From contig CALXWJ010000092.1 in NCBI GenBank assembly GCA_944392335.1, positions 1-64,000 on the forward strand: DNA of 64,000 nt, given 5' to 3'. The position numbers and the translations under genes were made by a program. The notes beneath the pieces were generated by a model. That model saw only the letters and a program-made list of their open reading frames with translations. It was not told the DNA's origin and made no database searches. Positions within the stretch are counted from its first letter, which is position 1; every line of letters starts with the position of its first letter. Shown here in pieces: positions 1-64,000 of the stretch. This stretch comes from an uncultured Clostridia bacterium (lineage in GTDB: Bacteria > Bacillota > Clostridia > UBA1381).

Positions 1-120
1 TTCGCTATTGCTTCTTCTCTCCCACACCTCACGATGTGAAACTTGCAAGTCGCTTTAAAGTTCGTCGGTAACTACGCCTCGGTGGACTTTCACCACAGAG
101 CATTGATATGCCCGTCATAC
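1..120 (-). mobile_element. Group II intron, 5' end (domain I start), class C-like, cut by window edge
   Basis: Read on the minus strand the segment begins GTATGACGGGCAT and soon contains the run TGGTGAAAGTCCAC, followed by ATCGTGAGGTG. These are hallmark pieces of the 5' end and domain I of bacterial group II introns. The start lies directly after the T-tract of an intrinsic terminator, which is the preferred target of class C introns, inserted downstream of terminator hairpins. The remaining ribozyme and any reverse transcriptase/maturase would lie beyond position 1 and cannot be seen. Subclass is inferred from insertion context and motif resemblance, not from a full fold. Confidence 0.75.
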
Positions 121-154
121 TAAAAAAGTGCAGACAAGATTTTCTTGTCTGCAC
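121..154 (-). terminator. Intrinsic terminator of the SLH-YcdB gene; intron insertion site
   Basis: On the minus strand a perfect GTGCAGACAAGA/TCTTGTCTGCAC-type stem (128-154) is followed by TTTTTTA, and the intron starts at the next base. It closes the gene ending at 167. Confidence 0.85.
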
Positions 155-166
155 CAATTTAATCAA

Positions 167-2281
167 TTATCTTGATAAATAATTATATATAAGAATTGCC
201 GCATCAGCTCTTGTAAGCTGTGTATCAGGATTAAAGTTTCCGTTTTCATCACCTTTAAATATCTTCATACCTGAAAGAATACTTACATATCCAACATTGT
301 CGGTAACATCCGGAAATGGACAATTATATATGTCCTGAAGTTCCGCTACATCTTCCAAATTTAATGCCCTTATCATGTACACAGCAGTTTCCAGTCGTGT
401 AATAGGCTGATCTGCCTTTGATTCATCAACCTCTAAAAGTCCTCTGTCTATTCCATATTCATAATAATAATTTGTATCTGTTCCTTTTCCTATAACTATA
501 GGCTGGTTAAAACATGCTGTTGCTGCCAACAATGCAATAAAATCCTTCTGAGTGATAAGTTCATCAGGCATAAATTTTCCGCCTTCAAAACCAATTCCGA
601 ATTTTGCAAGTGTGGTAATTTGCTGTTCCGCATAGTGACCTGAAATATCATCATATGTAATAGCATTTTTATCTGTATCAAATTTATTCTTATTTATAAG
701 CCCTGTTTTAGGATCTATTTTCATTGATCTGTCATCAAGCTTATAACCGAGTACAACGGTATCATCGTATCTTACTTCATCATTAGACGGCTGAGGAATA
801 TAATACAATGTAAGATTTGTCTGTTCCTTCAACTTATTTATAACTTCCTGTTCAGATAAAATACCTTCAGTTGACGGAAATTCAATATTTGTATAATTCA
901 CATTAAAACTACTTACCTTGCCGTTTGATTTATTTACTGCAATGTTTGCACTGTCACTTCTGTAAACCACATTATTTACGTATCTGTACATTGTTATTTC
1001 ATATGTAGACGAATTTTTATAATATTCCTCATTATAATACTTCGGTGTATATTCTCTGTAGTCACTCTGAGAATCATCTGCAAAATGTTTAGGTGAGAGT
1101 TCTTTTAAAGCATTATGAGCAATTTCATTTAACTCCTCATCACTGTAATTAGAATCTTCCTTTTCTTTAGTATTATAATTATACCAGCTTAATAGATCAC
1201 CGGTTGTTGCATCCATCGATGCAGACGCATGGTAATATCCATCTTCATAGGAATATGAAAAATTAAGGCTTGCATATCTGTCTTCGGAATATGCATCTTT
1301 ATATATTCTGAATGAATCAAGAACCATATTTTCATCAATGTCGAGCAACTGATTTTCTCTTATTTTTTTCTCAGCATCTTCTTTGGATATAAGATTAGAA
1401 ACGGTTTCCAGCTCCTCCAACTCCTGAGGGGTAAAATTGATACTACTGTCCATAGTTAATGATTCTTCCTTTAAATTACCGATGCTTCCTCCTCCGCTTG
1501 AAGCTGCATATAAAATTCTTTTAATTTCTTTAAGTTCACCGCTTTGTGCGTCAATATATTCATCATATTCAATTTTGGGAACATATGCAAGATATACAGA
1601 TTTTTTATTATCTTCATACTTTGTAAGATAAACAAGCTCAAGACCGGAGTTTTCAGCAAATTTAGCCCAAGCATCATCAGAATTTATCTGTACGCTTCCG
1701 TCTCCAAATTCAAGACCTTCGGTATAGTTTATACCAAAGCTTTTTATCTCCGTTGCATCTTCATTCACGGTTAAATATCCTGTATTTTCATATACCTTAA
1801 TGTTATTTTCTATACGGCTTACATTGAATGAATAGTCGTTATCATAGAGTGATTCTATTTGTGACGTTTTCTCAAGCACAAGTGAATCGCCGATAGTTGG
1901 ATTTAATTTTTTTAACAGCTCCTGCGCCTTCACCATTGCCTCATCCGTGGACATCTTGTTAAAATTCAGTTCATCCCTGTAGCCAATTGCATCATCCAGA
2001 TTATGCCGGCTGTAATTCAAAATTACACCGTTATCATCAGCCGAAATGTTCAGAACTTCGTTTTTTTCCGAATTAGGAGATGACCAGATGAAATTGTATA
2101 CATTTCTGCCTGATGTATCGGTTTCTGTGCTTGATGTAAACTTTTCAAACTCTGATGTGTCCATAATCCTTGTTTTGACATCTGCCAAAACATTCTCCAT
2201 GTTGCTTTCTGCCATTACTGCATTTGATCCCAATGCAATTAACATTGCACAAATCAATGCCGATGAAATAATTTTTTTCAT
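167..2281 (-). CDS. Secreted YcdB/YcdC (PepSY-like) domain protein with C-terminal SLH domains
   Basis: The 704-residue product starts with a lysine-containing signal peptide (MKKIISSALICAMLIALG). The body holds two tandem YcdB/YcdC or PepSY-like modules, about residues 30-260 and 295-540, with recurring 'ATTGDLLSWYN'/'DAQSGELKEIK' type strands. The last roughly 150 residues contain S-layer homology repeats, for example 'DISGHYAEQQI' and 'DENGNFNPDTQLTRADAAI', which anchor proteins to the wall. I chose the ATG at 2281 over an upstream GTG because AAAGGGGTG sits at proper distance. It is the third gene of an ECF sigma/anti-sigma operon, so it is probably an envelope-stress target or an extracytoplasmic sensor partner. 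No catalytic motif is visible. Function beyond wall association is unknown. Confidence 0.85.
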   Translation of the reverse strand: MKKIISSALICAMLIALGSNAVMAESNMENVLADVKTRIMDTSEFEKFTSSTETDTSGRNVYNFIWSSPNSEKNEVLNISADDNGVILNYSRHNLDDAIGYRDELNFNKMSTDEAMVKAQELLKKLNPTIGDSLVLEKTSQIESLYDNDYSFNVSRIENNIKVYENTGYLTVNEDATEIKSFGINYTEGLEFGDGSVQINSDDAWAKFAENSGLELVYLTKYEDNKKSVYLAYVPKIEYDEYIDAQSGELKEIKRILYAASSGGGSIGNLKEESLTMDSSINFTPQELEELETVSNLISKEDAEKKIRENQLLDIDENMVLDSFRIYKDAYSEDRYASLNFSYSYEDGYYHASASMDATTGDLLSWYNYNTKEKEDSNYSDEELNEIAHNALKELSPKHFADDSQSDYREYTPKYYNEEYYKNSSTYEITMYRYVNNVVYRSDSANIAVNKSNGKVSSFNVNYTNIEFPSTEGILSEQEVINKLKEQTNLTLYYIPQPSNDEVRYDDTVVLGYKLDDRSMKIDPKTGLINKNKFDTDKNAITYDDISGHYAEQQITTLAKFGIGFEGGKFMPDELITQKDFIALLAATACFNQPIVIGKGTDTNYYYEYGIDRGLLEVDESKADQPITRLETAVYMIRALNLEDVAELQDIYNCPFPDVTDNVGYVSILSGMKIFKGDENGNFNPDTQLTRADAAILIYNYLSR

Positions 2282-2299
2282 AAAATACACCCCTTTTTA

Positions 2300-3418
2300 T
2301 TAATTTATATTTCCAACATTAAATTCAACCGTTCCAATACTTTCAGATGCAACCTCACCCTTATCGAAAGTAATATACAAATCGTTATTGCCATCAATAT
2401 AAAAATCTTCGTTTCCGGTAATTTCATCAAATGCATTGTTGCCGTCAATAAAATAAATTTCTTCTTTTGATTCATTCATCTGACCTATAATCTCAAGATA
2501 AAGATACGTATTGTAATCATAACCTTCTTCAAAAATCGAACCTATAGTTACTCTTTGTTTGGTATTTTTATCTACTGAATATTTCTTTCCGTTTTCGTCC
2601 GTCAGTGTTTTCACATCATCAGCCGTTATTGTAACAGGCAAAACATCCGGCACTGCAGTAATTGATGCACCCGAACTGGATCCGCCGCCTCCGGATGTAT
2701 TTGCATCAGACTCATTGGCAATATCTGCACTAAACATTGATGCTTCAAGTACTGGTTCACTTTCTTCATACATGGAACTTGCCACCGACACATCATTATT
2801 CTCATTTTCGCTTTGTGCAGGTTCTGAAACGCTTTTTCCCTTTGGCATAATATCCTCTTCTGTCTGTGGTACAGGTTCAGCGCTTTCGGCAGGAGAATTA
2901 ATTATTATATCTGTTCCTTTTTCCGCGTTGTATGTTTTCGTATCCTGCGCCTGTAAATTTTTTTCATTAAAGTCTGATTTTGCGGAACTTTCCTCTTTTT
3001 CACTAACAATCACCATATTAGCTTTGCTCTGAGTTACCGTAGAATCTTCATTCATATTTTTTTCGGTATCATTTGACCGTTCAGTATTGTTTTCATCATC
3101 ATTTTTCGCATTTTCAAAAGATTGCTCAGGTTTATTATCCGCATCTGCAATTAATTTGTCATTTTGTGAAATATCTCCTAATATCGGTACATTTTCAACT
3201 TTGTTTCCGAAATTATTATTAACATTTAAAGCAATTGCAAAAATAGCTACGACAGCCGCAACTCCCACTGCTGAAAATTCAAAAATTCTTCTTCCGGTGT
3301 ATAATTTTTTCTTTTTAATCTTTTGTTTTAATTTGGCATTTAGGATATCGGAAGGCTCTTCCGTAGGTTTTAATGCCTCATTTAAAAGCTCGTCTAAATC
3401 AAAGTTGTTCAATTCCAT
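2300..3418 (-). CDS. Membrane-anchored anti-sigma factor, RsiV/DUF3298-like
   Basis: The 372-residue protein has a cytoplasmic N-terminus of about 45 residues ending in KKKK, a single membrane segment (about 48-68, 'SAVGVAAVVAIFAIALNV'), a long acidic Asn/Glu/Ser-rich linker (about 75-260), and a C-terminal domain. The tail 'FYIDGNNDLYITFDKGEVA' resembles the end of DUF3298 domains, as in the lysozyme-sensing anti-sigma RsiV. It overlaps the ECF sigma gene by 20 bp, the usual coupling of a sigma factor with its antagonist. Likely role: it holds the sigma factor at the membrane until an envelope signal triggers proteolysis. Assignment rests mainly on topology and context. The specific ligand is not inferable. 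Confidence 0.72.
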   Translation of the reverse strand: MELNNFDLDELLNEALKPTEEPSDILNAKLKQKIKKKKLYTGRRIFEFSAVGVAAVVAIFAIALNVNNNFGNKVENVPILGDISQNDKLIADADNKPEQSFENAKNDDENNTERSNDTEKNMNEDSTVTQSKANMVIVSEKEESSAKSDFNEKNLQAQDTKTYNAEKGTDIIINSPAESAEPVPQTEEDIMPKGKSVSEPAQSENENNDVSVASSMYEESEPVLEASMFSADIANESDANTSGGGGSSSGASITAVPDVLPVTITADDVKTLTDENGKKYSVDKNTKQRVTIGSIFEEGYDYNTYLYLEIIGQMNESKEEIYFIDGNNAFDEITGNEDFYIDGNNDLYITFDKGEVASESIGTVEFNVGNIN

Positions 3419-3929
3419 ACACCTCCAATTTCTTTTTTAATTTTTGTCTTGCGTTAAACAATCTGCTTTTGACCGTTCCCTCGCTGCAATCCAAAATTTC
3501 CGCTATTTTATCCAGCGGAAGCTGAGCGTTGTAATAAAGCAAAACAGGTATTCTCATCTTGTCGTCAAGTTCTGAAATACTTTTATTTACAATATCGATC
3601 AGCTCTTTTTTTAAAAATTCCTTTTCCGGCGTTTCGGTATGAAAAGGCTGCTCATAGCTTTCTTCAGCATCCATCGACTGTTCAGGGGCAATTCTCTGAC
3701 GCCTTGCATACTTTCTTTTTTTATTATTCCATAATGAAATTGCAATAGAAATAAGATAGCTTTTAGGATTGTTTTCAATATCAATTGATTTTTGTTTTTC
3801 AAGTGCTTTTAAAAAGACTTCCTGATATAGATCTTCGCTGTCTTCTAAACTGTATGTAATTTTTCTGCAAAAACTGAATATGTCTTTTCCATATTCATCT
3901 ATAAGCATATTAATCTGCGCAGCTTTCAT
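3399..3929 (-). CDS. ECF-type RNA polymerase sigma-70 factor
   Basis: The 176-residue protein has a sigma region 2 at about residues 8-75 ('EDLYQEVFLKALEKQ', then 'NPKSYLISIAISLWNNKKRKYAR') and a region 4 helix-turn-helix at about 110-165 ('LDKIAEILDCSEGTVKSRLFNARQKLKKKL'). It lacks regions 1 and 3, as ECF sigmas do. It directs RNA polymerase to a small envelope-related regulon. The operon continues with its presumed anti-sigma (20-bp overlap) and an SLH-YcdB surface protein. Upstream, on the minus strand, a TGAACC hexamer (3975-3980) precedes GACTAT (3955-3960). This could be an autoregulated ECF promoter, but the 14-nt spacing is short, so I do not list it as a site. Confidence 0.92.
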   Translation of the reverse strand: MKAAQINMLIDEYGKDIFSFCRKITYSLEDSEDLYQEVFLKALEKQKSIDIENNPKSYLISIAISLWNNKKRKYARRQRIAPEQSMDAEESYEQPFHTETPEKEFLKKELIDIVNKSISELDDKMRIPVLLYYNAQLPLDKIAEILDCSEGTVKSRLFNARQKLKKKLEVYGIEQL

Positions 3930-3988
3930 AGACCTCTTCCTTTACATTAATAATATAGTCACAAATTTCCACTCGGTTCATTTTTTTC

Positions 3989-4130
3989 AATAATAATTTG
4001 TCCCGTTATTCTGCGGGGACAAGAACACTGCAATACAGTGATATAATCAGTTGAAGATCGCGCTCTCACTCTGATTAAAGATATGGAGCCCGCCGCCGTC
4101 AGTGGCGGGGGACATCTTGTCCGCAGTTAT
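3989..4130 (+). repeat. Dispersed multi-hairpin repeat, copy 1
   Basis: Begins TTC|AATAA and then TTTGTCCCG, and ends CCGCAGTTAT. It keeps the TTGTCCC/GGGGACAA stem, an AATCAG/CTGATT stem and the CCGCC/GGCGG stem. It occupies most of the gene-free stretch 3930-4313 and does not touch a stop codon, unlike several other copies. Confidence 0.85.
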
Positions 4131-4228
4131 CATATCATATTTTTTTTGAAATTTCAACACAAACAAAAAAATGTTAGAAAACTGTCATATGTAAATTACT
4201 TAAATCAGCAATTTTACCTATGAAGCAT

Positions 4229-4282
4229 AAAAAAACAGATATGGACCTACAGCAAATTATTAGCTAAAGCAGATCCATATCT
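4229..4282 (-). terminator. Intrinsic terminator after thioesterase gene
   Basis: Arms AGATATGGA (4237-4245) and TCCATATCT (4274-4282) pair, and on the minus strand the hairpin is followed by a T-rich run (4229-4236). It lies 32 bp past the stop codon at 4314. Confidence 0.75.
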
Positions 4283-4313
4283 AATATATACAAAAACAAT
4301 ATTAAGACCGATC

Positions 4314-4781
4314 TTAAAAGCATTCGTTCCGTCTTTGTTTTCTCAGCTCATATCTCTTTTTGCCTGCTTCCCATTCGCGTTTTTCTTCTTCTGTTTCCAA
4401 GATCAATCCCGGAGCCTCGATTGTATTTTCATTTTCATCCAGTGCAACCATAACAACATACGCGGTATTGATAAGCCTTCTCATGCCGTTAAGTTTTTCA
4501 ACATAAGAGCGTACACATACCTCCATTGATGTTTTTCCCACATATGTTATGTTTCCCCTTAAAACGATCAGATCATTTGCATGAGCAGGCTCCTTAAACC
4601 GCAGCTGATCGATCATAAGAGTTGTAACATTATATTCACAATGCCTTCTTGCAGTAACGGCGGCAACAATATCTATCCATTCCGCAAGCTTACCTCCGAA
4701 CAATCTTTTATATCCATTCAAATCTGCCTGTGAAATTATCTGAACCTGTTCTGTTATAGAATCGCAAATCCTTTTATTCAT
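4314..4781 (-). CDS. Acyl-CoA thioesterase, hotdog fold (YkhA/BACH type)
   Basis: The 155-residue protein matches the cytosolic acyl-CoA hydrolase family: an early 'NGYKRLFGGKLAEWID' helix with the family's N...GG.L..W.D pattern, 'RLFGG' at about residue 26, then 'FKEPAHANDLIVLRGNITYVGKTSMEV' strands. It hydrolyses acyl-CoA to free acid and CoA. A single hotdog domain of this length normally assembles into hexamers. The start has no strong alternative. It stands alone, with a terminator downstream and the permease terminator upstream, so it is likely monocistronic. Substrate chain length cannot be read from sequence. Confidence 0.88.
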   Translation of the reverse strand: MNKRICDSITEQVQIISQADLNGYKRLFGGKLAEWIDIVAAVTARRHCEYNVTTLMIDQLRFKEPAHANDLIVLRGNITYVGKTSMEVCVRSYVEKLNGMRRLINTAYVVMVALDENENTIEAPGLILETEEEKREWEAGKKRYELRKQRRNECF

Positions 4782-4931
4782 TTATGGTTTTTCCTTTCTG
4801 TTTATATATGTTTTCTATTTATTGTCTCAACACATTTTCATATCATTCATCATATCCGCAAATAATGCAGAGCTTACCCGTTATCATAAAATAATATATA
4901 AAATAGTTTTTGTAAGTTATACTTGATACTA

Positions 4932-4968
4932 TAAAAAGCCGTAAAGCATCTCTTGCATTTACGGCTTT
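4932..4968 (-). terminator. Terminator hairpin downstream of permease and repeat copy 2
   Basis: AAAGCCGTAAA (4934-4944) pairs with TTTACGGCTTT (4958-4968). On the minus strand it is followed by TTTTTAT. Transcripts of the permease gene would cross repeat copy 2 before ending here. Confidence 0.75.
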
Positions 4969-4995
4969 ATTACGGTTATCAATTCCTAATTATTC

Positions 4996-5158
4996 AATAA
5001 GGGCTTGTCCCGTCTTGGGCGGGGACAAGAGCGAAACAGGCGATTCGTGAATCGCCCCTACGGCGCTTTGCTGTAATCAGCGGGAGATTGAACTCTTGCT
5101 GATTACAAATATGCAGCCCGCCGCCGATTACGGCGGGGGACAACATGCGCGCAGTTAT
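4996..5158 (+). repeat. Dispersed multi-hairpin repeat, copy 2 (reference full-length copy)
   Basis: Four successive hairpins are visible: A, CTTGTCCC (5004-5011) with GGGACAAG (5022-5029); B, GGCGATTC (5039-5046) with GAATCGCC (5049-5056); C, TGTAATCAGC (5072-5081) with GCTGATTACA (5098-5107); D, CCGCCG (5121-5126) with CGGCGG (5131-5136). The left end is AATAAGGGCTTG preceded by TTC and the right end GCGCAGTTAT. The right end is 22 bp from the permease stop codon. Confidence 0.92.
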
Positions 5159-5180
5159 ACTCAATCAATTGATTACTGTA

Positions 5181-6590
5181 TCATAATTTAAAGTTGACCC
5201 CTGTATCTGCTTCGTCAGGCTCTTCTTTAAATGTATAATCCTTGCCGGGCAGAATAGCATTAAGCAGGATACCTGCAATTGATGCAACAGCCAGAGCGGA
5301 CAACGAAATAGTCACAGAGCCTATTGTAAAGGTAGCGGCATTTCCGAGTCCCAAAGCAGAAACAAGAATTATTGCCGCAACAATAAGATTACGGCTCTTT
5401 GTAAAATCAACCTGATTTTCCACCACATTTCTTACACCAATTGCTGAAATCATACCGTACAATACAAATGAAATACCTCCGATTACCGCTGTCGGAATAA
5501 TATTTACTATAGCCGCGAATTTTGGAGAAAATGATAATATAACAGCAAAAACGGCAGCTATTCTTATAACTCTCGGATCATACACTCTTGATAAGACCAA
5601 TACACCGGTATTTTCACCGTAAGTCGTATTTGCCGGGCCGCCGAATAAAGCCGACATAGTCGTTGCAAGCCCGTCTCCCGTCAATGTTCTGTGTAAACCG
5701 GGATCTGCGATATAATTTCTTTCAACGGTTGATGAAATGGCGGAAATATCGCCGATATGTTCCATCATTGTAGCCAATGAAATCGGTACAATGGCGATTA
5801 TAGAGCTGATGATCAAAGATGAGTTTGTCCAGTCTATGCCGCCGAATACCGTCCCTTCCCATTTGATGGGGGAACCTATCCATGCAGCATCCTTTAGTTG
5901 CTCAAGAGCCGAAACAGAAAATAATTTCATATTCGGATTCCCTGCAATCGCAATATAACCATCAACCTCACTGCCCCATACTAAAGCAAGAATTGCCGCA
6001 ATCAGGCATGAGCCTAAAACACCCAAAAGTATGGGGATGATTTTTGACATTCCTTTACCCCAAATATTGAAAATAATAACAATCGCAAGAGCTATAAATG
6101 CAACCAGCCAGTTAGCAGAGCAATTTGAAACAGCGCTTCCTGCAAGTCCGAGCCCAATTGAAATGATTATCGGCCCGGTAACGACCGGAGGAAAATATCT
6201 CATAACTTTGTTGATTCCGATACCTTTAAATAATGCTGCAAGTATCAGATATACCAAGCCTGCACAAGCAACACCGAGACAGGCATATGGAAGAAGCTCG
6301 CCGTTTGTCATTGTTTCGTTACCCTCTAACGGCGCAACAGCAGCATATCCGCCCAAAAAAGCAAAAGAGGAGCCTAAAAACGCGGGAACCTTCATTTTGG
6401 TCAGTAAATGGAATAATAAAGTTCCGAGTCCCGCCATCAAAAGAGCCGTTGCAATATCAAGCCCTGTCAAAAGAGGGACTAAAACGGTCGCGCCAAACAT
6501 GGCAAACATGTGCTGAAAGCCCAAGATCAACATTTTAGGTACTCCCAGAGTACGTGCATCATAAATAGCTTCTTGTGTTTTGTTATTCAT
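5181..6590 (-). CDS. Uracil/xanthine permease (NCS2 family)
   Basis: The 469-residue polytopic membrane protein opens with 'LGVPKMLILGFQHMFAMFGATVLVP', the characteristic QH motif of the nucleobase:cation symporter-2 family in TM1. It contains 'LGSSFAFLGG' and the NCS2 signature region 'GLATTMSALFGGPANTTYGENTG', whose NTTYGEN segment is typical of uracil (UraA/PyrP-like) carriers. About 14 hydrophobic segments are expected. I chose the ATG at 6590 because AAAGGAG precedes it. An in-frame extension to 6659 lacks a site. The leader (6639-6696) holds a candidate structured RNA, which would fit nucleobase-dependent control. Uracil is the more likely substrate, though xanthine/uric acid carriers share the fold. 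Confidence 0.92.
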   Translation of the reverse strand: MNNKTQEAIYDARTLGVPKMLILGFQHMFAMFGATVLVPLLTGLDIATALLMAGLGTLLFHLLTKMKVPAFLGSSFAFLGGYAAVAPLEGNETMTNGELLPYACLGVACAGLVYLILAALFKGIGINKVMRYFPPVVTGPIIISIGLGLAGSAVSNCSANWLVAFIALAIVIIFNIWGKGMSKIIPILLGVLGSCLIAAILALVWGSEVDGYIAIAGNPNMKLFSVSALEQLKDAAWIGSPIKWEGTVFGGIDWTNSSLIISSIIAIVPISLATMMEHIGDISAISSTVERNYIADPGLHRTLTGDGLATTMSALFGGPANTTYGENTGVLVLSRVYDPRVIRIAAVFAVILSFSPKFAAIVNIIPTAVIGGISFVLYGMISAIGVRNVVENQVDFTKSRNLIVAAIILVSALGLGNAATFTIGSVTISLSALAVASIAGILLNAILPGKDYTFKEEPDEADTGVNFKL

Positions 6591-6638
6591 TATTAAAACT
6601 CTCCTTTGAATAATTTTAAAAAAGGCGTTGTTACACGA

Positions 6639-6696
6639 ATATACGGGTGTGACAAACATATACGTTTTGTATTATGACATGCCATAACCCGTATAT
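6639..6696 (-). promoter_or_regulatory. Candidate structured leader RNA (three-way junction) of the permease gene
   Basis: On the minus strand a perfect 10-bp stem ATATACGGGT/ACCCGTATAT encloses two small hairpins: TATG/CATA, and ACAAA/TTTGT with loop ACGTATATG. The 5' strand ATATACG could also pair with CGTATAT in the second loop, so two exclusive partners exist. It lies 49 bp upstream of the permease start. It does not match the purine riboswitch core. Function is inference. Confidence 0.4.
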
Positions 6697-6877
6697 AATG
6701 TATCATTCCTAATTTTGCCATCATCAATTATAACATATCAATTATGCTTTGTAAAGGAAATTTTAATTTTTTGTAAATTTTTGTTAAATTTTTTGGTTTT
6801 TTACTGTTTCCATACATATAACGAAATCAAAGATGGTGCTGCATAAAACTCGACGTATAAAATGAGCGCGTATGGGA

Positions 6878-7053
6878 GTGTCCAAAAAAATCGTTCAGAA
6901 CGGGCGAAAATCAGTTTGCAGCGGCCTTGCCCGACGGCGTATTGGCATACTCCGAGGATGATTTTCGTTCGTAGTTTGAGGGCATAAACACAGAAAATCC
7001 GCCAAAAAGGTGGATTTTCTACATTTAAGGAGTATTTTAAATTTTTTTGACAC
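6878..7053. mobile_element. MITE-like element with terminal inverted repeats
   Basis: The outer ends are GTGTCCAAAAAAAT (6878-6891) and ATTTTTTTGACAC (7041-7053), an inverted pair differing by one C. Inside are two strong hairpins: CGAAAATCA (6905-6913) with TGATTTTCG (6959-6967), and AGAAAATCCGCC (6992-7003) with GGTGGATTTTCT (7009-7020). There is no convincing coding sequence. An 87-codon frame crosses it but has no ribosome binding site or family resemblance. No target duplication is obvious. Confidence 0.45.
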
Positions 7054-7109
7054 GTTAAAAGCAAGTAAAATCAAGTTTTTGCCCGTGAACGCTCCGGGCG
7101 ATTTTTTTT

Positions 7110-7133
7110 ACACCCCATCTTGTGCGCAGTTAT
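7110..7133 (+). repeat. Remnant right end of the dispersed repeat (copy 3)
   Basis: Only the 3' end survives: CCCATCTTGTGCGCAGTTAT matches the right ends of copies 1 and 2. The complement of TTA at 7130-7132 is the TAA stop of the amidase gene. The rest of this copy appears to have been lost, and a MITE-like element lies beside it. Confidence 0.6.
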
Positions 7134-7828
7134 TCTTTCTTGTCATACAGCCCTGCCCTGTCATTTATCACAAGTATTCTCAGCATAGTATCATCGAGAT
7201 TCAATTCATTTTTTTCATTCCCTTTAAGATAACCCAAATCAACAAGCTTTTGGATCGTCGGACGTGCCCATTCGGGCATATTCTTATCTATATAGTTATA
7301 GATCATTTTCGGCACCTCCTGTGAATCATTCATTATTTTGTTTTTAAAGCTTATCCATTTTGATTCATCCAGCATAGGTAAAGGGCAGTTTTTTCCGGTA
7401 ACGTCAAAATGCCTTATAACATTATTTATTGATATATTGTATTTTCCCATAAGATATCTGACAAGATCAATGGTATTTTTCTGTGTACCTTCTTCAAAAT
7501 ACCAGGTTCCGTCTGCTTTTTTCTTTACGCACATTTCAATCCCTATGCTGTTTGAATTGGTGCATTTTAAATAATACTCATGTCCCTCATCGCCCTGTAA
7601 CCCTCCGCCGCAATGCCAAGCCGCGTCGGAATCTTCCACACACTGCCATATACTGTTCTCATCGACAAAATAACTTGCACTTGCAGAAACTTTATTATTA
7701 TAAAAATAATCCGCATTGTTTTTTGCCGTTGATACCGCACCGACATAATGAATAACAATATATTCATTCTTTTTGTTTTTCATGGCAGTAAAATTATACG
7801 GCGTTATTTTTTTTTGAATTTCAATCAT
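7130..7828 (-). CDS. N-acetylmuramoyl-L-alanine amidase, amidase_2/PGRP type
   Basis: The 232-residue protein has an N-terminal amidase_2 domain (about 15-160). Zinc ligands are visible as His27 in 'IVIHYVG', His140 in 'VIRHFDVTGKNCP' and Cys148. The layout resembles phage-type and sporulation amidases such as XlyA/CwlA, cleaving the bond between MurNAc and L-alanine in peptidoglycan. The C-terminal segment (about 165-232, 'MPEWARPTIQKLVDLGYLKGNEKNEL') resembles a short wall-associated module often found in clostridial phage-like amidases. There is no signal peptide, and no phage genes or holin are nearby, so it is probably a stray prophage-derived or domesticated lysin. Its stop codon lies in the repeat remnant at 7110-7133. 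Confidence 0.88.
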   Translation of the reverse strand: MIEIQKKITPYNFTAMKNKKNEYIVIHYVGAVSTAKNNADYFYNNKVSASASYFVDENSIWQCVEDSDAAWHCGGGLQGDEGHEYYLKCTNSNSIGIEMCVKKKADGTWYFEEGTQKNTIDLVRYLMGKYNISINNVIRHFDVTGKNCPLPMLDESKWISFKNKIMNDSQEVPKMIYNYIDKNMPEWARPTIQKLVDLGYLKGNEKNELNLDDTMLRILVINDRAGLYDKKE

Positions 7829-7952
7829 TAATTTTCACTTCCCTGATTTTTGGAACTTTACATATTTATTTATCGTCAAGATCAAATACAATATCCTTAT
7901 ATGCTCCCCCAATTTATTTATATTCATAATTATATTATTTTGTGCAAAACAA

Positions 7953-7981
7953 TTGATTTTTTATTTTGTTTATAATATAAT
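7953..7981 (+). promoter_or_regulatory. Sigma-A type promoter of the GH78-like gene
   Basis: TTGATT (7953-7958), a 17-bp spacer and TATAAT (7976-7981), 57 bp before the start codon. Confidence 0.65.
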
Positions 7982-8038
7982 AGACGCGTAATATTTTTAA
8001 AATACCTGATAACGAACAATATTGAAGGGAGTACTGAT

Positions 8039-10141
8039 ATGAAAGACCAAAAATTTATATGGATAGATGATAGTACAAGCCAAAGATGCCGTAAAAACAT
8101 ATTTGATAATTCCACTCCGAGTAATTTCGGAGTATATGCTTTCAAACGAAAATATGAATTTGATAAAACGATACAAAGTCTTGATATTGATATTTTTGCC
8201 GATACAAAATACTTTCTTTACATCAATGATAAATTTATCGGCATAGGACCCGTATGCCCCGGCGGGGACTACGGAAGCGCTTCGCCTATGCCGACACAGT
8301 ATTATGATCATTACGACATTGCGGTAAATTCCGATATTGCCGATATTCTCGTTCTTGTTCAGCTTGATGCCGCGGTTCAGACAGATATGTCATTAGGCAG
8401 AGGCGGACTTATGATTTCCGGTACCGCGGAGCTGTCCGAAGGTAAAAAAGAAGAAATATCTACTGATGAAAGCTGGCTTGTGTGTCATGATTTGCGTTTC
8501 CCTTCAGTCAATAATTATGATTACACCCAAAATAAGTCTAAATGGCAAAAAGCGGTTACTGTAGAAAATATATGGAATTTAAAAAAATCACAAATTCCTC
8601 TTTTAAAAAGCACAAAACTAAAAACAGATTTTTCACCTATCACTGTTGCACCCCATTCAGAACAGGATGCTTTGATAGAAACAGATAAAATATATTCAGC
8701 TTATCTCGGGCTTAGCGTGATTGCCTCCGGGGAATTTGAAATAGAAGCATGTACGGGAGAAGTTCCCCAAAAAACTCTTCAGGTTCACAAAATCACAGGT
8801 AATGAAAGCATCACACACCGGTCACTTGTTATGAGCTCAGTGTCGGTATGCAGGCTTCACGTTAAAAACCTTTCCGATACTCCTCTTACCGTTTCGGATG
8901 TGACGCTTACATATACAAGATACCCGGAGGATGGAAATAACGGCAGCTTCAGCTGTTCGGATAAAGAGCTTAACGATATTTACGAGCTTGGCAGGCATAC
9001 ACTTGAAATATGCCGTCAATCGATCCATCTCGACAGTCCCGCACATCAGGAAAATATGGGCTGCTCAGGCGATTATTTTATAGAAAGCCTTATTGAATAC
9101 TTTGCCTTTGAAGATACACGGCTGACACGCTTTGATATAATGCGAATAGCGGATTATCTTAAAATGTCAAAAGGGTATATGTTCCATACTACTTACAGTC
9201 TTATATGGATCGAAATGCTTTATGAATACTATATGCATACGGCGGATATTGAAATTTTGGAATATGCGTTCGACGGGGTCATGTTTGTTCTCGATAAGAT
9301 GAAAGACGGCCGCGACGAAACACATATAATACAAAATCCCGTAAGCTATATGTTTCTTGACTGGACATGGAACGGAGAATACAACCGTCACCATCCGCCG
9401 AAAGCAATGGGGCAAGCACCCCTCAACGCTTTTTATTACAATGCATTAATACTTGCATCAGAGCTATCAGGCTATCTTAACAAACCCGAATTAAAAGAAA
9501 AATTATCTGCAGAAGCGTCATATGTAAAGAAATCCTTTAACGATCTATTCTATGATGAGGAAAAAGGATTGTATTTTGACGGGCTTGACGATGAAACAAA
9601 AAATGTTTTCGATTTTATGCCTGCAAACATAAAAGGAAGGTATTTTTCAAAATACACCAACGCGCTTGCCGCCCTTTACGGATTATGTGATGACGGAAAA
9701 GATGCACAGATACTTGAAAAAGCCCTTTATAAAAGTGATTTTTCCGACGTACAACCCTACTTTATGCACTTTATTCTTGAAGCAATATATAAATGCGGTC
9801 TGTTTGCAAAATACGGTTTATCGGAAATCAGACGATGGACAGAGCTTGTTAAAGAATGTAACAAAGGAATGAAAGAAGCATGGATAACATACGGCGGCTA
9901 CGGATTTGACTACAGCCACGCATGGGGCGCCACTCCCACATATCAGCTTCCTTCAAAAATCAGCGGAATGAAAATATTGGAAGCCGGAATGAAAAAGCTG
10001 GAATTTTCACCTGATCTTTTCGGTCTTGAAAGTGCGGATATAACAATCCCCACTCCTTACGGTATTATAACCGTCAGCATGAGTGAAAATAATAAACCGA
10101 TAATAAAAGCGCCTTCAGAAATAGAAATAGTGTTAAAATAA
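8039..10141 (+). CDS. Alpha-L-rhamnosidase-like glycoside hydrolase (GH78-type)
   Basis: The 700-residue protein has N-terminal beta-sandwich modules (about 1-290) and a six-hairpin (alpha/alpha)6 barrel (about 300-620). The motif 'DSPAHQENMGCSGD' (about residue 337) matches the GH78 signature DCPxRxERxGWxGD, keeping the acidic residues but replacing the Cys, Arg and Trp positions. 'LDWTWNGEYNRHH' and 'AWGATPTYQLPSKISG' are further family-like segments. It would remove terminal rhamnose or a related sugar from oligosaccharides. No signal peptide is present, so it acts in the cytoplasm on imported glycans. There is no adjacent sugar transporter. Because the signature is degenerate, the exact substrate is uncertain. 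The ATG at 8039 follows GAAGGGAG. Confidence 0.75.
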   Translation: MKDQKFIWIDDSTSQRCRKNIFDNSTPSNFGVYAFKRKYEFDKTIQSLDIDIFADTKYFLYINDKFIGIGPVCPGGDYGSASPMPTQYYDHYDIAVNSDIADILVLVQLDAAVQTDMSLGRGGLMISGTAELSEGKKEEISTDESWLVCHDLRFPSVNNYDYTQNKSKWQKAVTVENIWNLKKSQIPLLKSTKLKTDFSPITVAPHSEQDALIETDKIYSAYLGLSVIASGEFEIEACTGEVPQKTLQVHKITGNESITHRSLVMSSVSVCRLHVKNLSDTPLTVSDVTLTYTRYPEDGNNGSFSCSDKELNDIYELGRHTLEICRQSIHLDSPAHQENMGCSGDYFIESLIEYFAFEDTRLTRFDIMRIADYLKMSKGYMFHTTYSLIWIEMLYEYYMHTADIEILEYAFDGVMFVLDKMKDGRDETHIIQNPVSYMFLDWTWNGEYNRHHPPKAMGQAPLNAFYYNALILASELSGYLNKPELKEKLSAEASYVKKSFNDLFYDEEKGLYFDGLDDETKNVFDFMPANIKGRYFSKYTNALAALYGLCDDGKDAQILEKALYKSDFSDVQPYFMHFILEAIYKCGLFAKYGLSEIRRWTELVKECNKGMKEAWITYGGYGFDYSHAWGATPTYQLPSKISGMKILEAGMKKLEFSPDLFGLESADITIPTPYGIITVSMSENNKPIIKAPSEIEIVLK

Positions 10142-10190
10142 AACTGTATATTGTGATATTTCAAAGTATCATCAATAAATAAACTATCAA

Positions 10191-10220
10191 TCCCGCAATT
10201 TACAAAGCGGAGAAACGGAG
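10191..10220 (+). promoter_or_regulatory. RBS-proximal CCGC/GCGG hairpin leader
   Basis: CCCGC, AATTTACAAA, then GCGG and AGAAACGGAGG directly before the flavin reductase start. The same arrangement recurs at 22881-22908 and 52733-52758. Confidence 0.4.
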
Positions 10221-10228
10221 GAATTATT

Positions 10229-10789
10229 ATGAGAAAAAATTTCGGCGCAAAACCAATTACCTACCCTCAGCCTGTATTGATCATTGCAAGCTATGACGAA
10301 AACGGCACACCCGACGCCATGAATGCGGCGTGGGGCGGTATATCGGATTCCACAAGAATATCAATGTGTCTGAGTGCGTCGCATAAGACTGTGAAGAATA
10401 TCCTCAAAACAAAAGCCTTCACAGTCAGCATTGCAGACGCCGCGCACGTTACGGAATGTGACTATGTGGGGATAGTATCCGCAAACAACGTCCCCGACAA
10501 GCTGTCAAGGGCAGGATTCCATACTACCAAAAGCAGTTTTGTAAATGCTCCTTTAATTGATGAACTTCCTATGGCTTTGGAATGTACTCTCGTAAGCTAT
10601 GATGAATCCACCGGGTGTATGATAGGTGAAATAGTAAATGTGTGTGCAGATGAAAAGGTTCTTAATGAAAATGGAAATATTGATCCTGATAAACTCTGTC
10701 CCATTACCTTTGATCCTATGAATAATGCATATATCCAATTGGGCACTAAAGTGGGAAGCGCTTTTAAGGACGGTGCGAAACTTAAATAA
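10229..10789 (+). CDS. Flavin reductase family protein (FMN-binding split barrel)
   Basis: The 186-residue protein matches small clostridial flavin reductases: 'YPQPVLIIASYDENGTPDAMNAAWGG' forms the first strands, 'RISMCLSASHKTVKNILKTKAFTVSIAD' the FMN-contact region, and 'FDPMNNAYIQLGTKVGSAFKDG' the C-terminus. Such proteins bind FMN in a split beta-barrel dimer and pass electrons to flavins or iron. They are usually cytoplasmic and oxidative-stress or redox linked. It starts after a strong AACGGAGG site. The gap of 87 bp from the glycosidase gene makes co-transcription possible but unproven. The electron donor and acceptor are unknown. Confidence 0.9.
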   Translation: MRKNFGAKPITYPQPVLIIASYDENGTPDAMNAAWGGISDSTRISMCLSASHKTVKNILKTKAFTVSIADAAHVTECDYVGIVSANNVPDKLSRAGFHTTKSSFVNAPLIDELPMALECTLVSYDESTGCMIGEIVNVCADEKVLNENGNIDPDKLCPITFDPMNNAYIQLGTKVGSAFKDGAKLK

Positions 10790-10871
10790 AAAAGATAGTA
10801 TTAAGGGGCAATTGCATCGAGTGCTTAAAATCACTCATTTCCAACGCCCCATGTCTTATTTACTCACGGAA

Positions 10872-10906
10872 AGAAACTGCTTTCTTTTTGTTAGTAAGCA
10901 GTTTCT
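10872..10906 (-). terminator. Perfect 11-bp hairpin, likely terminator of the vWA-SLH gene
   Basis: AGAAACTGCTT (10872-10882) pairs with AAGCAGTTTCT (10896-10906). It lies between the convergent flavin reductase and vWA-SLH genes. The T-tract is weak on either strand, so it may act bidirectionally or only partly. Confidence 0.5.
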
Positions 10907-10961
10907 CCTGAGCAAACAATTGGATAATAATTTGCTTATTATTTATCGTCAGATAATTCAA

Positions 10962-13900
10962 TCATTTATGACATACTGCATTTTGCCATTTTTCTATTTC
11001 TGCATCTATTATTTCTATTTCCGAACCATTATAGCTCCAATTAAATCCATGTAATAATCCGTTAGTTACAGAACTTTGCTGTTTCTCCAAATATTGCTTA
11101 TATGTTTTTAAAGAGTAAATTTCAGTTTGTTGCATAATCCGATAAATAGCATCAAAGTATTTAGCTGATTGAGTATCTCTATTTTCTCGCAACTCTTTTT
11201 CCATAGTATCTAAACAATCTGAGACATATTTCTCCATATACGAACTAGCACGAAGTAATTTTCTGCAGTTCATTGTTTCATCATTATTGGTGAGAGCATC
11301 TGCTATTGTCATTCCTGTATCGACCCCAAAAATTACACCTTCAATCCATCCCACAACTTTCGGATTTTTAATCCCAAGACCTTTGGTATACCATGTTAAT
11401 GTTGTTTTCCTAAATGCTGGAACAAAAACTTCAGCAATCTTTTCCAATCCGCTTCCTGTATAGTTTTTAATATATTCATATAATAAATCAACATCATTTT
11501 TCTCTAAAAAGTCAAAGTATTTAGTTATAGCTGTATTAAACTGACTTGCTTGATATTGTAGACTAATATCAAGACCTGATTTATATGACATAAGAGCACT
11601 AACCAAAACCAATATGTGTTTATATTCATCTGATGTATCCCTAAAAGCATCTACAACTGAATTAAATTGCAAACATTCCGAAACCCATTCAACCACTTTG
11701 CTATAATCATTATAACCTTCTAATAGAACATTTGCCTTTCCATATACATTCAGTATTTTATCTAATTGCGAATCATTTATTTTGTTAAATGTTTTTTTAC
11801 ATAGTGAATAGAATCTTGGGTTTTCCTTTTCCATATCAGTAGGATTTTCAATAACTTTTTTCAGTTTTTCGAAAAAGGTTGAGTATTCAAGATCAGTTTT
11901 CCAATCAGGATTAGCCATCTTGCATAGTTCTTCCAATTTTGATATATAATCATTTACAGCATAGTCATATTTTAACTTCAAATTTTCTGTATTATTAGAT
12001 ATTTCTTGCATTACTAAATCGGCTATAATCAAATCATATGGATTATCAAAAACACTTAATGATTCACCTGTAATTATTTCTTTAGTTGCAGTCAATATAT
12101 CATGCATAGTTTCACCTGTATTGCTTAGTTTAGTATTCAATCCCTGAGCAATGACGTTACCCCAACGTACATTCATTCTATCCATATATGTTGCGCTATT
12201 CACAAAATCTATATGTTGCTTTATATAATCATTTACTATAACATTGCAAATTGCCTTTGAATTACCATAAGTGACAGTAATTGTCGTTTCGCCTGATTTT
12301 ATAGCTTTAAGATATGCTAATGTTCCTCCCATGCCATCTTCCGTAGTTTCTAATACTTCGACGATCGACTCATTGTTTGATTTAAAGCTTAAATCTTTAA
12401 ATTGGATTTCTCCGTCTTTTCTTAAGTGTGCAATAATCGCCCCTTCCGTGTCTTCTTCTAACACTATTGTCCCGGTTACAGTAAGCAAATACCCGTTTGA
12501 ATCTTTGTCAACTTTATTTGGAATATCATCCTCGTTAATACCATCCAAAGGATTAGATACCATTTTAAAATACACATTTGATGTAATTCCGTTTTTCTTA
12601 TCCATATCTGTGAGTTCATCTGTTTCAATAAGCTCTCCCATTTCCTCGCCGTCAGATTTACCATCGCCATCTGTATCGTACTTATTTGGATCAGTTCTGA
12701 TAATTTTACCATACTGATTTTTCATACCGGTTATTTCAATCATATCTGGTATGCCGTCGCCGTCGCTGTCAGTTGCATCAACACCAATCAATGAGCCTTG
12801 AATAGCATCGTAAATAGCATCAAGATCCGAACTATCTTCTGCATAAACATACTGACCATTTGTACTGTCTGATAGTTGTTTCATTCTATTAGTATCACTG
12901 CCACTTCCTAATGCTACAGAAGCAATGCGTACATCATTTTCTTTTAAAGTCTGCAATAACGAGTCACTGACATTTGAACCTCCATCTGATAAAAATACTA
13001 TAATATTATTGTAGTTATCATCAAAGTTTAAAGTATTTATACATTCATTCAAGGCAGAATCAAAATTCGTGCCGCCACCATCTCTCATGCTCATAACGGT
13101 GTTCTTTACAGAATCCATATCAGCATCTTTTACAAGTGTGGAAGGAATTGTTGTTTTTGCGCTATCTTCAAATTGAATTATTGAAAATTTATCATTGTCA
13201 GACAATTTTTCAATAAAGTCATATGTACACTCTCTCGCTGTTATAATTCTATCGCCGCTCATACTGCCGGAACAATCTACCACTAATTGCACATTGAAGT
13301 TTTCTGCATAATTGCCGTCATTATCCATTTCTCTTATTATAGTTTGACCCCTTTGCCAAATAGAATACCATTCTTTTGAGTCAACAAGGATATATTGACT
13401 AAAATGTGTAGTTTCTACCGACACCGTATGATTATATGTATCAACCTGACTTTCGAGAATCTCTATTCTATCTAAATCGGTATTGTACCAAGCTATAGCT
13501 AAATCAGACGGGTTACTACCATTTAACTGTTCAGAATTATATTCAAATGTAATTGTGGCTTTGTCAAAATTATCTGATGATGTAATATTTACGCCTGCAC
13601 CTTTCATGCCTGTAGTCTGATATATTAAATCGGAACTGTTAATTTCTCTAATTTTCACTCCGCTTGCGTCACTGCCGTCTTCAAATGATACAGTTACGCT
13701 CTTAACCTCATTGTTATCATCAAAATTTAACGTTTTTAAAGGTTCTATCACTTTTTGTGAATCATTATCACGTTTTTCAAAAATATCTTTATTTTGATAT
13801 ATACGGTTAATTAATAAAATTGCCTGCTCACAAGTCGTATTTCCCAACGGTTCCAATTTGTTGTCCCCTACGCCTTGAATAATATTGTTGTCATACGCAA

Positions 13901-14693
13901 ATTGCACTGAATCCATCGCCCATCCGGAGATATACGCACTATCCGAAAAAGTATGATAGTCATAATCATTCGGGTCAATATTGGGATACATAACACCGAT
14001 TGTCCTAACAAGCATTGCACATATTTCTTGTCTTGTAATATATTCATACGGAGCAAATTCAGTATCGGATACACCATTAACTATTCCTAATTTATATGCT
14101 TTGATTACATCATTATTGTCAGTATCTTTAAAAGGATTATAATCGGATGTAACTACGTTGCCCGAAATCTTTTCATATAATTTTATAACCAACTCACAAA
14201 AATATTCTCTTGTTATATTAGCTTTATAGTTTTTGCTTGAATTAGAAGTTACCAATCCGTTTTCTGTAGCCTCTTCTATTTCATCTGCAGCCCAGTCACT
14301 TGGCAAGCTGTTATTTTTTATTTGTTCATCATCATTGAAGTCAGAGATAAAACTATCCGGTGTATTTGGAAAATACTTTATAAGTTTTGTTTGGGCATCA
14401 AGTTTTGACACATAAAAAACATTGTCTTTTTTCTTTATATAATGATTTAATGTTATAGTCCCGACATCTCCCAAAACAGTTTTATACCCGGCCATATTAT
14501 TTCCGTTTTGGAAAGATAAAATATAACTGGCACTTCTTACATTTACCGTATCTTTTTCAGGGTATTCAAAATATTCATATCCGTTAGATTCTGCTAACTC
14601 TTTTAATGAAATAAATTCCTCTGCAAAAACAACCAATGGCAAAATTGATATACTCAATACAATTGCAAGTAACAAACTTATATATTTTTTCAT
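10962..14693 (-). CDS. Large SLH-anchored surface protein with vWA domain and calcium-binding TSP3 repeats
   Basis: The 1243-residue product has a signal peptide (1-24) and three SLH repeats at about 135-300 ('LPSDWAADEIEEATENGLV', 'RQEICAMLVRTIG', 'GWAMDSVQFAYDNNIIQGV'). A von Willebrand A domain at about 455-645 has an intact MIDAS (DCSGSMS, GGTNF, LSDGG). TSP type-3 calcium loops follow ('DSDGDGIPD', 'DTDGDGKSDGEE', about 650-690), then a Big_2/Ig-like module (about 755-830). The last roughly 400 residues are helical and unrecognised. It is probably an adhesin or ligand-binding protein of the cell surface. It is preceded by the WG-repeat gene with only 15 bp between them, so they are likely co-transcribed. 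The start is supported by GGGAAGG. Confidence 0.88.
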   Translation of the reverse strand: MKKYISLLLAIVLSISILPLVVFAEEFISLKELAESNGYEYFEYPEKDTVNVRSASYILSFQNGNNMAGYKTVLGDVGTITLNHYIKKKDNVFYVSKLDAQTKLIKYFPNTPDSFISDFNDDEQIKNNSLPSDWAADEIEEATENGLVTSNSSKNYKANITREYFCELVIKLYEKISGNVVTSDYNPFKDTDNNDVIKAYKLGIVNGVSDTEFAPYEYITRQEICAMLVRTIGVMYPNIDPNDYDYHTFSDSAYISGWAMDSVQFAYDNNIIQGVGDNKLEPLGNTTCEQAILLINRIYQNKDIFEKRDNDSQKVIEPLKTLNFDDNNEVKSVTVSFEDGSDASGVKIREINSSDLIYQTTGMKGAGVNITSSDNFDKATITFEYNSEQLNGSNPSDLAIAWYNTDLDRIEILESQVDTYNHTVSVETTHFSQYILVDSKEWYSIWQRGQTIIREMDNDGNYAENFNVQLVVDCSGSMSGDRIITARECTYDFIEKLSDNDKFSIIQFEDSAKTTIPSTLVKDADMDSVKNTVMSMRDGGGTNFDSALNECINTLNFDDNYNNIIVFLSDGGSNVSDSLLQTLKENDVRIASVALGSGSDTNRMKQLSDSTNGQYVYAEDSSDLDAIYDAIQGSLIGVDATDSDGDGIPDMIEITGMKNQYGKIIRTDPNKYDTDGDGKSDGEEMGELIETDELTDMDKKNGITSNVYFKMVSNPLDGINEDDIPNKVDKDSNGYLLTVTGTIVLEEDTEGAIIAHLRKDGEIQFKDLSFKSNNESIVEVLETTEDGMGGTLAYLKAIKSGETTITVTYGNSKAICNVIVNDYIKQHIDFVNSATYMDRMNVRWGNVIAQGLNTKLSNTGETMHDILTATKEIITGESLSVFDNPYDLIIADLVMQEISNNTENLKLKYDYAVNDYISKLEELCKMANPDWKTDLEYSTFFEKLKKVIENPTDMEKENPRFYSLCKKTFNKINDSQLDKILNVYGKANVLLEGYNDYSKVVEWVSECLQFNSVVDAFRDTSDEYKHILVLVSALMSYKSGLDISLQYQASQFNTAITKYFDFLEKNDVDLLYEYIKNYTGSGLEKIAEVFVPAFRKTTLTWYTKGLGIKNPKVVGWIEGVIFGVDTGMTIADALTNNDETMNCRKLLRASSYMEKYVSDCLDTMEKELRENRDTQSAKYFDAIYRIMQQTEIYSLKTYKQYLEKQQSSVTNGLLHGFNWSYNGSEIEIIDAEIEKWQNAVCHK

Positions 14694-14708
14694 AACTTTT
14701 TCCTTCCC

Positions 14709-16778
14709 TCAAATTCCAAATATATCTGATTGTGTAAATATTCTTTGCGCCAAAATAATTGCCTGTTCTCTTGTTGCTGTTGCATAACCTGATGCTTCCT
14801 GTTGAGTTGTGGTATTCTTAGGTGCAAAATGTGTATCGCTTATTCCTTTGATTATTCCAAATTTAACCATAAAATATACTGACGGTTTAGCCCAATCTGA
14901 AATTTCACTATCGTCAGCAAATTTCCGGATACCCAAAGTATCCATATAATAATTTGAATCATTTGCCATTGTCCAGCTTGGATCATTATATTTCTTTATA
15001 ACCCTGCATAACATTGTAGCAAGTTGTTCTCTGTTTATATTACTTAATGGCTCATATGTTGTCGATGAAGTACCTTGTGCTACCTCTATCCGATAAGCTT
15101 TCCTTATTGCCTTCTCATTGATATCATTAGATATATCTAAAAATCTACAATTTGAAGCTTCAGGTACACTCATTTCAGATAAAGTTTCATATAATTGAAC
15201 AGCTATTGCTGCAAATTCACCTCGGTTGACCTTTTCTGTTAGATCATATCCTATAAGCACTTCAGGAATAAGATTATTTTCAAATGCAGATTCAATTTCC
15301 GGTACTGCCCATGAAGATGCTGTTGATCCAAACGAAGTAACAACCGTTTTGTCATTACTTTCATCCTCACTGATCTCTGCAAATTTCCATCCACTATTTT
15401 CTTCCAATACCGCAAGAACATTAATACCCGGTATTATTGATGCATATTCAATTGGAATTACTTCATTTCCATTCATGTCAATAATACCTTCATAACCGTC
15501 TTTTGATACTATAAAATAATTTTTATTAAATAAATAGATTGAGTTGTATTGCGGATAAAATATCACATCCCCATTTGAATTTATAAGTCCAAAAAGATCG
15601 AGATCACTTTCATTGTCATATTTTGTTATAATGCATAAATCCTCTGTATCCCAATTATAATTTATATCAAAACTGTCTTTGCCATCTATTAATTCAGTAT
15701 ATTCTATTGGCAATACAATATTTCCTTCTAAATCAATTAATCCGTAAAGCCCGTCTTTTTCTACTGTAAATAAAGTTTCAGAAAACGTTTCTAAGCTTTC
15801 ATAAATCATAGGGATAATAATTTGATTATTCCTGTTCATTGCACCATATTTTCCATTATCTTCTACAATAATCAAACTATTTGTTGAAATATATGTATCT
15901 GAAATATAATATTGGCTTTCTGCTATAAAATCTCCACTAATACTAAATAAATAGTCTTTTTCGTCAAATGTATAACAATCAACTAAATCATCTGCAACTC
16001 GTCCAATCCATTTGTATTCTAATGGGATAATTACATTATTCTCTATATCAATAAGTCCCCATTGATCATACTTTTTTACAGCAAATATATTATCTTTAAT
16101 AAAATCAATACGTTCATATTCCATTGGAACAACTATGTTACCATTATAATCTGCAACTCCACAAAAACCATTTTGAGTTATTCTGATATATTTATCGGTT
16201 CCATACATTGTGCTTATATCTTCATAGTTTTCGTAAATAATGTTGGCGTCATTATCCATAAGATTATACATTTCATTTTTACGCCCGATAATATACTTGC
16301 CCGATGCATCAAATTCACTGATCCATTCATAGCTTAAAGGAATGATCCAATTTCCTTTAAGATCGGTAAGCCCTACGTTATCATTTTTTATAACTCTGAT
16401 CATACAGCCGTTGATTAAATTACAATTGTCTGACCAATTTGCATCATATTCTATTGGAATGATTTCATTCCCCAAACAATCAAGAACTCCCATATAATCA
16501 CTATTTACTACGCTAACCAAATTTTCATTCAGTATCGTCAAATAATCATAAATTGCGGGGATTGCTATATTACCGTTTTGATCAACGAGACCTGTTTTTC
16601 CATCTTGCTCAAACATAAAAAAATTACTTTTTACATTTGTAGATGGATAAATTAATGTATAGTTATATTGAGATTCATTTTTCCAATTGAGTTCTGCAGC
16701 ATTTATATTAATGATAGAAGTAGATATCATTAAACTAATACATATGAAAGTAAATATTGTACTTGGTTTTATTGTCAT
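14709..16778 (-). CDS. Secreted WG-repeat protein with C-terminal SLH domains
   Basis: The 689-residue protein has a signal peptide (about 1-27), then roughly ten WG (KWG) repeats spanning about 55-470. These recur as 'GKYGAMNRNNQIIIPMIYE' and 'GLYGLIDLEGNIVLPIEY'. The final about 200 residues hold three SLH repeats. WG repeats form a beta-propeller-like surface domain of unknown ligand. The SLH region binds secondary wall polymer. The SLH cassette is closely related, at protein and DNA level, to that of the next gene upstream (16871-18313). It is followed after 15 bp by the vWA-SLH gene. GGAGGAATAAC precedes the ATG. No enzymatic motif is seen. Confidence 0.88.
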   Translation of the reverse strand: MTIKPSTIFTFICISLMISTSIININAAELNWKNESQYNYTLIYPSTNVKSNFFMFEQDGKTGLVDQNGNIAIPAIYDYLTILNENLVSVVNSDYMGVLDCLGNEIIPIEYDANWSDNCNLINGCMIRVIKNDNVGLTDLKGNWIIPLSYEWISEFDASGKYIIGRKNEMYNLMDNDANIIYENYEDISTMYGTDKYIRITQNGFCGVADYNGNIVVPMEYERIDFIKDNIFAVKKYDQWGLIDIENNVIIPLEYKWIGRVADDLVDCYTFDEKDYLFSISGDFIAESQYYISDTYISTNSLIIVEDNGKYGAMNRNNQIIIPMIYESLETFSETLFTVEKDGLYGLIDLEGNIVLPIEYTELIDGKDSFDINYNWDTEDLCIITKYDNESDLDLFGLINSNGDVIFYPQYNSIYLFNKNYFIVSKDGYEGIIDMNGNEVIPIEYASIIPGINVLAVLEENSGWKFAEISEDESNDKTVVTSFGSTASSWAVPEIESAFENNLIPEVLIGYDLTEKVNRGEFAAIAVQLYETLSEMSVPEASNCRFLDISNDINEKAIRKAYRIEVAQGTSSTTYEPLSNINREQLATMLCRVIKKYNDPSWTMANDSNYYMDTLGIRKFADDSEISDWAKPSVYFMVKFGIIKGISDTHFAPKNTTTQQEASGYATATREQAIILAQRIFTQSDIFGI

Positions 16779-16870
16779 TTGTTATTCCTCCAATATTGTT
16801 TTACCTCACTGTCAAGAGCGACGGCAGGTTTTAGCATATTTCATTTTTTCATACACTACTTTACTCCACA

Positions 16871-18313
16871 TTAATTTGTAAAATCAACAAATATATCCGG
16901 ATGTGTAAATATTCGCTGCGCCAAAATAATCGCCTGTTCTCTTGTGGCGCTGGCATAACCAGACGCCTCCTGATGTGAAGTAGTATTTTTAGGAGCAAAT
17001 AGCGTATCGCTTACGCCTTTTATTATACCGTTTTTAGCCATAAAATAGACTGACGGCTTAGCCCAATCAGAAATTTCATTATCATCAGCGAATAAAGTTA
17101 CGCCATCAATATTTAAATTGTACTGAGAATCAGTTGCCATAGTCCAATCCGGATAACCGTATTTTTTTATAACTCTGCATAGCATTGTAGCAAGCTGTTC
17201 TCTGTTTATATTACTTAATGGTTCATATGTTGTCGATGAAGTACCTTGTGCTACCTCTATCTGATAAGCCTTTTTTATTGCCTTTTCATTATCATTATAC
17301 TTAATATCCACAAAAGTGCAATCTGTAGCTTCTGTTATATTTTCCATGGATAAAGTCTCATACAGCTGTACTGCAATAGCCGCAAATTCACCCCTATTTA
17401 CTTTTTTTGTTAAATCAAAATTGATCATAACTTCAGGTATAAGGTTATTGTTAAATGCCATTTCTATTTCCGGCGCGGCCCACACAGATACTTGTGCACC
17501 AAACGATGTTACTGTAACCTCATTACTGTTTTTGTTGTCGGTGGCAAATATTATCTTGGAATTTAACACATCATCATATAATGGTACCGGATATATGTGC
17601 ATATAATATGTACCAGTCTCTAACTGAGCAGTAATTGTATACTTTTGCGATTCAATATTGATACAATCACTAAATAACGACCTATTTTTTCCTGAAATTA
17701 AATCTTCTTGTGTATATAACTCTGACACAAAACAACCAACATTTGATGTTTTGATGGTATATGTATATTTGAACTGTTCATCAGGAACAACTAATTTATA
17801 CCATCTATCATCATTCATTGAACTAAATGATATAGCATGTTCTTCGTTTAATCCAATAGTTTTTGCTTCATCCCAACCGAGAATATTATTTTCAACCGTT
17901 ATAATTCTTAATTTTATTTTTTTATTTATCAACTCTGCATTTTCAGGACTGTTATAATCTAATTTAATATAGCTTGATTCTACATCGTCTATATGCGCTA
18001 TACTAATATACCCAGGAATCGAACTTTTATTTTTTTGTGTTAATAAACTATTACTCCCCTTTGTAAATACATAATATTCCATTATACCTTCATATCCATC
18101 AGACAATACTTCAAATACCGTTGTTTTATTCTTGTCCGAAACATTAATCTTGAAAAATAAATCTTTATTAAAATCGAATACTTCCCATGTATTTTCTGTT
18201 ATTGAAACAGCCTTATTATAATCATTTTCACTAAAGCTTTCATCAGCACATACGCATATCGAATATATCAGAATCATAAATATTAATATTATTGACATAA
18301 AAATTTTTTTCAC
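16871..18313 (-). CDS. SLH-anchored secreted protein with unknown N-terminal domain
   Basis: The 480-residue protein has a signal peptide (about 1-24) and a roughly 240-residue beta-rich domain I do not recognise, with recurring Tyr/Lys-rich strands such as 'DDRWYKLVVPDEQFKYTYTIK', reminiscent of extracellular pre-peptidase C-terminal-type sandwiches. A three-repeat SLH cassette (about 270-475) shares long identical runs with the WG-repeat protein next door. It is exported and wall-bound. The 92-bp gap to the following gene has no clear terminator, so the three SLH genes may form one transcript. The function of the N-terminal domain is unknown. Confidence 0.82.
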   Translation of the reverse strand: MKKIFMSIILIFMILIYSICVCADESFSENDYNKAVSITENTWEVFDFNKDLFFKINVSDKNKTTVFEVLSDGYEGIMEYYVFTKGSNSLLTQKNKSSIPGYISIAHIDDVESSYIKLDYNSPENAELINKKIKLRIITVENNILGWDEAKTIGLNEEHAISFSSMNDDRWYKLVVPDEQFKYTYTIKTSNVGCFVSELYTQEDLISGKNRSLFSDCINIESQKYTITAQLETGTYYMHIYPVPLYDDVLNSKIIFATDNKNSNEVTVTSFGAQVSVWAAPEIEMAFNNNLIPEVMINFDLTKKVNRGEFAAIAVQLYETLSMENITEATDCTFVDIKYNDNEKAIKKAYQIEVAQGTSSTTYEPLSNINREQLATMLCRVIKKYGYPDWTMATDSQYNLNIDGVTLFADDNEISDWAKPSVYFMAKNGIIKGVSDTLFAPKNTTSHQEASGYASATREQAIILAQRIFTHPDIFVDFTN

Positions 18314-18332
18314 TCTTACATATCCCCTTTAT

Positions 18333-18413
18333 AAAAAATTGAGCATACTGACTTCATATAATATACATATAACTCAAAAACATTTATACGTAGAAATCAT
18401 TATGCTCAATTTT
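18333..18413 (-). terminator. Long-loop inverted repeat downstream of serA
   Basis: AAAATTGAGCATA (18335-18347) and TATGCTCAATTTT (18401-18413) form a perfect 13-bp inverted pair around a 53-nt loop. On the minus strand the pair is followed by TTTT. It is the best candidate for the serCA terminator, but the large loop is unusual. Confidence 0.5.
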
Positions 18414-18474
18414 GATTATACCTAAAATTTTTTATAAATTATAAACCATCATATACCTTTTTTAATGTAAGCCT

Positions 18475-19641
18475 TTATTTTATCACTCTTACCTTTATTA
18501 CCTCATCAATTGCATTTAATTTATCAACCAGATCATTTGTAATAACATCATCTGTATTAATAATCGTGTATGCAACATCTTTTTTGCTCTTATTGATAAG
18601 ATCGCAAATATTCAAGCCTATATCCGAGAACATTTTGGTAAATTGTGCTATCATGTTAGGAACATTTTTATGGATAACGGTAATTCTTCCGTTCCCGTTC
18701 ATTTGTAAAGAACAGTCAGGCAGATTTACAGAGTTTAAAATATCTCCCTTTTCAAGAAAATCCGCGATTTCCTGAGCAGCCATTACAGCACAGTTATCCT
18801 CTGACTCCTCTGTTGACGCGCCAAGGTGAGGAATAGCGATAACCCCCTCCTGATTTACAACCTCCGCATTCGGGAAATCAACAACATAGCATGAAACCTT
18901 TTTAGCGGCAAGCGCTTTCTTTATATCATCATTATTTACCAGCTCGCCTCTTGCAAAGTTAAGGATTTTCACGCCGTCTTTCATTTGTGAAATCGAATCG
19001 GCATTGATCATATACTTTGTATCGGGAGTAAGCGGAACATGAATTGTGATATAATCCGCGTTTTTATATATTTCGGAAACATCCTTTGCCTTAATGATAT
19101 GGCTTGACAATCTCCATGCGGCGTCAACAGACAGGTAAGGATCGTATCCTATAACATCCATGCCAAGATGCCTTGCGGCGTTTGCAACCTGGATACCGAT
19201 AGCTCCGAGACCGATAACGCCGAGAGTTTTTCCCTGAACCTCACATCCGGCAAAATTAGACTTACCCTTTTCTACCTGTTTTGCGACGTCATCTCCGGTC
19301 AAGCCCGATACCCATTTGATGCCGCCCACTATATCCCTTGATGAAAGAAATAATCCTGCCAACACCAATTCTTTAACCGCGTTTGCATTTGCTCCGGGTG
19401 TATTGAAAACCACAATACCCTTTTGTGTACATTTGTCGATCGGTATATTATTTGTACCTGCGCCCGCACGCGCGACCGCCTTTAAATTTTCAGGCAGCTC
19501 CATATCATGCATGGAAAAACTTCTTAAAATAATACCGTCAATATCCTTTGCGGCGGCATCATCTGTTATTGAATATTTTGTATTGTCCAATTGTTCAAGA
19601 CCGCAGGCCGCGATCTTATTCAACGTAAGTATGTTATACAT
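18475..19641 (-). CDS. serA: D-3-phosphoglycerate dehydrogenase
   Basis: The 388-residue protein catalyses the first step of serine synthesis, oxidising 3-phosphoglycerate with NAD+. The D-isomer 2-hydroxyacid dehydrogenase signature is clear: the nucleotide-binding 'LGVIGLGAIGIQVANAA' at about 145, 'MKDGVKILNFARGELV' at about 225, and 'IAIPHLGASTEESE' carrying the catalytic His at about 275. A C-terminal ACT domain (about 315-388, 'RITVIHKNVPNMIAQFTKMFSD') suggests serine feedback control. It is translated 32 bp after serC in the same orientation. A TTG nine bases upstream of the chosen ATG is an alternative start. Confidence 0.95.
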   Translation of the reverse strand: MYNILTLNKIAACGLEQLDNTKYSITDDAAAKDIDGIILRSFSMHDMELPENLKAVARAGAGTNNIPIDKCTQKGIVVFNTPGANANAVKELVLAGLFLSSRDIVGGIKWVSGLTGDDVAKQVEKGKSNFAGCEVQGKTLGVIGLGAIGIQVANAARHLGMDVIGYDPYLSVDAAWRLSSHIIKAKDVSEIYKNADYITIHVPLTPDTKYMINADSISQMKDGVKILNFARGELVNNDDIKKALAAKKVSCYVVDFPNAEVVNQEGVIAIPHLGASTEESEDNCAVMAAQEIADFLEKGDILNSVNLPDCSLQMNGNGRITVIHKNVPNMIAQFTKMFSDIGLNICDLINKSKKDVAYTIINTDDVITNDLVDKLNAIDEVIKVRVIK

Positions 19642-19673
19642 TATAATCAACCTTTCACATTATCAAAATTAAA

Positions 19674-20756
19674 TCAAGCATTTTCCGCTTCAAATTTTTT
19701 CATAAATTCAACCAGCGCAGCAACACCCTCAACAGGCATAGCATTGTAAATACTTGCTCTCATACCGCCTACGGTCCTGTGGCCTTTAAGATTTACAAGA
19801 CCTGCTTCTTTTGCGGTCTTTACGAATTTTGCGTCAAGTTCTTCATTGCCCGTTACAAAAGGAACATTCATTATTGAACGATCCTCTTTAACAACCGTTC
19901 CTTTAAACATATTTGAAGAATCAAGAAAATCATATAAAATTTTTGCCTTTTCTTCGTTGATTTTTTGAATAGCGGCAATTCCGCCTTTTTCTTTTATCCA
20001 TTCGAGTACAAGCTTCATAATATATATTGCATATGTAGGCGGTGTATTATACATAGAACCGTTATCCGCATGGATCTGATAATTAAACATGGTAGGAGTA
20101 ATATCCATTGCATTTCCTATCAGATCTTCTCTGATTATACAAAGCGTTACACCGGCAGGACCGAGGTTTTTCTGCGCGCCGGCAAATAACATACCGAATT
20201 TTGAAACATCCATAACTTCAGACATAACATTTGAAGAAATATCAGCAATAAGCGGGATATCGCCCGTATCCGGCAATTCGTTGAATTTTGTTCCGTATAT
20301 TGTATTATTCATACAAATATAAAAATAATCCGCATCCTTTGAGAATTTTGATTTGTCTAATTTGGGAATATAACTAAAGGTTTTATCAGCAGAGGATGCA
20401 ACTTCATTGACCGTTATATATCTCTTTGCTTCGGATGCTGCTTTTTTAGCCCATTGCCCCGTTATAACTATATCACACTTCTTATTTTTATTTCCTATAT
20501 TCATAGGGATCATTGCAAATTGGCTTGATGCGCCGCCTTGTAAAAACAATACCTTGTAATTATCGGGCACATTCATTAATTCCCTTACCAACGCTTCACA
20601 TCCGTTAATGATTTCTTCAAAGTCTTTTGAACGATGACTCATTTCCATAACAGACATACCGGCATTGCCGTACTCAACCATCTCGGCTTGAGCTTTTTTT
20701 AAAACTTCTTCCGGAAGCATTGACGGGCCTGCCGAAAAATTATAAACTCTACTCAT
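19674..20756 (-). CDS. serC: Phosphoserine aminotransferase
   Basis: The 360-residue cytoplasmic PLP enzyme converts 3-phosphohydroxypyruvate and glutamate to phosphoserine. The family start 'RVYNFSAGPSMLPEEVL', the phosphate/PLP-contact 'FLQGGASSQFAM' and the PLP lysine in 'MLFAGAQKNLGPAGV' (about residue 195) are all present, as is the C-terminal 'KGHRTVGGMRASIYNAM'. Length matches the family. The ATG at 20756 is preceded by TTGGAGG. The longer frame to 20789 is rejected. It forms an operon with serA. A phosphoserine phosphatase (serB) is not in the window. I saw no T-box motif in the 208-bp leader. Confidence 0.96.
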   Translation of the reverse strand: MSRVYNFSAGPSMLPEEVLKKAQAEMVEYGNAGMSVMEMSHRSKDFEEIINGCEALVRELMNVPDNYKVLFLQGGASSQFAMIPMNIGNKNKKCDIVITGQWAKKAASEAKRYITVNEVASSADKTFSYIPKLDKSKFSKDADYFYICMNNTIYGTKFNELPDTGDIPLIADISSNVMSEVMDVSKFGMLFAGAQKNLGPAGVTLCIIREDLIGNAMDITPTMFNYQIHADNGSMYNTPPTYAIYIMKLVLEWIKEKGGIAAIQKINEEKAKILYDFLDSSNMFKGTVVKEDRSIMNVPFVTGNEELDAKFVKTAKEAGLVNLKGHRTVGGMRASIYNAMPVEGVAALVEFMKKFEAENA

Positions 20757-20964
20757 AATAAAACCTCCAAAATATACTGTATACAACAAATTACATTAAA
20801 ATATTCTGTCATATTCTTTTTAATGCTATTTTTTATTATATAATATAATAAGAAATAAGTCAATAAATTCCTCATCTTTTTTAAGATATTTTTTATTTTT
20901 TTGCATATTTACACAAAATTCAAATAAATTTCCGCTTGTATTCACATATGAAAATAAAGCTATG

Positions 20965-21681
20965 TTATATTTCTTCATAATATTTCTCAATCGCATCCGC
21001 AATTGCCCATGCGATCCTTGAACGGTAATCATCATCATTGAGTTTTTTTTCTTCTTCCGCATTTGATAAAAACCCGCATTCCACCAAAACTGCCGGCACC
21101 GGAGGATCCTTCATCAAAAATAAACTTTGATCCGCGGCTTTTACGGCATACATTTTTGCATCCGTAACCTCAGACATTTTATTCTGTATGTTTTCGGCAA
21201 GGGTTTTAGTCTCTTCATGTTTTCTGTCATAAAAAAGCCTGAGACCGTCAACCGACGGATTTGTAAAATAATTCATATGTATGCTGACAAACAGATCTCC
21301 CTTGCTTTTCTTTATTATATCCAACCGTTTATTCATATCCTCGCGTTTCATCTCTCTTATGGATTTCCCATCCGCCTCTTCGCTGAGGCAATGATCATTG
21401 ACCCGTGTCATTACCACTTTTATACCTTTGCCCTGCAGCACCTCGCACAGCTTAAAGGATATTGCAAGATTTATCTCCTGCTCAACAGTACCGTTCACTC
21501 CCACGGCTCCGCCGTCGGGCAATCCGTGTCCCGCATCAACAACAACGATTATATCGTCGTCGGCATTTTCGGACAATGTGCTCATAAAAGGTGTAAAATG
21601 AATCATAACTCCGATTGCCATTCCCAGAAAGGCAGATATAACGGACCATAAAATTTCTTTCCTGCTTTTTACTATAAACAA
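20965..21681 (-). CDS. cwlD: CwlD-like N-acetylmuramoyl-L-alanine amidase (amidase_3)
   Basis: The 238-residue protein has an N-terminal membrane anchor (about 10-30) and a zinc amidase_3 domain. Metal and catalytic positions are visible in 'VVVDAGHGLPDGGA' (His52), the Glu of 'TVEQEINLAIS', His in 'FVSIHMNYF' and Glu in 'VLVECGFLSN'. Size and layout fit CwlD, which trims peptides from muramic acid so that muramic-delta-lactam can form in the spore cortex. This is one of few sporulation hints in the window. It is transcribed toward serC across a 208-bp AT-rich gap. A housekeeping amidase of the same family is the main alternative. Confidence 0.85.
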   Translation of the reverse strand: MFIVKSRKEILWSVISAFLGMAIGVMIHFTPFMSTLSENADDDIIVVVDAGHGLPDGGAVGVNGTVEQEINLAISFKLCEVLQGKGIKVVMTRVNDHCLSEEADGKSIREMKREDMNKRLDIIKKSKGDLFVSIHMNYFTNPSVDGLRLFYDRKHEETKTLAENIQNKMSEVTDAKMYAVKAADQSLFLMKDPPVPAVLVECGFLSNAEEEKKLNDDDYRSRIAWAIADAIEKYYEEI

Positions 21682-21831
21682 TCAAACCACCTCCAAATAG
21701 CCTTATATTATCATTATGAATAATTTATAATAATAATTCCATTTGATTTAAAAACATCATTTCCCTTTTTGAGACATACCTATTAGATTTTTTTATATAT
21801 CATGTAGCATCATTGTCAACATACAGCGGCC

Positions 21832-22077
21832 TTTAAATCGGAGCAACGCCCCTGCTTTGCTTGCAAGGAGCAGAGATCGCGGCAGATTGCAGCCTGTGCA
21901 AAAAGCGTCTTCTCCTCATGGTTTGGGTGGGAGCTTCAATAAGGGCTTGCCCCGTCTGGGGCGAGGACAAGAGCGCAGGCAACACCTGCGCTGTAATCAG
22001 TGAGAGATTGAACACTCACTGATTACAATATGGAACCCTCCGCCGAAAACGGCGGGGGACATCTGCACTTAGGTTAT
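21832..22077 (+). repeat. Dispersed multi-hairpin repeat, copy 4, long form
   Basis: The core (21939-22077) begins AATAAGGGCTTG and ends GGTTAT. Its hairpin B is GCGCAGG/CCTGCGC and hairpin C the perfect 13-bp TGTAATCAGTGAG/CTCACTGATTACA. It carries about 107 bp of extra sequence on its left (21832-21938, starting TTTAAATCGGAGCAACG) that is otherwise seen only in copy 5. It fills most of the gene-free stretch 21682-22160. Confidence 0.9.
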
Positions 22078-22160
22078 AATATTTCATTCTTTACATACGG
22101 AACAAAATATGTTATTATATATAAAATTATTAAAATCCAAAAACAAAAAGGAGATCAACT

Positions 22161-22460
22161 ATGTCAGAATTACTTGAAATCATTATGATCGTGAGCTTTG
22201 GTGCATCTTGGCCGTTTAATGTTGTAAAATCTTACAAATCAAAAACCACCAAAGGAAAAAGCTTATATTTTCTTTGTCTTATTTTCTTTGGCTACATATG
22301 CGGGATTGCTTCAAAATTAGTAAACCCCGTCTACATGCAAAGCATAGCTCAAAAATGGTACGTGCTGTTTTTCTATTTTTTAAATTTAATCATGGTAGGA
22401 GCGGATCTGTGTCTGTATTTCAGAAACAAAAGGTATGAAAGAGCTGCAAAAAACAACTGA
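22161..22460 (+). CDS. SemiSWEET-like / PQ-loop family transporter
   Basis: The 99-residue protein is predicted to have three membrane segments: about 5-20, 36-55 and 68-88. The loop 'WPFNVVKSYKSKTTKGKS' after TM1 matches the PQ-loop/MtN3 pattern, in which a Pro in TM1 acts as hinge. Bacterial SemiSWEETs of about 90-100 residues dimerise to move sugars across the membrane. Substrate is not deducible. AAAAGGAGATC precedes the ATG. The gene stands alone between two long, nearly identical repeats in direct orientation (copies 4 and 5), an arrangement that could reflect joint duplication or movement. Confidence 0.8.
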   Translation: MSELLEIIMIVSFGASWPFNVVKSYKSKTTKGKSLYFLCLIFFGYICGIASKLVNPVYMQSIAQKWYVLFFYFLNLIMVGADLCLYFRNKRYERAAKNN

Positions 22461-22477
22461 AGGTAATAAAGAACATT

Positions 22478-22722
22478 TTTAAATCGGAGCAACGCTCCCG
22501 CTTTGCTTGCAAGGAGCAGAAATCGCGGCAGATTGCAGCCTGTGCAAAAAGCGTCTTCTCCTCAGGGGTTGGGTGGGAGCTTCAATAAGGGCTTGCCCCG
22601 TATAGGGCGAGGACAAGAGCGCAGGCATTGCCTGCGCTTAATCAGTGAGAGATTAAACTCTCACTGATTACAATATGGAACCCGCCGCCGAAAACGGCGG
22701 GGGACATCTGCACTTAGGTTAT
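22478..22722 (+). repeat. Dispersed multi-hairpin repeat, copy 5, long form
   Basis: Nearly identical to copy 4 over its whole length, including the left extension (22478-22583). The core starts at 22584. Hairpin B changes to GCGCAGGC/GCCTGCGC, keeping complementarity. The right end is GGTTAT. Together with the 22723-22915 leader it fills the gene-free stretch 22461-22915. Confidence 0.9.
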
Positions 22723-22795
22723 ATTAACAAATGGTCACAGTTGATATCCGTATTCTCCAAAAATTATTAAAAATGCCGAAATATTTATAATTCTC

Positions 22796-22824
22796 TTGTT
22801 TTTTGTCATCTAAAATGGTATTAT
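22796..22824 (+). promoter_or_regulatory. Probable promoter of the acyltransferase-like / acyl-CoA synthetase operon
   Basis: TTGTTT (22796-22801), a 17-bp spacer, TATTAT (22819-22824). The leader then holds a hairpin CGGTATAT/ATATACCG around 22839-22863. Confidence 0.5.
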
Positions 22825-22880
22825 ATAGAACTGTGAGCCGGTATATCCGATAATAATATACCGTATCCGCAGCAATTTAT

Positions 22881-22908
22881 GCCGCAGACACAAAAGCGGC
22901 AGAACGGA
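22881..22908 (+). promoter_or_regulatory. RBS-proximal CCGC/GCGG hairpin leader
   Basis: GCCGC (22881-22885) and GCGGC (22896-22900) pair immediately ahead of AGAACGGAG, the ribosome binding site of the next gene. This is closely similar to 52733-52758. Confidence 0.45.
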
Positions 22909-22915
22909 GTTTTAT

Positions 22916-23788
22916 ATGAACAAGAAAAAAAGATTCGGCGACAGAAAAGATGCAACTCTCATAAGGGATCTTGATTCAATGCATTTTATTATGCCGCTGA
23001 TATATCCAAACCGCTGTGACAATGAAGCATTTATATCGGAAAGGATTGACCTTACAAATTTAAATGCATATCTTGAAAAAAAGAACGCGGAAAATCCCGA
23101 ATATAAATACAACCTGTTTCAGTCAATCGTCACAGCCGTTTTAAAGACCATAACTTTAAGACCTAAAATGAACAGGTTTATTGCCAATAAAAATTTATAT
23201 CAAAGAGACGAAATTACGGCTGCTTTTGTTGTCAAAAGAATATTCAGCGACAATGGAGAGGAAGCGCTTGCCGTAATACATTCAAAGGATTCGGACAATA
23301 TAGAATCGGTACATAATGAAATATACAGACAGGTTTCATATGTAAGAAAGGACGGCAATAAAGACAGTTCAACTCAAAGCATGGATTTTTTCAACCATCT
23401 TCCGAGATTTATATCAAAAGCAATAATTGGTTTGGTTTGCATCCTCGACAGACACGGTTGGGTTCCGTCAAGCTTTATAGAAACCGATCCGTATTATACT
23501 TCGGTGGTGCTGTCCAACTTGGGTTCAATTAAACTTCATTCGGGCTATCACCATCTTACAAACTGGGGTACGACCTCTGTTTTTGTAACCATAGGCGAGA
23601 AAAAACCCCGTCCCTTTTATGACGAGCAGGGCAATATTACCATGAAAGACAGTATTGATTTGGGAATAACGGTAGATGAGCGAATTGCAGACGGATACTA
23701 TTATTCAAAAACCGTCAAGCTTATAAAAAAGTTACTTGAAAACCCCGAACTGCTGGAAAAACCATTTAATGAAGAGGTAGATTATTGA
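22916..23788 (+). CDS. CoA-acyltransferase-like protein (CAT / 2-oxoacid dehydrogenase E2 catalytic fold)
   Basis: The 290-residue protein resembles the chloramphenicol acetyltransferase/E2 catalytic domain without lipoyl or peripheral-binding domains. Visible family features are 'YNLFQSIVTAVLKTITLRPKMNRFI', 'SVVLSNLGSIKLHSGYHHLTNWGTTSVFVTIG' and the C-terminal 'DERIADGYYYSKTVKLIKKLL'. That last motif corresponds to the catalytic HxxxDG, but its His is Glu here, so ordinary acyl transfer is doubtful. The stop and the acyl-CoA synthetase start are one base apart (TGATATG), a tightly coupled pair that implies joint action on an acyl substrate. The start follows AACGGAG. It cannot be pyruvate dehydrogenase E2 given the missing domains. 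Confidence 0.72.
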   Translation: MNKKKRFGDRKDATLIRDLDSMHFIMPLIYPNRCDNEAFISERIDLTNLNAYLEKKNAENPEYKYNLFQSIVTAVLKTITLRPKMNRFIANKNLYQRDEITAAFVVKRIFSDNGEEALAVIHSKDSDNIESVHNEIYRQVSYVRKDGNKDSSTQSMDFFNHLPRFISKAIIGLVCILDRHGWVPSSFIETDPYYTSVVLSNLGSIKLHSGYHHLTNWGTTSVFVTIGEKKPRPFYDEQGNITMKDSIDLGITVDERIADGYYYSKTVKLIKKLLENPELLEKPFNEEVDY

Positions 23789-23789
23789 T

Positions 23790-25541
23790 ATGGAAAAAAT
23801 AACCGCAAAAACACCGTGGAAAGACTATCTGGGCGATGTTCCCATGCATCTTGAATATTTTGAAGGTTCAATGTTTGAAGCCGTGGAAGCTATCGCAAAA
23901 AAATATCCGAATAATGTGGCGTTTGATTTTATGGGCAGATCGACAACATATTCAAAATTGATCGAAGAGGTAAAAAAATGCGCAAAAGCCCTTAAAACAA
24001 TAGGGGTAAGATGCGGCGATAGGGTTACTATCGCAATGCCGAACTGTCCTCAGGCCATTTATATGTTTTATGCAATAAATCTTGTTGGCGGAATTGCAAC
24101 CATGATACATCCGCTTTCCGCCGAAAAAGAGATCGAATTTTATCTTAACGATTCACAAAGCGTGACCGCTATCACGCTTGATCAATTTTACGGGAAATTT
24201 GAAAATATACGTCACAATACAAAGGTTGTAAATATTATAATTGCAAGTGTGAAAGACGAATTTTCAAAGCCTATCAAAGCAGGATATATGCTTACCGAAG
24301 GAAGAAAAATACAGAAAATCCCCGATGATGCTCCCATTATCCGCTGGAAGGATTTTATACGGCTCGAAAGATGCTGCTTTTATAACTACAGCGTTGAAAG
24401 AAAAGCCGATGATCCTGCCGTTATCCTATATTCCGGAGGTACAACGGGTACAACAAAAGGAATAGTGCTTACAAACAAGAACTTTAACGCGCTCGGGCAG
24501 CAAATTGTAGCTGCAAACCCGATGTTCCGGATCGGGGATAAAATGCTTGCCGCGATGCCGTTATTCCATGGCTTCGGCTTGGGGGTGTGCATACACACAA
24601 TGCTTTCGCAGGGCGGAAGATGTATACTTGTTCCGCGTTTCACCGCAAAAAGCTATGCCAAACTTATAACTAAATATAAATGTAACTTTATTGCCGGAGT
24701 CCCTACTCTTTATGAGGCGCTTTTAAGACTGCCTTCAATGGGAAATGCCGATTTGAGTTCGCTAAAAGGAGTTTTTTCCGGCGGAGATTCCCTGTCAGTA
24801 GAATTAAAAAAGAAATTGGATAAGTTTTTATATGACCATAAATGTATGATTCAAGTCAGGGAAGGCTACGGAATGACCGAAACGGTTACCGCATGCTGTC
24901 TGACCCCTCCGCATATGTTTAAATCGGGAAGCATAGGCGTTCCCTTCCCCGATACTTACATAAAAATTGTCCGGCCCGGGACTACGGCCGAGCTGCCTTA
25001 CGGCGAAGAAGGGGAAATACTCCTCGCAGGGCCTACTGTTATGAAGGAATATCTGAATCATCCGGAAGAAACAGCTCTTACCCTTCAACAACATGCGGAC
25101 GGACTTACATGGGTATATTCCGGCGATCTGGGATATATGGATAATGAGGGTTTTATTTATTTTAAAGGCCGTGCAAAAAGAATGATCATCTCCTCCGGCT
25201 ACAATATTTATCCCGGTCAGCTTGAAAATATCATAGACTCTCATAAGTATGTACAAATGAGCTGCGTAATAGGGGTTCCCGATCCGTATAAGATACAAAA
25301 AGTTAAAGCCTTTATAATGTTAAAACCAAATGTTGAACCCTCTGAGCAAGCAAAACAGGAAATTTTGAATTTTTGCAAGAAACATATCGCAAAATATGCA
25401 ATGCCGTACGATATAGAATTTAGGGACGATATGCCTAAAACTTTAGTGGGTAAAGTCGCATACCGACAGCTTGAAGAAGAAGAACTAAATAAAATTTCAC
25501 CTGAAGCCACTCAAGCCGAGAACGAACCCGTTCCGGTATAA
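23790..25541 (+). CDS. AMP-dependent acyl-CoA synthetase/ligase
   Basis: The 583-residue enzyme of the ANL superfamily activates a carboxylic acid with ATP and CoA. The P-loop 'YSGGTTGTTKG' is at about 210, 'VREGYGMTETVTACC' (motif A5) at about 355, 'YSGDLGYMDNEGFIYFKGRAKRMIISSGYNIYP' (A7-A8) at about 445, and the catalytic Lys of the C-terminal domain lies in 'KTLVGKVAYRQLEEEE'. It resembles long-chain fatty-acyl-CoA ligases. The first 100 residues and 'GLGVCIHTML' fit this branch. It is translationally coupled to the CAT-like protein and followed by a strong terminator. The acid substrate is unknown. Confidence 0.9.
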   Translation: MEKITAKTPWKDYLGDVPMHLEYFEGSMFEAVEAIAKKYPNNVAFDFMGRSTTYSKLIEEVKKCAKALKTIGVRCGDRVTIAMPNCPQAIYMFYAINLVGGIATMIHPLSAEKEIEFYLNDSQSVTAITLDQFYGKFENIRHNTKVVNIIIASVKDEFSKPIKAGYMLTEGRKIQKIPDDAPIIRWKDFIRLERCCFYNYSVERKADDPAVILYSGGTTGTTKGIVLTNKNFNALGQQIVAANPMFRIGDKMLAAMPLFHGFGLGVCIHTMLSQGGRCILVPRFTAKSYAKLITKYKCNFIAGVPTLYEALLRLPSMGNADLSSLKGVFSGGDSLSVELKKKLDKFLYDHKCMIQVREGYGMTETVTACCLTPPHMFKSGSIGVPFPDTYIKIVRPGTTAELPYGEEGEILLAGPTVMKEYLNHPEETALTLQQHADGLTWVYSGDLGYMDNEGFIYFKGRAKRMIISSGYNIYPGQLENIIDSHKYVQMSCVIGVPDPYKIQKVKAFIMLKPNVEPSEQAKQEILNFCKKHIAKYAMPYDIEFRDDMPKTLVGKVAYRQLEEEELNKISPEATQAENEPVPV

Positions 25542-25548
25542 AATTAAA

Positions 25549-25582
25549 ACTGCCGCATTTATATTACTGCGGCAGTCTTTTT
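25549..25582. terminator. Bidirectional terminator between acyl-CoA synthetase and mtaB
   Basis: ACTGCCGCA (25549-25557) pairs with TGCGGCAGT (25568-25576), followed by CTTTTT on the plus strand and TTTTAATTTTA on the minus strand. The flanking genes converge on it. Confidence 0.85.
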
Positions 25583-26879
25583 ATTTATCTATAATTTTTC
25601 CGTATGCAATCCCGTCCTTTGCAGACTCTATATATACATTATAATACTTTGCATGTATGTCTTCCTCACTTGGAACAGCGACAGTAATATAATTTGTGGT
25701 TTTTCCCTCAAATAAATTATCGTTTCTGCGTTGTTCAAATTGCACCTCAAGGGTTTTTCCAATAAATGAAGCTATAAACTTATCTCTCATCTCACTGCAT
25801 AACTCTATCAGCTCTTTACTGCGCTTTTCCTTTATTTCGGGTTTTATCTGATCCTGTCTTTTTGCCGCAGGAGTGCCGTTTCTGGGTGAATATTGAAATA
25901 TATGTGCATCTGCAAAATTCATTTCTTTTACAAACTTCAATGTTTTCTCAAATTCCTCGTCTGTTTCTCCCGGAAATCCTGTCATTATATCTGTGGTAAT
26001 TGCAATATCGGGAAAATGCCTTCTCAGTCCGTCAACTATTTTTCTGTACTCTGCTGTTGTATATTTTCTGTTCATTCTTTTTAATGTTTCATCACAGCCG
26101 CTTTGCAGCGATAGGTGAAAATGATTGCATAATTTATCACATTCCTTTATGCTCTCGATAAAACTTTCATTCAAGGCCATAGGTTCTATTGAACTTAAAC
26201 GTATTCTTTTTATTCCATCAATTTTATTTGCTTTGCATAAAAGCCCGCAAAGCATCGGTCTTCCCTTATCAATACCATATGACGCCACGTGGATACCGGT
26301 ATAAACGATTTCAGAGTATCCGTTCTTTGCCATTATTTTTGTTTCCTCAAGCACATCTTTTTCTTCTCTTGAACGTATAGGACCGCGGGCATAGGGAATA
26401 ATACAATACGAGCAGAATTGGTTGCAGCCCTCTTGGATTTTAACATATGCCCTGGTTCTTTCATGATAGGTGGTAATGTTCAATTCTTCAAATTCATGTT
26501 TTTTCATTATATCGCCCACACACGACAAATGATCCGTCTTTGTTAAATTTTCGCAAAGCTCAACGATCCTTTTCCGATCGCTTGTCCCGATCACAAGATT
26601 TACATCATCGATCTTTAACACAGCCTCGGGATTTGTTTGGGCATAACAACCTGTTACGATCACGAGTGCATTGGGATTATGTTTTTTTGCTCTGCGTATT
26701 ACCTGGCGCGATTTTCTGTCGCTCATTGAAGTAACGGTACAGGTATTTATGACATAAATATCGGCATATCCGTCAAAATCGCATAATTCATAGCCTTTTT
26801 TCGCGAACAATTCCGACATTGCTTCGGTTTCATATTGATTTACTTTACACCCTAATGTGTAAAACGCGGCTTTTTTCAT
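25581..26879 (-). CDS. mtaB: tRNA t6A37 methylthiotransferase MtaB
   Basis: The 432-residue radical-SAM enzyme adds a methylthio group to threonylcarbamoyladenosine-37 of ANN-decoding tRNAs. The N-terminal UPF0004 domain (about 1-110) carries the auxiliary Fe-S cysteines in 'TLGCKVNQ', 'INTCTVT' and 'VTGCYAQ'. The radical-SAM cluster motif CNQFCSYC is at about 153, and a C-terminal TRAM domain (about 370-432) binds tRNA. 'GCKVNQYETEAM' distinguishes MtaB from MiaB and RimO. The ATG at 26879 is favoured over an in-frame ATG at 26900, which lacks a binding site. The gene converges on the synthetase and shares its terminator. Confidence 0.95.
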   Translation of the reverse strand: MKKAAFYTLGCKVNQYETEAMSELFAKKGYELCDFDGYADIYVINTCTVTSMSDRKSRQVIRRAKKHNPNALVIVTGCYAQTNPEAVLKIDDVNLVIGTSDRKRIVELCENLTKTDHLSCVGDIMKKHEFEELNITTYHERTRAYVKIQEGCNQFCSYCIIPYARGPIRSREEKDVLEETKIMAKNGYSEIVYTGIHVASYGIDKGRPMLCGLLCKANKIDGIKRIRLSSIEPMALNESFIESIKECDKLCNHFHLSLQSGCDETLKRMNRKYTTAEYRKIVDGLRRHFPDIAITTDIMTGFPGETDEEFEKTLKFVKEMNFADAHIFQYSPRNGTPAAKRQDQIKPEIKEKRSKELIELCSEMRDKFIASFIGKTLEVQFEQRRNDNLFEGKTTNYITVAVPSEEDIHAKYYNVYIESAKDGIAYGKIIDK

Positions 26880-26995
26880 AGTTTTATTATAACCTTTCAT
26901 AAGTGTGTTTTGATATTATTGTTGCATAATGTATGATGATTTTTAACTGCTATTGTCAGTATTTCCTAAAATTTATTAACAAATTTTGATATCTA

Positions 26996-27024
26996 TTGAC
27001 TAAGCAAATAATTAGATGTATTAT
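26996..27024 (+). promoter_or_regulatory. Promoter of the HPr-like gene
   Basis: TTGACT (26996-27001), a 17-bp spacer, TATTAT (27019-27024), 47 bp ahead of the ATG. Confidence 0.65.
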
Positions 27025-27071
27025 ATAATTGTAGTTATAAACTGCAAATAATTTTACAGGGAGGCATAAAT

Positions 27072-27305
27072 ATGGAAGTATTTAACATAATACTTAATTC
27101 AATCAACGATGTAAAGGAATTTGTCAATATAGTATCAAAATATGATTTTGATATTGATTTGACATCCGGAAGATATGTTGTAGACGCAAAATCCATAATG
27201 GGGATTTTCAGTCTTAATCTGTCAAAACCCATAAAGGTAGAAGCACACTGCGGCGATCAGCGTGATAAGTTCATGCAAGATGTTAAAAGGTTTATTGTTG
27301 AATAA
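27072..27305 (+). CDS. HPr-family protein lacking the phosphocarrier histidine
   Basis: The 77-residue protein aligns along the whole HPr fold. The segment where HPr has GIHARPA reads SINDVKE, so the phosphorylated His15 is replaced by Asn. The second half 'DAKSIMGIFSLNLSKPIKVE' keeps the Ser46 region (KSIMG), the site of HPr kinase in Firmicutes. It therefore cannot pass phosphate in the sugar PTS, but could still serve as a regulatory partner. GGGAGG and a clear promoter support real expression. It is monocistronic, followed by a short hairpin (27331-27347). Function is unknown. Confidence 0.8.
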   Translation: MEVFNIILNSINDVKEFVNIVSKYDFDIDLTSGRYVVDAKSIMGIFSLNLSKPIKVEAHCGDQRDKFMQDVKRFIVE

Positions 27306-27330
27306 TGTTTCTTCACAGGGTGAATATTAT

Positions 27331-27347
27331 CCCCCGTATAACGGGGG
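27331..27347. terminator. Compact GC-rich hairpin between convergent genes
   Basis: CCCCCGT and ACGGGGG pair with a 3-nt loop, with only ATTT after it. It lies between the HPr-like and methyltransferase genes. A weak terminator or a barrier. Confidence 0.4.
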
Positions 27348-27360
27348 ATTTGATATACTC

Positions 27361-28104
27361 CTATCTTGCGGCAAACACAATCCTTTGACATTCGTTCTCA
27401 GGGGCGTTAAATGTCAGGGGTTCGTATGTTCTGATGTCGGTAAAGCCGGCTTTTTTTAATGCATATTTTATTTCGGACTGTTTATATGCCCTTTGCAGAT
27501 GATGTTCACAAAACCTTTTATACCCTCGTTTTTCCTTGATAAAAAAATTTAAATACATATCTGCCAGTCTCTTATCCTTATAATATTTATTTTCCCACGT
27601 ATAAAAAATATCATCCCCATCATGAATAAATATATTATTCCCTATTATTTCGGACAGTTTATAAAAAGTACTTATATCGAATATAAAAAGGCCCTTCGGA
27701 TTGATAAAGCATTTTTTTATTCTTTCAAACATTTTTTCAAGCGACTGAGGATTTAATATATAGTTAACACCGTCTATCATACATAAAAAAGCATCGCATG
27801 TCCCAAATAGGTCCAGCTTTGTGATATTCTGATTTAAAAATAAAATATCAACATGTGCTGACGCTGCTTTTTCTCTTGCTATATTCAACATCTGTACCGA
27901 TTTATCCACCGCGATCATTTCATAACCGCGTTTTGCAAGGGGTATTGTAACATTTCCCGTACCGCATGCCAAATCGCATACAAGCTCGGGATCAATGTCA
28001 TATTCTGTAAATATATTTTCAATATAGTCCGCTATTCGTTCATAGTCAATGTCCTCTCTCATCAGCTGATCATAAAAACCTGCAAATTTCTCATAACTGT
28101 TCAT
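27361..28104 (-). CDS. Class I SAM-dependent methyltransferase
   Basis: The 247-residue cytoplasmic protein has a Rossmann methyltransferase core: motif I 'VCDLACGTGNVTIPLAKRG' at about residue 42, motif II 'MIAVDKSVQMLNIAREKA' at about 62, then 'LFGTCDAFLCMIDGVNYI' (motif IV region). The opening 'MNSYEKFAGFYDQLMREDIDYERIADYIENIF' is typical of a common Firmicutes family (YqeM-like) of unknown substrate. It is transcribed alone, convergent with the HPr-like gene and divergent from the DUF421 operon. Substrate unknown. Confidence 0.85.
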   Translation of the reverse strand: MNSYEKFAGFYDQLMREDIDYERIADYIENIFTEYDIDPELVCDLACGTGNVTIPLAKRGYEMIAVDKSVQMLNIAREKAASAHVDILFLNQNITKLDLFGTCDAFLCMIDGVNYILNPQSLEKMFERIKKCFINPKGLFIFDISTFYKLSEIIGNNIFIHDGDDIFYTWENKYYKDKRLADMYLNFFIKEKRGYKRFCEHHLQRAYKQSEIKYALKKAGFTDIRTYEPLTFNAPENECQRIVFAAR

Positions 28105-28252
28105 GGCTCTGGTCGTCCTTAAATATATTTTGTTTTTTTAAATATAATACCACAAAAAACACATAAAGTAAATAGTTTTAAGAATAAAGGAAATAATAAT
28201 TTTAATATAATTTTCCGGCTTGATCCGGATCATTAAAGCAAGCAAACATTTT

Positions 28253-28267
28253 ACAGACAGTGTCTGT
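28253..28267. promoter_or_regulatory. Palindromic candidate operator in the divergent methyltransferase/DUF421 region
   Basis: ACAGACA-G-TGTCTGT is a perfect palindrome with 7-bp arms, 41 bp before the DUF421 start. No regulator is encoded next to it, so its role is speculative. Confidence 0.3.
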
Positions 28268-28307
28268 CAAAGATAAAAACATATTTACAAACAGCGGAGG
28301 TAATTTT

Positions 28308-29000
28308 ATGTTGGTACTTGTAATACGGACGGTTATTTTATATCTGATTGTTGTTATTTCCATGCGTATAATGGGCAAACGCCAAATAGGAGAAATGCAG
28401 CCTTCGGAATTGGTCGTTGCAATAATGATTTCCGATCTTGCTTCCGTTCCGATGCAGGCCATCGATGTGCCTTTATTGTCCGGAATAATTCCTGTTTTTT
28501 CATTGATAGTGACTGAAATAATAATATCCTATGCATCCTTGAAAAGCAGGGGTTTCAGAAAAATATTAACAGGGGAACCAAGTATAATTATTTACGACGG
28601 CCATGTAAATGAAAGCGAGCTGAAAAAACTCAGATTTAATCTTAATGATCTTTTGGAGCAGCTTCGCATAAACAATATACCCAATATCTCCGATGTTGAA
28701 GTTGCAATGCTTGAAACAAACGGTCAAATCAGTATCATACCAAAACGCGAGGCAAGAAATGTTACCGTCAGGGACATGAAAATCAAAGACGCGGTTGTAG
28801 AAAAACTGCCCTGTACGCTAATTTCGGACGGTGCGCTCATTAAAAACGAGCTCCGGCGCAGCGGTCATGATGAGGAATGGCTTTTTAAAGAATTGAAAAA
28901 AAGGAAAATAGATAATATAAAAAAAGTTTTTATCGCTTCATATGATATTAACGACGGACTGTTTATACAGCTAAAAGGCGAGGAGGATATACAGAAATGA
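28308..29000 (+). CDS. DUF421 membrane protein (YetF/YcaP family)
   Basis: The 230-residue protein has three N-terminal membrane helices (about 1-75, 'VLVIRTVILYLIVVISMRIMGKRQIGEMQPSELVVAIMISDLASVPM'), including the MGKRQIG motif, then a cytoplasmic DUF421 domain with 'TGEPSIIIYDGHVNESELKKLRFNLNDLLEQLR' at about 85-120. Family members are widespread in spore formers, with several linked to spore or membrane functions, but the biochemical role is unknown. The ATG at 28308 follows GGAGGT. An upstream in-frame ATG at 28260 lacks a site. It overlaps the next gene by 4 bp (ATGA), so the two are translationally coupled. Confidence 0.9.
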   Translation: MLVLVIRTVILYLIVVISMRIMGKRQIGEMQPSELVVAIMISDLASVPMQAIDVPLLSGIIPVFSLIVTEIIISYASLKSRGFRKILTGEPSIIIYDGHVNESELKKLRFNLNDLLEQLRINNIPNISDVEVAMLETNGQISIIPKREARNVTVRDMKIKDAVVEKLPCTLISDGALIKNELRRSGHDEEWLFKELKKRKIDNIKKVFIASYDINDGLFIQLKGEEDIQK

Positions 29001-29377
29001 AAAGTTTAATTTCCGCTGTTCTTATGGCAGTGGTGATCATAGGCGGGTGTCTGTTTTATACAAATAAATTAGATGATCTTTCGTTGGAGTTGGCTGAAAA
29101 ATGTATAAATATTTTATCATATATTAAAGATGACAATTATGATGAGGCAAAAGAGCATACAGATGAGCTGGATGAATTTCTCGAACAAAAGAAAATTATT
29201 CTTGCTTCATTTATAGATCACAATGAGTTGGATAAAATTGAAATGAATCTTGAACAGATGAAGGTATATATAGCAGAAGAAAACAGAGCGGATTCATTGG
29301 CTTATGGAAAAGCATTAAGCGCTTTATTCCTGCACTTCCCCAAAAATTATAAGGTTAAAATCGAAAATGTTTTATAG
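28997..29377 (+). CDS. DUF4363 family protein
   Basis: The 126-residue protein has a single N-terminal membrane helix ('SLISAVLMAVVIIGGCLFYTN') and a helical extracytoplasmic or periplasm-facing domain rich in Glu/Leu heptads ('EHTDELDEFLEQKKIILASFIDHNELDKIE'). This fits DUF4363, a family repeatedly found directly after DUF421 genes in Clostridia. The 4-bp overlap with the DUF421 gene supports a two-protein membrane complex. No catalytic residues are apparent and the function is unknown. Confidence 0.8.
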   Translation: MKSLISAVLMAVVIIGGCLFYTNKLDDLSLELAEKCINILSYIKDDNYDEAKEHTDELDEFLEQKKIILASFIDHNELDKIEMNLEQMKVYIAEENRADSLAYGKALSALFLHFPKNYKVKIENVL

Positions 29378-29414
29378 CATGATCAAATATTGTTTAAAAT
29401 AGCTTTATTACGCA

Positions 29415-29455
29415 GCAATGGGCTGCACTCATGAAAAAAGAGTACAGCCCATTGC
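29415..29455. terminator. Perfect 11-bp hairpin overlapping the 3' end of the zinc-ribbon gene
   Basis: GCAATGGGCTG (29415-29425) pairs with CAGCCCATTGC (29445-29455). The right arm encodes part of the last codons of the gene ending at 29429. There is no long T-tract, so it may act as an mRNA 3' end stabiliser between convergent genes rather than a classic terminator. Confidence 0.5.
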
Positions 29456-29620
29456 CCTGTATTGTTCAATTTTTTTCAGCAATGCTTCTTCCGATACCTC
29501 AAAATATTCCGACATACATGAAAGACACATAAATTTTTGAGCGCCCCGATTGACAAGTTTCTTAAATAATCCTATTTCATCCCTTGTAAGCTCTCTCTGA
29601 CATTTTATACATTTATCCAT
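29429..29620 (-). CDS. Small zinc-ribbon protein
   Basis: The 63-residue protein has two CxxC pairs, 'CIKC' at residue 4 and 'CLSC' at residue 32, forming a probable zinc ribbon, followed by a helical tail ('EALLKKIEQYRAMGC'). Its start overlaps the end of the alpha-galactosidase gene by 8 bp, so it is translationally coupled. Similar small proteins are common and uncharacterised in Clostridia. It may bind nucleic acid or a protein partner. No role in galactoside metabolism can be inferred beyond the coupling. Confidence 0.75.
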   Translation of the reverse strand: MDKCIKCQRELTRDEIGLFKKLVNRGAQKFMCLSCMSEYFEVSEEALLKKIEQYRAMGCTLFS

Positions 29621-30740
29621 TTATCAATTTACCTCTGAGTATTTTACAGGTATGACTCTTTAGATCGGTATTGTAAAAATCCTTTACAAATCCGATTTTT
29701 TCTCCCGTTACTACATCGTGCAAATCAAGTCCCATACCCGAATTGTACGGTATACCCAAATCTGTAAACGGAATTGTGAATATATTATTGTTTTTAGTGT
29801 AATTGTAAAACGCAAGAACATATTCATTGTTGGAAAGGATCTTAAATAATCCTCTGACATCCTGCCAATTATGTACTATAATCGGAGGTCTGCACTCAGG
29901 ATCCTGGTCTATTTCGATCAATTCCTTATTTTGCAGCAAATCTTTACAGAATCCGTCAATTTTTCTTATATCCCCGCCCATGATCAGCGGTGCTCCGTAT
30001 AAACACCACAGTGAAAACTGCATAAGATATTCATCATCGGTACATACATTATCCTCAAAGCCTACAAGGCCTTTTCCGTACATTCCCACTGTAAGCATGT
30101 CTATATCATTGTAACATCCCGGAGCAGACATTGAGAAGTTATTTTCCTGTGAATAGATAATATCTCTGAATGATACAAAGGTATCATTTATATCTCCTGT
30201 TGAACGATATATATGAGCGCCAACCGACCGCATCCATTTCCACGGTTCATCGGTACCCCAGTTACAAGCTGCAAACAAAATGTCTCTTCCGCATGATCTT
30301 AAAGCCATACTCATTGTAAGATATGCATTTTTACCGTTTCCGCTTATCGGGAAATTGCAAAAATCATATTTAAGATAATCTACTTCCCATTCCGCGAAAG
30401 TTTTAGCATCCGTATATTCATGGCCGTAGCTTGACGGATACTTTGCACAAGTCATGATTCCGGCGCACGAATACATTCCGAATTTTAATCCTTTGGAATG
30501 TATGTAGTCTGCAATATATTTCATTCCGTGGGGGAATTTTTCGGGGTCGGGAACCAAACGTCCGTCTTTTCCGCGTTCTCTCAATGCCCAGCAATCATCA
30601 ATTATTACATATTCATAACCTAAATCCTTGTATCCTTTTTCGACCATCATATCCACTGTCTCAATTATCAGCTTTTCATCAATATTTTCACCAAAAGTAT
30701 TCCAAGAATTCCAACCCATGGGCGGTCTGTTTGCTAACAT
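29613..30740 (-). CDS. Alpha-galactosidase, GH27
   Basis: The 375-residue enzyme removes terminal alpha-galactosyl residues. Family GH27 (clan D) features are clear: 'PPMGWNSWNTFGENI' at the start, 'GYEYVIIDDCWA' at about 45, 'GLKFGMYSCAGIMTCA' at about 90, the nucleophile Asp in 'VDYLKYDFCN' (about 125), and the acid/base Asp in 'GCYNDIDMLTVGM' (about 200). A C-terminal beta domain follows. There is no signal peptide, so it acts on imported raffinose-type or galactomannan oligosaccharides in the cytoplasm. AAAGGAG precedes the ATG at 30740. It is divergent from an AraC regulator with overlapping promoters, indicating substrate-responsive control. Confidence 0.94.
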   Translation of the reverse strand: MLANRPPMGWNSWNTFGENIDEKLIIETVDMMVEKGYKDLGYEYVIIDDCWALRERGKDGRLVPDPEKFPHGMKYIADYIHSKGLKFGMYSCAGIMTCAKYPSSYGHEYTDAKTFAEWEVDYLKYDFCNFPISGNGKNAYLTMSMALRSCGRDILFAACNWGTDEPWKWMRSVGAHIYRSTGDINDTFVSFRDIIYSQENNFSMSAPGCYNDIDMLTVGMYGKGLVGFEDNVCTDDEYLMQFSLWCLYGAPLIMGGDIRKIDGFCKDLLQNKELIEIDQDPECRPPIIVHNWQDVRGLFKILSNNEYVLAFYNYTKNNNIFTIPFTDLGIPYNSGMGLDLHDVVTGEKIGFVKDFYNTDLKSHTCKILRGKLING

Positions 30741-30763
30741 AAAAATCTCTCCTTTGTTTTTTA

Positions 30764-30792
30764 TTGACAATTTAAATTATATATGTTATTAT
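30764..30792 (+). promoter_or_regulatory. Promoter of the AraC-type regulator gene
   Basis: TTGACA (30764-30769), a 17-bp spacer, TATTAT (30787-30792). It overlaps the opposing galactosidase promoter. Confidence 0.65.
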
Positions 30793-30804
30793 ATGAAATG
30801 TACA
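30776..30804 (-). promoter_or_regulatory. Promoter of the alpha-galactosidase gene
   Basis: On the minus strand TGTACA (30799-30804), a 17-bp spacer, TATAAT (30776-30781). Its -35 lies in a TGTACATGTA stretch that could be part of the regulator binding site. Confidence 0.55.
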
Positions 30805-30865
30805 TGTAATTTTATTGTATGTTTATGTGATTTTATTGCTTAATTTTTTCGGGAGTATCATATTG

Positions 30866-31678
30866 ATGGAAACAGATTTGAACTTGATTTGTGAAAACAT
30901 TTCAATATTTTATATGGGCAGCCAGCACTGCGAGCCGGGACATAATTATTCAACCGGATTTTGCGACAGATACCTTATCCACTATATTGTAAGCGGGAAA
31001 GGTAAATTTAAATGTGACGGAATAACCTATAATTTAAAAGCCGGGAATGCATTTTTGATCGCGGGGGAAAAAGGCGGATATTACGAGGCGGATCATGATG
31101 ATCCATGGTATTACATATGGTTTAATATTTCAGGCAATATGGCAAATAATTTTTTGAAAAGTACGGGGCTTTCACGTAAAAATCCTATTTATACCACAAC
31201 CAATCCTCAGAAAATATCAAAACGCCTTGAATATCTCGTAAATCATCAATATGAAAACAATGAATTTTTAAACTGCGGGACAATGCTTGCAATTTTGGGC
31301 GATATGATAAAATATAACGCAAATGAAGTGGACAATGCAAAAAAATCAAATATCGAATATGTTAACATGTGTAAAAATTATATACATATGAATTATTTCA
31401 GAAAGATACGTGTTGATGAGCTTTGCAGTTTTGTAAAAATTGAGCACTCATATCTGTACAGATTATTCATTTCGGAGCTTGGACAATCTCCCATGGATTA
31501 CATACTCGAATACAAGCTCAAACATGCCGAAAAGCTTTTAAGATCCACCGAATACTCTATTGCGGATATAGCTTTGGCAATAGGATATGACGACAGCTTT
31601 GCCTTCTCCAAAATGTTTTCAAAAAAATACGGGATATCACCGTTAAAATACAGAAACAGGTTTAAAATACAAGTATAA
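30866..31678 (+). CDS. AraC family transcriptional regulator, cupin sensor domain
   Basis: The 270-residue regulator has an N-terminal cupin-like sugar-sensing domain (about 20-130, 'YLIHYIVSGKGKFKCDGITYNLKAGNAFLI') and two C-terminal helix-turn-helix motifs (about 170-268, 'RVDELCSFVKIEHSYLYRLF' and 'SIADIALAIGYDDSFAFSKMFSKKYGISPLKYR'). It is divergent from the GH27 gene across about 125 bp with overlapping promoters, so it probably activates alpha-galactosidase in response to a galactoside. The ATG at 30866 follows GGGAG. The longer frame from 30815 is unlikely. It ends at a strong terminator. Confidence 0.9.
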   Translation: METDLNLICENISIFYMGSQHCEPGHNYSTGFCDRYLIHYIVSGKGKFKCDGITYNLKAGNAFLIAGEKGGYYEADHDDPWYYIWFNISGNMANNFLKSTGLSRKNPIYTTTNPQKISKRLEYLVNHQYENNEFLNCGTMLAILGDMIKYNANEVDNAKKSNIEYVNMCKNYIHMNYFRKIRVDELCSFVKIEHSYLYRLFISELGQSPMDYILEYKLKHAEKLLRSTEYSIADIALAIGYDDSFAFSKMFSKKYGISPLKYRNRFKIQV

Positions 31679-31738
31679 AATACAGGCTCTAAAATAAATG
31701 CCGGGGTAATCAAGCAGATCATACTGAAGCGGCAAATG

Positions 31739-31769
31739 AACAAGCAGCTGCATCAGGCAGCTGCTTGTT
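31739..31769 (+). terminator. Terminator hairpin after the AraC regulator gene
   Basis: AACAAGCAGCTGC (31739-31751) and GCAGCTGCTTGTT (31757-31769) pair perfectly over 13 bp with a 5-nt loop, then ACAAATTTTATT. Confidence 0.75.
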
Positions 31770-31782
31770 ACAAATTTTATTC

Positions 31783-31944
31783 GATAAGGGCTTGTCCCGT
31801 CTTAGGCGAGGACAAGAGCGAAACAAATGCTTCGTGAATCGCCCTTACGGTGCTTTGCTGTAATCAGAGAGATTGAACTCCTGCTGATTACAAATATGGA
31901 ACCCGCCGCCTTATATAGGCGGCGGGCAGCATGTGAGCAGTTAT
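31783..31944 (+). repeat. Dispersed multi-hairpin repeat, copy 6
   Basis: Left end TTC|GATAAGGGCTTG, right end GAGCAGTTAT. Hairpin D is lengthened to CCCGCCGCC/GGCGGCGGG. With the terminator it fills the gene-free stretch 31679-32004. Its right end is 60 bp from the stop of the protease gene. Confidence 0.9.
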
Positions 31945-32004
31945 TTTACCCCAACTATTGACAAAGAGCCTGATTTTTTACCTTGGCTATTGGCAAAGGG
32001 CAAA

Positions 32005-33453
32005 TTATTCTTCACCCTCCAAAAACTTTATCAAATCCTCTCTCGATCCTCCGAACAATTCATAAGCTTCATATAATTGATTGTCAACGGTCACTTCGGT
32101 TTTGGCAAATTCATTTTCGATCTGCACCATTGTAATTCTGTCCAGCGCCCCTGTCGGAGTAAGTCCCTTTGATATCTGGAAATCAAGGACAGCTGCCTCC
32201 AATTCAGAATCGAATACATTTCCCATGTCACTCATATAATATCCCATTACATATAACCTTTCCTTTATTGGGATAATATTGTCGGATACATCTGCGAACC
32301 TGGTTTCAGCGGAATAATCGATCTCATCATATTTTGAAACATCTATCGCTTCCGTTGTGTTTACAATATACATATCAGGCTCAAGTCCTATATGATTTAT
32401 TTCCCTGCCGTTTCTCGTTAAATATCTTCCTGTTGTTATCTTAAACGCGTTACCGTCCCGCAGTGTAAACATTTCCTGGATTACCGCTTTGCCGTAGGTG
32501 GTTTCGCCTATTACTGTTGCTATTCCTGAATCCTGCATCGCACCGGTCAGTATTTCCGCCGCGCTCGCGGTATTTTCGTTTACCAAAACCGCAAACTTAT
32601 ATTTAGCTTCTTTAAGGTCCGAATAAAACGTCACATTATTTTCGCTTTGCCTGTACATTGTCTGTACTATTATCCCCTCCGGGACAATCATATTCGCGAT
32701 CTCAACAGCAGATATCAAATATCCTCCGGGATTATCTCTCAGGTCAAGAATGATCCGCGTAACGTTGTTTTTATCCAATTCCTCCAATACATCGGCAAAT
32801 TCCTGAGATGTTGTCTGCGCAAAATTCAAAACAGAGACATAAGCTATATTATCATCTAACATTAAATAATCGACTGTTGCAGCGCTTACGGCCTTTCTTG
32901 TAAGAGTGAAGGTAAGCTCCTGATCTCCTCTTAAAACCGTTATGCTCACCGTTGTACCCAGCTCACCGACAATCGCATTCTGTACTTCGTCAACGGTCTT
33001 ATCCTTCATATCAACACCGTCAACTTTGATTATTTTATCTCCTATCTCCATTCCAACAGCCTTTGCATCACCATCTTTAAGAACACGGACCAGCTCAACA
33101 TAATCACTGTTCTTCTGGATTATTACACCTATCCCGTAAAAGGTATGATTAATGCTGTCAACATACTGCTGGTAATCATTCGGCGTATAAAATTCGGTAT
33201 AATCATCGATCTTGGAAAATCCTGCTTTTAAAATATCCAAAACCGCGTCGGGATTTTCCTCAAGATATTTGTTCAGCGCCATATTAAATATTTCTTCCTT
33301 TGTCAGGCTCTCATCAACATACATTTCCGACGCATATCCAAACAGTTTATCAACATATGTATATTCGTTGCTTAATTCTTCCTCCGCAAATACACTGGGC
33401 GTTATTAACATCAAAGACATTAATACCGCCGTTACACTTTTGTTTATTTTCAT
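32005..33453 (-). CDS. C-terminal processing protease (S41, CtpA-like) with PDZ and peptidoglycan-binding domains
   Basis: The 482-residue exported serine protease has a signal peptide (1-23), a PDZ domain (about 105-190, 'GIGVIIQKNSDYVELVRVLKDGDAKAVGMEIGDKIIKVDG'), and an S41 catalytic domain with 'LDLRDNPGGYL' at about 240. The Ser-Lys dyad is in 'NENTASAAEIL' (Ser about 295) and 'TYGKAVIQE' (Lys about 320). A C-terminal PG-binding domain 1 (about 405-460) tethers it to the wall. It cleaves C-terminal tails of extracytoplasmic proteins, and spore formers use similar enzymes for signalling. GAGGAAAAG precedes the ATG. It lies between two repeat copies and appears monocistronic. Confidence 0.92.
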   Translation of the reverse strand: MKINKSVTAVLMSLMLITPSVFAEEELSNEYTYVDKLFGYASEMYVDESLTKEEIFNMALNKYLEENPDAVLDILKAGFSKIDDYTEFYTPNDYQQYVDSINHTFYGIGVIIQKNSDYVELVRVLKDGDAKAVGMEIGDKIIKVDGVDMKDKTVDEVQNAIVGELGTTVSITVLRGDQELTFTLTRKAVSAATVDYLMLDDNIAYVSVLNFAQTTSQEFADVLEELDKNNVTRIILDLRDNPGGYLISAVEIANMIVPEGIIVQTMYRQSENNVTFYSDLKEAKYKFAVLVNENTASAAEILTGAMQDSGIATVIGETTYGKAVIQEMFTLRDGNAFKITTGRYLTRNGREINHIGLEPDMYIVNTTEAIDVSKYDEIDYSAETRFADVSDNIIPIKERLYVMGYYMSDMGNVFDSELEAAVLDFQISKGLTPTGALDRITMVQIENEFAKTEVTVDNQLYEAYELFGGSREDLIKFLEGEE

Positions 33454-33526
33454 GTACTTTTCCTCGCTTTCTTATAGATCATGATTTTTTGTATAATACT
33501 GACATAAAGCGTCAGGTTCATTATTC

Positions 33527-33669
33527 AATAAGGGTTTGTCCCGTTATCAAACAACGGCAAGGACGCCTAATGGCAGCGCCGTGACCAGTGAAAGGATCAC
33601 ACTCTCACACTGCTTGCAGATACGGCGCCCGCCGTAGATTATGTCGTGGGACATCTTATCAGCAGTTAT
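33527..33669 (+). repeat. Dispersed multi-hairpin repeat, copy 7 (divergent)
   Basis: Left end TTC|AATAAGGGTTTG, right end AGCAGTTAT. The inner stem is CAGTG/CACTG. The last codons of the DUF1934 gene (TAT AAC TGC TGA on the minus strand) lie inside the repeat end. Confidence 0.82.
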
Positions 33670-34072
33670 ACACACTTACTGTCAAAGTATTTTTACTTTG
33701 TTCGTTTTGAAATCTTATACTGTATTCCAATTCCAATTCCCCGCCGTTTTCATTAAAACAATAATTGTTCTTATGCGTTTTCAACACCATTGTCATGGCT
33801 CCGTAGGGAGTGTTGTATATAAATTCATCTGCACTGCCGACTTTATATACCATCTTTGAATAAAAATCACCTTTTCTTGTAACAACGGTTTTTTCATCGG
33901 TAACTTTTATCATAACAGAACAATTCTGCATGCCCATTTCTTCTTTTTCCTCATAAAAAATATACCAGCTTCCGTTTTTTTCATAAAATCCGCCATCGGC
34001 AACTAATTCTATAATATCATTTTCATCATTGTCTCTCATGCTTCTTATGGATATTTTAGCATTGTTTTTCAC
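33659..34072 (-). CDS. DUF1934 family beta-barrel protein (YwiB-like)
   Basis: The 137-residue cytoplasmic protein matches DUF1934: 'DIIELVADGGFYEKNGSWYIFYEE', 'TVVTRKGDFYSKMVYKVG', 'FIYNTPYGAMTMVLKT' and 'GGELELEYSIRFQNE' strands forming a small calycin-like barrel. Function is unknown. It follows the D-Ala-D-Ala ligase gene by 53 bp in the same direction, so it may be co-transcribed with cell-wall genes. The last three residues (YNC) and the stop are encoded by the end of repeat copy 7, so the original C-terminus may have been altered by that insertion. Confidence 0.87.
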   Translation of the reverse strand: MKNNAKISIRSMRDNDENDIIELVADGGFYEKNGSWYIFYEEKEEMGMQNCSVMIKVTDEKTVVTRKGDFYSKMVYKVGSADEFIYNTPYGAMTMVLKTHKNNYCFNENGGELELEYSIRFQNEQSKNTLTVSVYNC

Positions 34073-34125
34073 ATTACCCCTCCATATCGGTTATACAAAA
34101 ATGTATATTACATATATAAAATAAT

Positions 34126-35202
34126 TTATTTTACCCTGTTTAATCCCAATAGGATCAATTCATCCAACAGATCCGAATATTTTTTCCCTACTGCCTCCCA
34201 CAATTTAGGATACATACTGATACTCGTAAACCCCGGCATAGTGTTGATCTCATTTAAAACAATGGAATTATCCTTATATCTGACAAAAAAATCAACTCTT
34301 GATAATCCTGTACCGTCAAGCGCTTTAAAAGCCTTGAGTGCGTATTCCCTTATCCTGTCAATGATCTCTGTCGGCAATTTCGCGGGAATTTGAAGCTTTG
34401 TCGTTCCCGATATGTATTTTGCATCAAAATCATAAAATTCAACCTGTGGAAGGATTTCACCTACCGTTGCCGCCTTCGGCTGCAGGTTTCCCAAAACGGA
34501 ACATTCCACCTCGTGTCCATCAATATTTTCCTCAATAAGTATTTTTCTTCCGTATTTTGCGGCATTTTTCAGTGCCGCGATCAATTCCTTTTTGTTTTTT
34601 GCCTTTCCTACACCTACAGAAGAGCCGGTTGAAGTCGGTTTTACATAACATGGATAGCCGAATTTTTCTTCAATTTTTGATACCACCCCATTCATATTTT
34701 CCAATTCATATGTATTGACCATTATCCAGTCCGCCTGCGGGATACCCGCGTTTTTAAAAATAATTTTAGTAAAGGATTTATCCATCGCGTTCGCGGATGC
34801 ACACACGCCCATTCCCACATATTTCATCTGCGCCAATTCCAGCAATCCCTGTATTGTCCCGTCTTCGCCGTATTCGCCATGAAGCACCGGGAATACTATA
34901 TCCGGCTTTATTCTTTTTATCTTATCATCATCAAAAACAATTATTGCCTTGTCTTTCGCGTCAGGCGATATTATTGCTTTTTTCAGATTCCTTTTTTCCT
35001 GTTTCCATTCACCGTTTTCGATCGATGAAGCTTTTCCTTTATATAAATACCATTCTCCTTTTTTCGTTATCCCTATTGTTATTATCCTGTATTTTTCCTT
35101 ATCCAGATTATTAATGATTGACACCGCGGACATACATGATATATCATGCTCCGGTGATTGGCCTCCGAATATTACGCAAACCTTCATTCTTTTATTTGCC
35201 AT
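34126..35202 (-). CDS. ddl: D-alanine--D-alanine ligase
   Basis: The 358-residue cytoplasmic ATP-grasp enzyme makes the D-Ala-D-Ala dipeptide for peptidoglycan. The family opening 'VCVIFGGQSPEHDISCMSA' is present, then 'FPVLHGEYGEDGTIQGLLE' at about 92, the ATP-grasp 'GYPCYVKPTSTGSSVGVGKAKN' at about 170, 'EENIDGHEVECSVLGN' at about 215, and the metal-binding 'SRVDFFVRYKDNSIVLNEINTMPGFT' at about 300. The dipeptide/depsipeptide selectivity residue cannot be judged with confidence by eye. GGGGGAT precedes the ATG. It heads a pair with the DUF1934 gene. Confidence 0.96.
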   Translation of the reverse strand: MANKRMKVCVIFGGQSPEHDISCMSAVSIINNLDKEKYRIITIGITKKGEWYLYKGKASSIENGEWKQEKRNLKKAIISPDAKDKAIIVFDDDKIKRIKPDIVFPVLHGEYGEDGTIQGLLELAQMKYVGMGVCASANAMDKSFTKIIFKNAGIPQADWIMVNTYELENMNGVVSKIEEKFGYPCYVKPTSTGSSVGVGKAKNKKELIAALKNAAKYGRKILIEENIDGHEVECSVLGNLQPKAATVGEILPQVEFYDFDAKYISGTTKLQIPAKLPTEIIDRIREYALKAFKALDGTGLSRVDFFVRYKDNSIVLNEINTMPGFTSISMYPKLWEAVGKKYSDLLDELILLGLNRVK

Positions 35203-35354
35203 ATAAATCCCCCATTCCGATGCATTTTACCAATAACATTCCATTTTATATTCAGATCAAAATCGTATTTTCAAAATATTAAATCATAACTCATAAAATA
35301 TATTATCATTTATATCGTCAAAAATCAACTATTGTATTTTAAATTCACAATTTA

Positions 35355-36269
35355 TTATTTTTTTCTTCTTAAATTATTCAAAACTTCTCCAAAATATTCC
35401 GGAATTTCCGTTTCAAATATCATTTGTTCTCCTGTAGCCGGATGGACAAAGCCCAAGGTTTTTGCATGAAGAAGCTGACCGTTGAGATTAAACCTTTCCT
35501 TTTTTATACCGTATGCTTTATCACCCACGATACTGTGCCCGATGGATGCCATATGTACCCGTATCTGATGTGTCCTTCCGGTTTCCAATATACATTCGCA
35601 TAATGTATATGCGTCAAATCCTTCCAATATGTTATAATGTGTTACGGCTTCTCTTCCTCCCAATGCAATTGTCATTTTTTTCCTGTCCTTGGGACTTCTT
35701 GCAATAGGCGCGTTTATTGTACCGTTTTCCTTTATTTTTCCGTTCACCAACGCCCAATATTTTCTTAAAGCTTTTTTTTCCTTTATTTGTTCGCTTAATT
35801 TAATATGTGCGGTATTGTTCTTTGCAACAACAAGCAAGCCGCTTGTATCCTTATCGATACGGTGTACTATACCGGGTCTTATAACCCCGTTTATGGCAGA
35901 CAAGCTGCTCCCGCAATGATAAAGAAGGGCATTTACCAATGTTCCGGTATAATTTCCCGGAGCGGGATGGACGACCATTCCCTGAGGCTTATTGACCACA
36001 AGCAGATCGTTATCTTCATACACTATATCAAGAGGTATGTTTTCCGGCACAAGCTCAGGCTCGATGGGATCGGGAAGCTCTATCTCAACAGTATCTCCCA
36101 TATCAAGCTTATAATTTTTGTTAACGGATTTTTTGTTTACAAGGATATTGCCTTCCTTTATAAGCTCTGCTGCAAATGAACGGGAAACATCTTCAACCTC
36201 GTCTGCTATATATTTATCAAGTCTTTCCCCGGCATTTTCCTTTTTTACCGTTAATATAATATTTTCCAT
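35355..36269 (-). CDS. RluD-family 23S rRNA pseudouridine synthase
   Basis: The 304-residue protein has an N-terminal S4 RNA-binding domain (about 12-75, 'AGERLDKYIADEVEDVSRSFAAELIKEGNILVN') and an RluA/RluD catalytic domain with the signature 'IVHRIDKDTSGLLVVAKN' at about 135, containing the catalytic Asp. 'ECILETGRTHQIRVHMASIGHSIVGDKAYG' at about 230 completes the fold. It isomerises uridines in 23S rRNA helix 69 or a related site. It follows lspA by 17 bp, the usual lspA-rluD order in Firmicutes, and belongs to the aroB-lspA-rluD run. The exact target uridines are not proven. Confidence 0.94.
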   Translation of the reverse strand: MENIILTVKKENAGERLDKYIADEVEDVSRSFAAELIKEGNILVNKKSVNKNYKLDMGDTVEIELPDPIEPELVPENIPLDIVYEDNDLLVVNKPQGMVVHPAPGNYTGTLVNALLYHCGSSLSAINGVIRPGIVHRIDKDTSGLLVVAKNNTAHIKLSEQIKEKKALRKYWALVNGKIKENGTINAPIARSPKDRKKMTIALGGREAVTHYNILEGFDAYTLCECILETGRTHQIRVHMASIGHSIVGDKAYGIKKERFNLNGQLLHAKTLGFVHPATGEQMIFETEIPEYFGEVLNNLRRKK

Positions 36270-36286
36270 ATAAAACGGATACCTTT

Positions 36287-36751
36287 CTATTCCTTTTTTG
36301 TCCTGTCAAAAAATATTTCATAAATAATTATCAAAACCGCTCCCACAGTTATAGCAATATCAGCTACGTTAAAAACAGGGAAATTAATAAACTGAACCTC
36401 TATAAAATCCACCACAAAGCCTCTTGCTATTCTGTCCAAAACATTGCCTGCGGCGCCTCCTACCATCAAAGATAAAGATAACAGCAATAATTTTGACGTC
36501 GGTTTTTTCTTTAATATATACCAGATCACCGCCGCACAGAATATGATAGATACGGCGCTCAATATGATTATACCGTATTCCCTTTGCGCCAAAATGCTGA
36601 ATGCCGCCCCTGTATTTTTAACATACACAAAATCCAATATTCCGGGAATTATTTTTATTGATTCTGTCAGCCCAATACTGCTGACGACCCAAGCCTTGGT
36701 TACCTGATCCAAAATAATAATCACTATTGATAAAAGCGACCATAACAGCAT
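36287..36751 (-). CDS. lspA: Lipoprotein signal peptidase (signal peptidase II)
   Basis: The 154-residue four-helix membrane aspartic protease removes signal peptides from diacylated prolipoproteins. Visible motifs: 'IIILDQVTKAWV', 'YVKNTGAAFSIL' (conserved NxGAAF), 'GGAAGNVLDRIARGFVVDFIEV' with the first catalytic Asp, and 'FPVFNVADIAITVGAVLI' with the second. I prefer the ATG at 36751, as AAGGATG lies about ten bases ahead. The ATG at 36766 overlaps that site. It sits between aroB and rluD as an operon. The solute-binding lipoprotein at 41616 is a likely substrate. Confidence 0.94.
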   Translation of the reverse strand: MLLWSLLSIVIIILDQVTKAWVVSSIGLTESIKIIPGILDFVYVKNTGAAFSILAQREYGIIILSAVSIIFCAAVIWYILKKKPTSKLLLLSLSLMVGGAAGNVLDRIARGFVVDFIEVQFINFPVFNVADIAITVGAVLIIIYEIFFDRTKKE

Positions 36752-36787
36752 ATAATTTATTCCCATCCTTACATTTTATTCTTTTTA

Positions 36788-37867
36788 TTATTTACTGATA
36801 AATTTCAACGCGTCGATTATTTCCTCTTTAGAAACATCGTCATATTTTTTTACTTCTCCGATTTTTGTAGGTAAAATAAAGTTTATTTTACCGCCCACCT
36901 TCTTTTTATCCATGTTGATCAGCTTTATGACCTCTTGTATATCGCCGATGTCTATCTTTGTGCCGAAAGAATACAGCGATAATATCTTCTCAATTTCATC
37001 AAGCTCCGATTCTTTGAATATCCCTCTTTTAAAAGCCAAATATGCCGCCGCCAGCATCCCTATGCCCACACATTCTCCGTGTGTTAATTTATATTTCAAA
37101 TAGCTTTCTACCGCATGACCGATAGTATGCCCAAAATTCAATTCCGCACGCACTCCCAATTCTTTTTCATCCATTTCAACAACCTTCGACTTTATCGCAC
37201 AATTGGTATATGCCATTTTTATCAAAACATCAGTATCAAGCGTTTTTATTTTTTCGTGGTTTTTCATAAGATATTCAAAAAATATTTTATCTCTTATGAT
37301 CCCATGCTTTATTACTTCACCCATACCGGAAATAAACTCAATATCCGGCAGGGAGCTTAGAGTTGATACATTGATATATACCGCTTTGGGCTGATGAAAC
37401 GCTCCAAGGATATTTTTCGCTCCTCCGAAATCTATGCCTGTTTTCCCTCCGACGCTGCTGTCAGACTGGCTCAAAAGAGTCGTCGGCACTTGAATAAAAT
37501 TTATACCTCTCATATAGATGCTTGCGGCAAAACCGGCCATATCGCCCGCTACGCCGCCACCCAAGGCGATAATTGAGCTTTTTCTGTCCATCTCATGCTC
37601 CATACAGCTCCTGCAAATATCAAGTATGGTGTTTATATTTTTATTTTCCTCTCCGGCTTTAAAAACACAAACACCTGCATCGTAGCCATGAGCTTTAAGC
37701 AGCTCTGATACCTCGTTTAAATATAACTTTTCCACGTTGCTGTCGGTCACTATCATGACTTTTCTCTTAACATCCGATTCTTTTAGTACATTACACAAAT
37801 TATCAAAATTTTTTTCAAAATAAATATAATAAGAATGTTCCTTTAAATCAACCAATAGTTTTTTCAT
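36788..37867 (-). CDS. aroB: 3-dehydroquinate synthase
   Basis: The 359-residue NAD- and zinc-dependent enzyme catalyses the second shikimate-pathway step. Features: 'DSNVEKLYLNEVSELLKAHGY', 'RKSSIIALGGGVAGDMAGFAASIYMRGI' (NAD-binding) at about 95, 'VPTTLLSQSDSSVGGKTGID' at about 127, 'GMGEVIKHGI' at about 182, and metal ligands in 'AELNFGHTIGHAVE' and 'LTHGECVGIGM' at about 245-265. It leads aroB-lspA-rluD with a 21-36 bp gap to lspA. No other shikimate genes are in the window. Confidence 0.96.
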   Translation of the reverse strand: MKKLLVDLKEHSYYIYFEKNFDNLCNVLKESDVKRKVMIVTDSNVEKLYLNEVSELLKAHGYDAGVCVFKAGEENKNINTILDICRSCMEHEMDRKSSIIALGGGVAGDMAGFAASIYMRGINFIQVPTTLLSQSDSSVGGKTGIDFGGAKNILGAFHQPKAVYINVSTLSSLPDIEFISGMGEVIKHGIIRDKIFFEYLMKNHEKIKTLDTDVLIKMAYTNCAIKSKVVEMDEKELGVRAELNFGHTIGHAVESYLKYKLTHGECVGIGMLAAAYLAFKRGIFKESELDEIEKILSLYSFGTKIDIGDIQEVIKLINMDKKKVGGKINFILPTKIGEVKKYDDVSKEEIIDALKFISK

Positions 37868-37925
37868 AACGGTTCTCTTTCCATTTATTTTATTTTTATG
37901 TGATAAAAATATTTTTTAAGTCTTT

Positions 37926-37957
37926 AAAGGGCTTGCAAAAAATGCAAACCCTTTTTG
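37926..37957. terminator. Hairpin between pflA-like gene end and aroB
   Basis: AAAGGGCTTGCA (37926-37937) pairs with TGCAAACCCTTT (37943-37954). It lies 20 bp past the activase stop on the minus strand. The U-tract is clearer on the plus strand, so its minus-strand efficiency is uncertain. Confidence 0.6.
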
Positions 37958-37976
37958 TATTTTCCGAAATACAGCT

Positions 37977-38765
37977 TTAACCGCCTATCTGACATCCGTC
38001 TCCAAATATTTTATATGCGGTTTCAAACAACTCCTGCATATATTCGTTCGTCATAGGTTCAATACCCTTTAATAAATATTCTCTTCCGAGCCCCTCATAC
38101 TTATCTTCGCCCATTCTGTGATACGGCAAAAGATGGAAATGCTCTACACCCAGTGACCTTGCAAAACGAGCAATTTCCGCGATCTCTTCCTTTGTATTGT
38201 TAAACCCCGGAATAACAGGGACTCTTATTGTAAGATTTGAACCCCACCCTTTTATTCTTTTTGCATTTTCCAACACAAGCTTATTTGACTGACCGCAAAA
38301 CTCCTTATGCTTTTCATCGTTCATGTGCTTTATGTCCATTAAAACATAATCAAGATTCTCCAGGTATTTTTCAACAGTTTCAAAAGGAGCAAAACCCGTG
38401 GTCTCAATCGCCGTATTAATACTGTGATCATGTGCCGCACGAAGCAATGCCGTCGCGAACTCCGGCTGCAGCAAAGACTCTCCGCCCGACAAGGTCATTC
38501 CGCCGCCCGATCTTTTATAATAGGGCATATCCTTTAGAACCTCTTTTATGACCTCTTTTACAGTCACATCTCTTCCAATGACCTTATCTTTACCGCCAAA
38601 TTGCATATGTTCAATTTTAAAGCTTTGTGATTCGGGATTACAGCACCATCTGCATCTGAATCTGCAGCCCTTTAAAAAGACTATCGTTCTTATACCCGGG
38701 CCGTCATGTATTGAATATTTTTGTATATCAAATATACGTCCTTGTGTATTTAAATATTCCCGCAT
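37977..38765 (-). CDS. Glycyl-radical enzyme activating enzyme (radical SAM)
   Basis: The 262-residue radical-SAM protein installs the glycyl radical on the enzyme encoded 28 bp upstream in the same operon. The start 'GRIFDIQKYSIHDGPGIRTIVFLKGC' and the cluster motif CRFRCRWC at about residue 34 are diagnostic. 'GGGMTLSGGESLLQPEF' at about 88 is the SAM-binding GGE motif. It is short: the roughly 50-residue ferredoxin-like insert with extra cysteines seen in most dehydratase activases is absent, as in pyruvate formate-lyase activase. AAAGGA precedes the ATG. This is unexpected next to a GCVEP-type dehydratase. Confidence 0.92.
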   Translation of the reverse strand: MREYLNTQGRIFDIQKYSIHDGPGIRTIVFLKGCRFRCRWCCNPESQSFKIEHMQFGGKDKVIGRDVTVKEVIKEVLKDMPYYKRSGGGMTLSGGESLLQPEFATALLRAAHDHSINTAIETTGFAPFETVEKYLENLDYVLMDIKHMNDEKHKEFCGQSNKLVLENAKRIKGWGSNLTIRVPVIPGFNNTKEEIAEIARFARSLGVEHFHLLPYHRMGEDKYEGLGREYLLKGIEPMTNEYMQELFETAYKIFGDGCQIGG

Positions 38766-38793
38766 AGTTCAAATTTTCCTTTCAAAGGCATCC

Positions 38794-41325
38794 TTATCTG
38801 TTAAATGCCTGCTCCGTACGATTGATAATGTCATCCTGCAATGATTTTGACAGCGTGGTAAACAGTGCACTGTAGCCGGCAACCCTGACAACAAGACTTT
38901 TATAGTTTTCAGGATGCTTCTGAGCGTCCAGCAAGGTTTCACGGCTTACGACATTAAATTGCATGTGCATACCCTTTTGATCAAAAAACGCCCTGATATA
39001 TGCAGCAAAATTTGCTAATCCCGATTTTCCGCTCAATGCCGACGGATGGAATTTTTGATTATAAAGCGTACCGTTTGATGCGGTCTCATGATCCAGCTTT
39101 GCAACGGAATTCGCAGCGGAGGTAGGTCCGCATACGTCGCTTCCCGAACATGGCCCCACACCATCCGCAACAGGCGTATTTGCCAAACGGCCGTCAGGAG
39201 TAGCGCCCGTTTGTTCACCCAAAGGCACATTGGCGGATACAGGATATAATCCCGCCTGGAATATACCGCCTCTCGGATTTTTGTATTTTTCCAATTCCTT
39301 TGTATATATATTACCTACGTCTCTTGCAAAGTAATCTACTTCAGGTATATCGTTTCCGTACTTCGGCAGCGAATGGATTTTATCAAGCAATGCATTATAC
39401 TTCTTTTTTTCCTCTTCGGTCGCAATACCGTCTATGAACATTTTAAATATTTCTTCTATTTGTGCCTCTGTAACGGTTTTACCCTTGGAAACCAACTCTT
39501 TGACAACTTTTTGTGTAGCCTTATTGGCTTCCTTGGCTGTCATACCGTGACCGAAGTTTTCATCCAATGCTTTCTTATATTCTGCCAAAGTCAATACTTT
39601 ATCTTCAAATACGAGTTTTTTAACAGCCAGCAAAGCGTCTGTCATATTCGCGATACCAAAACCCTGCGGTCCGGTAAAATTATACACCGCTCCGCCCTCT
39701 TGGATAGTTTTTCCTCTTTTGATACAATCCTCAATCATAGAAGACTGGAACGGCAGCGGGCATCTTTCTCTATGAGCATAATCGATCGCATTGTCAGCAT
39801 TGACAAGCAGCCCTATATTATACTTCATTTGCTTTTTATACGCTTCATAGAAATCATCAAAGGTTTTCATATCCTCAATATTTCCTGTTTGGATACTTAT
39901 AAGCTCTCCTTTATCGTATCCATTTGAAAATACAAGCTCCAAAGGCCTGCACATATTGAAGAATGCGGCGTCATGCCATCCGTCTGTTTTCCCCGGGACC
40001 TGCGGCTCAACACAGCCTATAATATTATATCCTCTTGCTTCTTCAAGCTTTATACCCCTGTTCATCAAAGCGGGAATAATGACCTCATCGTTATAATAAG
40101 CAGGCAGACCCACTCCTGTTCTTGTAAGCTCCGCACATCTTAACATAAATTCTGTAGGAGTTCCGTTCCATATCCTCACTGAAAACGACGGAGCAGGAAG
40201 CTGTGTATGCATTGATGCTCTGATACACATATATGACATATCATTTGTAGCGTCGGTCCCATATTCTGTCTGTCCGCCGGCACATAAATTCTGAAATAAG
40301 CTGTAGCCCGCAAAGCCTTCGGCAGACGCGGCGTCTCTTGCCTTGTTCAGATCATTCAGCTTGACCCATATACAGTCGACAAGCTCCTGAGCAAATTCTT
40401 TCGTTATTATGCCTTTATCTATATCTGCCTTATAATAAGGATACATATACTGATCAAAACGTCCGGGGGAGATTGAATGGCCGCTTGATTCCATCTGTAA
40501 AAGCATTTGTATAAACCAGAACGACTGACAAGCCTGCATAAAGTTTTCGGCCGGATTTTCCGGAACATTAGCACAGTTTTGGGCAATGACAAAAAGCTCC
40601 TCGCGTCTTTTCGGATCCTTTTCCTTTTTACCCATTTCCATAGCTAACTGCGCGTATCTTCTCGCATATGTAATCGCCGCGTTTGCAGAGATAATAACGG
40701 CTTTTAAAAATTCACTCTTTTTAGGGTAATCAGGATCGTAAACATTGCAGCTGTCAAGTTCAGCCCGCGCTTCTTCTATCAATCCCTTATAGCCTATCTT
40801 TAAAATTTTACCGTAATTTACCGTAAAATGACCTATACCGTTATAAAAATAGTTACCCGGAGTAAAAATATTATGTTCTATCGCCTTCAAGGTCTCCGGC
40901 GCCATATAAGCGGTCGCGAGCTCGCTTGTGGTCTTTCCCTTCCAATAAGGATATATATTGCGCAGTATTTTTTTGTTTTCTTCCGAAATGTAAAACGGAT
41001 CGGCTGTTCTTGTTGCGATGGTATCGAGCTCTCCCTCAAGCCATTCATATGAATACTCGGGGAAAACCTGACAGCTTCTCGGCGCTTTTGTCGCGCTTCC
41101 TACTATTAATTCATTATCTCTTATAGTAATTGGTATATTTTCCAATATGTGCTCAAAAGCCAGCGCTCTTCTTCTTACAATAGGCTGTCCTTCCGTTTGC
41201 TTGTAGCTTTCTGTAAGCAGCACCGCCCTGTCCGTTTCTATTTCGGGCATCTTTTCAAAAAGTGCGGATATAAGTTTTCCTATCCTGGGGCTCATTAGAA
41301 TATCAGGTGTTTGAAATTCTGCCAT
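38794..41325 (-). CDS. Glycyl radical enzyme, B12-independent glycerol/propanediol dehydratase-like
   Basis: The 843-residue enzyme has the PFL2 fold. The thiyl-radical Cys lies in 'GCVEPQ' (about residue 450), with the catalytic Glu two residues on and an Asp twelve residues past the Glu in 'GWHDAAFF'. This is the glycerol/1,2-diol dehydratase pattern, not the double Cys of pyruvate formate-lyase. Further dehydratase-like residues are His in 'GIGHFTVNY' and 'SSGHSISPGRFDQY'. The C-terminal radical Gly is in 'RVAGYSALF'. It likely removes water from a diol or hydroxy compound. The ATG at 41325 is chosen. It is in an operon with its activase. No alcohol dehydrogenase or microcompartment genes are nearby, so substrate is open (hydroxyproline-type also possible). 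Confidence 0.88.
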   Translation of the reverse strand: MAEFQTPDILMSPRIGKLISALFEKMPEIETDRAVLLTESYKQTEGQPIVRRRALAFEHILENIPITIRDNELIVGSATKAPRSCQVFPEYSYEWLEGELDTIATRTADPFYISEENKKILRNIYPYWKGKTTSELATAYMAPETLKAIEHNIFTPGNYFYNGIGHFTVNYGKILKIGYKGLIEEARAELDSCNVYDPDYPKKSEFLKAVIISANAAITYARRYAQLAMEMGKKEKDPKRREELFVIAQNCANVPENPAENFMQACQSFWFIQMLLQMESSGHSISPGRFDQYMYPYYKADIDKGIITKEFAQELVDCIWVKLNDLNKARDAASAEGFAGYSLFQNLCAGGQTEYGTDATNDMSYMCIRASMHTQLPAPSFSVRIWNGTPTEFMLRCAELTRTGVGLPAYYNDEVIIPALMNRGIKLEEARGYNIIGCVEPQVPGKTDGWHDAAFFNMCRPLELVFSNGYDKGELISIQTGNIEDMKTFDDFYEAYKKQMKYNIGLLVNADNAIDYAHRERCPLPFQSSMIEDCIKRGKTIQEGGAVYNFTGPQGFGIANMTDALLAVKKLVFEDKVLTLAEYKKALDENFGHGMTAKEANKATQKVVKELVSKGKTVTEAQIEEIFKMFIDGIATEEEKKKYNALLDKIHSLPKYGNDIPEVDYFARDVGNIYTKELEKYKNPRGGIFQAGLYPVSANVPLGEQTGATPDGRLANTPVADGVGPCSGSDVCGPTSAANSVAKLDHETASNGTLYNQKFHPSALSGKSGLANFAAYIRAFFDQKGMHMQFNVVSRETLLDAQKHPENYKSLVVRVAGYSALFTTLSKSLQDDIINRTEQAFNR

Positions 41326-41380
41326 AATTCTACATCTCTCTTTCTTTTGAATAAATAAAAATAATCTTATCCAAGCATTC

Positions 41381-41468
41381 AATAAGGGCTTGTCACGTCT
41401 TGGGCAAGGACAAAAGCACTGCACAGCAGCACTTCAATCGGTGGGAGATCACACTCTCACACCGGAGT
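41381..41468 (+). repeat. Dispersed repeat, copy 8, 3'-truncated
   Basis: Left end TTC|AATAAGGGCTTG is intact, hairpin A is degraded, and the third stem remains as CGGTG/CACCG. The GC-rich hairpin D and the CAGTTAT end are missing. It lies in the 5' leader region of the glycyl radical enzyme gene (minus strand). Confidence 0.78.
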
Positions 41469-41556
41469 AATTTTACCAATTTCCATATGTTTTTATTATA
41501 TCATAAAAAAATATATATTTCAATAGAAAATACAAGTATTTTATAATATTTTTTCA

Positions 41557-41588
41557 CGAAAAAATACTGCGTCCTAAGACGCAGTATT
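41557..41588 (-). terminator. Terminator of the solute-binding protein gene
   Basis: AATACTGCGTC (41563-41573) pairs with GACGCAGTATT (41578-41588), followed on the minus strand by TTTTTT. It lies 27 bp past the stop. Confidence 0.9.
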
Positions 41589-41615
41589 CAAAATTATTCA
41601 TATCAAACGGCCGGC

Positions 41616-43097
41616 TTATTTGCTTGCCAAAAATTCATTATATTGTCTTTGCAATTCTTCAAGCACTTTTTGCTGTCCGGCTTGTTCCATTTTTTGCATA
41701 TATTCGTCATAGTATGTTTCACGCGGCGCGGTACCATACTCGATTCTTGCCTTATATTCGGCAGAGACATTTGTGATATTTGCCAATTCATTTGTAATAG
41801 CATCGGTATCAGGTACGAAGCCTAAAGCAGGAGATTTTCTTGCTTCATCATTCATTTTTTCTGTTTCTTCCCAAACATTATCAGGCTGACCCTGCATTAT
41901 ATAGCCTTTAAACTGGTTACCGTATCTCCATGCGTTTTGTCCCACACCATTATATCCGCTGTTCGGGATCTCTGCGACCTTGCCTTCTTCATCCATTGTA
42001 AAATGAACGTCTTGTATTCCCCAGCAAATAAGATTATATAATTCTGTATTTGTGTTCATCAGCTTGATCAATTCAACAGCCTCTTTAGGGTGTTTTGAAT
42101 TTGCCCCTACCGATACCATTGTCAATAACGGGGTGGTTCTTCCCACATAAGGCTCTGCAAGGAACGCGTATACCGGCTCATAACCGTAGTCTTTAATATA
42201 ATATACATCCTGACCGGGCTTCCATGTTGTTGTTGAAAGACCTATCTGTTTATATTCTTCTGTTGTTGTAGCGGTTGATTTACTTGCTATATCAGATCTG
42301 ATGCATCCGTCTTGATACCATTGGGCAACCATATCAACGCCAAGCTTCCATTCATCTGTCTGATTTAGAGCAACAAGTTCATTCGATGATCCGTCTTTTC
42401 TTAAGTAAATACCTCCTGCAATTTCTTCATAAATAGCCTGTGTTGAAAAGATTCCAGGCTGAACAGCATATAAATCAGGACGTTTTTCATGAATTGTTCT
42501 GACTGCTTTATCGATCTCATTCATCATTTTTTCAACATCTTCATAGGTTTTTGCATTCAATGCATACTCATGAATTTTTGATAAATCAACACCACATTCT
42601 TCAGCAATTGGCTTTCCCATTTGTAAGCATGATGGATTTGAAACAACCTGAATATTAGGAATACCATATATCCTTCCGTCAACCATTGCGGCTTCAAGAT
42701 AGAAATCCTCAATTACCTCACTCATGTTTACTTCTTCAACCAGCTCGGTAATATCATAAAGACCGCCGAGACTTACAGCTGTTTGGTATGGATTGATATA
42801 ACCCGTAAAGGCAAGATCATATTCTTCTTCTGCTGCCATTTTTAACTTCATTTTTTCAGTAAATGATGCTGTATCTATGTACTGGATATCAAGCTTCATA
42901 CCTATTTCGGGCTCAATGATCTCATTTGCCCTTTCCAAGACTGTCGCATTGTCGGCAGGCGTATCACCTATACAATACCATAACAACGTACCGCCGTTTG
43001 CACTCTCGTCTTCACCACATCCTGCCAGGCAGGATACCGCGCCTGCCGCTATGATCAGACACATTAACATCGAAATCTTTTTTTTCATTTTTTTCAA
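41616..43097 (-). CDS. Extracellular solute-binding lipoprotein of an ABC transporter (sugar-type)
   Basis: The 493-residue lipoprotein has a lipobox ending 'CLAGC' at about residue 27, giving a lipid-anchored Cys outside the membrane. The body fits the family 1 solute-binding fold with an N-terminal lobe ('LLWYCIGDTPADNATVLERANEIIEPEIGMKLDIQYID') and a C-terminal DUF3502-like tail (about 350-493, 'LAEPYVGRTTPLLTMVSVGANSKHPKEAVELIKLMNTN'). It would deliver an oligosaccharide to an ABC importer, but no permease or ATPase gene is next to it, so it is an orphan. A clear promoter precedes and a terminator follows, so it is monocistronic. Confidence 0.9.
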   Translation of the reverse strand: MKKMKKKISMLMCLIIAAGAVSCLAGCGEDESANGGTLLWYCIGDTPADNATVLERANEIIEPEIGMKLDIQYIDTASFTEKMKLKMAAEEEYDLAFTGYINPYQTAVSLGGLYDITELVEEVNMSEVIEDFYLEAAMVDGRIYGIPNIQVVSNPSCLQMGKPIAEECGVDLSKIHEYALNAKTYEDVEKMMNEIDKAVRTIHEKRPDLYAVQPGIFSTQAIYEEIAGGIYLRKDGSSNELVALNQTDEWKLGVDMVAQWYQDGCIRSDIASKSTATTTEEYKQIGLSTTTWKPGQDVYYIKDYGYEPVYAFLAEPYVGRTTPLLTMVSVGANSKHPKEAVELIKLMNTNTELYNLICWGIQDVHFTMDEEGKVAEIPNSGYNGVGQNAWRYGNQFKGYIMQGQPDNVWEETEKMNDEARKSPALGFVPDTDAITNELANITNVSAEYKARIEYGTAPRETYYDEYMQKMEQAGQQKVLEELQRQYNEFLASK

Positions 43098-43124
43098 TCC
43101 TTTCTCTAATAAGATTATATGTAC

Positions 43125-43153
43125 ATTATATCACTGTTTGGTCAATATTACAA
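43125..43153 (-). promoter_or_regulatory. Promoter of the solute-binding protein gene
   Basis: On the minus strand TTGTAA (43148-43153), a 17-bp spacer, TATAAT (43125-43130), 27 bp before the start codon. Confidence 0.6.
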
Positions 43154-43246
43154 GATATTTTTAAAATTTTTTTTAATTTTTGTGGATTTTTATTTTCAGG
43201 CTGAAATCATACGCTGAATTTCATTGATATTAACATTTATAAATGG

Positions 43247-44074
43247 TTAAACAGTTTCTCTCGCGTCTATATATACCACATTATTTTTATCATCTGTTAT
43301 CTCCCATACCGGTGTTAAAAGAAGACTTTCATGAAAATCATCCGTTTCAAAAGTAGAATATCCGAGCCTTATATTTAAAATTTTATCCGGAAGCTCTTCA
43401 CCGTTTTTTGAATTCAAATATTCGATCAGCATTCCCGGAATATCTTTAATACTGCTTTTGTTGTTATCCTTGCCTTTTTGATTGTACCAATTGCCGTATA
43501 CAGCATAAATACCGTCCGATTTCATCCGGACATTCACCTTTGCCCCGAAAATCTCAAAATCTCCGATGTATTCGTAAAACGTCACATCATATCCTTCCGG
43601 GGTATCCGTAACCGAAGCATTTGAGTCCTTCATATCCATTCCCAGGTCCTCCAAATAATCTCTTGCACATTTCTGAGCATTGCTTCTGTTTATCTCGGTT
43701 TTGATAAGAGGCAGATCATATGTTCTTATTTCAAATCCGTCCCCTTCAAAATTAACATAGGCGGCATCCGTTTCAAAACGGTTTTCTTCCGCTGAATATG
43801 CATCCTCCCCAAGGGCCTCTTTGGCAAAGCTTTCATAATCTTTTATTACATTGGAAACATAAATATACCGCATTTCATTTGTATAATTGTTTTCGGTCAG
43901 CAATTTCTCATCTATATCAACATTTTTATTTTTAAGTAATTCAACAACCTGCTCGGCAACCTGTGTCCTTAAGCCTTCTGTTCTGAAATTACTGTATATC
44001 AAATATATAAGCAAGGCAATATTTATTATGACAAAATATACAATAAGTATTGTTTTAGCTTTATGCCAGTCCAT
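43247..44074 (-). CDS. yycI: YycI-like regulator of the WalK sensor kinase
   Basis: The 275-residue protein opens with 'MDWHKAKTILIVYFVIINIALLIYLIY', the family's typical short cytoplasmic start and single membrane helix, followed by an extracytoplasmic domain of beta-strand and helix repeats (about 35-275, YycI/YycH PF09648-like). In Bacillus, YycI binds YycH and restrains WalK at the membrane. It is the last gene of walR-walK-yycH-yycI here. Copy 9 of the repeat lies in the 122-bp gap before it. AAAGGATG precedes the ATG. No terminator is obvious downstream. No walJ (yycJ) follows, unlike Bacillus. Confidence 0.85.
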   Translation of the reverse strand: MDWHKAKTILIVYFVIINIALLIYLIYSNFRTEGLRTQVAEQVVELLKNKNVDIDEKLLTENNYTNEMRYIYVSNVIKDYESFAKEALGEDAYSAEENRFETDAAYVNFEGDGFEIRTYDLPLIKTEINRSNAQKCARDYLEDLGMDMKDSNASVTDTPEGYDVTFYEYIGDFEIFGAKVNVRMKSDGIYAVYGNWYNQKGKDNNKSSIKDIPGMLIEYLNSKNGEELPDKILNIRLGYSTFETDDFHESLLLTPVWEITDDKNNVVYIDARETV

Positions 44075-44100
44075 GAAAACATCCTTTCCGCGAAAATTTC

Positions 44101-44143
44101 AATAAGGGCTTGTCCTGCTATTCAACGAAGACAAAACATCGCT
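44101..44143 (+). repeat. Dispersed repeat, copy 9, left-end fragment
   Basis: TTC|AATAAGGGCTTGTCCTG with the degraded first hairpin only. It sits between yycH and yycI. Confidence 0.65.
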
Positions 44144-44196
44144 AACATATTTTATTTATCTTTTTTAAGAGAAAATACACACACAATATCCGCGCT

Positions 44197-45618
44197 TTAT
44201 TCCCCTACAATTACATTATCTACCTCTACGATCCAATTTGCGTATTTATCTCCCACATTCCCGTCATCATTGTAGCCTATATACATTTTCTTTATATTTA
44301 TTTCATTCATGAATTCCGAATATTGCGCGATTGCATTGTCCAAAGCGGTAAAAAATTCACTCGGGGCGGCTGTTTCGGATTTTACGTCATAATGTCTTAT
44401 CAATTGTCTGTAGCTTACTAACCGTCCGTTTTCTACCTTTGCGGATACTCCGGAAGAAATGTAATCGGTTTCGATAACAACCCTCGTTCCCATTACCATA
44501 TAATCAAAATTTATAGTGTTTATATCATCGCTTTGTGAAAGATACATTGCCTCACTGTTTCCCAAAGCCTTGTTTATCTCTGATGTGATCGCCGTTAAGT
44601 TCATTATATCCGAATATTCGCTGTTTTCAGAATCGGACAGCTCCATCCCCGTATCCATTGCCGTATACTCCAAGAATCCGTTTCGGTCAATTTTCAATGT
44701 GGCATTATTTTCAACAAACACAAGCGTCCCGCCGGCTTCGGTATATCTTCTCATTGTACTTGCATTTATATCAAATATCTGCAAAATATTATTAATTATC
44801 GTTTCATTGATATTTTCCCCATCCTCCATTATGAGGTTTACCGCTTCTATAACAGGCATCGGTGATGTTGTCGAATAAACCTGTATAAGCGGATTTAATG
44901 TGGTTTTCTGGCTGCCGAAGGGCTGATCGAACTTCAGGTCGAATGAATAGTTTATAACGTTTTCAACATTATAATCGTTTTTTTCCACACGCTCGTCACA
45001 TAACTCCCTGAGCTTTTCGCAATCCCTGTTTACACTGATCCTATAATAGCTGTCGGAATCAAAATCCGCTATGTATATATTGCATCTTGAGCCGTTTGCG
45101 GAATATGATATGACTATATCGGAAAACTCGGTCTCCTCCGGTATTATCTGATTATCCGCATCCGCCCCCAGTAATTGTTCAAACAGATCCACACTGTATT
45201 TCCTTGCATAGGAAAGATATACCGATTGGACCGATAATGCCGAATACAATTCTTCCTTATCTATTTTTACAATCATTTCAGCTGGCGCTGAAAAAGCCAT
45301 TTTTAAAATTTCATCCGTTTCCGCCGTTATGTCCTTAAACGCGCTGTCATTCGGATTCAAAGATATCCTGGTCGTCTGGTCTCCTGTATTCAAAAGAATT
45401 TTTTCCGGATTCAATACCTGTATTTCATATTGGTCATCATCTGTAAAATAATTTACGATATTTTCATACAGCTTTGTAATGCGTAAATTCCCTATATTTG
45501 AAAAAAAATTATAGCCGGTAGGCCATAATTTTTTCTCAATCAATATTCTGCTTCCCAAAACAAAATTCAGTATAATCAGGAACCCCAGCAAAGCACTTTT
45601 TAACCGTTCCTTTTTCAT
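44197..45618 (-). CDS. yycH: YycH-like regulator of the WalK sensor kinase
   Basis: The 473-residue protein has an N-terminal membrane helix ('LKSALLGFLIILNFVLGSRIL') and a long extracytoplasmic region of repeated alpha/beta units. Its position after walK and before yycI, and the start 'KERLKSALLGFLI', fit YycH, which with YycI controls WalK activity. The central domain (about 270-340) and the C-terminal part ('TPNYNDDGNVGDKYANWIVEVDN'-like strands) echo the YycI fold. Sequence similarity in this family is weak, so identity relies on topology and synteny. Confidence 0.75.
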   Translation of the reverse strand: MKKERLKSALLGFLIILNFVLGSRILIEKKLWPTGYNFFSNIGNLRITKLYENIVNYFTDDDQYEIQVLNPEKILLNTGDQTTRISLNPNDSAFKDITAETDEILKMAFSAPAEMIVKIDKEELYSALSVQSVYLSYARKYSVDLFEQLLGADADNQIIPEETEFSDIVISYSANGSRCNIYIADFDSDSYYRISVNRDCEKLRELCDERVEKNDYNVENVINYSFDLKFDQPFGSQKTTLNPLIQVYSTTSPMPVIEAVNLIMEDGENINETIINNILQIFDINASTMRRYTEAGGTLVFVENNATLKIDRNGFLEYTAMDTGMELSDSENSEYSDIMNLTAITSEINKALGNSEAMYLSQSDDINTINFDYMVMGTRVVIETDYISSGVSAKVENGRLVSYRQLIRHYDVKSETAAPSEFFTALDNAIAQYSEFMNEINIKKMYIGYNDDGNVGDKYANWIVEVDNVIVGE

Positions 45619-45696
45619 AGCTTATTCTTAAATCCTTTCATATACTTATGTGCAGCAAAATTATTTTCCTACAGTGTCAAGCATATTTATATTAAA

Positions 45697-46152
45697 TTAC
45701 CAGAGGAAGTTTCTTATTGTAACGGTAACGTTTTTCAATTTATCTATGGTGCTTTGTTTTATTTTGTCAATATCTATACGTACAGCCTGGCTTCCTTTGC
45801 CGCTTTCCGCCGTAACGACAAAAATATTCGAGTCACTTGTTAAATCAACAACAACACTGTATAATCCGCTTGCCCCTATATAGGTTTCATTTTTTATCAG
45901 ACCGCAATTTCCCGTTGACGGATTGTATCTGTAAACCTTGACCTTTGTTCCCTGCTCTCCGACGGCAGAAATGGTATAGGTCTTATCTGACGTTGACGCG
46001 GAATGTGACTCCGGTCTTTTTATGTATATAATATTAGTGGAATTCCCCGTTTCATACAGGGAGATCGTGTTTCCGAACGCATATCCCGAGATCGGCAGCG
46101 CGGCCATCAGGGCAACCGAAATGAACATTATTGACAATAGCTTCTTTAACAT
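45697..46152 (-). CDS. Small secreted protein of unknown function inside the wal operon
   Basis: The 151-residue protein has a signal peptide (about 1-25, 'LLSIMFISVALMAALPISGYA') and a beta-rich mature part with alternating Val/Ile/Thr strands ('TYTISAVGEQGTKVKVYRY', 'GLYSVVVDLTSDSNIFVVTAESG') that suggests an Ig-like or jelly-roll domain. I do not recognise a family. A strong GAGGAGG site precedes the ATG. It lies between walK and yycH, with repeat copy 10 and a 333-bp gap upstream, so it probably has its own promoter. Possible role: a WalKR target or an extracellular modulator; this is inference from position only. Confidence 0.7.
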   Translation of the reverse strand: MLKKLLSIMFISVALMAALPISGYAFGNTISLYETGNSTNIIYIKRPESHSASTSDKTYTISAVGEQGTKVKVYRYNPSTGNCGLIKNETYIGASGLYSVVVDLTSDSNIFVVTAESGKGSQAVRIDIDKIKQSTIDKLKNVTVTIRNFLW

Positions 46153-46340
46153 AGTGTTTCCTCCTCAAAAATTATATTAAAAAACTCAAATTCAATTACT
46201 TTAATCATACACTTTAAAGCAACAATTTACACAAAGACCAAATACCATATTGAAATTGTTTCCATTATTATTAATATTATTATACCACAAATATATTACA
46301 AATCAATTACTGCAATTTTAAATACATATAACAATATTCA

Positions 46341-46489
46341 ATAAGGGCTTGTCCCGCTGTTTGACAAAGGCTAAAACACAGCTATGCAGCGCTTCCGCTG
46401 TAATCAGCAAAAATCATACTTTTTTATATTGATTACAGATATAAAGCCCTCCGCATGCAAATGCGCGGGACATCCTGTCGCAAAGCTAT
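46341..46489 (+). repeat. Dispersed multi-hairpin repeat, copy 10
   Basis: Left end TTC|AATAAGGGCTTGTCCC, right end AAAGCTAT. Hairpin D changes to CGCAT/ATGCG around GCAA. The TAG stop codon of walK (46486-46488) is inside the right end. It occupies the gene-free stretch 46153-46485; the remaining bases are AT-rich with nothing else recognised. Confidence 0.85.
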
Positions 46490-48246
46490 TTTACCGGGAT
46501 GGTAATAACGACCTCCGTTCCCTTTCCGAGCTCTGAATTTATTGCGATGTTTCCGCCCAGATTGGTAATGATCTGTTTCGCGATCGCAAGCCCCAGTCCC
46601 GTGCCTCCGGTATCACGGCTTCTTGCCTTATCAACACGATAGAACCTTTCAAATATCCTTGACAGGTTTTCTTTGGGAATACCTATACCGTTATCGATAA
46701 CCTTTATAAAAGCATCGTCATACAGCTTTCCCGATATTATATCTATCTTACCTTCTTCCGGCGTATATTTTATCGCGTTTGAAACTATATTTATTATAAC
46801 CTGTTCAAGCTTGTCACGGTCGCTTTTAAAGACAGGGACAGTGTTCATCACCTTGTATTTTATCTCCTGATTTTTTTTCTTCGCCATTATAAACATTTTT
46901 TCCGTGACGCCCTCAAGCATTACCTGCAGGTCTATGTCCTCAGGCTCTTTTTGCTCATCCTGTTTTTCGTCAAGTCTTGACAAGGTCAAAAGATCCTTGA
47001 CTATTCTTGTCATTCTGTCAGTTTCTTTTATAATAACACTGAGAAATTTATTCTGTAACTCCTTATCCTCAATGGGATTATCCATAAGGGTTTCCGCGTA
47101 TGACTTTACCGTCGTAAGCGGGGTCCTTAATTCATGGGATACATTGGACACAAACTCATGTCTTGCATGCTCCAGCTTTTCCTGGCTTGTATTGTCCCTC
47201 ATCACCACAAGCACGCCGGTCACTTTATTATCGGTCTCGATTGCCGCGAAATTCAATTTTATGTATTTGCCGTTGTATTCAACCAATCTTTCGGGCGACT
47301 GGTCGTTTTTGATATAGACCAAATAACCCAGTGTGATATTTGCATTTAATTTTTTGAAAAAATCATCAAAGGTAATATTTTCCCTGTCCTCTTGCTTTAT
47401 CATATGCTCTGCTTCGGGATTCATATGTATCAATTTCTGATTCAGGTCAAAAGCGAGAATACCGTCCGTCATATTTTGAAGGATCGTTTCAACCTTTGTT
47501 TTTTCTTCATTTACCTCATTAATGGTATTGGACAGCTGTTCAGCCATATACCCGAACGCATTGGAAAGCCTTCCGATCTCATCATCAGATGACGATCTTT
47601 CAAAGTTGTCAAATTCTCCCGCGGCAAGCTTATCCGCTCTTTTTGTAAGATTGATTATAGGCACCGTTATGGTTTTGCTGAGCAGATAACCTATAACGCA
47701 TGAGGTCAGTACCGCCAGAAGAAGCGCCTGCATAACAATTATCAAAACATTGCTTGTTATACTGTTGATCTCTTCCTTTGTATCCTTTATATAAATTATA
47801 TATCCGCCGCCGTTTTCACCCCTGATCGGTACGGCATAGTCCATATAACCCTTATCGGTGTTTACAAGATTTCCCGTTTTGCCTCCCATTGCTACCACAA
47901 TGTTGTCGGTAATATTCAGATCGGCGTTTTCTGTATTATCGAGATTTCTCAAAACGGCGCCCGTATTCAAATCAAGTATACTGCAGGATCTGTATGTATC
48001 AATCCCCAACGGCCCGATATAGGAGCTTATGGTCGTATAAATATTTTCAAGCGAATTTTCCGTCTTTGCCGTTTGTTCCAGCTGATATACAAAGTCGTCA
48101 GTAAAAACCCTGTTCATCATAACAGAAAACTCTTCATTGTAAAAATTCACAATATTTACAAGCATAAAAGATCCCACAACAGTTATTATTGAGATCGTAA
48201 GCAAAACAAAAATCAATACAATCTTATATTGTATACTCTTTAACAT
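46486..48246 (-). CDS. walK: Sensor histidine kinase WalK
   Basis: The 586-residue membrane kinase has TM1 (about 8-30), an extracytoplasmic Cache-like sensor (about 31-170), TM2 (about 172-195), HAMP (about 197-250, 'TVPIINLTKRADKLAAGEFDNF'), a PAS domain (about 260-350), and HisKA with the phosphorylated His in 'EFVSNVSHELRTPLTTVK' (about 372). The HATPase has 'IIINIVSNAIKYTPEEG' (N box), 'DNGIGIPKEN' and 'GTGLGLAIAKQI'. This is the WalK layout that governs wall homeostasis. It follows walR by 6 bp. Its stop codon is within repeat copy 10, which would leave the repeat in the 3' UTR. Confidence 0.94.
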   Translation of the reverse strand: MLKSIQYKIVLIFVLLTISIITVVGSFMLVNIVNFYNEEFSVMMNRVFTDDFVYQLEQTAKTENSLENIYTTISSYIGPLGIDTYRSCSILDLNTGAVLRNLDNTENADLNITDNIVVAMGGKTGNLVNTDKGYMDYAVPIRGENGGGYIIYIKDTKEEINSITSNVLIIVMQALLLAVLTSCVIGYLLSKTITVPIINLTKRADKLAAGEFDNFERSSSDDEIGRLSNAFGYMAEQLSNTINEVNEEKTKVETILQNMTDGILAFDLNQKLIHMNPEAEHMIKQEDRENITFDDFFKKLNANITLGYLVYIKNDQSPERLVEYNGKYIKLNFAAIETDNKVTGVLVVMRDNTSQEKLEHARHEFVSNVSHELRTPLTTVKSYAETLMDNPIEDKELQNKFLSVIIKETDRMTRIVKDLLTLSRLDEKQDEQKEPEDIDLQVMLEGVTEKMFIMAKKKNQEIKYKVMNTVPVFKSDRDKLEQVIINIVSNAIKYTPEEGKIDIISGKLYDDAFIKVIDNGIGIPKENLSRIFERFYRVDKARSRDTGGTGLGLAIAKQIITNLGGNIAINSELGKGTEVVITIPVK

Positions 48247-48252
48247 CTATTT

Positions 48253-48957
48253 TCACGCCTTATTGAAATAATATCCCACACCGCGCTTTGTAATAATGTA
48301 ACGCGGCATACCCGGATCATCCTCAATTTTTTCACGCAGTCTTCTGACCGTTACGTCAACGGTCCTTACATCGCCGTAATATTCATATCCCCATACATTT
48401 TCCAAAAGGCTCTCTCTTGTGAAAATCTTCTCGGGCTGCATTGCCAAAAATTTCAACAGCTCAAATTCACGAAGCGTAATGTCGACCACTTGGCCTCTTT
48501 TCTTGACCTCATATCTCTCCATATTAATAACCAGGTCTCCCGAAACAATAATATTATTTGCATCGGTACCGCTTGCGGATGTTTTGTCTATCGTCATTCT
48601 TCTGAGGTTTGCCTTGACTCTTGCGGTAAGCTCTCTCACCGAAAAAGGCTTTGTCATATAATCATCGGCTCCCAGTTCAAGACCTAATACCTTATCTACC
48701 TCTTCTTCCCTTGCGGTAAGCATTATGATAGGAACGGAGGATTTTTCCCTTATTTTTCTGCATACCTCAAATCCATCCATCCTCGGTAACATAACATCAA
48801 GCAAAATAAGATCCGGATTTTTGTTTAAAGCCAAATCCAGTCCGGTAGCCCCGTCATATGCCTCAAGAACCGAATAACCTTCTTTTGTAAGATTAAACTT
48901 AAGTATTTCAACTATTGGCTGTTCATCATCAATGACCAATACGGTTCTTTGTTCCAT
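48253..48957 (-). CDS. walR: Response regulator WalR (OmpR/PhoB family)
   Basis: The 234-residue regulator has a receiver domain (1-120) with the acidic pair in 'VIDDEQPI', the phosphoacceptor Asp in 'LILLDVMLPRMDGFEV' (about 54) and the conserved Lys in 'DYMTKPFSVREL'. A C-terminal winged helix-turn-helix (about 135-234) reads 'LREFELLKFLAMQPEKIFTRESLLENVWGYEYYGDVRTVDVTVRRL', a near-diagnostic WalR recognition region. It controls genes for peptidoglycan hydrolysis. It is the first gene of walR-walK. A sigma-A promoter lies upstream. Confidence 0.95.
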   Translation of the reverse strand: MEQRTVLVIDDEQPIVEILKFNLTKEGYSVLEAYDGATGLDLALNKNPDLILLDVMLPRMDGFEVCRKIREKSSVPIIMLTAREEEVDKVLGLELGADDYMTKPFSVRELTARVKANLRRMTIDKTSASGTDANNIIVSGDLVINMERYEVKKRGQVVDITLREFELLKFLAMQPEKIFTRESLLENVWGYEYYGDVRTVDVTVRRLREKIEDDPGMPRYIITKRGVGYYFNKA

Positions 48958-48984
48958 AGTTTTTTATCCTTTCTGTTGATTTTT

Positions 48985-49012
48985 ATCTTATGATAATTTC
49001 TGTTTCTGTCAA
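48985..49012 (-). promoter_or_regulatory. Promoter of the walRK operon
   Basis: On the minus strand TTGACA (49007-49012), a 16-bp spacer, TAAGAT (48985-48990), 27 bp before the walR start. Confidence 0.5.
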
Positions 49013-49120
49013 AATATAGTTCTATTTTATCAAATTTTTTTCATATAATCAAGTATTTTTTATATTATTTTCATATATTTTGTGTTAAAATAATATATCA
49101 TGCGAATTACAAACGTTCCC

Positions 49121-49735
49121 CTATTGCAAAAGATAGGAATATTTTGAATATAAACGCACGCCGTCGGCGATCTCGGCTGCTGAGAGTCTTGATTTCAGAT
49201 ATGATTTCAATTCCTGTTTTTCTTCGCCCGTCAAGCCTCCCGACAGCAAGCCCATAACATAACCTATGTCAATTTTGGAAGCCAATGAGCTGCCCTTGGA
49301 AAAATCCGATACAGTCACATTATCCTTTATATAATCATATTGGCTGTCATACTCGCTTGCGGGTTTTTTTACCGTTTCGGTATTTTGCCCCGAAACATTT
49401 CCGTCCTCTGATCCTCCGGCGCTGTTTTCAGCGGCTTTATCCTGTTTTGCTTGTTCTTCATATTCTTTTGCCTTTTCTTTCAATTCCTCCGAGATCCCGT
49501 CTGCTTCAAGCTGATTTATGATCCTTACAAGCTCGTCATTATCAAGATACGGCTCTATTTCCTTTAATATCTCTTCATCGCTGATAACCTCTTCCATCAC
49601 CTTTGAAATTTCTTTAACTTTCGGTTTTAAAACAAAATTGAATACGGAAACACCGGCGATCACAACAACCAAAATTAACGAACCCACAACTATCCCGCAT
49701 ATTTTAAGAATTTTTGCTGTCTTTTTATTTTTCAC
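49121..49735 (-). CDS. Membrane-anchored protein of unknown function
   Basis: The 204-residue protein has one N-terminal membrane helix (about 12-35, 'ICGIVVGSLILVVVIAGVSVFNFVL'), a helical region (about 40-95), a low-complexity Glu/Gly/Asn linker (about 95-130), and a conserved-looking C-terminal segment ('SDFSKGSSLASKIDIGYVMGLLSGGLTGEEKQELKSYLKSRLSAAEI'). It is likely anchored with the domain outside. It is on the minus strand upstream of walR, but 163 bp separate them and the walR promoter lies between. No family is recognised. Confidence 0.68.
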   Translation of the reverse strand: MKNKKTAKILKICGIVVGSLILVVVIAGVSVFNFVLKPKVKEISKVMEEVISDEEILKEIEPYLDNDELVRIINQLEADGISEELKEKAKEYEEQAKQDKAAENSAGGSEDGNVSGQNTETVKKPASEYDSQYDYIKDNVTVSDFSKGSSLASKIDIGYVMGLLSGGLTGEEKQELKSYLKSRLSAAEIADGVRLYSKYSYLLQ

Positions 49736-49965
49736 CGTCTATCATCCCTTCCATATATCTTCCTTATAATCTATGTACTTATTTTATATTATACTATAAA
49801 TTTAAAAATATTTCAATACAAAAAAATATATATTATAAACAAATTTATAATCAAAAATTTATTATTGTTGATTTTTGAAATTTTTTGTTATAAAATATAA
49901 TATGAAATAAAAAATAAGTAATAACATATATAAATATTTTTTGATATGTTGGAATGGAGATTTTT

Positions 49966-50775
49966 ATGGTCATAGATTTTCACACTCATACTTTCCCGGA
50001 TAAAATTGCCGAAAAAGCAATTAACGTTCTGGAAAACAATATTTATGAGATCAGCGGCACAAAAGAGTATGCTGTTCTCAACGGCACCTTGGCAGACTTA
50101 AAAGCATCAATGAAAAAAAATGATATTACATACTCTGTTATCATGCCTATTGCCACAAAAGAAAAACAAACTAAAACAATAAATACCTTTGCCGCGGAAA
50201 TTACGGGAAAGGATAACATAATTTCCTTCGGAAGCATACATCCCAATCAGGAGGACTGGGAAGAGCATCTTGTAAAAATAAAAGAGCTCGGTCTAAAGGG
50301 GATAAAGCTCCATCCCGAATATCAGGGATTTTTTATAGATTCCCCGGAATCCATAAGGGTATTAAAGAAAGCAGAGGAGCTCGGTCTTATCGTAATGCTC
50401 CACGCGGGAGTCGACAAGGGTATCGCGCCGCCGGTACACTGCACCCCGCGGCGTTTGAGAAACGCGTTGAACTATGTGTCGGGGGATAAAATTATCGCCG
50501 CGCATATGGGCGGATACAGGATGTGGGATGATGTTTTGAAATATTTGTGCGGCACACCGGTATACCTTGATACCTCATATTCCGTAGGAAGAATGCCGGA
50601 TGAGCTTGCATTGGAGATCTTTTCAAAGCACGGCGCCGACAAGATCCTGTTCGGTTCCGATTCTCCGTGGCAGGATCAGGGTGATGTTGTAAGATCGGTA
50701 AAAAAACTCGGTCTTGACAAAGACGTCGAAAATAATATATTATATAATAACGGTGCAAAATTATTAGAGCTTTAA
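49966..50775 (+). CDS. Metal-dependent amidohydrolase (amidohydrolase_2 / TIM-barrel)
   Basis: The 269-residue TIM-barrel hydrolase has the metal-binding HxH in 'IDFHTHTFPDKI', a third His in 'LGLIVMLHAGVDKG' (about 145), a fourth in 'IIAAHMGGYRMWDD' (about 180) and the catalytic Asp in 'ILFGSDSPWQDQ' (about 235). The family includes decarboxylases and hydrolases. The substrate is not inferable. TGGAGA precedes the ATG at 49966. It is followed 41 bp later by the MreB-like gene in the same direction. It is divergent from the membrane protein gene at 49121. Confidence 0.87.
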   Translation: MVIDFHTHTFPDKIAEKAINVLENNIYEISGTKEYAVLNGTLADLKASMKKNDITYSVIMPIATKEKQTKTINTFAAEITGKDNIISFGSIHPNQEDWEEHLVKIKELGLKGIKLHPEYQGFFIDSPESIRVLKKAEELGLIVMLHAGVDKGIAPPVHCTPRRLRNALNYVSGDKIIAAHMGGYRMWDDVLKYLCGTPVYLDTSYSVGRMPDELALEIFSKHGADKILFGSDSPWQDQGDVVRSVKKLGLDKDVENNILYNNGAKLLEL

Positions 50776-50815
50776 AAACGGGTAAGCATTGATTCTTTTA
50801 CGAAAGGATAAATCC

Positions 50816-51856
50816 ATGAATATAAATTTTTTAGTGAACAATACTCTGTCAAACGATATCGGCATAGATATCGGTACCGAGACCACCCTTATATATATTG
50901 CGGGAAAAGGGATCGTATTAAAGGAGCCGTCGTATATCGCATATGACGTCTGTTCCGACAAGCTCGAGGCGGTAGGGTCAAAAGCAAAAGAGATGCTCGG
51001 AAAAGCCCCCTCATGCATAAAAGTAATAAAACCCATGGCAAACGGCGTTATTTCAGACAAGGACATGGCTTGTAAAATGATCGGGGAATTTATTGCTTCA
51101 ATATTGCAAAAAACAATACTGAAGCCAAGGATAATCGCCTCCGTTTCCATGGGCAGCACCCAGGTGGAACAGCGCGCTCTTTGCGAGGTTTTAAAGGAAG
51201 TCTGTGCAAGGGATGTTTATCTTATAGAAGAGCCCTTGGCTGCCGCCGCCGGCGCGGGATGCGATATTTCTTTGGCACGGGGTATGCTTATTGCGGATAT
51301 AGGCGCCGGAAGCTGTGACGTCGCATCTATATCTTTAGGCAATTCCGTTATCGGAAAATCCATAACTACCGCCGGGGATGCATTTACAAATGAAATAACA
51401 CAATATGTGAAGAAAAATTACGCCTTGGATATAGGCTTTCTTACGGCGGAAAATATAAAAAAACAAATCGGATGCGCATATCCCTTTGAGAGTATCAGAA
51501 CAATGACGGTTTACGGAAGCGACATAACAAACGGGATGCCGAGAATGATAAGCCTGTCGTCGGAAGAAATAAGGGAAGTCTTTGACCCTCTTTTATTGCA
51601 GATCGCCGAAATAATCAAAACGACCCTTGAAGATACGCCCCCTGAGCTTCAGTCCGATATCCTGGAGGACGGCATACTGCTAACGGGAGGCGGGGCAAAG
51701 CTGTACGGCATTGACCGCCGGCTCAGGATGGAAACGGAGATCAAAGTTTTTGTGACTGAAAATATGGAAGAATGTGTTATAAACGGAATCGGTTCGGAGC
51801 TTGCAAAATTGGATATACCCAATAACCAGACAACAAAATTTTACTATTCCTTATAA
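50816..51856 (+). CDS. MreB/Mbl-like actin homologue (divergent paralogue)
   Basis: The 346-residue protein has the actin ATPase fold: phosphate 1 'GIDIGTETTLIYIAGKGIVL' at about 15, connect 'EEPLAAAAGAG' at about 145, phosphate 2 'ADIGAGSCDVASISLG' at about 167, and 'GILLTGGGAKLYGIDRRL' (adenosine motif) at about 295. Phosphate 2 reads DIGAGSCD where MreB has DIGGGTTD, which may alter nucleotide turnover. There is no mreC/mreD beside it, so it is a lone paralogue rather than the main shape gene. AAAGGA precedes the ATG. Its TAA stop lies in the inverted repeat copy 11. Confidence 0.87.
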   Translation: MNINFLVNNTLSNDIGIDIGTETTLIYIAGKGIVLKEPSYIAYDVCSDKLEAVGSKAKEMLGKAPSCIKVIKPMANGVISDKDMACKMIGEFIASILQKTILKPRIIASVSMGSTQVEQRALCEVLKEVCARDVYLIEEPLAAAAGAGCDISLARGMLIADIGAGSCDVASISLGNSVIGKSITTAGDAFTNEITQYVKKNYALDIGFLTAENIKKQIGCAYPFESIRTMTVYGSDITNGMPRMISLSSEEIREVFDPLLLQIAEIIKTTLEDTPPELQSDILEDGILLTGGGAKLYGIDRRLRMETEIKVFVTENMEECVINGIGSELAKLDIPNNQTTKFYYSL

Positions 51857-51911
51857 CTGCGCTGCATAGCCGCGCTCTTGCCCCCGTTGAATGACCGGGC
51901 AAGCCCTTATT
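51853..51911 (-). repeat. Dispersed repeat, copy 11, inverted and internally deleted
   Basis: The only minus-oriented copy. From right to left it keeps AATAAGGGCTTG and a weak first hairpin, then GCTATGCAGCGC joined directly to AGTTAT. About 100 bp of the middle is missing. Its end supplies the TAA stop of the MreB-like gene (51854-51856). Confidence 0.82.
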
Positions 51912-51942
51912 GAACATAAACCAAACTGAAAGGCTTTTTTAT

Positions 51943-52677
51943 ATGGTTTTAAAATCTAACGAAGCTATAGATGATCTGCAGATCGCGGATTTAAAAATAA
52001 TACAAAATACAAAGGGGTTCAAATTCGGCACAGACGCCGTAATACTCTCTGACTTTGCCAAAAGCATCAGATCAAAAGAAACCCTTGACTTATGCACGGG
52101 AAGCGGTATCATCCCCCTATTGCTTTATGCAAAGACAAATACAGACCACCTCTGCGGTATTGAGATTCAGGAGGACATTGCCGATATGGCAAAGCGTTCG
52201 GTGGAATTAAACGGCCTTGGCGATAAAATAGAAATATATTGCGGGGATTTAAAAAACAGTATATCGATCTATGGAAAAAGAAGATTTGATCTGATAACCT
52301 GCAATCCTCCTTATATGAAAGCCGGTTCGGCAATTTTAAACGAAACCGATTCAAAAATCATATCACGCCACGAGGTAAAATGCACTTTGGAGGATATAAT
52401 AAAAATTTCTTCTTCCCTGCTCACCCTTACCGGCCACCTTGCAATGGTGCATAAGCCGTCAAGGCTGTGTGATATCATTTTCCTCATGCGCGGCTGCGGT
52501 ATCGAACCAAAACGCATCCGGTTCATACACAACCATGCGGCGGACGCGCCCATGCTGGTTTTGGTGGACGGTCTTTTCGGCGGCAAAAGCGACGTTAAAA
52601 TACTGCCTCCCCTTATCTTGAGAAACGACGACGGCAGTGATTCCGAAGAATACAAAAAGATCCATTTTCCAATGTGA
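51943..52677 (+). CDS. tRNA1(Val) (adenine37-N6)-methyltransferase-like protein (YabB/TrmN6)
   Basis: The 244-residue SAM methyltransferase has motif I 'TLDLCTGSGIIPLLLYAKT' at about 48 and the N6-adenine motif 'ITCNPPYMKAG' at about 120, and its overall length fits TrmN6/YabB. It probably methylates adenosine in the tRNA anticodon loop. It precedes rsmI by 88 bp, matching the yabB-rsmI neighbourhood of Firmicutes. The ATG at 51943 is chosen with AAAGG at about ten bases. An in-frame ATG at 51910 overlaps the repeat copy 11 end. The tRNA target is inferred from family. Confidence 0.87.
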   Translation: MVLKSNEAIDDLQIADLKIIQNTKGFKFGTDAVILSDFAKSIRSKETLDLCTGSGIIPLLLYAKTNTDHLCGIEIQEDIADMAKRSVELNGLGDKIEIYCGDLKNSISIYGKRRFDLITCNPPYMKAGSAILNETDSKIISRHEVKCTLEDIIKISSSLLTLTGHLAMVHKPSRLCDIIFLMRGCGIEPKRIRFIHNHAADAPMLVLVDGLFGGKSDVKILPPLILRNDDGSDSEEYKKIHFPM

Positions 52678-52732
52678 AAACGGCTTACGTATACCCCTTC
52701 TTTATTCGAATATTCTATAAATCAAATATTTA

Positions 52733-52758
52733 TGCCGCATACCCGCGGCGGAACGGAG
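52733..52758 (+). promoter_or_regulatory. RBS-proximal CCGC/GCGG hairpin leader of rsmI
   Basis: GCCGC, ATACC, CGCGGC, then GGAACGGAG and the rsmI start codon. The sequence closely matches the leader at 22881-22908. Confidence 0.45.
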
Positions 52759-52765
52759 AAAATAA

Positions 52766-53611
52766 ATGTACGGAACACTGTATCTATGTGCCACTCCCAT
52801 AGGGAACCTGTCCGATGTATCGGCAAGATTTCTTGAAACCTTAAAATATGTTGACCTCATAGCGGCGGAAGACACCAGAGTAACAATAAAGCTTCTTAAT
52901 CATTTCAATATAAAAAAACCGCTGACAAGCTATCATGAACATAATAAAGCCGAAAAAGGAGAATATATCCTCTCTCTTTTGAAGGAAGGGAAAAATATCG
53001 CCCTTGTTTCGGACGCGGGGACTCCGGCAATTTCCGACCCCGGCGAGGACCTTGTAAAATTATGTATTGAAAACGGAATAAACATTACCCCGATACCCGG
53101 CTGTGTCGCTGCGGTCAATGCATTGATCCTTTCGGGATTCTCGACCAAAAGATTTTCTTTTGAAGGCTTTTTGTCGGTCAATAAAAGGCACCGCCGCGAA
53201 CACCTGAGATCTCTTGAAAACGATACTCATACTTTGATATTCTATGAGGCGCCGCACAAATTGATCCATACTCTTGCGGATATGGCGGAATTTTTCGGAA
53301 AGGACAGGAAAATAGCCTTGGTAAGAGAGCTTACAAAAATTCATGAAGAGGTTATGAGGTTTACTTTGGATGAGGCGTTAAACAAATTCGATGAAGTAAA
53401 GCCGCGGGGAGAATATGTTATAGTTGTTGAAGGCAAAAGCAAAGAACAAACACAGTCACAGCAGCAATGGTGGGAAAATCTTACAATATCCGCACACGTT
53501 GAAGAATATATAAAAAAAGGTCTTTCTTCAAAGGACGCGATAAAAGCTGCCGCGTCAGACAGAAATGTACAAAAAAGAGAAATATACAATGAGTATCATA
53601 ATGATAAATAG
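52766..53611 (+). CDS. rsmI: 16S rRNA (cytidine1402-2'-O)-methyltransferase
   Basis: The 281-residue enzyme of the tetrapyrrole-methylase fold modifies C1402 in the ribosomal decoding centre. Signature segments: 'LYLCATPIGNLSDVSARFLETLK' at the start, 'IAAEDTRVTIKLLNHFNIKKPLTSYHEHN' at about 33, 'VSDAGTPAISDPGEDLVK' at about 78, and 'TLIFYEAPHKLIHTL' at about 155. Length is normal. It follows trmN6, the conserved order. The leader holds a hairpin directly ahead of AACGGAG. Confidence 0.96.
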   Translation: MYGTLYLCATPIGNLSDVSARFLETLKYVDLIAAEDTRVTIKLLNHFNIKKPLTSYHEHNKAEKGEYILSLLKEGKNIALVSDAGTPAISDPGEDLVKLCIENGINITPIPGCVAAVNALILSGFSTKRFSFEGFLSVNKRHRREHLRSLENDTHTLIFYEAPHKLIHTLADMAEFFGKDRKIALVRELTKIHEEVMRFTLDEALNKFDEVKPRGEYVIVVEGKSKEQTQSQQQWWENLTISAHVEEYIKKGLSSKDAIKAAASDRNVQKREIYNEYHNDK

Positions 53612-53624
53612 TTTTAAGGAATGA

Positions 53625-53915
53625 ATGAAAATGCTGAAAAAACACACAAAAAAGGCTCTTTTGATCGGAATGGGTATCGTTACGGCATACAAATTTACAT
53701 CCGGCGACGGTATTTTTAACACACCCCGTTTTTATTTCCAACACAAGGCTTTGAGAAAATATCTTTCGTCGTCACACCCCGGCGCCGCGGCTGGAAGCAT
53801 TTTAAAAACCTCCGGCGGCTGGTCATGCATTATCCGGGAAAATAATAATTCCTTTTTGATAAGCATTACACGGGCCGATGACGGAAATTATATATTTCAT
53901 GAATCAAAACTGTAA
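53625..53915 (+). CDS. Small protein of unknown function after rsmI
   Basis: The 96-residue protein has a basic N-terminus ('KMLKKHTKKALLIGMGIVTAYKF') that could be a weak membrane or signal helix, and a second part with strands ('GGWSCIIRENNNSFLISITRADDGNYIF'). I do not recognise a family. It starts 14 bp after the rsmI stop, with AAGGA at 53616-53620. ATG at 53631 (10-nt spacing) is an equally good start. Probably co-transcribed with rsmI. Confidence 0.55.
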   Translation: MKMLKKHTKKALLIGMGIVTAYKFTSGDGIFNTPRFYFQHKALRKYLSSSHPGAAAGSILKTSGGWSCIIRENNNSFLISITRADDGNYIFHESKL

Positions 53916-53935
53916 CATTTTTACCGCATACAGCG

Positions 53936-53976
53936 TAAATTATATTATGAAGATTTAATCTTCTGAATATAATTTA
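53936..53976 (+). promoter_or_regulatory. Large hairpin ahead of the small Cys-rich ORF
   Basis: TAAATTATATT (53936-53946) and AATATAATTTA (53966-53976) pair perfectly over 11 bp, and an inner GAAGATT/AATCTTC stem extends it. It ends just before TGGAGG of the next small gene. It could be a terminator of the upstream operon or an mRNA leader structure. Confidence 0.45.
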
Positions 53977-53990
53977 TGGAGGTTTTTTTT

Positions 53991-54134
53991 ATGGGTTTAT
54001 TCGGAGGCTGTTCAAACGGCGGTTCAGATTCATGGATTTGGATTTTAATAATTATTGTTTTGATTTTATGCTGCTGCGATAACGGAAACGGTTTGTTGAG
54101 CAGTAACTGCTGCAACAATAACAACTGCTGCTGA
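53991..54134 (+). CDS. Cysteine-rich single-span mini-protein
   Basis: A 47-residue open frame, ATG at 53991 to TGA at 54132-54134, follows an excellent TGGAGG site. It has a short Gly/Ser start (MGLFGGCSNGGSDS), one very hydrophobic helix (WIWILIIIVLILCCC) and a tail with repeated CC pairs separated by Asn (NCCNNNNCC). The layout recalls small YjcZ-like spore or membrane proteins, but it is Cys-rich and not clearly a member. It has a hairpin upstream and a strong terminator downstream, so it is a stand-alone transcript. Function unknown. Confidence 0.68.
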   Translation: MGLFGGCSNGGSDSWIWILIIIVLILCCCDNGNGLLSSNCCNNNNCC

Positions 54135-54143
54135 TTAAAAAGG

Positions 54144-54181
54144 GCTGCCGCATTACCGTGATGCGGCAGCTGTTATTTTTA
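54144..54181 (+). terminator. Terminator after the Cys-rich mini-protein gene
   Basis: GCTGCCGCAT (54144-54153) pairs with ATGCGGCAGC (54161-54170), followed by TGTTATTTTT. Confidence 0.9.
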
Positions 54182-54201
54182 CCGGGAAAGGAGCTTATTT
54201 T

Positions 54202-55314
54202 ATGAGCGGATTCAAAGGACTTTATATTCATATTCCGTTTTGTCTGCACAAATGCAAATACTGCGATTTTATATCCTTCTGCGGGCAGGAAGAACTGTAT
54301 GATCTGTATATAGACAAGCTGTCGGAGGAAGCACTGGAATTTGAAGGTGAAAATATCGATACAATATTTATCGGCGGCGGGACTCCCACCGTATTATCCC
54401 CCGCTCAGCTTTCAAAGCTGTTTTGCTCTATAAATAAAACCTTTAATATAAGCCCTGAGTGTGAGTTTACCGTTGAAGCAAATCCGAAAACCCTTTTTGC
54501 GGAAAAATTATCGGTCCTCAAGGAATACGGCGTTAACAGGATAAGCGTGGGCGTACAGTCGTTCAATGATGACGAGCTTCAGAAAATCGGGCGAATACAC
54601 ACAGGCAAAAATGCTTATAATACAATAGATATGATAAAAAAATGCGGGTTTGAAAATATCAGCATAGACCTTATGCTGTCGCTTCCGGGTCAAAATGAGG
54701 ACAGCCTTTTTAAGACCCTTGATACGGCAGTTCGGATAGATCCGTCGCATATATCCTGCTACAGCCTTATCCTTGAAGAAGGTACAAAGCTGTATGAGGA
54801 GTATACTTTAGGAATATACAGTGAGATTGATGAAGATTACGATCGTTATTTATATCATTTTACCGTAGATTTTTTAAAACGCCACGGCTACAGCCGATAT
54901 GAAATATCCAATTTTTCAAAGCCCGGCCGTCAATGCCGTCATAACATGAAATATTGGAACTGTGATGAATACATCGGTCTGGGTATCGCGGCGCACTCAT
55001 ACCTCGGCGGCTGCCGGACATACAACACTTCAAGCCTCACCCAATATTTAAACGGTGACTTTCATTCCAAAGATATAACAATACTGAATGGCACAGATAA
55101 GATCAAAGAATATATCATAATGAGATTACGGCTTTCGGAGGGAATAAATGACAATGATTTTTTCGCGCGTTTCGGCGAAAAATTTTCCGGGCTCTACTCT
55201 TCGATCATTGAAAAGCTTATACGATACGGCCTTATGAGTCAAAACAAGGATAACTATTTTCTGACCGACAAGGGAATAGATATTTCAAACAGTGTAATGT
55301 GTGAATTTCTGTGA
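54202..55314 (+). CDS. hemW: HemW-type radical SAM heme chaperone
   Basis: The 370-residue cytoplasmic protein has the radical-SAM motif CLHKCKYC at about residue 14 followed by DF, 'IFIGGGTPTVLSPAQLSKL' at about 52, 'GVNRISVGVQSFNDDELQKIGRIHTG' at about 110, and a C-terminal HemW domain ('RHNMKYWNCDEYIGLGIAAHSYLGG'). The Cys after CxxC that marks true HemN is absent, so this is a HemW-like chaperone, not coproporphyrinogen oxidase. AAAGGAGC precedes the ATG. It lies just upstream of hrcA, the usual Firmicutes order. Confidence 0.92.
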   Translation: MSGFKGLYIHIPFCLHKCKYCDFISFCGQEELYDLYIDKLSEEALEFEGENIDTIFIGGGTPTVLSPAQLSKLFCSINKTFNISPECEFTVEANPKTLFAEKLSVLKEYGVNRISVGVQSFNDDELQKIGRIHTGKNAYNTIDMIKKCGFENISIDLMLSLPGQNEDSLFKTLDTAVRIDPSHISCYSLILEEGTKLYEEYTLGIYSEIDEDYDRYLYHFTVDFLKRHGYSRYEISNFSKPGRQCRHNMKYWNCDEYIGLGIAAHSYLGGCRTYNTSSLTQYLNGDFHSKDITILNGTDKIKEYIIMRLRLSEGINDNDFFARFGEKFSGLYSSIIEKLIRYGLMSQNKDNYFLTDKGIDISNSVMCEFL

Positions 55315-55423
55315 TACCGTATTTTTAAAATAAAATTATGCATATAGATTATATGAAATTTTTCTATAATAAATAAATTTTATGAACAATTTGTAAAAAC
55401 AAATAAAAAATAATAAAAAACTC

Positions 55424-55452
55424 TTGACAATTTATCATAATAGTGGTATTTT
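55424..55452 (+). promoter_or_regulatory. Sigma-A promoter of the hrcA heat-shock operon
   Basis: TTGACA (55424-55429), a 17-bp spacer, TATTTT (55447-55452). The CIRCE operator follows within a few bases, so HrcA binding would block transcription start. Confidence 0.7.
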
Positions 55453-55459
55453 ATAATTG

Positions 55460-55486
55460 TTAGCACTCAATAAGTGTGAGTGCTAA
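55460..55486 (+). promoter_or_regulatory. CIRCE operator (HrcA binding site)
   Basis: TTAGCACTC-N9-GAGTGCTAA is present without a mismatch, 22 bp before the hrcA start. HrcA bound here represses the operon until heat shock or protein misfolding titrates GroEL. Confidence 0.98.
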
Positions 55487-55507
55487 AAGCGAAAAGGAGT
55501 GTTCTTA

Positions 55508-56551
55508 ATGGAACTTAATGAAAGAAAACTCCGAATTTTGCAGGCAGTAATTGACGAATATATGGGAACAGCCGAGCCGGTAGGTTCAAGAGTTATTTCA
55601 AAGAAAAATAATCTCGGACTGTCAAGCGCCACGATCCGTAATGAAATGGCGGATCTTGAGGAAATGGGATTTTTGATCCAGCCGCATACCTCGGCAGGAA
55701 GGATTCCGTCGGATGCTGCTTACAGATATTATGTCAATTCCATGATGAAAAGATATAAGATCGGAGTAAAGACAATAGAACAATTACAGCTTGCTCTCGA
55801 GCAAAAAATCAATCAGCTTGATTCGATAATCAAAAAAGCGAGCCATATCACCTCAGCTCTTACAGACTACACAACAATTATCACTACTCCGGAATTAAAG
55901 AGTAATTCTATAAAAAAATGTGAGCTTGTAAGTCTTAGCGGCGGTTGTTCGCTGCTTATCATCATCACACAGGCAGGTATTGTGAAAAATAAGATTTTAA
56001 CACTTTCTTTAGATGATGCTTCGGCTGCCTTGTTAGGTGAAATAATCAATAAAACGCTATGCGGTCTATGTACGAATGATATTACCTTCGACAAGATACA
56101 ATCCATGCAGAATGAAATATCACAGCGGCTTGACCTTTCGCCAAAAGCGTTGATAAATATTCTTGATTTCATCTATGAGGCCATTGAGGAGCTGGATGAT
56201 ACGGATATTTATATAGAAAATGAAAAATCAATATTGAAGTACAACGATATTGAAAAGGCACAAAAAATGTTTACCTTCCTTGAAGATAAGAAAAACCTGA
56301 AAAAACTGATAAAAGGCGATCCCAACAGCAAGGTAAACATAAAAATAGGTTCGGAAAACAAGGTCGAAGAACTGAAGGACTGCAGTCTGGTTACCGTAAA
56401 TTATTCGTTGAACAACAAAACGGCAGGTCAGCTCGGCGTGATCGGTCCCAAGCGGATGAATTACGCAAAGGTTGTCGCCAGTCTCAACTGCATTTCCGAA
56501 CATATAGATAAAATACTTTATCAAATGTATATTGGGGAAAGCGGGGAATAA
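55508..56551 (+). CDS. hrcA: Heat-inducible transcription repressor HrcA
   Basis: The 347-residue repressor has an N-terminal winged helix ('NERKLRILQAVIDEYMGTAEPVGSRVISKKNNLGLSSATIRNEMADLEEMGFLIQPHTSAGRIPSDAAYRYYV') that is diagnostic for HrcA, and a GAF-like C-terminal half. It binds CIRCE as a dimer and depends on GroEL for activity. It is the first gene of hrcA-grpE-dnaK-dnaJ, and its own operator is directly upstream, so it is autoregulated. AAAAGGAGTG precedes the ATG at 55508. A GTG three codons earlier is rejected. Confidence 0.96.
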   Translation: MELNERKLRILQAVIDEYMGTAEPVGSRVISKKNNLGLSSATIRNEMADLEEMGFLIQPHTSAGRIPSDAAYRYYVNSMMKRYKIGVKTIEQLQLALEQKINQLDSIIKKASHITSALTDYTTIITTPELKSNSIKKCELVSLSGGCSLLIIITQAGIVKNKILTLSLDDASAALLGEIINKTLCGLCTNDITFDKIQSMQNEISQRLDLSPKALINILDFIYEAIEELDDTDIYIENEKSILKYNDIEKAQKMFTFLEDKKNLKKLIKGDPNSKVNIKIGSENKVEELKDCSLVTVNYSLNNKTAGQLGVIGPKRMNYAKVVASLNCISEHIDKILYQMYIGESGE

Positions 56552-56554
56552 AGA

Positions 56555-57151
56555 TTGTCTAAGCAAAAAAACAAAAACAAAGAAAATGAACAGAATGAAC
56601 AAAAGGAAAATGTGATCCAAGCCGACGAAGCACAGCTTCCTGCCGAAGAAAGCGCTGCCGATGAAACGGCGGCGGATAATGCCGAAACAAAGCCGGAAGC
56701 GGACAAAACTGCAGAGCTTGAAGCTAAGATCAAAGAATGGGAAAACAAGTATAAATTTTTATACGCTGAATTTGATAATTATCGGAAGCGTACTACCAAA
56801 GAAAAGGATTCCCGCTATTCAGACGCCGTTATCGATACCGTAAACGCTTTTTTGGCGGTTGCGGATAATCTTGACAGGGCGGTTACGACCAAGGTCGAAT
56901 CCGAAGATGCAAAAAAGCTTATGGAAGGCGTTGAGCTGGTCAAAAAACAGATGTCAGACATACTGACAAAGCTTGATGTTACCCCTATCAAGTCTGTCGG
57001 CGAGGAGTTTGATCCAAATCTTCACAACGCGGTAATGCATATCGAAGATGAAAATATTACGGATAATACTATAGTTGAAGAATTTCAAAAGGGCTACATA
57101 TACAAAAACGAAAGAGTAGTCCGTCACAGTATGGTAAAAGTAGCAAACTGA
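56555..57151 (+). CDS. grpE: Nucleotide exchange factor GrpE
   Basis: The 198-residue co-chaperone has an acidic, low-complexity N-terminus (about 1-60), a long coiled coil ('AELEAKIKEWENKYKFLYAEFDNYRKRTTKEK', about 52-90), and the GrpE beta-wing domain ('TPIKSVGEEFDPNLHNAVMHIEDEN', about 145-165). The initiation codon is TTG, three bases after the hrcA stop. There is no nearby in-frame ATG, so the unusual start seems real. It drives ADP release from DnaK and acts as a thermosensor. It is in the hrcA operon. Confidence 0.93.
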   Translation: MSKQKNKNKENEQNEQKENVIQADEAQLPAEESAADETAADNAETKPEADKTAELEAKIKEWENKYKFLYAEFDNYRKRTTKEKDSRYSDAVIDTVNAFLAVADNLDRAVTTKVESEDAKKLMEGVELVKKQMSDILTKLDVTPIKSVGEEFDPNLHNAVMHIEDENITDNTIVEEFQKGYIYKNERVVRHSMVKVAN

Positions 57152-57177
57152 TTTATCTAATATAGGAGGAATTTATT

Positions 57178-59064
57178 ATGGGTAAAATTATTGGTATTGA
57201 CTTAGGTACAACAAATTCATGTGTAGCTGTTATTGAAGGCGGTAAGCCTGAAGTAATAGCAAATTCAGAAGGCTCAAGAACAACCCCGTCTGTTGTGGCA
57301 TTTCAGAAAAACGGCGAGAGGATCGTCGGCCAGGTCGCTAAAAGACAGGCAGTAACAAATGCAGACAGAACTATCATGTCAATCAAAAGACATATGGGAG
57401 AAAATTATAAAGTAACTATCGACGGAAAATCTTATACACCTCCCGAAATTTCAGCTATGATATTAACAAAGCTGAAGCAAGACGCCGAAAGCTATCTGGG
57501 AGAACCTGTTACGCAGGCTGTTATCACGGTTCCCGCATATTTCAGCGATTCGCAAAGACAGGCAACAAAGGATGCTGGAAAGATTGCCGGACTTGAAGTA
57601 TTGAGGATCATTAACGAGCCTACGGCGGCTGCCCTTGCTTACGGTATGAACGACACCGATCAAAAGGTAATGATCTACGACCTGGGCGGCGGTACATTCG
57701 ATGTATCCATTCTTGAGATCGGCGACGGCGTATTTGAAGTATTGTCTACAAACGGCGATACTCATTTGGGCGGTGATGATTTCGATGAAAGGATCATCAA
57801 TTATCTTGTTGACGAATTCAAAAAGGAAAACGGAATTGATTTGACAACCGATAAAATGGCCATGCAAAGATTAAAAGAAGCAGCCGAAAAATCAAAGATC
57901 GAATTATCCGGCATGACTACATCCAATATCAATCTGCCGTTTATAACCGCAGACGCCGCCGGTCCGAAGCATTTGGATATTACATTGACAAAAGCAAAAT
58001 TTGATGATCTGACGGCTGATCTGGTACAAAAAACTCTTGTATGTATCAGAAATGCGATGAAGGATGCTAATTTATCAAACAGTGATATCGATAAAGTGCT
58101 GCTTGTAGGAGGTTCTTCAAGAATACCTGCCGTTCAGGAAGCAGTTAAAAAGGAAATGGGTCAGGAGCCTCACAAGGGTATCAATCCTGATGAATGTGTT
58201 GCCATAGGCGCTGCTGTTCAGGCAGGCGTATTGGGCGGCGACGTTAAAGATCTTCTGCTGCTGGATGTTACACCATTGTCACTGGGTATTGAAACAATGG
58301 GCGGGGTATTTACAAAATTGATCGACAGAAATACCACCATCCCTACAAAGAAATCACAAATCTTTTCAACAGCCGCAGACGGTCAAACAAGCGTTGAGGT
58401 CCATGTATTGCAGGGTGAACGCGACATAGCCCAATACAACAAAACACTTGGCCGTTTCAGTCTGACAGGTATTGCTCCCGCACCCAGAGGCGTACCTCAG
58501 ATCGAAGTAACCTTTGATATAGACGCCAACGGTATCGTAAAGGTTTCGGCAAAAGATATGGCTACAGGCAACGAACAAAAAATCACCATCACTTCATCAT
58601 CCAATTTAAGTGATGAAGATATCGACAGAGCTGTAAAAGAAGCCGAAAAATATGCCGAAGAGGATAAGAAACGTAAGGCTGAAGTTGAAATACGAAACAA
58701 CGCTGAAAGTGCAGTGTCCCAGGCTGAGAGGACCTTAAATGAATTAGGCGACAAGGTCGATGCAAATGACAAAGCCAACATTCAGGCAGAAATTGATAAG
58801 GTTAAGGAAGCCTTAAAGGGAACTGATACCGAAGCCATCAAGCAAGCCGGCGATAACTTGCAGCAGGCGTTCTACAAAGTATCGGAAAAAATATACCAGC
58901 AGGCAAATCCTCAGGGCGCAGCCGGCGGTCAGGGATTTAATCCCAATGATTTTAGCGGCGGGGCTCAGGGCGGTGCAGGATTTAACGGCGGCGCTCAGGG
59001 CAGTGCAAATGACAACGTATATGAAGCTGACTACAGGGAAGTGGATAACAACGACAATAAATAA
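57178..59064 (+). CDS. dnaK: Chaperone protein DnaK (Hsp70)
   Basis: The 628-residue Hsp70 has the phosphate-binding start '[21 protein letters not shown]', '[13 protein letters not shown]' at about 150, '[18 protein letters not shown]' at about 170, '[19 protein letters not shown]' at about 305, and the interdomain linker '[22 protein letters not shown]' at about 355. The substrate-binding and helical lid domains follow, ending in a Gly/Gln/Asn-rich tail. It lacks the extra loop of Gram-negative DnaK, as in Firmicutes. It follows grpE by 26 bp with a TAGGAGG site. A terminator lies after it. Confidence 0.98.
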
Positions 59065-59144
59065 CAGCTTTACTTGATCGAAAACAATTCAGTTTAAGTA
59101 TATAAATTCTTTTGAATATACGGCGCGGAATTTAAGGATTATTT

Positions 59145-59170
59145 AAAGGGCGGCATTAGTCGCCCTTTTT
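59145..59170 (+). terminator. Terminator between dnaK and dnaJ
   Basis: AAAGGGCG (59145-59152) pairs with CGCCCTTT (59161-59168) with an 8-nt loop and a short T-tract. dnaJ may be reached by read-through or have its own promoter. Confidence 0.8.
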
Positions 59171-59239
59171 AACGGTAAGGGAAGCTCTTTACAAAATCCT
59201 TATTTTTATTACAATAAGCTATTGGGTAGGTGAATCAAA

Positions 59240-60376
59240 TTGGCAGATAAAAGAGATTATTATGAGGTACTCGGCGTTTCAAGGAGTGCTTCAGATGATG
59301 AAATAAAAAAAGCATACAGAAAAGAAGCAAAAAAATATCATCCCGACTTACACCCCGGCGATAAAGAAGCAGAAGCCAAATTTAAAGAAGTAAATGAAGC
59401 ATATGAGGTATTGTCCGACAGCGAAAAAAAGGCAAGGTATGACCAATTCGGTCATGCAGGCGTAGACCCTAATTTCTCACAAGGCGGAGGAGGCTTCGGC
59501 GGCTTTGATGATTTCGGAGACATATTCTCAAATATATTCGGAGGAGGCTTCGGCGGTTTTGGCGGCGGTTCAAGAAGAAACGGTCCGGTGCGCGGTGCGG
59601 ATATTCAACAGGTTATTGATATTACTTTTGAAGAAGCAGCTTTCGGATGTAAGAAAAATATACAGGTAACGCGTGCCGAAAACTGTACGGCATGTAAAGG
59701 TACAGGCGCTAAAGCAGGAACATCTCCCGTAACCTGTAAACGCTGTAACGGTCAGGGGCAAATAAGACAGCAAACAAGAACACCCCTCGGATACATGACA
59801 AATATCACAACCTGTCCCGATTGTAAAGGAACCGGTAAAGTTATCACCGATCCATGCAGAGAGTGCCGCGGAACAGGTAAAGTACGTAAAACTTCTACCA
59901 TTGAGATTAATATACCTCAAGGTATCAATCATGGTCAGACCATACAGGTCAGCGGAAAAGGCGAACCCGGTTCAAGAGGCGGATCCGCAGGAGACCTGCT
60001 TATCACAATCAGGATCAAGCCCCATCCGATTTTTAAAAGGGAAAACTATAATGTGTTTATTGAAATACCTATTACCTTTGTGCAGGCAACTCTCGGCTCA
60101 ACAATAAAAGTACCCACTCTTGACGGTATGGTTGAATATGATATTCCCGAAGGAACTCAGACGGGAACAGTATTTAAGCTCAAAGGCAAAGGTATACCCT
60201 TTATCAGAAGCAAAAACCGCGGCGACGAATATGTTACCGTAGAGGTTGAAGTACCGAAAAACCTGTCCCCGAAACAAAAAGAACTTTTAAGAGAATTTGA
60301 CGCTGCCTCATCAGGCAAAGAATATTATAAAAAGCAAAAAAACTGGATCGATAAAATGAAGGATTTCTTAAAATAA
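59240..60376 (+). CDS. dnaJ: Chaperone protein DnaJ (Hsp40)
   Basis: The 378-residue type I Hsp40 has a J-domain (1-70) with HPD in '[11 protein letters not shown]', a Gly/Phe-rich linker (about 75-120, '[26 protein letters not shown]'), a zinc-finger region with four CxxCxGxG repeats ('CTACKGTG', 'CKRCNGQG', 'CPDCKGTG', 'CRECRGTG', about 145-215), and the C-terminal substrate domain. The start codon is TTG, after AGGTGA, as in grpE of the same cluster. It follows dnaK by 175 bp with a terminator between, so its expression may be partly uncoupled. Confidence 0.97.
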
Positions 60377-60500
60377 CAGCTTCTTTATTAATTAACAGTC
60401 GATTTTTATGAAATGAAATGAAATAAAACAAGTCAGTAAATTGAATTTTATTTGACTGATAATATTACACGTAAAACAATTTATAAAAAGGAGCATCTTT

Positions 60501-61052
60501 ATGTCAATTTCTTTAACGATGCCTATCTCAAAAGATATTATAAAAACACTTAAAGCGGGTGACAGAGTCCTTTTGTCAGGGGTTATTTATACTGCCCGCG
60601 ATGCAGCGCATGAACGTATGGTAAAGGACTATTATGCCGGGAAACCCTTCCCCATTGATTTAAAAAATCAGGCAATATATTATGCCGGTCCATGCCCTGC
60701 AAAGCCGGGCGAAGTAATCGGCTCTTGCGGGCCTACTACTGCAGGACGAATGGACGCATACACGCCTCTTTTGCTTGATAATGGTCTTAGTGTTATGATA
60801 GGAAAAGGAGCGAGAAGTAAAGAAGTAACTGACGCAATTATAAGAAATTGCTGTATATATTTGGGTGCTATAGGCGGTGCAGGCGCATTAATCGCACAAT
60901 GCATAAAATCTGCAGAAGTCGTATGCTATGATGACTTGGGCACCGAAGCCATCAGAAAACTTGTTGTAAAAGATCTTCCGCTTACCGTTTTGACCGATTG
61001 TAACGGGAATGATTTATACAAAATCGGTATACAAAAATTCAAAAAAATATAA
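60501..61052 (+). CDS. Fumarate hydratase / tartrate dehydratase beta subunit (class I, Fe-S)
   Basis: The 183-residue protein corresponds to the C-terminal (beta) domain of class I Fe-S fumarase: 'LKAGDRVLLSGVIYTARDAAHERM' at about 16, 'NQAIYYAGPCPAKPGEVIGSCGPTTAGRMDAYTPLLLDNGL' at about 55-90, then 'MIGKGARSKEVTDAI'. It forms half of the active site with a separate alpha subunit in the split forms. No alpha subunit gene lies next to it or elsewhere in this window, which is unusual because the pair is normally adjacent. Substrate (fumarate or L-tartrate) is therefore not certain. AAAAGGAGC precedes the ATG. A terminator follows. Confidence 0.9.
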   Translation: MSISLTMPISKDIIKTLKAGDRVLLSGVIYTARDAAHERMVKDYYAGKPFPIDLKNQAIYYAGPCPAKPGEVIGSCGPTTAGRMDAYTPLLLDNGLSVMIGKGARSKEVTDAIIRNCCIYLGAIGGAGALIAQCIKSAEVVCYDDLGTEAIRKLVVKDLPLTVLTDCNGNDLYKIGIQKFKKI

Positions 61053-61465
61053 AATTTTATTATACTATAAAAGGATGTTTTATTGATAGATATATTTACA
61101 TATTCTATATTCTTTATAATTGATAAGAAAACATTATAACAATGTTTATATATGTTTACTATCTCATAAAAAAACCGTCTAAACGGTATATTTAACAAAT
61201 TAATAATCTTTATTTTGAGCAAAATGGCATAGCGTTATAGCATTGCCATTTTTTTATATAATATTTTTTTCAGTCAAAATTTTTTTCTGATTTATTTGAA
61301 AAATATTTTCCAAAGATTTACATAAATGCTTTATCATGATTGATAATATTTTATGTATATGTTATTATTTTGATGAATATATTAGAGAGAATCCAATTTA
61401 ATAATACCCAACTCGACATATAATCAAATCGGCGTCCTGATATTCAAAAATTTTGTTATTAAATT
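61053..61465. other. Gene-free AT-rich interval between fumarase beta and the kinase-fusion gene
   Basis: The interval holds a small hairpin (ACCGT/ACGGT near 61172-61185) and the fumarase terminator. The rest is AT-rich with no convincing open frame, repeat copy or promoter. I see no terminator for the minus-strand kinase gene that ends at 61466. Confidence 0.6.
61221..61256 (+). terminator. Terminator downstream of the fumarase beta gene
   Basis: AAAATGGCA (61221-61229) pairs with TGCCATTTT (61244-61252) and is followed by Ts. Confidence 0.75.
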
Positions 61466-63148
61466 TTATAACGCTTTTTCCCATTCTTCCCTGAACTGTC
61501 TGACTGACTGCTGTCTTAACGTTCTGTCATCATTTACCGCTTTTGATGCAACCAAAAAAAGTTTTTCGTCAAGCTGCCATTTATCAAGCGTACGGTCTCC
61601 ATCACCAAACATTTCAAACGCTGCGGCACCGACGGTATAAACATTTGTAATCTCATCCAAAACTGCCCCAATCTGATATTCCTCCGGTGACATATAACGT
61701 GAGCTTCCCCACATTCTACCCATATTGTTTACATAGGGATATTTTTGAAACAAGTCAATGTCGCATATTACGGTTTTTCCGTTTTTAAAATCATACATGA
61801 TACTGCCATCATAAAAATCAATTGCAATATAGTTTTGTAAAGCTGTATATTCAAAAAAATCAAGTATATCATGAAACACCGTCAATCGGTCCGTCACCGG
61901 AAGCCGCATAAATCTGTAATGCTCTGTCGGATACATTTTTCCGATACAACCTCCCTGCACCCATTTAAAAACCACTGCAAATCCTCCCGCAATTTCTTCG
62001 GCATCAATAAACTCAATCAAATTATCATGCTGTAAATTTTGATATACCGATACTGAAGCTCTAAGTCTTTTTACTGCATCTTCAGGCTTTCCGGTATACC
62101 GCTCTGTGGGTGCACCGGCAAATTTTATAAAATAACGTTTTTCATCCTTTTCGCATCCAAAACATATATTTCCCGAGTCCTGATCATCAAAAACCTTAAA
62201 TACTTTACCGTATTTACTTAAAAAGCTAAAATCAAAATATGTTTTCAGTTTATAAGGGATTTCGTCAACATATTGCAGATAATATCCCTTAAAATACCAT
62301 GTAGGTATTGGATTTTTCATATTATCGTACCATGTTAAAATTTCATCTGCTTGATTGAGCATAATATTCACCCGGTCTCTTCCAAAAGGTATTGCCCAAT
62401 ATACAGAGGAGAGTATATTGCTTGAAATATAAAGAGCAAGCAGTTTCCAAAATATAAGCGGTACTTCGGAATCAAAGTAACCGTTCACCATACCGGACGC
62501 AAAAAGAGGAGATTTTTGAGCACACCAAACAATACGATTAAATTCCTCCCACGGATCACCATAATCATTACGGTTAAAATCAATAATATTCAGCTTTTTA
62601 TTTTTGTCTATCATCATATTTCCTATGTGATAATCTCCATGCTGGTATACCTGAGGCCTGTTCTTCAGCAAATGGCGATTGTTACTTATGTAGTCAATAA
62701 AAGCCTGCCCTTTCTCATATTTAATAGTACATTCTTCATAACGTCTTATTTTCACATCAATCTTTCTGTTAAATCGTGTTTCCCAGTCTTCCTTATTTTC
62801 CGGTGCCGGTAAGGAATGGATTTTACGCAGTATACAACCAGCTTCCAAACCGTAAACATACTGTTGCGTATCTGTATATGTTAAAATAATATCTTCTGCA
62901 TCACTGCCTTCAATCCATCCGTATATAATATAAACACCTTCATCACAAATTCCGAACTCTATCGGCTCACACATTGGTATTTCAAGGGAGAATGCTCTTT
63001 TTGCCATATCAAATTCAAAATGTTTTGCATCGTACTGTTTAACATTCGATATCCTCAAAAGATAGCGTATTCCTTTTTCATCGGTAATACAGTATTTTCT
63101 GTCCCCCGACCATCCTTTGTTTATCGGTTCTTTAGATATATATTTCAT
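61466..63148 (-). CDS. Fusion of an aminoglycoside-phosphotransferase-like kinase and a Ser/Thr-kinase-like domain
   Basis: The 560-residue protein has an N-terminal APH/choline-kinase-type domain (about 1-270). Its catalytic loop is 'YQHGDYHIGNMMIDKNKK' (HGDxxxxN) and its metal-binding Asp lies in 'NIIDFNRNDYGDPWEEFNR'. A second kinase-like domain (about 305-560) has a possible ATP-binding Lys in 'KRYFIKFAG', a degenerate catalytic loop near 'YIAIDFYDGSIMYDF', and 'VICDIDLF' in place of DFG, then 'GSSRYMSPEEYQIG' resembling an activation-segment APE region. It phosphorylates a small molecule or protein of unknown identity. The pairing of two kinase folds in one chain is uncommon. It lies downstream of an AraC regulator, 38 bp away, possibly in one operon. 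Confidence 0.8.
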   Translation of the reverse strand: MKYISKEPINKGWSGDRKYCITDEKGIRYLLRISNVKQYDAKHFEFDMAKRAFSLEIPMCEPIEFGICDEGVYIIYGWIEGSDAEDIILTYTDTQQYVYGLEAGCILRKIHSLPAPENKEDWETRFNRKIDVKIRRYEECTIKYEKGQAFIDYISNNRHLLKNRPQVYQHGDYHIGNMMIDKNKKLNIIDFNRNDYGDPWEEFNRIVWCAQKSPLFASGMVNGYFDSEVPLIFWKLLALYISSNILSSVYWAIPFGRDRVNIMLNQADEILTWYDNMKNPIPTWYFKGYYLQYVDEIPYKLKTYFDFSFLSKYGKVFKVFDDQDSGNICFGCEKDEKRYFIKFAGAPTERYTGKPEDAVKRLRASVSVYQNLQHDNLIEFIDAEEIAGGFAVVFKWVQGGCIGKMYPTEHYRFMRLPVTDRLTVFHDILDFFEYTALQNYIAIDFYDGSIMYDFKNGKTVICDIDLFQKYPYVNNMGRMWGSSRYMSPEEYQIGAVLDEITNVYTVGAAAFEMFGDGDRTLDKWQLDEKLFLVASKAVNDDRTLRQQSVRQFREEWEKAL

Positions 63149-63186
63149 TTTAAGATTTGCACTCCCGATATTTTTTCTTTTATGTA

Positions 63187-64000
63187 CTATACAATTAATG
63201 CTTTTTTAAACTGTTTCGGCGACATATGCTTGAACTGTTTGAATTGCTGAATAAAATAGCTTGAGGTCGTAAACCCGCACAATCCCGCAATCTCGGTAAT
63301 CGAATAATTGCCTGAGATCAACAGCTTCTCCGCGTTTGTTATACGAACATAATTCAAATACTCCGTAAAGCTCTTTTTCATATATTGTTTAAATATTCTT
63401 GAAAAATAACTGTAGCTCAGATTGCATTTTTTTGCAACTTCAGATGCTTTTATGTCATCACTGTAATTTTCCGAAATAAAATCAAGCGCCGTCTGCATTC
63501 TTTTTATTAAATCGTCGCTGAGCGTATATTCATTTTCCGGATCCATGTTCAGATTGTGCCAATACCTTACGATCCATAAAAATATTCTTGATATATCGGT
63601 TTTTACCGCCATTTCATAGCCATATTTTTTTTCACAAAATTCACTGTGTATTTCATGCATAAGATACGGTATAAATGTATTTTCTATTTCTTTACTTTTA
63701 AATACCCGCTGATGATTTGATCTGTTCAGCATAAACGGCATAACATATTTCATATCAAAAATCGAAACGGTTGAAGTATACAGCATTTCCGGCAGAAACC
63801 TGATGCATATATATTTGCCTCCGTTGTCAATAAGTGAACATATCCTGTGTATTTCTCTTGAATTTATTACTACCATATCACCTTTTGAAAATCTGAAATA
63901 TTTTGAATTCAACCATATTTCAAACTCACCCTCGGTACAAAACAGCATTTCTATATAGTTATGCAAATGCGCGCAAGTACATTCACCTATATAATCGGCA
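63187..64000 (-). CDS. AraC family transcriptional regulator, 5' end beyond window
   Basis: The visible 271 codons lack a start in the window. The frame stays open from the first complete codon near 63999, reading '...CAHLHNYIEMLFCTEGEFEIWL', the cupin sensor core of AraC proteins. The C-terminal two helix-turn-helix motifs are at 'IKASEVAKKCNLSYSYFSRIFKQYMKKSFTEYLNYVR' and 'SITEIAGLCGFTTSSYFIQQFKQFKHMSPKQFK'. It probably responds to a small carbohydrate. It is transcribed into the kinase-fusion gene, 38 bp downstream. A TTG at 63966 is an internal codon, not the start. Confidence 0.88.
   Translation of the reverse strand, partial: ADYIGECTCAHLHNYIEMLFCTEGEFEIWLNSKYFRFSKGDMVVINSREIHRICSLIDNGGKYICIRFLPEMLYTSTVSIFDMKYVMPFMLNRSNHQRVFKSKEIENTFIPYLMHEIHSEFCEKKYGYEMAVKTDISRIFLWIVRYWHNLNMDPENEYTLSDDLIKRMQTALDFISENYSDDIKASEVAKKCNLSYSYFSRIFKQYMKKSFTEYLNYVRITNAEKLLISGNYSITEIAGLCGFTTSSYFIQQFKQFKHMSPKQFKKALIV

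Follow-up and report, generated by a model that had tools for sequence, protein, structure and literature searches.

REP and REPIN sequences, which go with RAYT, are high-copy intergenic palindromes that carry no genes and are recognised by the shape of their hairpins. In integrons, too, structure rather than sequence is recognised on a folded strand, at attC sites with the boxes R'' (RYYYAAC) and R' (GTTRRRY). The IS200/IS605 systems, related to RAYT, act on the lagging-strand template (PMC6006769). Two further groups belong in this comparison: BOX and SPRITE of Streptococcus pneumoniae are modular, structured, intergenic and present in many copies, with a mover that is uncertain (PMC3049150), and bcr1 of the Bacillus cereus group and ERIC are structured intergenic repeats of ~130-170 nt (PMC2267715). 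What moves structured repeats of this kind, and could the folded strand itself be the form in which they spread?

We describe here a repeat of gut Clostridia that shares features with each of these systems. Like REP and REPIN it is a gene-less, hairpin-rich intergenic sequence of high copy number, but it measures about 115-165 nt, it forms as many as four hairpins, its own hairpins have no GTAG or GTGG foot, and its ends are TTCAATAAG and GTTATA; a true REP occurs only as a module nested in hairpin B. As at attC, structure rather than sequence appears to be read on a folded strand, yet cassette arrays are absent, and neither GTTATA nor TTCAATAAGG, the end sequences, matches the consensus R'' and R' boxes. 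BOX, SPRITE, bcr1 and ERIC belong to other host groups and are set apart here by their descriptions only; unlike BOX and SPRITE, the Clostridia element has had its stems replaced between genera, with its ends fixed. No description of such a Clostridia repeat was found in the open-access papers searched; the end sequence turned up in four papers, unrelated by their titles.

A dispersed repeat of up to four hairpins

The window, by which we mean the whole stretch of 64,000 nucleotides analysed, contains ten copies found by a covariance model (E 5e-34 to 4e-5) and one 3' remnant (Table 1), the number originally predicted from the letters alone. The model was built from 48 copies drawn from three genomes. 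The segment at 4996-5158, with which the original prediction was concerned, fits copy 2, which folds far better than dinucleotide shuffles of its sequence on either strand (z -4.6 and -5.2). Aligned copies have a common frame of ~140-165 nt with four hairpins. Model matches are spread over the whole host genome, beyond the window, and the core AATAAGGGCTTG has 95 exact occurrences in its 3.64 Mb, versus 0 times for a reversed control pattern. Placement is intergenic: with ORFs called mechanically, 7 of 124 copies are mostly ORF-covered, compared to an ORF coverage of 82% in the flanks.

Table 1. Copies of the repeat, their hairpins and associated modules in the window.
Feature	Position	Strand	Evidence or remark
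Copy 1	3986-4131	+	covariance model
Copy 2, reference copy, four hairpins	4993-5159	+	model match 134.6 bits, E 4.5e-34; ends TTC/AATAAGG ... GTTATA
Hairpin A of copy 2 (CTTGTCCCG..CGGGGACAAG)	5004-5029	+	fold; pairs mostly with one-sided changes or broken; no double changes in alignment A3
GTAG-type REP (GTAGGGGCGATTCACGAATCGCC) nested in hairpin B of copy 2	5039-5061	-	same sequence also stands alone
Hairpin C of copy 2 (TGTAATCAGCGGGAG..CTCTTGCTGATTACA)	5072-5107	+	strongest covariation
Hairpin D of copy 2 (CCCGCCGCCGATTACGGCGGGGG)	5117-5139	+	fold; varies little across genera, with 90.8% paired
3' remnant of the hairpin element	~7115-7135		abuts another, different repeat
Family II (a related family), 5' part (AAATCGGAGCAACGCCCC...), joined to next copy	21835-21934	+	
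Composite copy, family II type 3' end (TTAGGTTATA)	21935-22078	+	covariance model
5' part of family II	22481-22580	+	
Composite copy nearly identical to that at 21.9 kb	22581-22723	+	covariance model
Copy with decayed nested REP in hairpin B	31780-31945	+	covariance model
Diverged full-length copy	33524-33670	+	covariance model
Copy truncated in its 3' half	41378-41517	+	covariance model
5' remnant	44098-44201	+	covariance model
Diverged full-length copy	46337-46490	+	covariance model
Short copy	51751-51914	-	covariance model; match overruns, true 3' end near 51853

The different repeat that abuts the 3' remnant occupies 6845-7116 of the window, is ~270-300 bp long (GGCTGTAAAAAAACTCGACG...TTTTTTTACACC) and recurs at five other places in the genome, at 84-92% (L240, L244, L245, L247, L249).

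How widely is the element distributed? Searching the genome and related Clostridia with the model, as had been proposed, recovered copies genome-wide. At E<=1e-5, 22 of the 70 genomes surveyed in the host's family had matches, and the 25 genomes surveyed in the order's other families had none. At most 33 candidates were scored per genome in this survey, so counts per genome are to be read as "at least", and some of the matches belong to family II. Outside the host family, Acetivibrio sp. MSJd-27 has 77 matches, the MAG U.9_6 74 and a Ruminococcus-type MAG 116, and two more genomes have 51 and 25. Copies per gut Clostridia genome range from dozens to more than 100. Several of these genomes are fragmentary MAGs, and the loci studied are stretches taken around copies. 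The repeat had been predicted to be previously unplaced, and Rfam indeed returned nothing at the element at gathering or relaxed thresholds, with sub-threshold matches elsewhere in the window. Plasmid and phage records gave no match to the element. A single match in IMG/VR was a chance match to the 5' end, with no element present.

Covariation of the stems and decay of resident copies

The original prediction had the hairpin arms changing together under selection for a folded single strand. RNAalifold gave no pairs on alignment A2, and the structures were therefore set by hand. In the sequence-only alignment A3, 114 cells had changed on both sides of a pair, compared to 44.6+-6.6 after shuffling; these changes fall in hairpins B, C and D, with none in A. 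Across genera (alignment A6) we counted 36 both-side changes versus 11.7+-2.4 shuffled, in 13 pairs versus 6.1, and in hairpin C 11 of 13 pairs had changed on both sides, with 91.9% paired. We also applied a tree-aware test of our own, which follows the idea of R-scape by re-placing substitutions along a FastTree tree and scoring column pairs by a G-test with APC. For 127 sequences of many genomes, helix pairs took ranks 1-5 among all column pairs, and three pairs of hairpin C fell below E 0.05 (E 0.02-0.04); on single genomes, whose trees are shallow, no pair was significant. Covariation thus has statistical support in hairpins C and B, but the arms are not equal in this respect, with almost no paired changes in A and few in D.

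One of the contrasts first offered as compensation turned out otherwise. The hairpin B arms of copy 2, GGCGATTC/GAATCGCC, are not compensatory variants of those in copies 4 and 5, because they constitute a separate mobile repeat: they belong to the minus-strand sequence of the nested GTAG-type REP, read 5061-5039. This REP is found alone three times beside a RAYT gene (locus L010) and also at L075, and is embedded in about a dozen further copies. Part of the covariation seen initially is therefore module insertion.

Fold is retained where sequence is not. The most distant consensuses have only 42-60% identity and the same fold plan. In short forms (G009, G022, G077, G024), from which hairpin B is missing, an outer stem encloses D, and its arms also vary together: AAAGTAAG/CTTGCTTT, AATTAAG/CTTAATT and ACGAAAG/CTTTCGT.

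Is this structure maintained at each locus? Trees of the host copies record 701 single-sided changes, 403 of them pair-breaking, and 28 pair-to-pair double changes versus 5.8 expected with shuffled partners. Those of MSJd-27 copies record 78 single-sided changes, 55 of which break pairs, and 11 doubles, all in hairpin C, versus 0.6 expected. Resident copies mostly lose pairs, and selection therefore targets the form that spreads rather than the individual locus. A folded strand is what is conserved, as predicted, but it is not kept copy by copy; the decay of residents, together with pairing kept in multiplying lineages, is that of a mobile element that needs folding to spread.

Ends, insertion site and nesting

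The conserved edges noted at the outset hold throughout: the element begins with TTCAATAAG (rarely TCAAATAAG) and ends with GTTATA, beyond which the flanks are unrelated, in the host, in six other genomes and in MSJd-27. In the flanks of 94 host copies no direct repeat of any length tested was enriched, and target duplication was absent from near-identical copies in G009 and from G097; duplications of at least 4 bp do not occur.

The insertion site can be read from copies nested in family II, a related repeat with 42 matches in the host that has its last hairpins and 3' end in common with the present element (family I). The empty family II loop, GGGAGATTATAACTCCC, is found at L211, L217 and L219, with small variants at L213, L216 and L233. 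The filled loop reads GAGATT-CAATAAGG...GCAGTT-ATAACTCCC, with family I inside (L226, identical with L028; variants at L207 and at L214, which equals L058). From empty and filled loops, insertion therefore took place at TT/ATAA, with no duplication or with one of TT only. The target of the nested insertions is TTATAA, and a 2-bp TT duplication is indistinguishable from none. Base-exact empty sites are of this one kind, nested copies, which might record few events or an exchange between families. Composite copies of II and I have themselves multiplied, including the window pair whose family II parts begin at 21.8 and 22.5 kb. These two near-identical composites (21835-22723) enclose an ORF of 99 aa (22161-22460) with a weak PQ-loop match.

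Presence and absence were seen at the window locus itself: the site of copy 2 is empty at the orthologous position of the same-genus genome G002, which is too diverged for exact breakpoints. Two other genomes of the genus, G001 and G003 (both incomplete), had no model match, and near-identical copies are present in G009.

Simpler and further composite arrangements exist. The 5' end occurs as a single palindrome (TTCAATAAGGGCTTGCCCCGTCATTATA) and as an inverted pair, like solo REP and REPIN (L143, L177, L128, L130, L163, L170, L087). A further insert, bounded by CTTAAG (CATTAGAGAGTCGAAC...), is seen in MSJd-27, where it lies in the loop of hairpin D or replaces that hairpin (L142, L157, L186, L195).

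The folded strand and its possible movers

RNA or DNA had been left open in the original prediction. We judged orientation by local GC skew, not by mapped origins. Of 104 host copies, 80 carry their top strand on the strand of negative skew, which is C-rich (p 3e-8), and G009 shows the same for 17 of its 20 copies (p 0.003); MSJd-27 has only a trend (19/28, p 0.09), and no bias was found in G097 (9/20) or U.9_6 (6/10). Between convergent or divergent host genes, where transcription is balanced, the bias persists (33/37, p 1e-6). By the usual GC-skew rule, a top strand on the C-rich strand puts the bottom strand on the lagging-strand template, and this is therefore where the bottom strand is placed in the biased genomes. 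Mismatches in top-strand stems comprise 44 A.C versus 15 G.T cells in MSJd-27 and 52 versus 48 in the host. A.C is thus not rarer than G.T, the reverse of what is expected of a top-strand RNA, although strand-biased mutation could mimic this. In four MSJd-27 copies (L161, L166, L169, L179) the loop of hairpin C is inverted, which is a DNA-level change. With host orientation tracking replication rather than transcription, flipped loops and no G.T preference, the evidence leans to DNA over RNA.

We favour, with a probability of roughly 0.6, the view that the repeats are one family of small mobile DNA elements, non-autonomous, spreading in the form of folded single-stranded DNA and moved in trans; the single-stranded intermediate and the trans-acting enzyme we infer. 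Such an enzyme would most likely recognise the folded single strand, because of which the stems would be free to drift as long as they pair, with both ends fixed. Of the two strands, the bottom one (5' TATAAC...CCTTATTGAA 3') would be active, exposed as part of the lagging-strand template, and insertion would follow a TATAA-like target without duplicating it. Neither a mobilising enzyme nor an autonomous copy was found at the Y1 loci or the long 5'-to-3' spans searched, and the IS110 domain Transposase_20 was not found in the copy-rich MSJd-27 and U.9_6; assemblies may be incomplete here, or the movers extinct.

Could a Y1 HUH transposase, of either the IS200/IS605 or the RAYT type, move these elements or once have moved them, making them large relatives of REPINs? 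Hairpins, an AT-rich target retained on one side, the lack of target duplication (a TT duplication being possible) and lagging-strand orientation agree with reports on IS608 and ISDra2 (PMC6006769), the orientation in the host and G009 though not in G097 or U.9_6. The host carries a RAYT gene (L010 1447-1977, minus strand; NCBIfam REP-associated tyrosine transposase NF047646, 81.4 bits) as well as a second Y1-like protein, and the single-palindrome and inverted-pair versions (L143, L177, L170, L087) fit as well. Against this, Y1_Tnp occurs in 6 of 22 carrier genomes of the family versus 28 of 48 non-carriers. No Y1 domain was found in the copy-rich U.9_6 and G100, and only pieces of ~20 residues in MSJd-27, assemblies that may be incomplete. 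Nor do the element ends flank Y1 genes at the loci searched, where no TnpA or IS with the same ends was seen; the element contains no transposase gene, its own hairpins are without the GTAG foot, and the second host protein (L009 1048-1893, minus strand, 281 aa) has K-V-H at the position expected for the HUH motif and may, judged by this motif, be inactive or domesticated. The likeness to IS200/IS605 is a strong one in mode of action, but it does not extend to membership, and we consider a Y1 mover unlikely. At L010, three GTAG-type REPs lie around the RAYT gene, and the ORF immediately upstream contains two of them, read as VGAIHESP.

A functional RNA, be it regulatory or a processed transcript, with copies retained for the sake of their structure, would account for the covariation, the strong RNA folds of both strands and the intergenic placement. 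It is at odds with the decay of resident copies, in which 403 of 701 single-sided changes in the host break pairs against 28 compensations (55 of 78 in MSJd-27), with an orientation that in the host follows replication even under balanced transcription, with the missing G.U preference on the top strand and with the absence of the element from the orthologous site in the same genus; we regard this explanation as improbable. Least probable is an ordinary MITE of DDE insertion-sequence origin, spread through terminal inverted repeats, which size, intergenic location and weak terminal complementarity (AATAAGGGC/GCC..TTAT) would suit, but for which target site duplication is absent even among near-identical G009 copies, no perfect terminal inverted repeat exists and no matching IS was found.

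A folded DNA element moved in trans may, on a tentative view that we hold with considerable doubt, stand for a widespread class recognised, on the lagging-strand template, by the shape into which it folds, with a mover that is neither a Y1 HUH enzyme nor a known DDE transposase. In several Clostridia the element ranks with the most abundant intergenic repeats, three non-host genomes having 74-116 model matches, and it both houses other repeats and recombines with a second family. That its stems covary and its ends do not is direct evidence for a role of folding in its spreading. Its fixed ends, its TTATAA target and the copy-rich genomes in which no Y1 gene was found turn the matter of what moves structured bacterial repeats, BOX and SPRITE among them, into a testable question.
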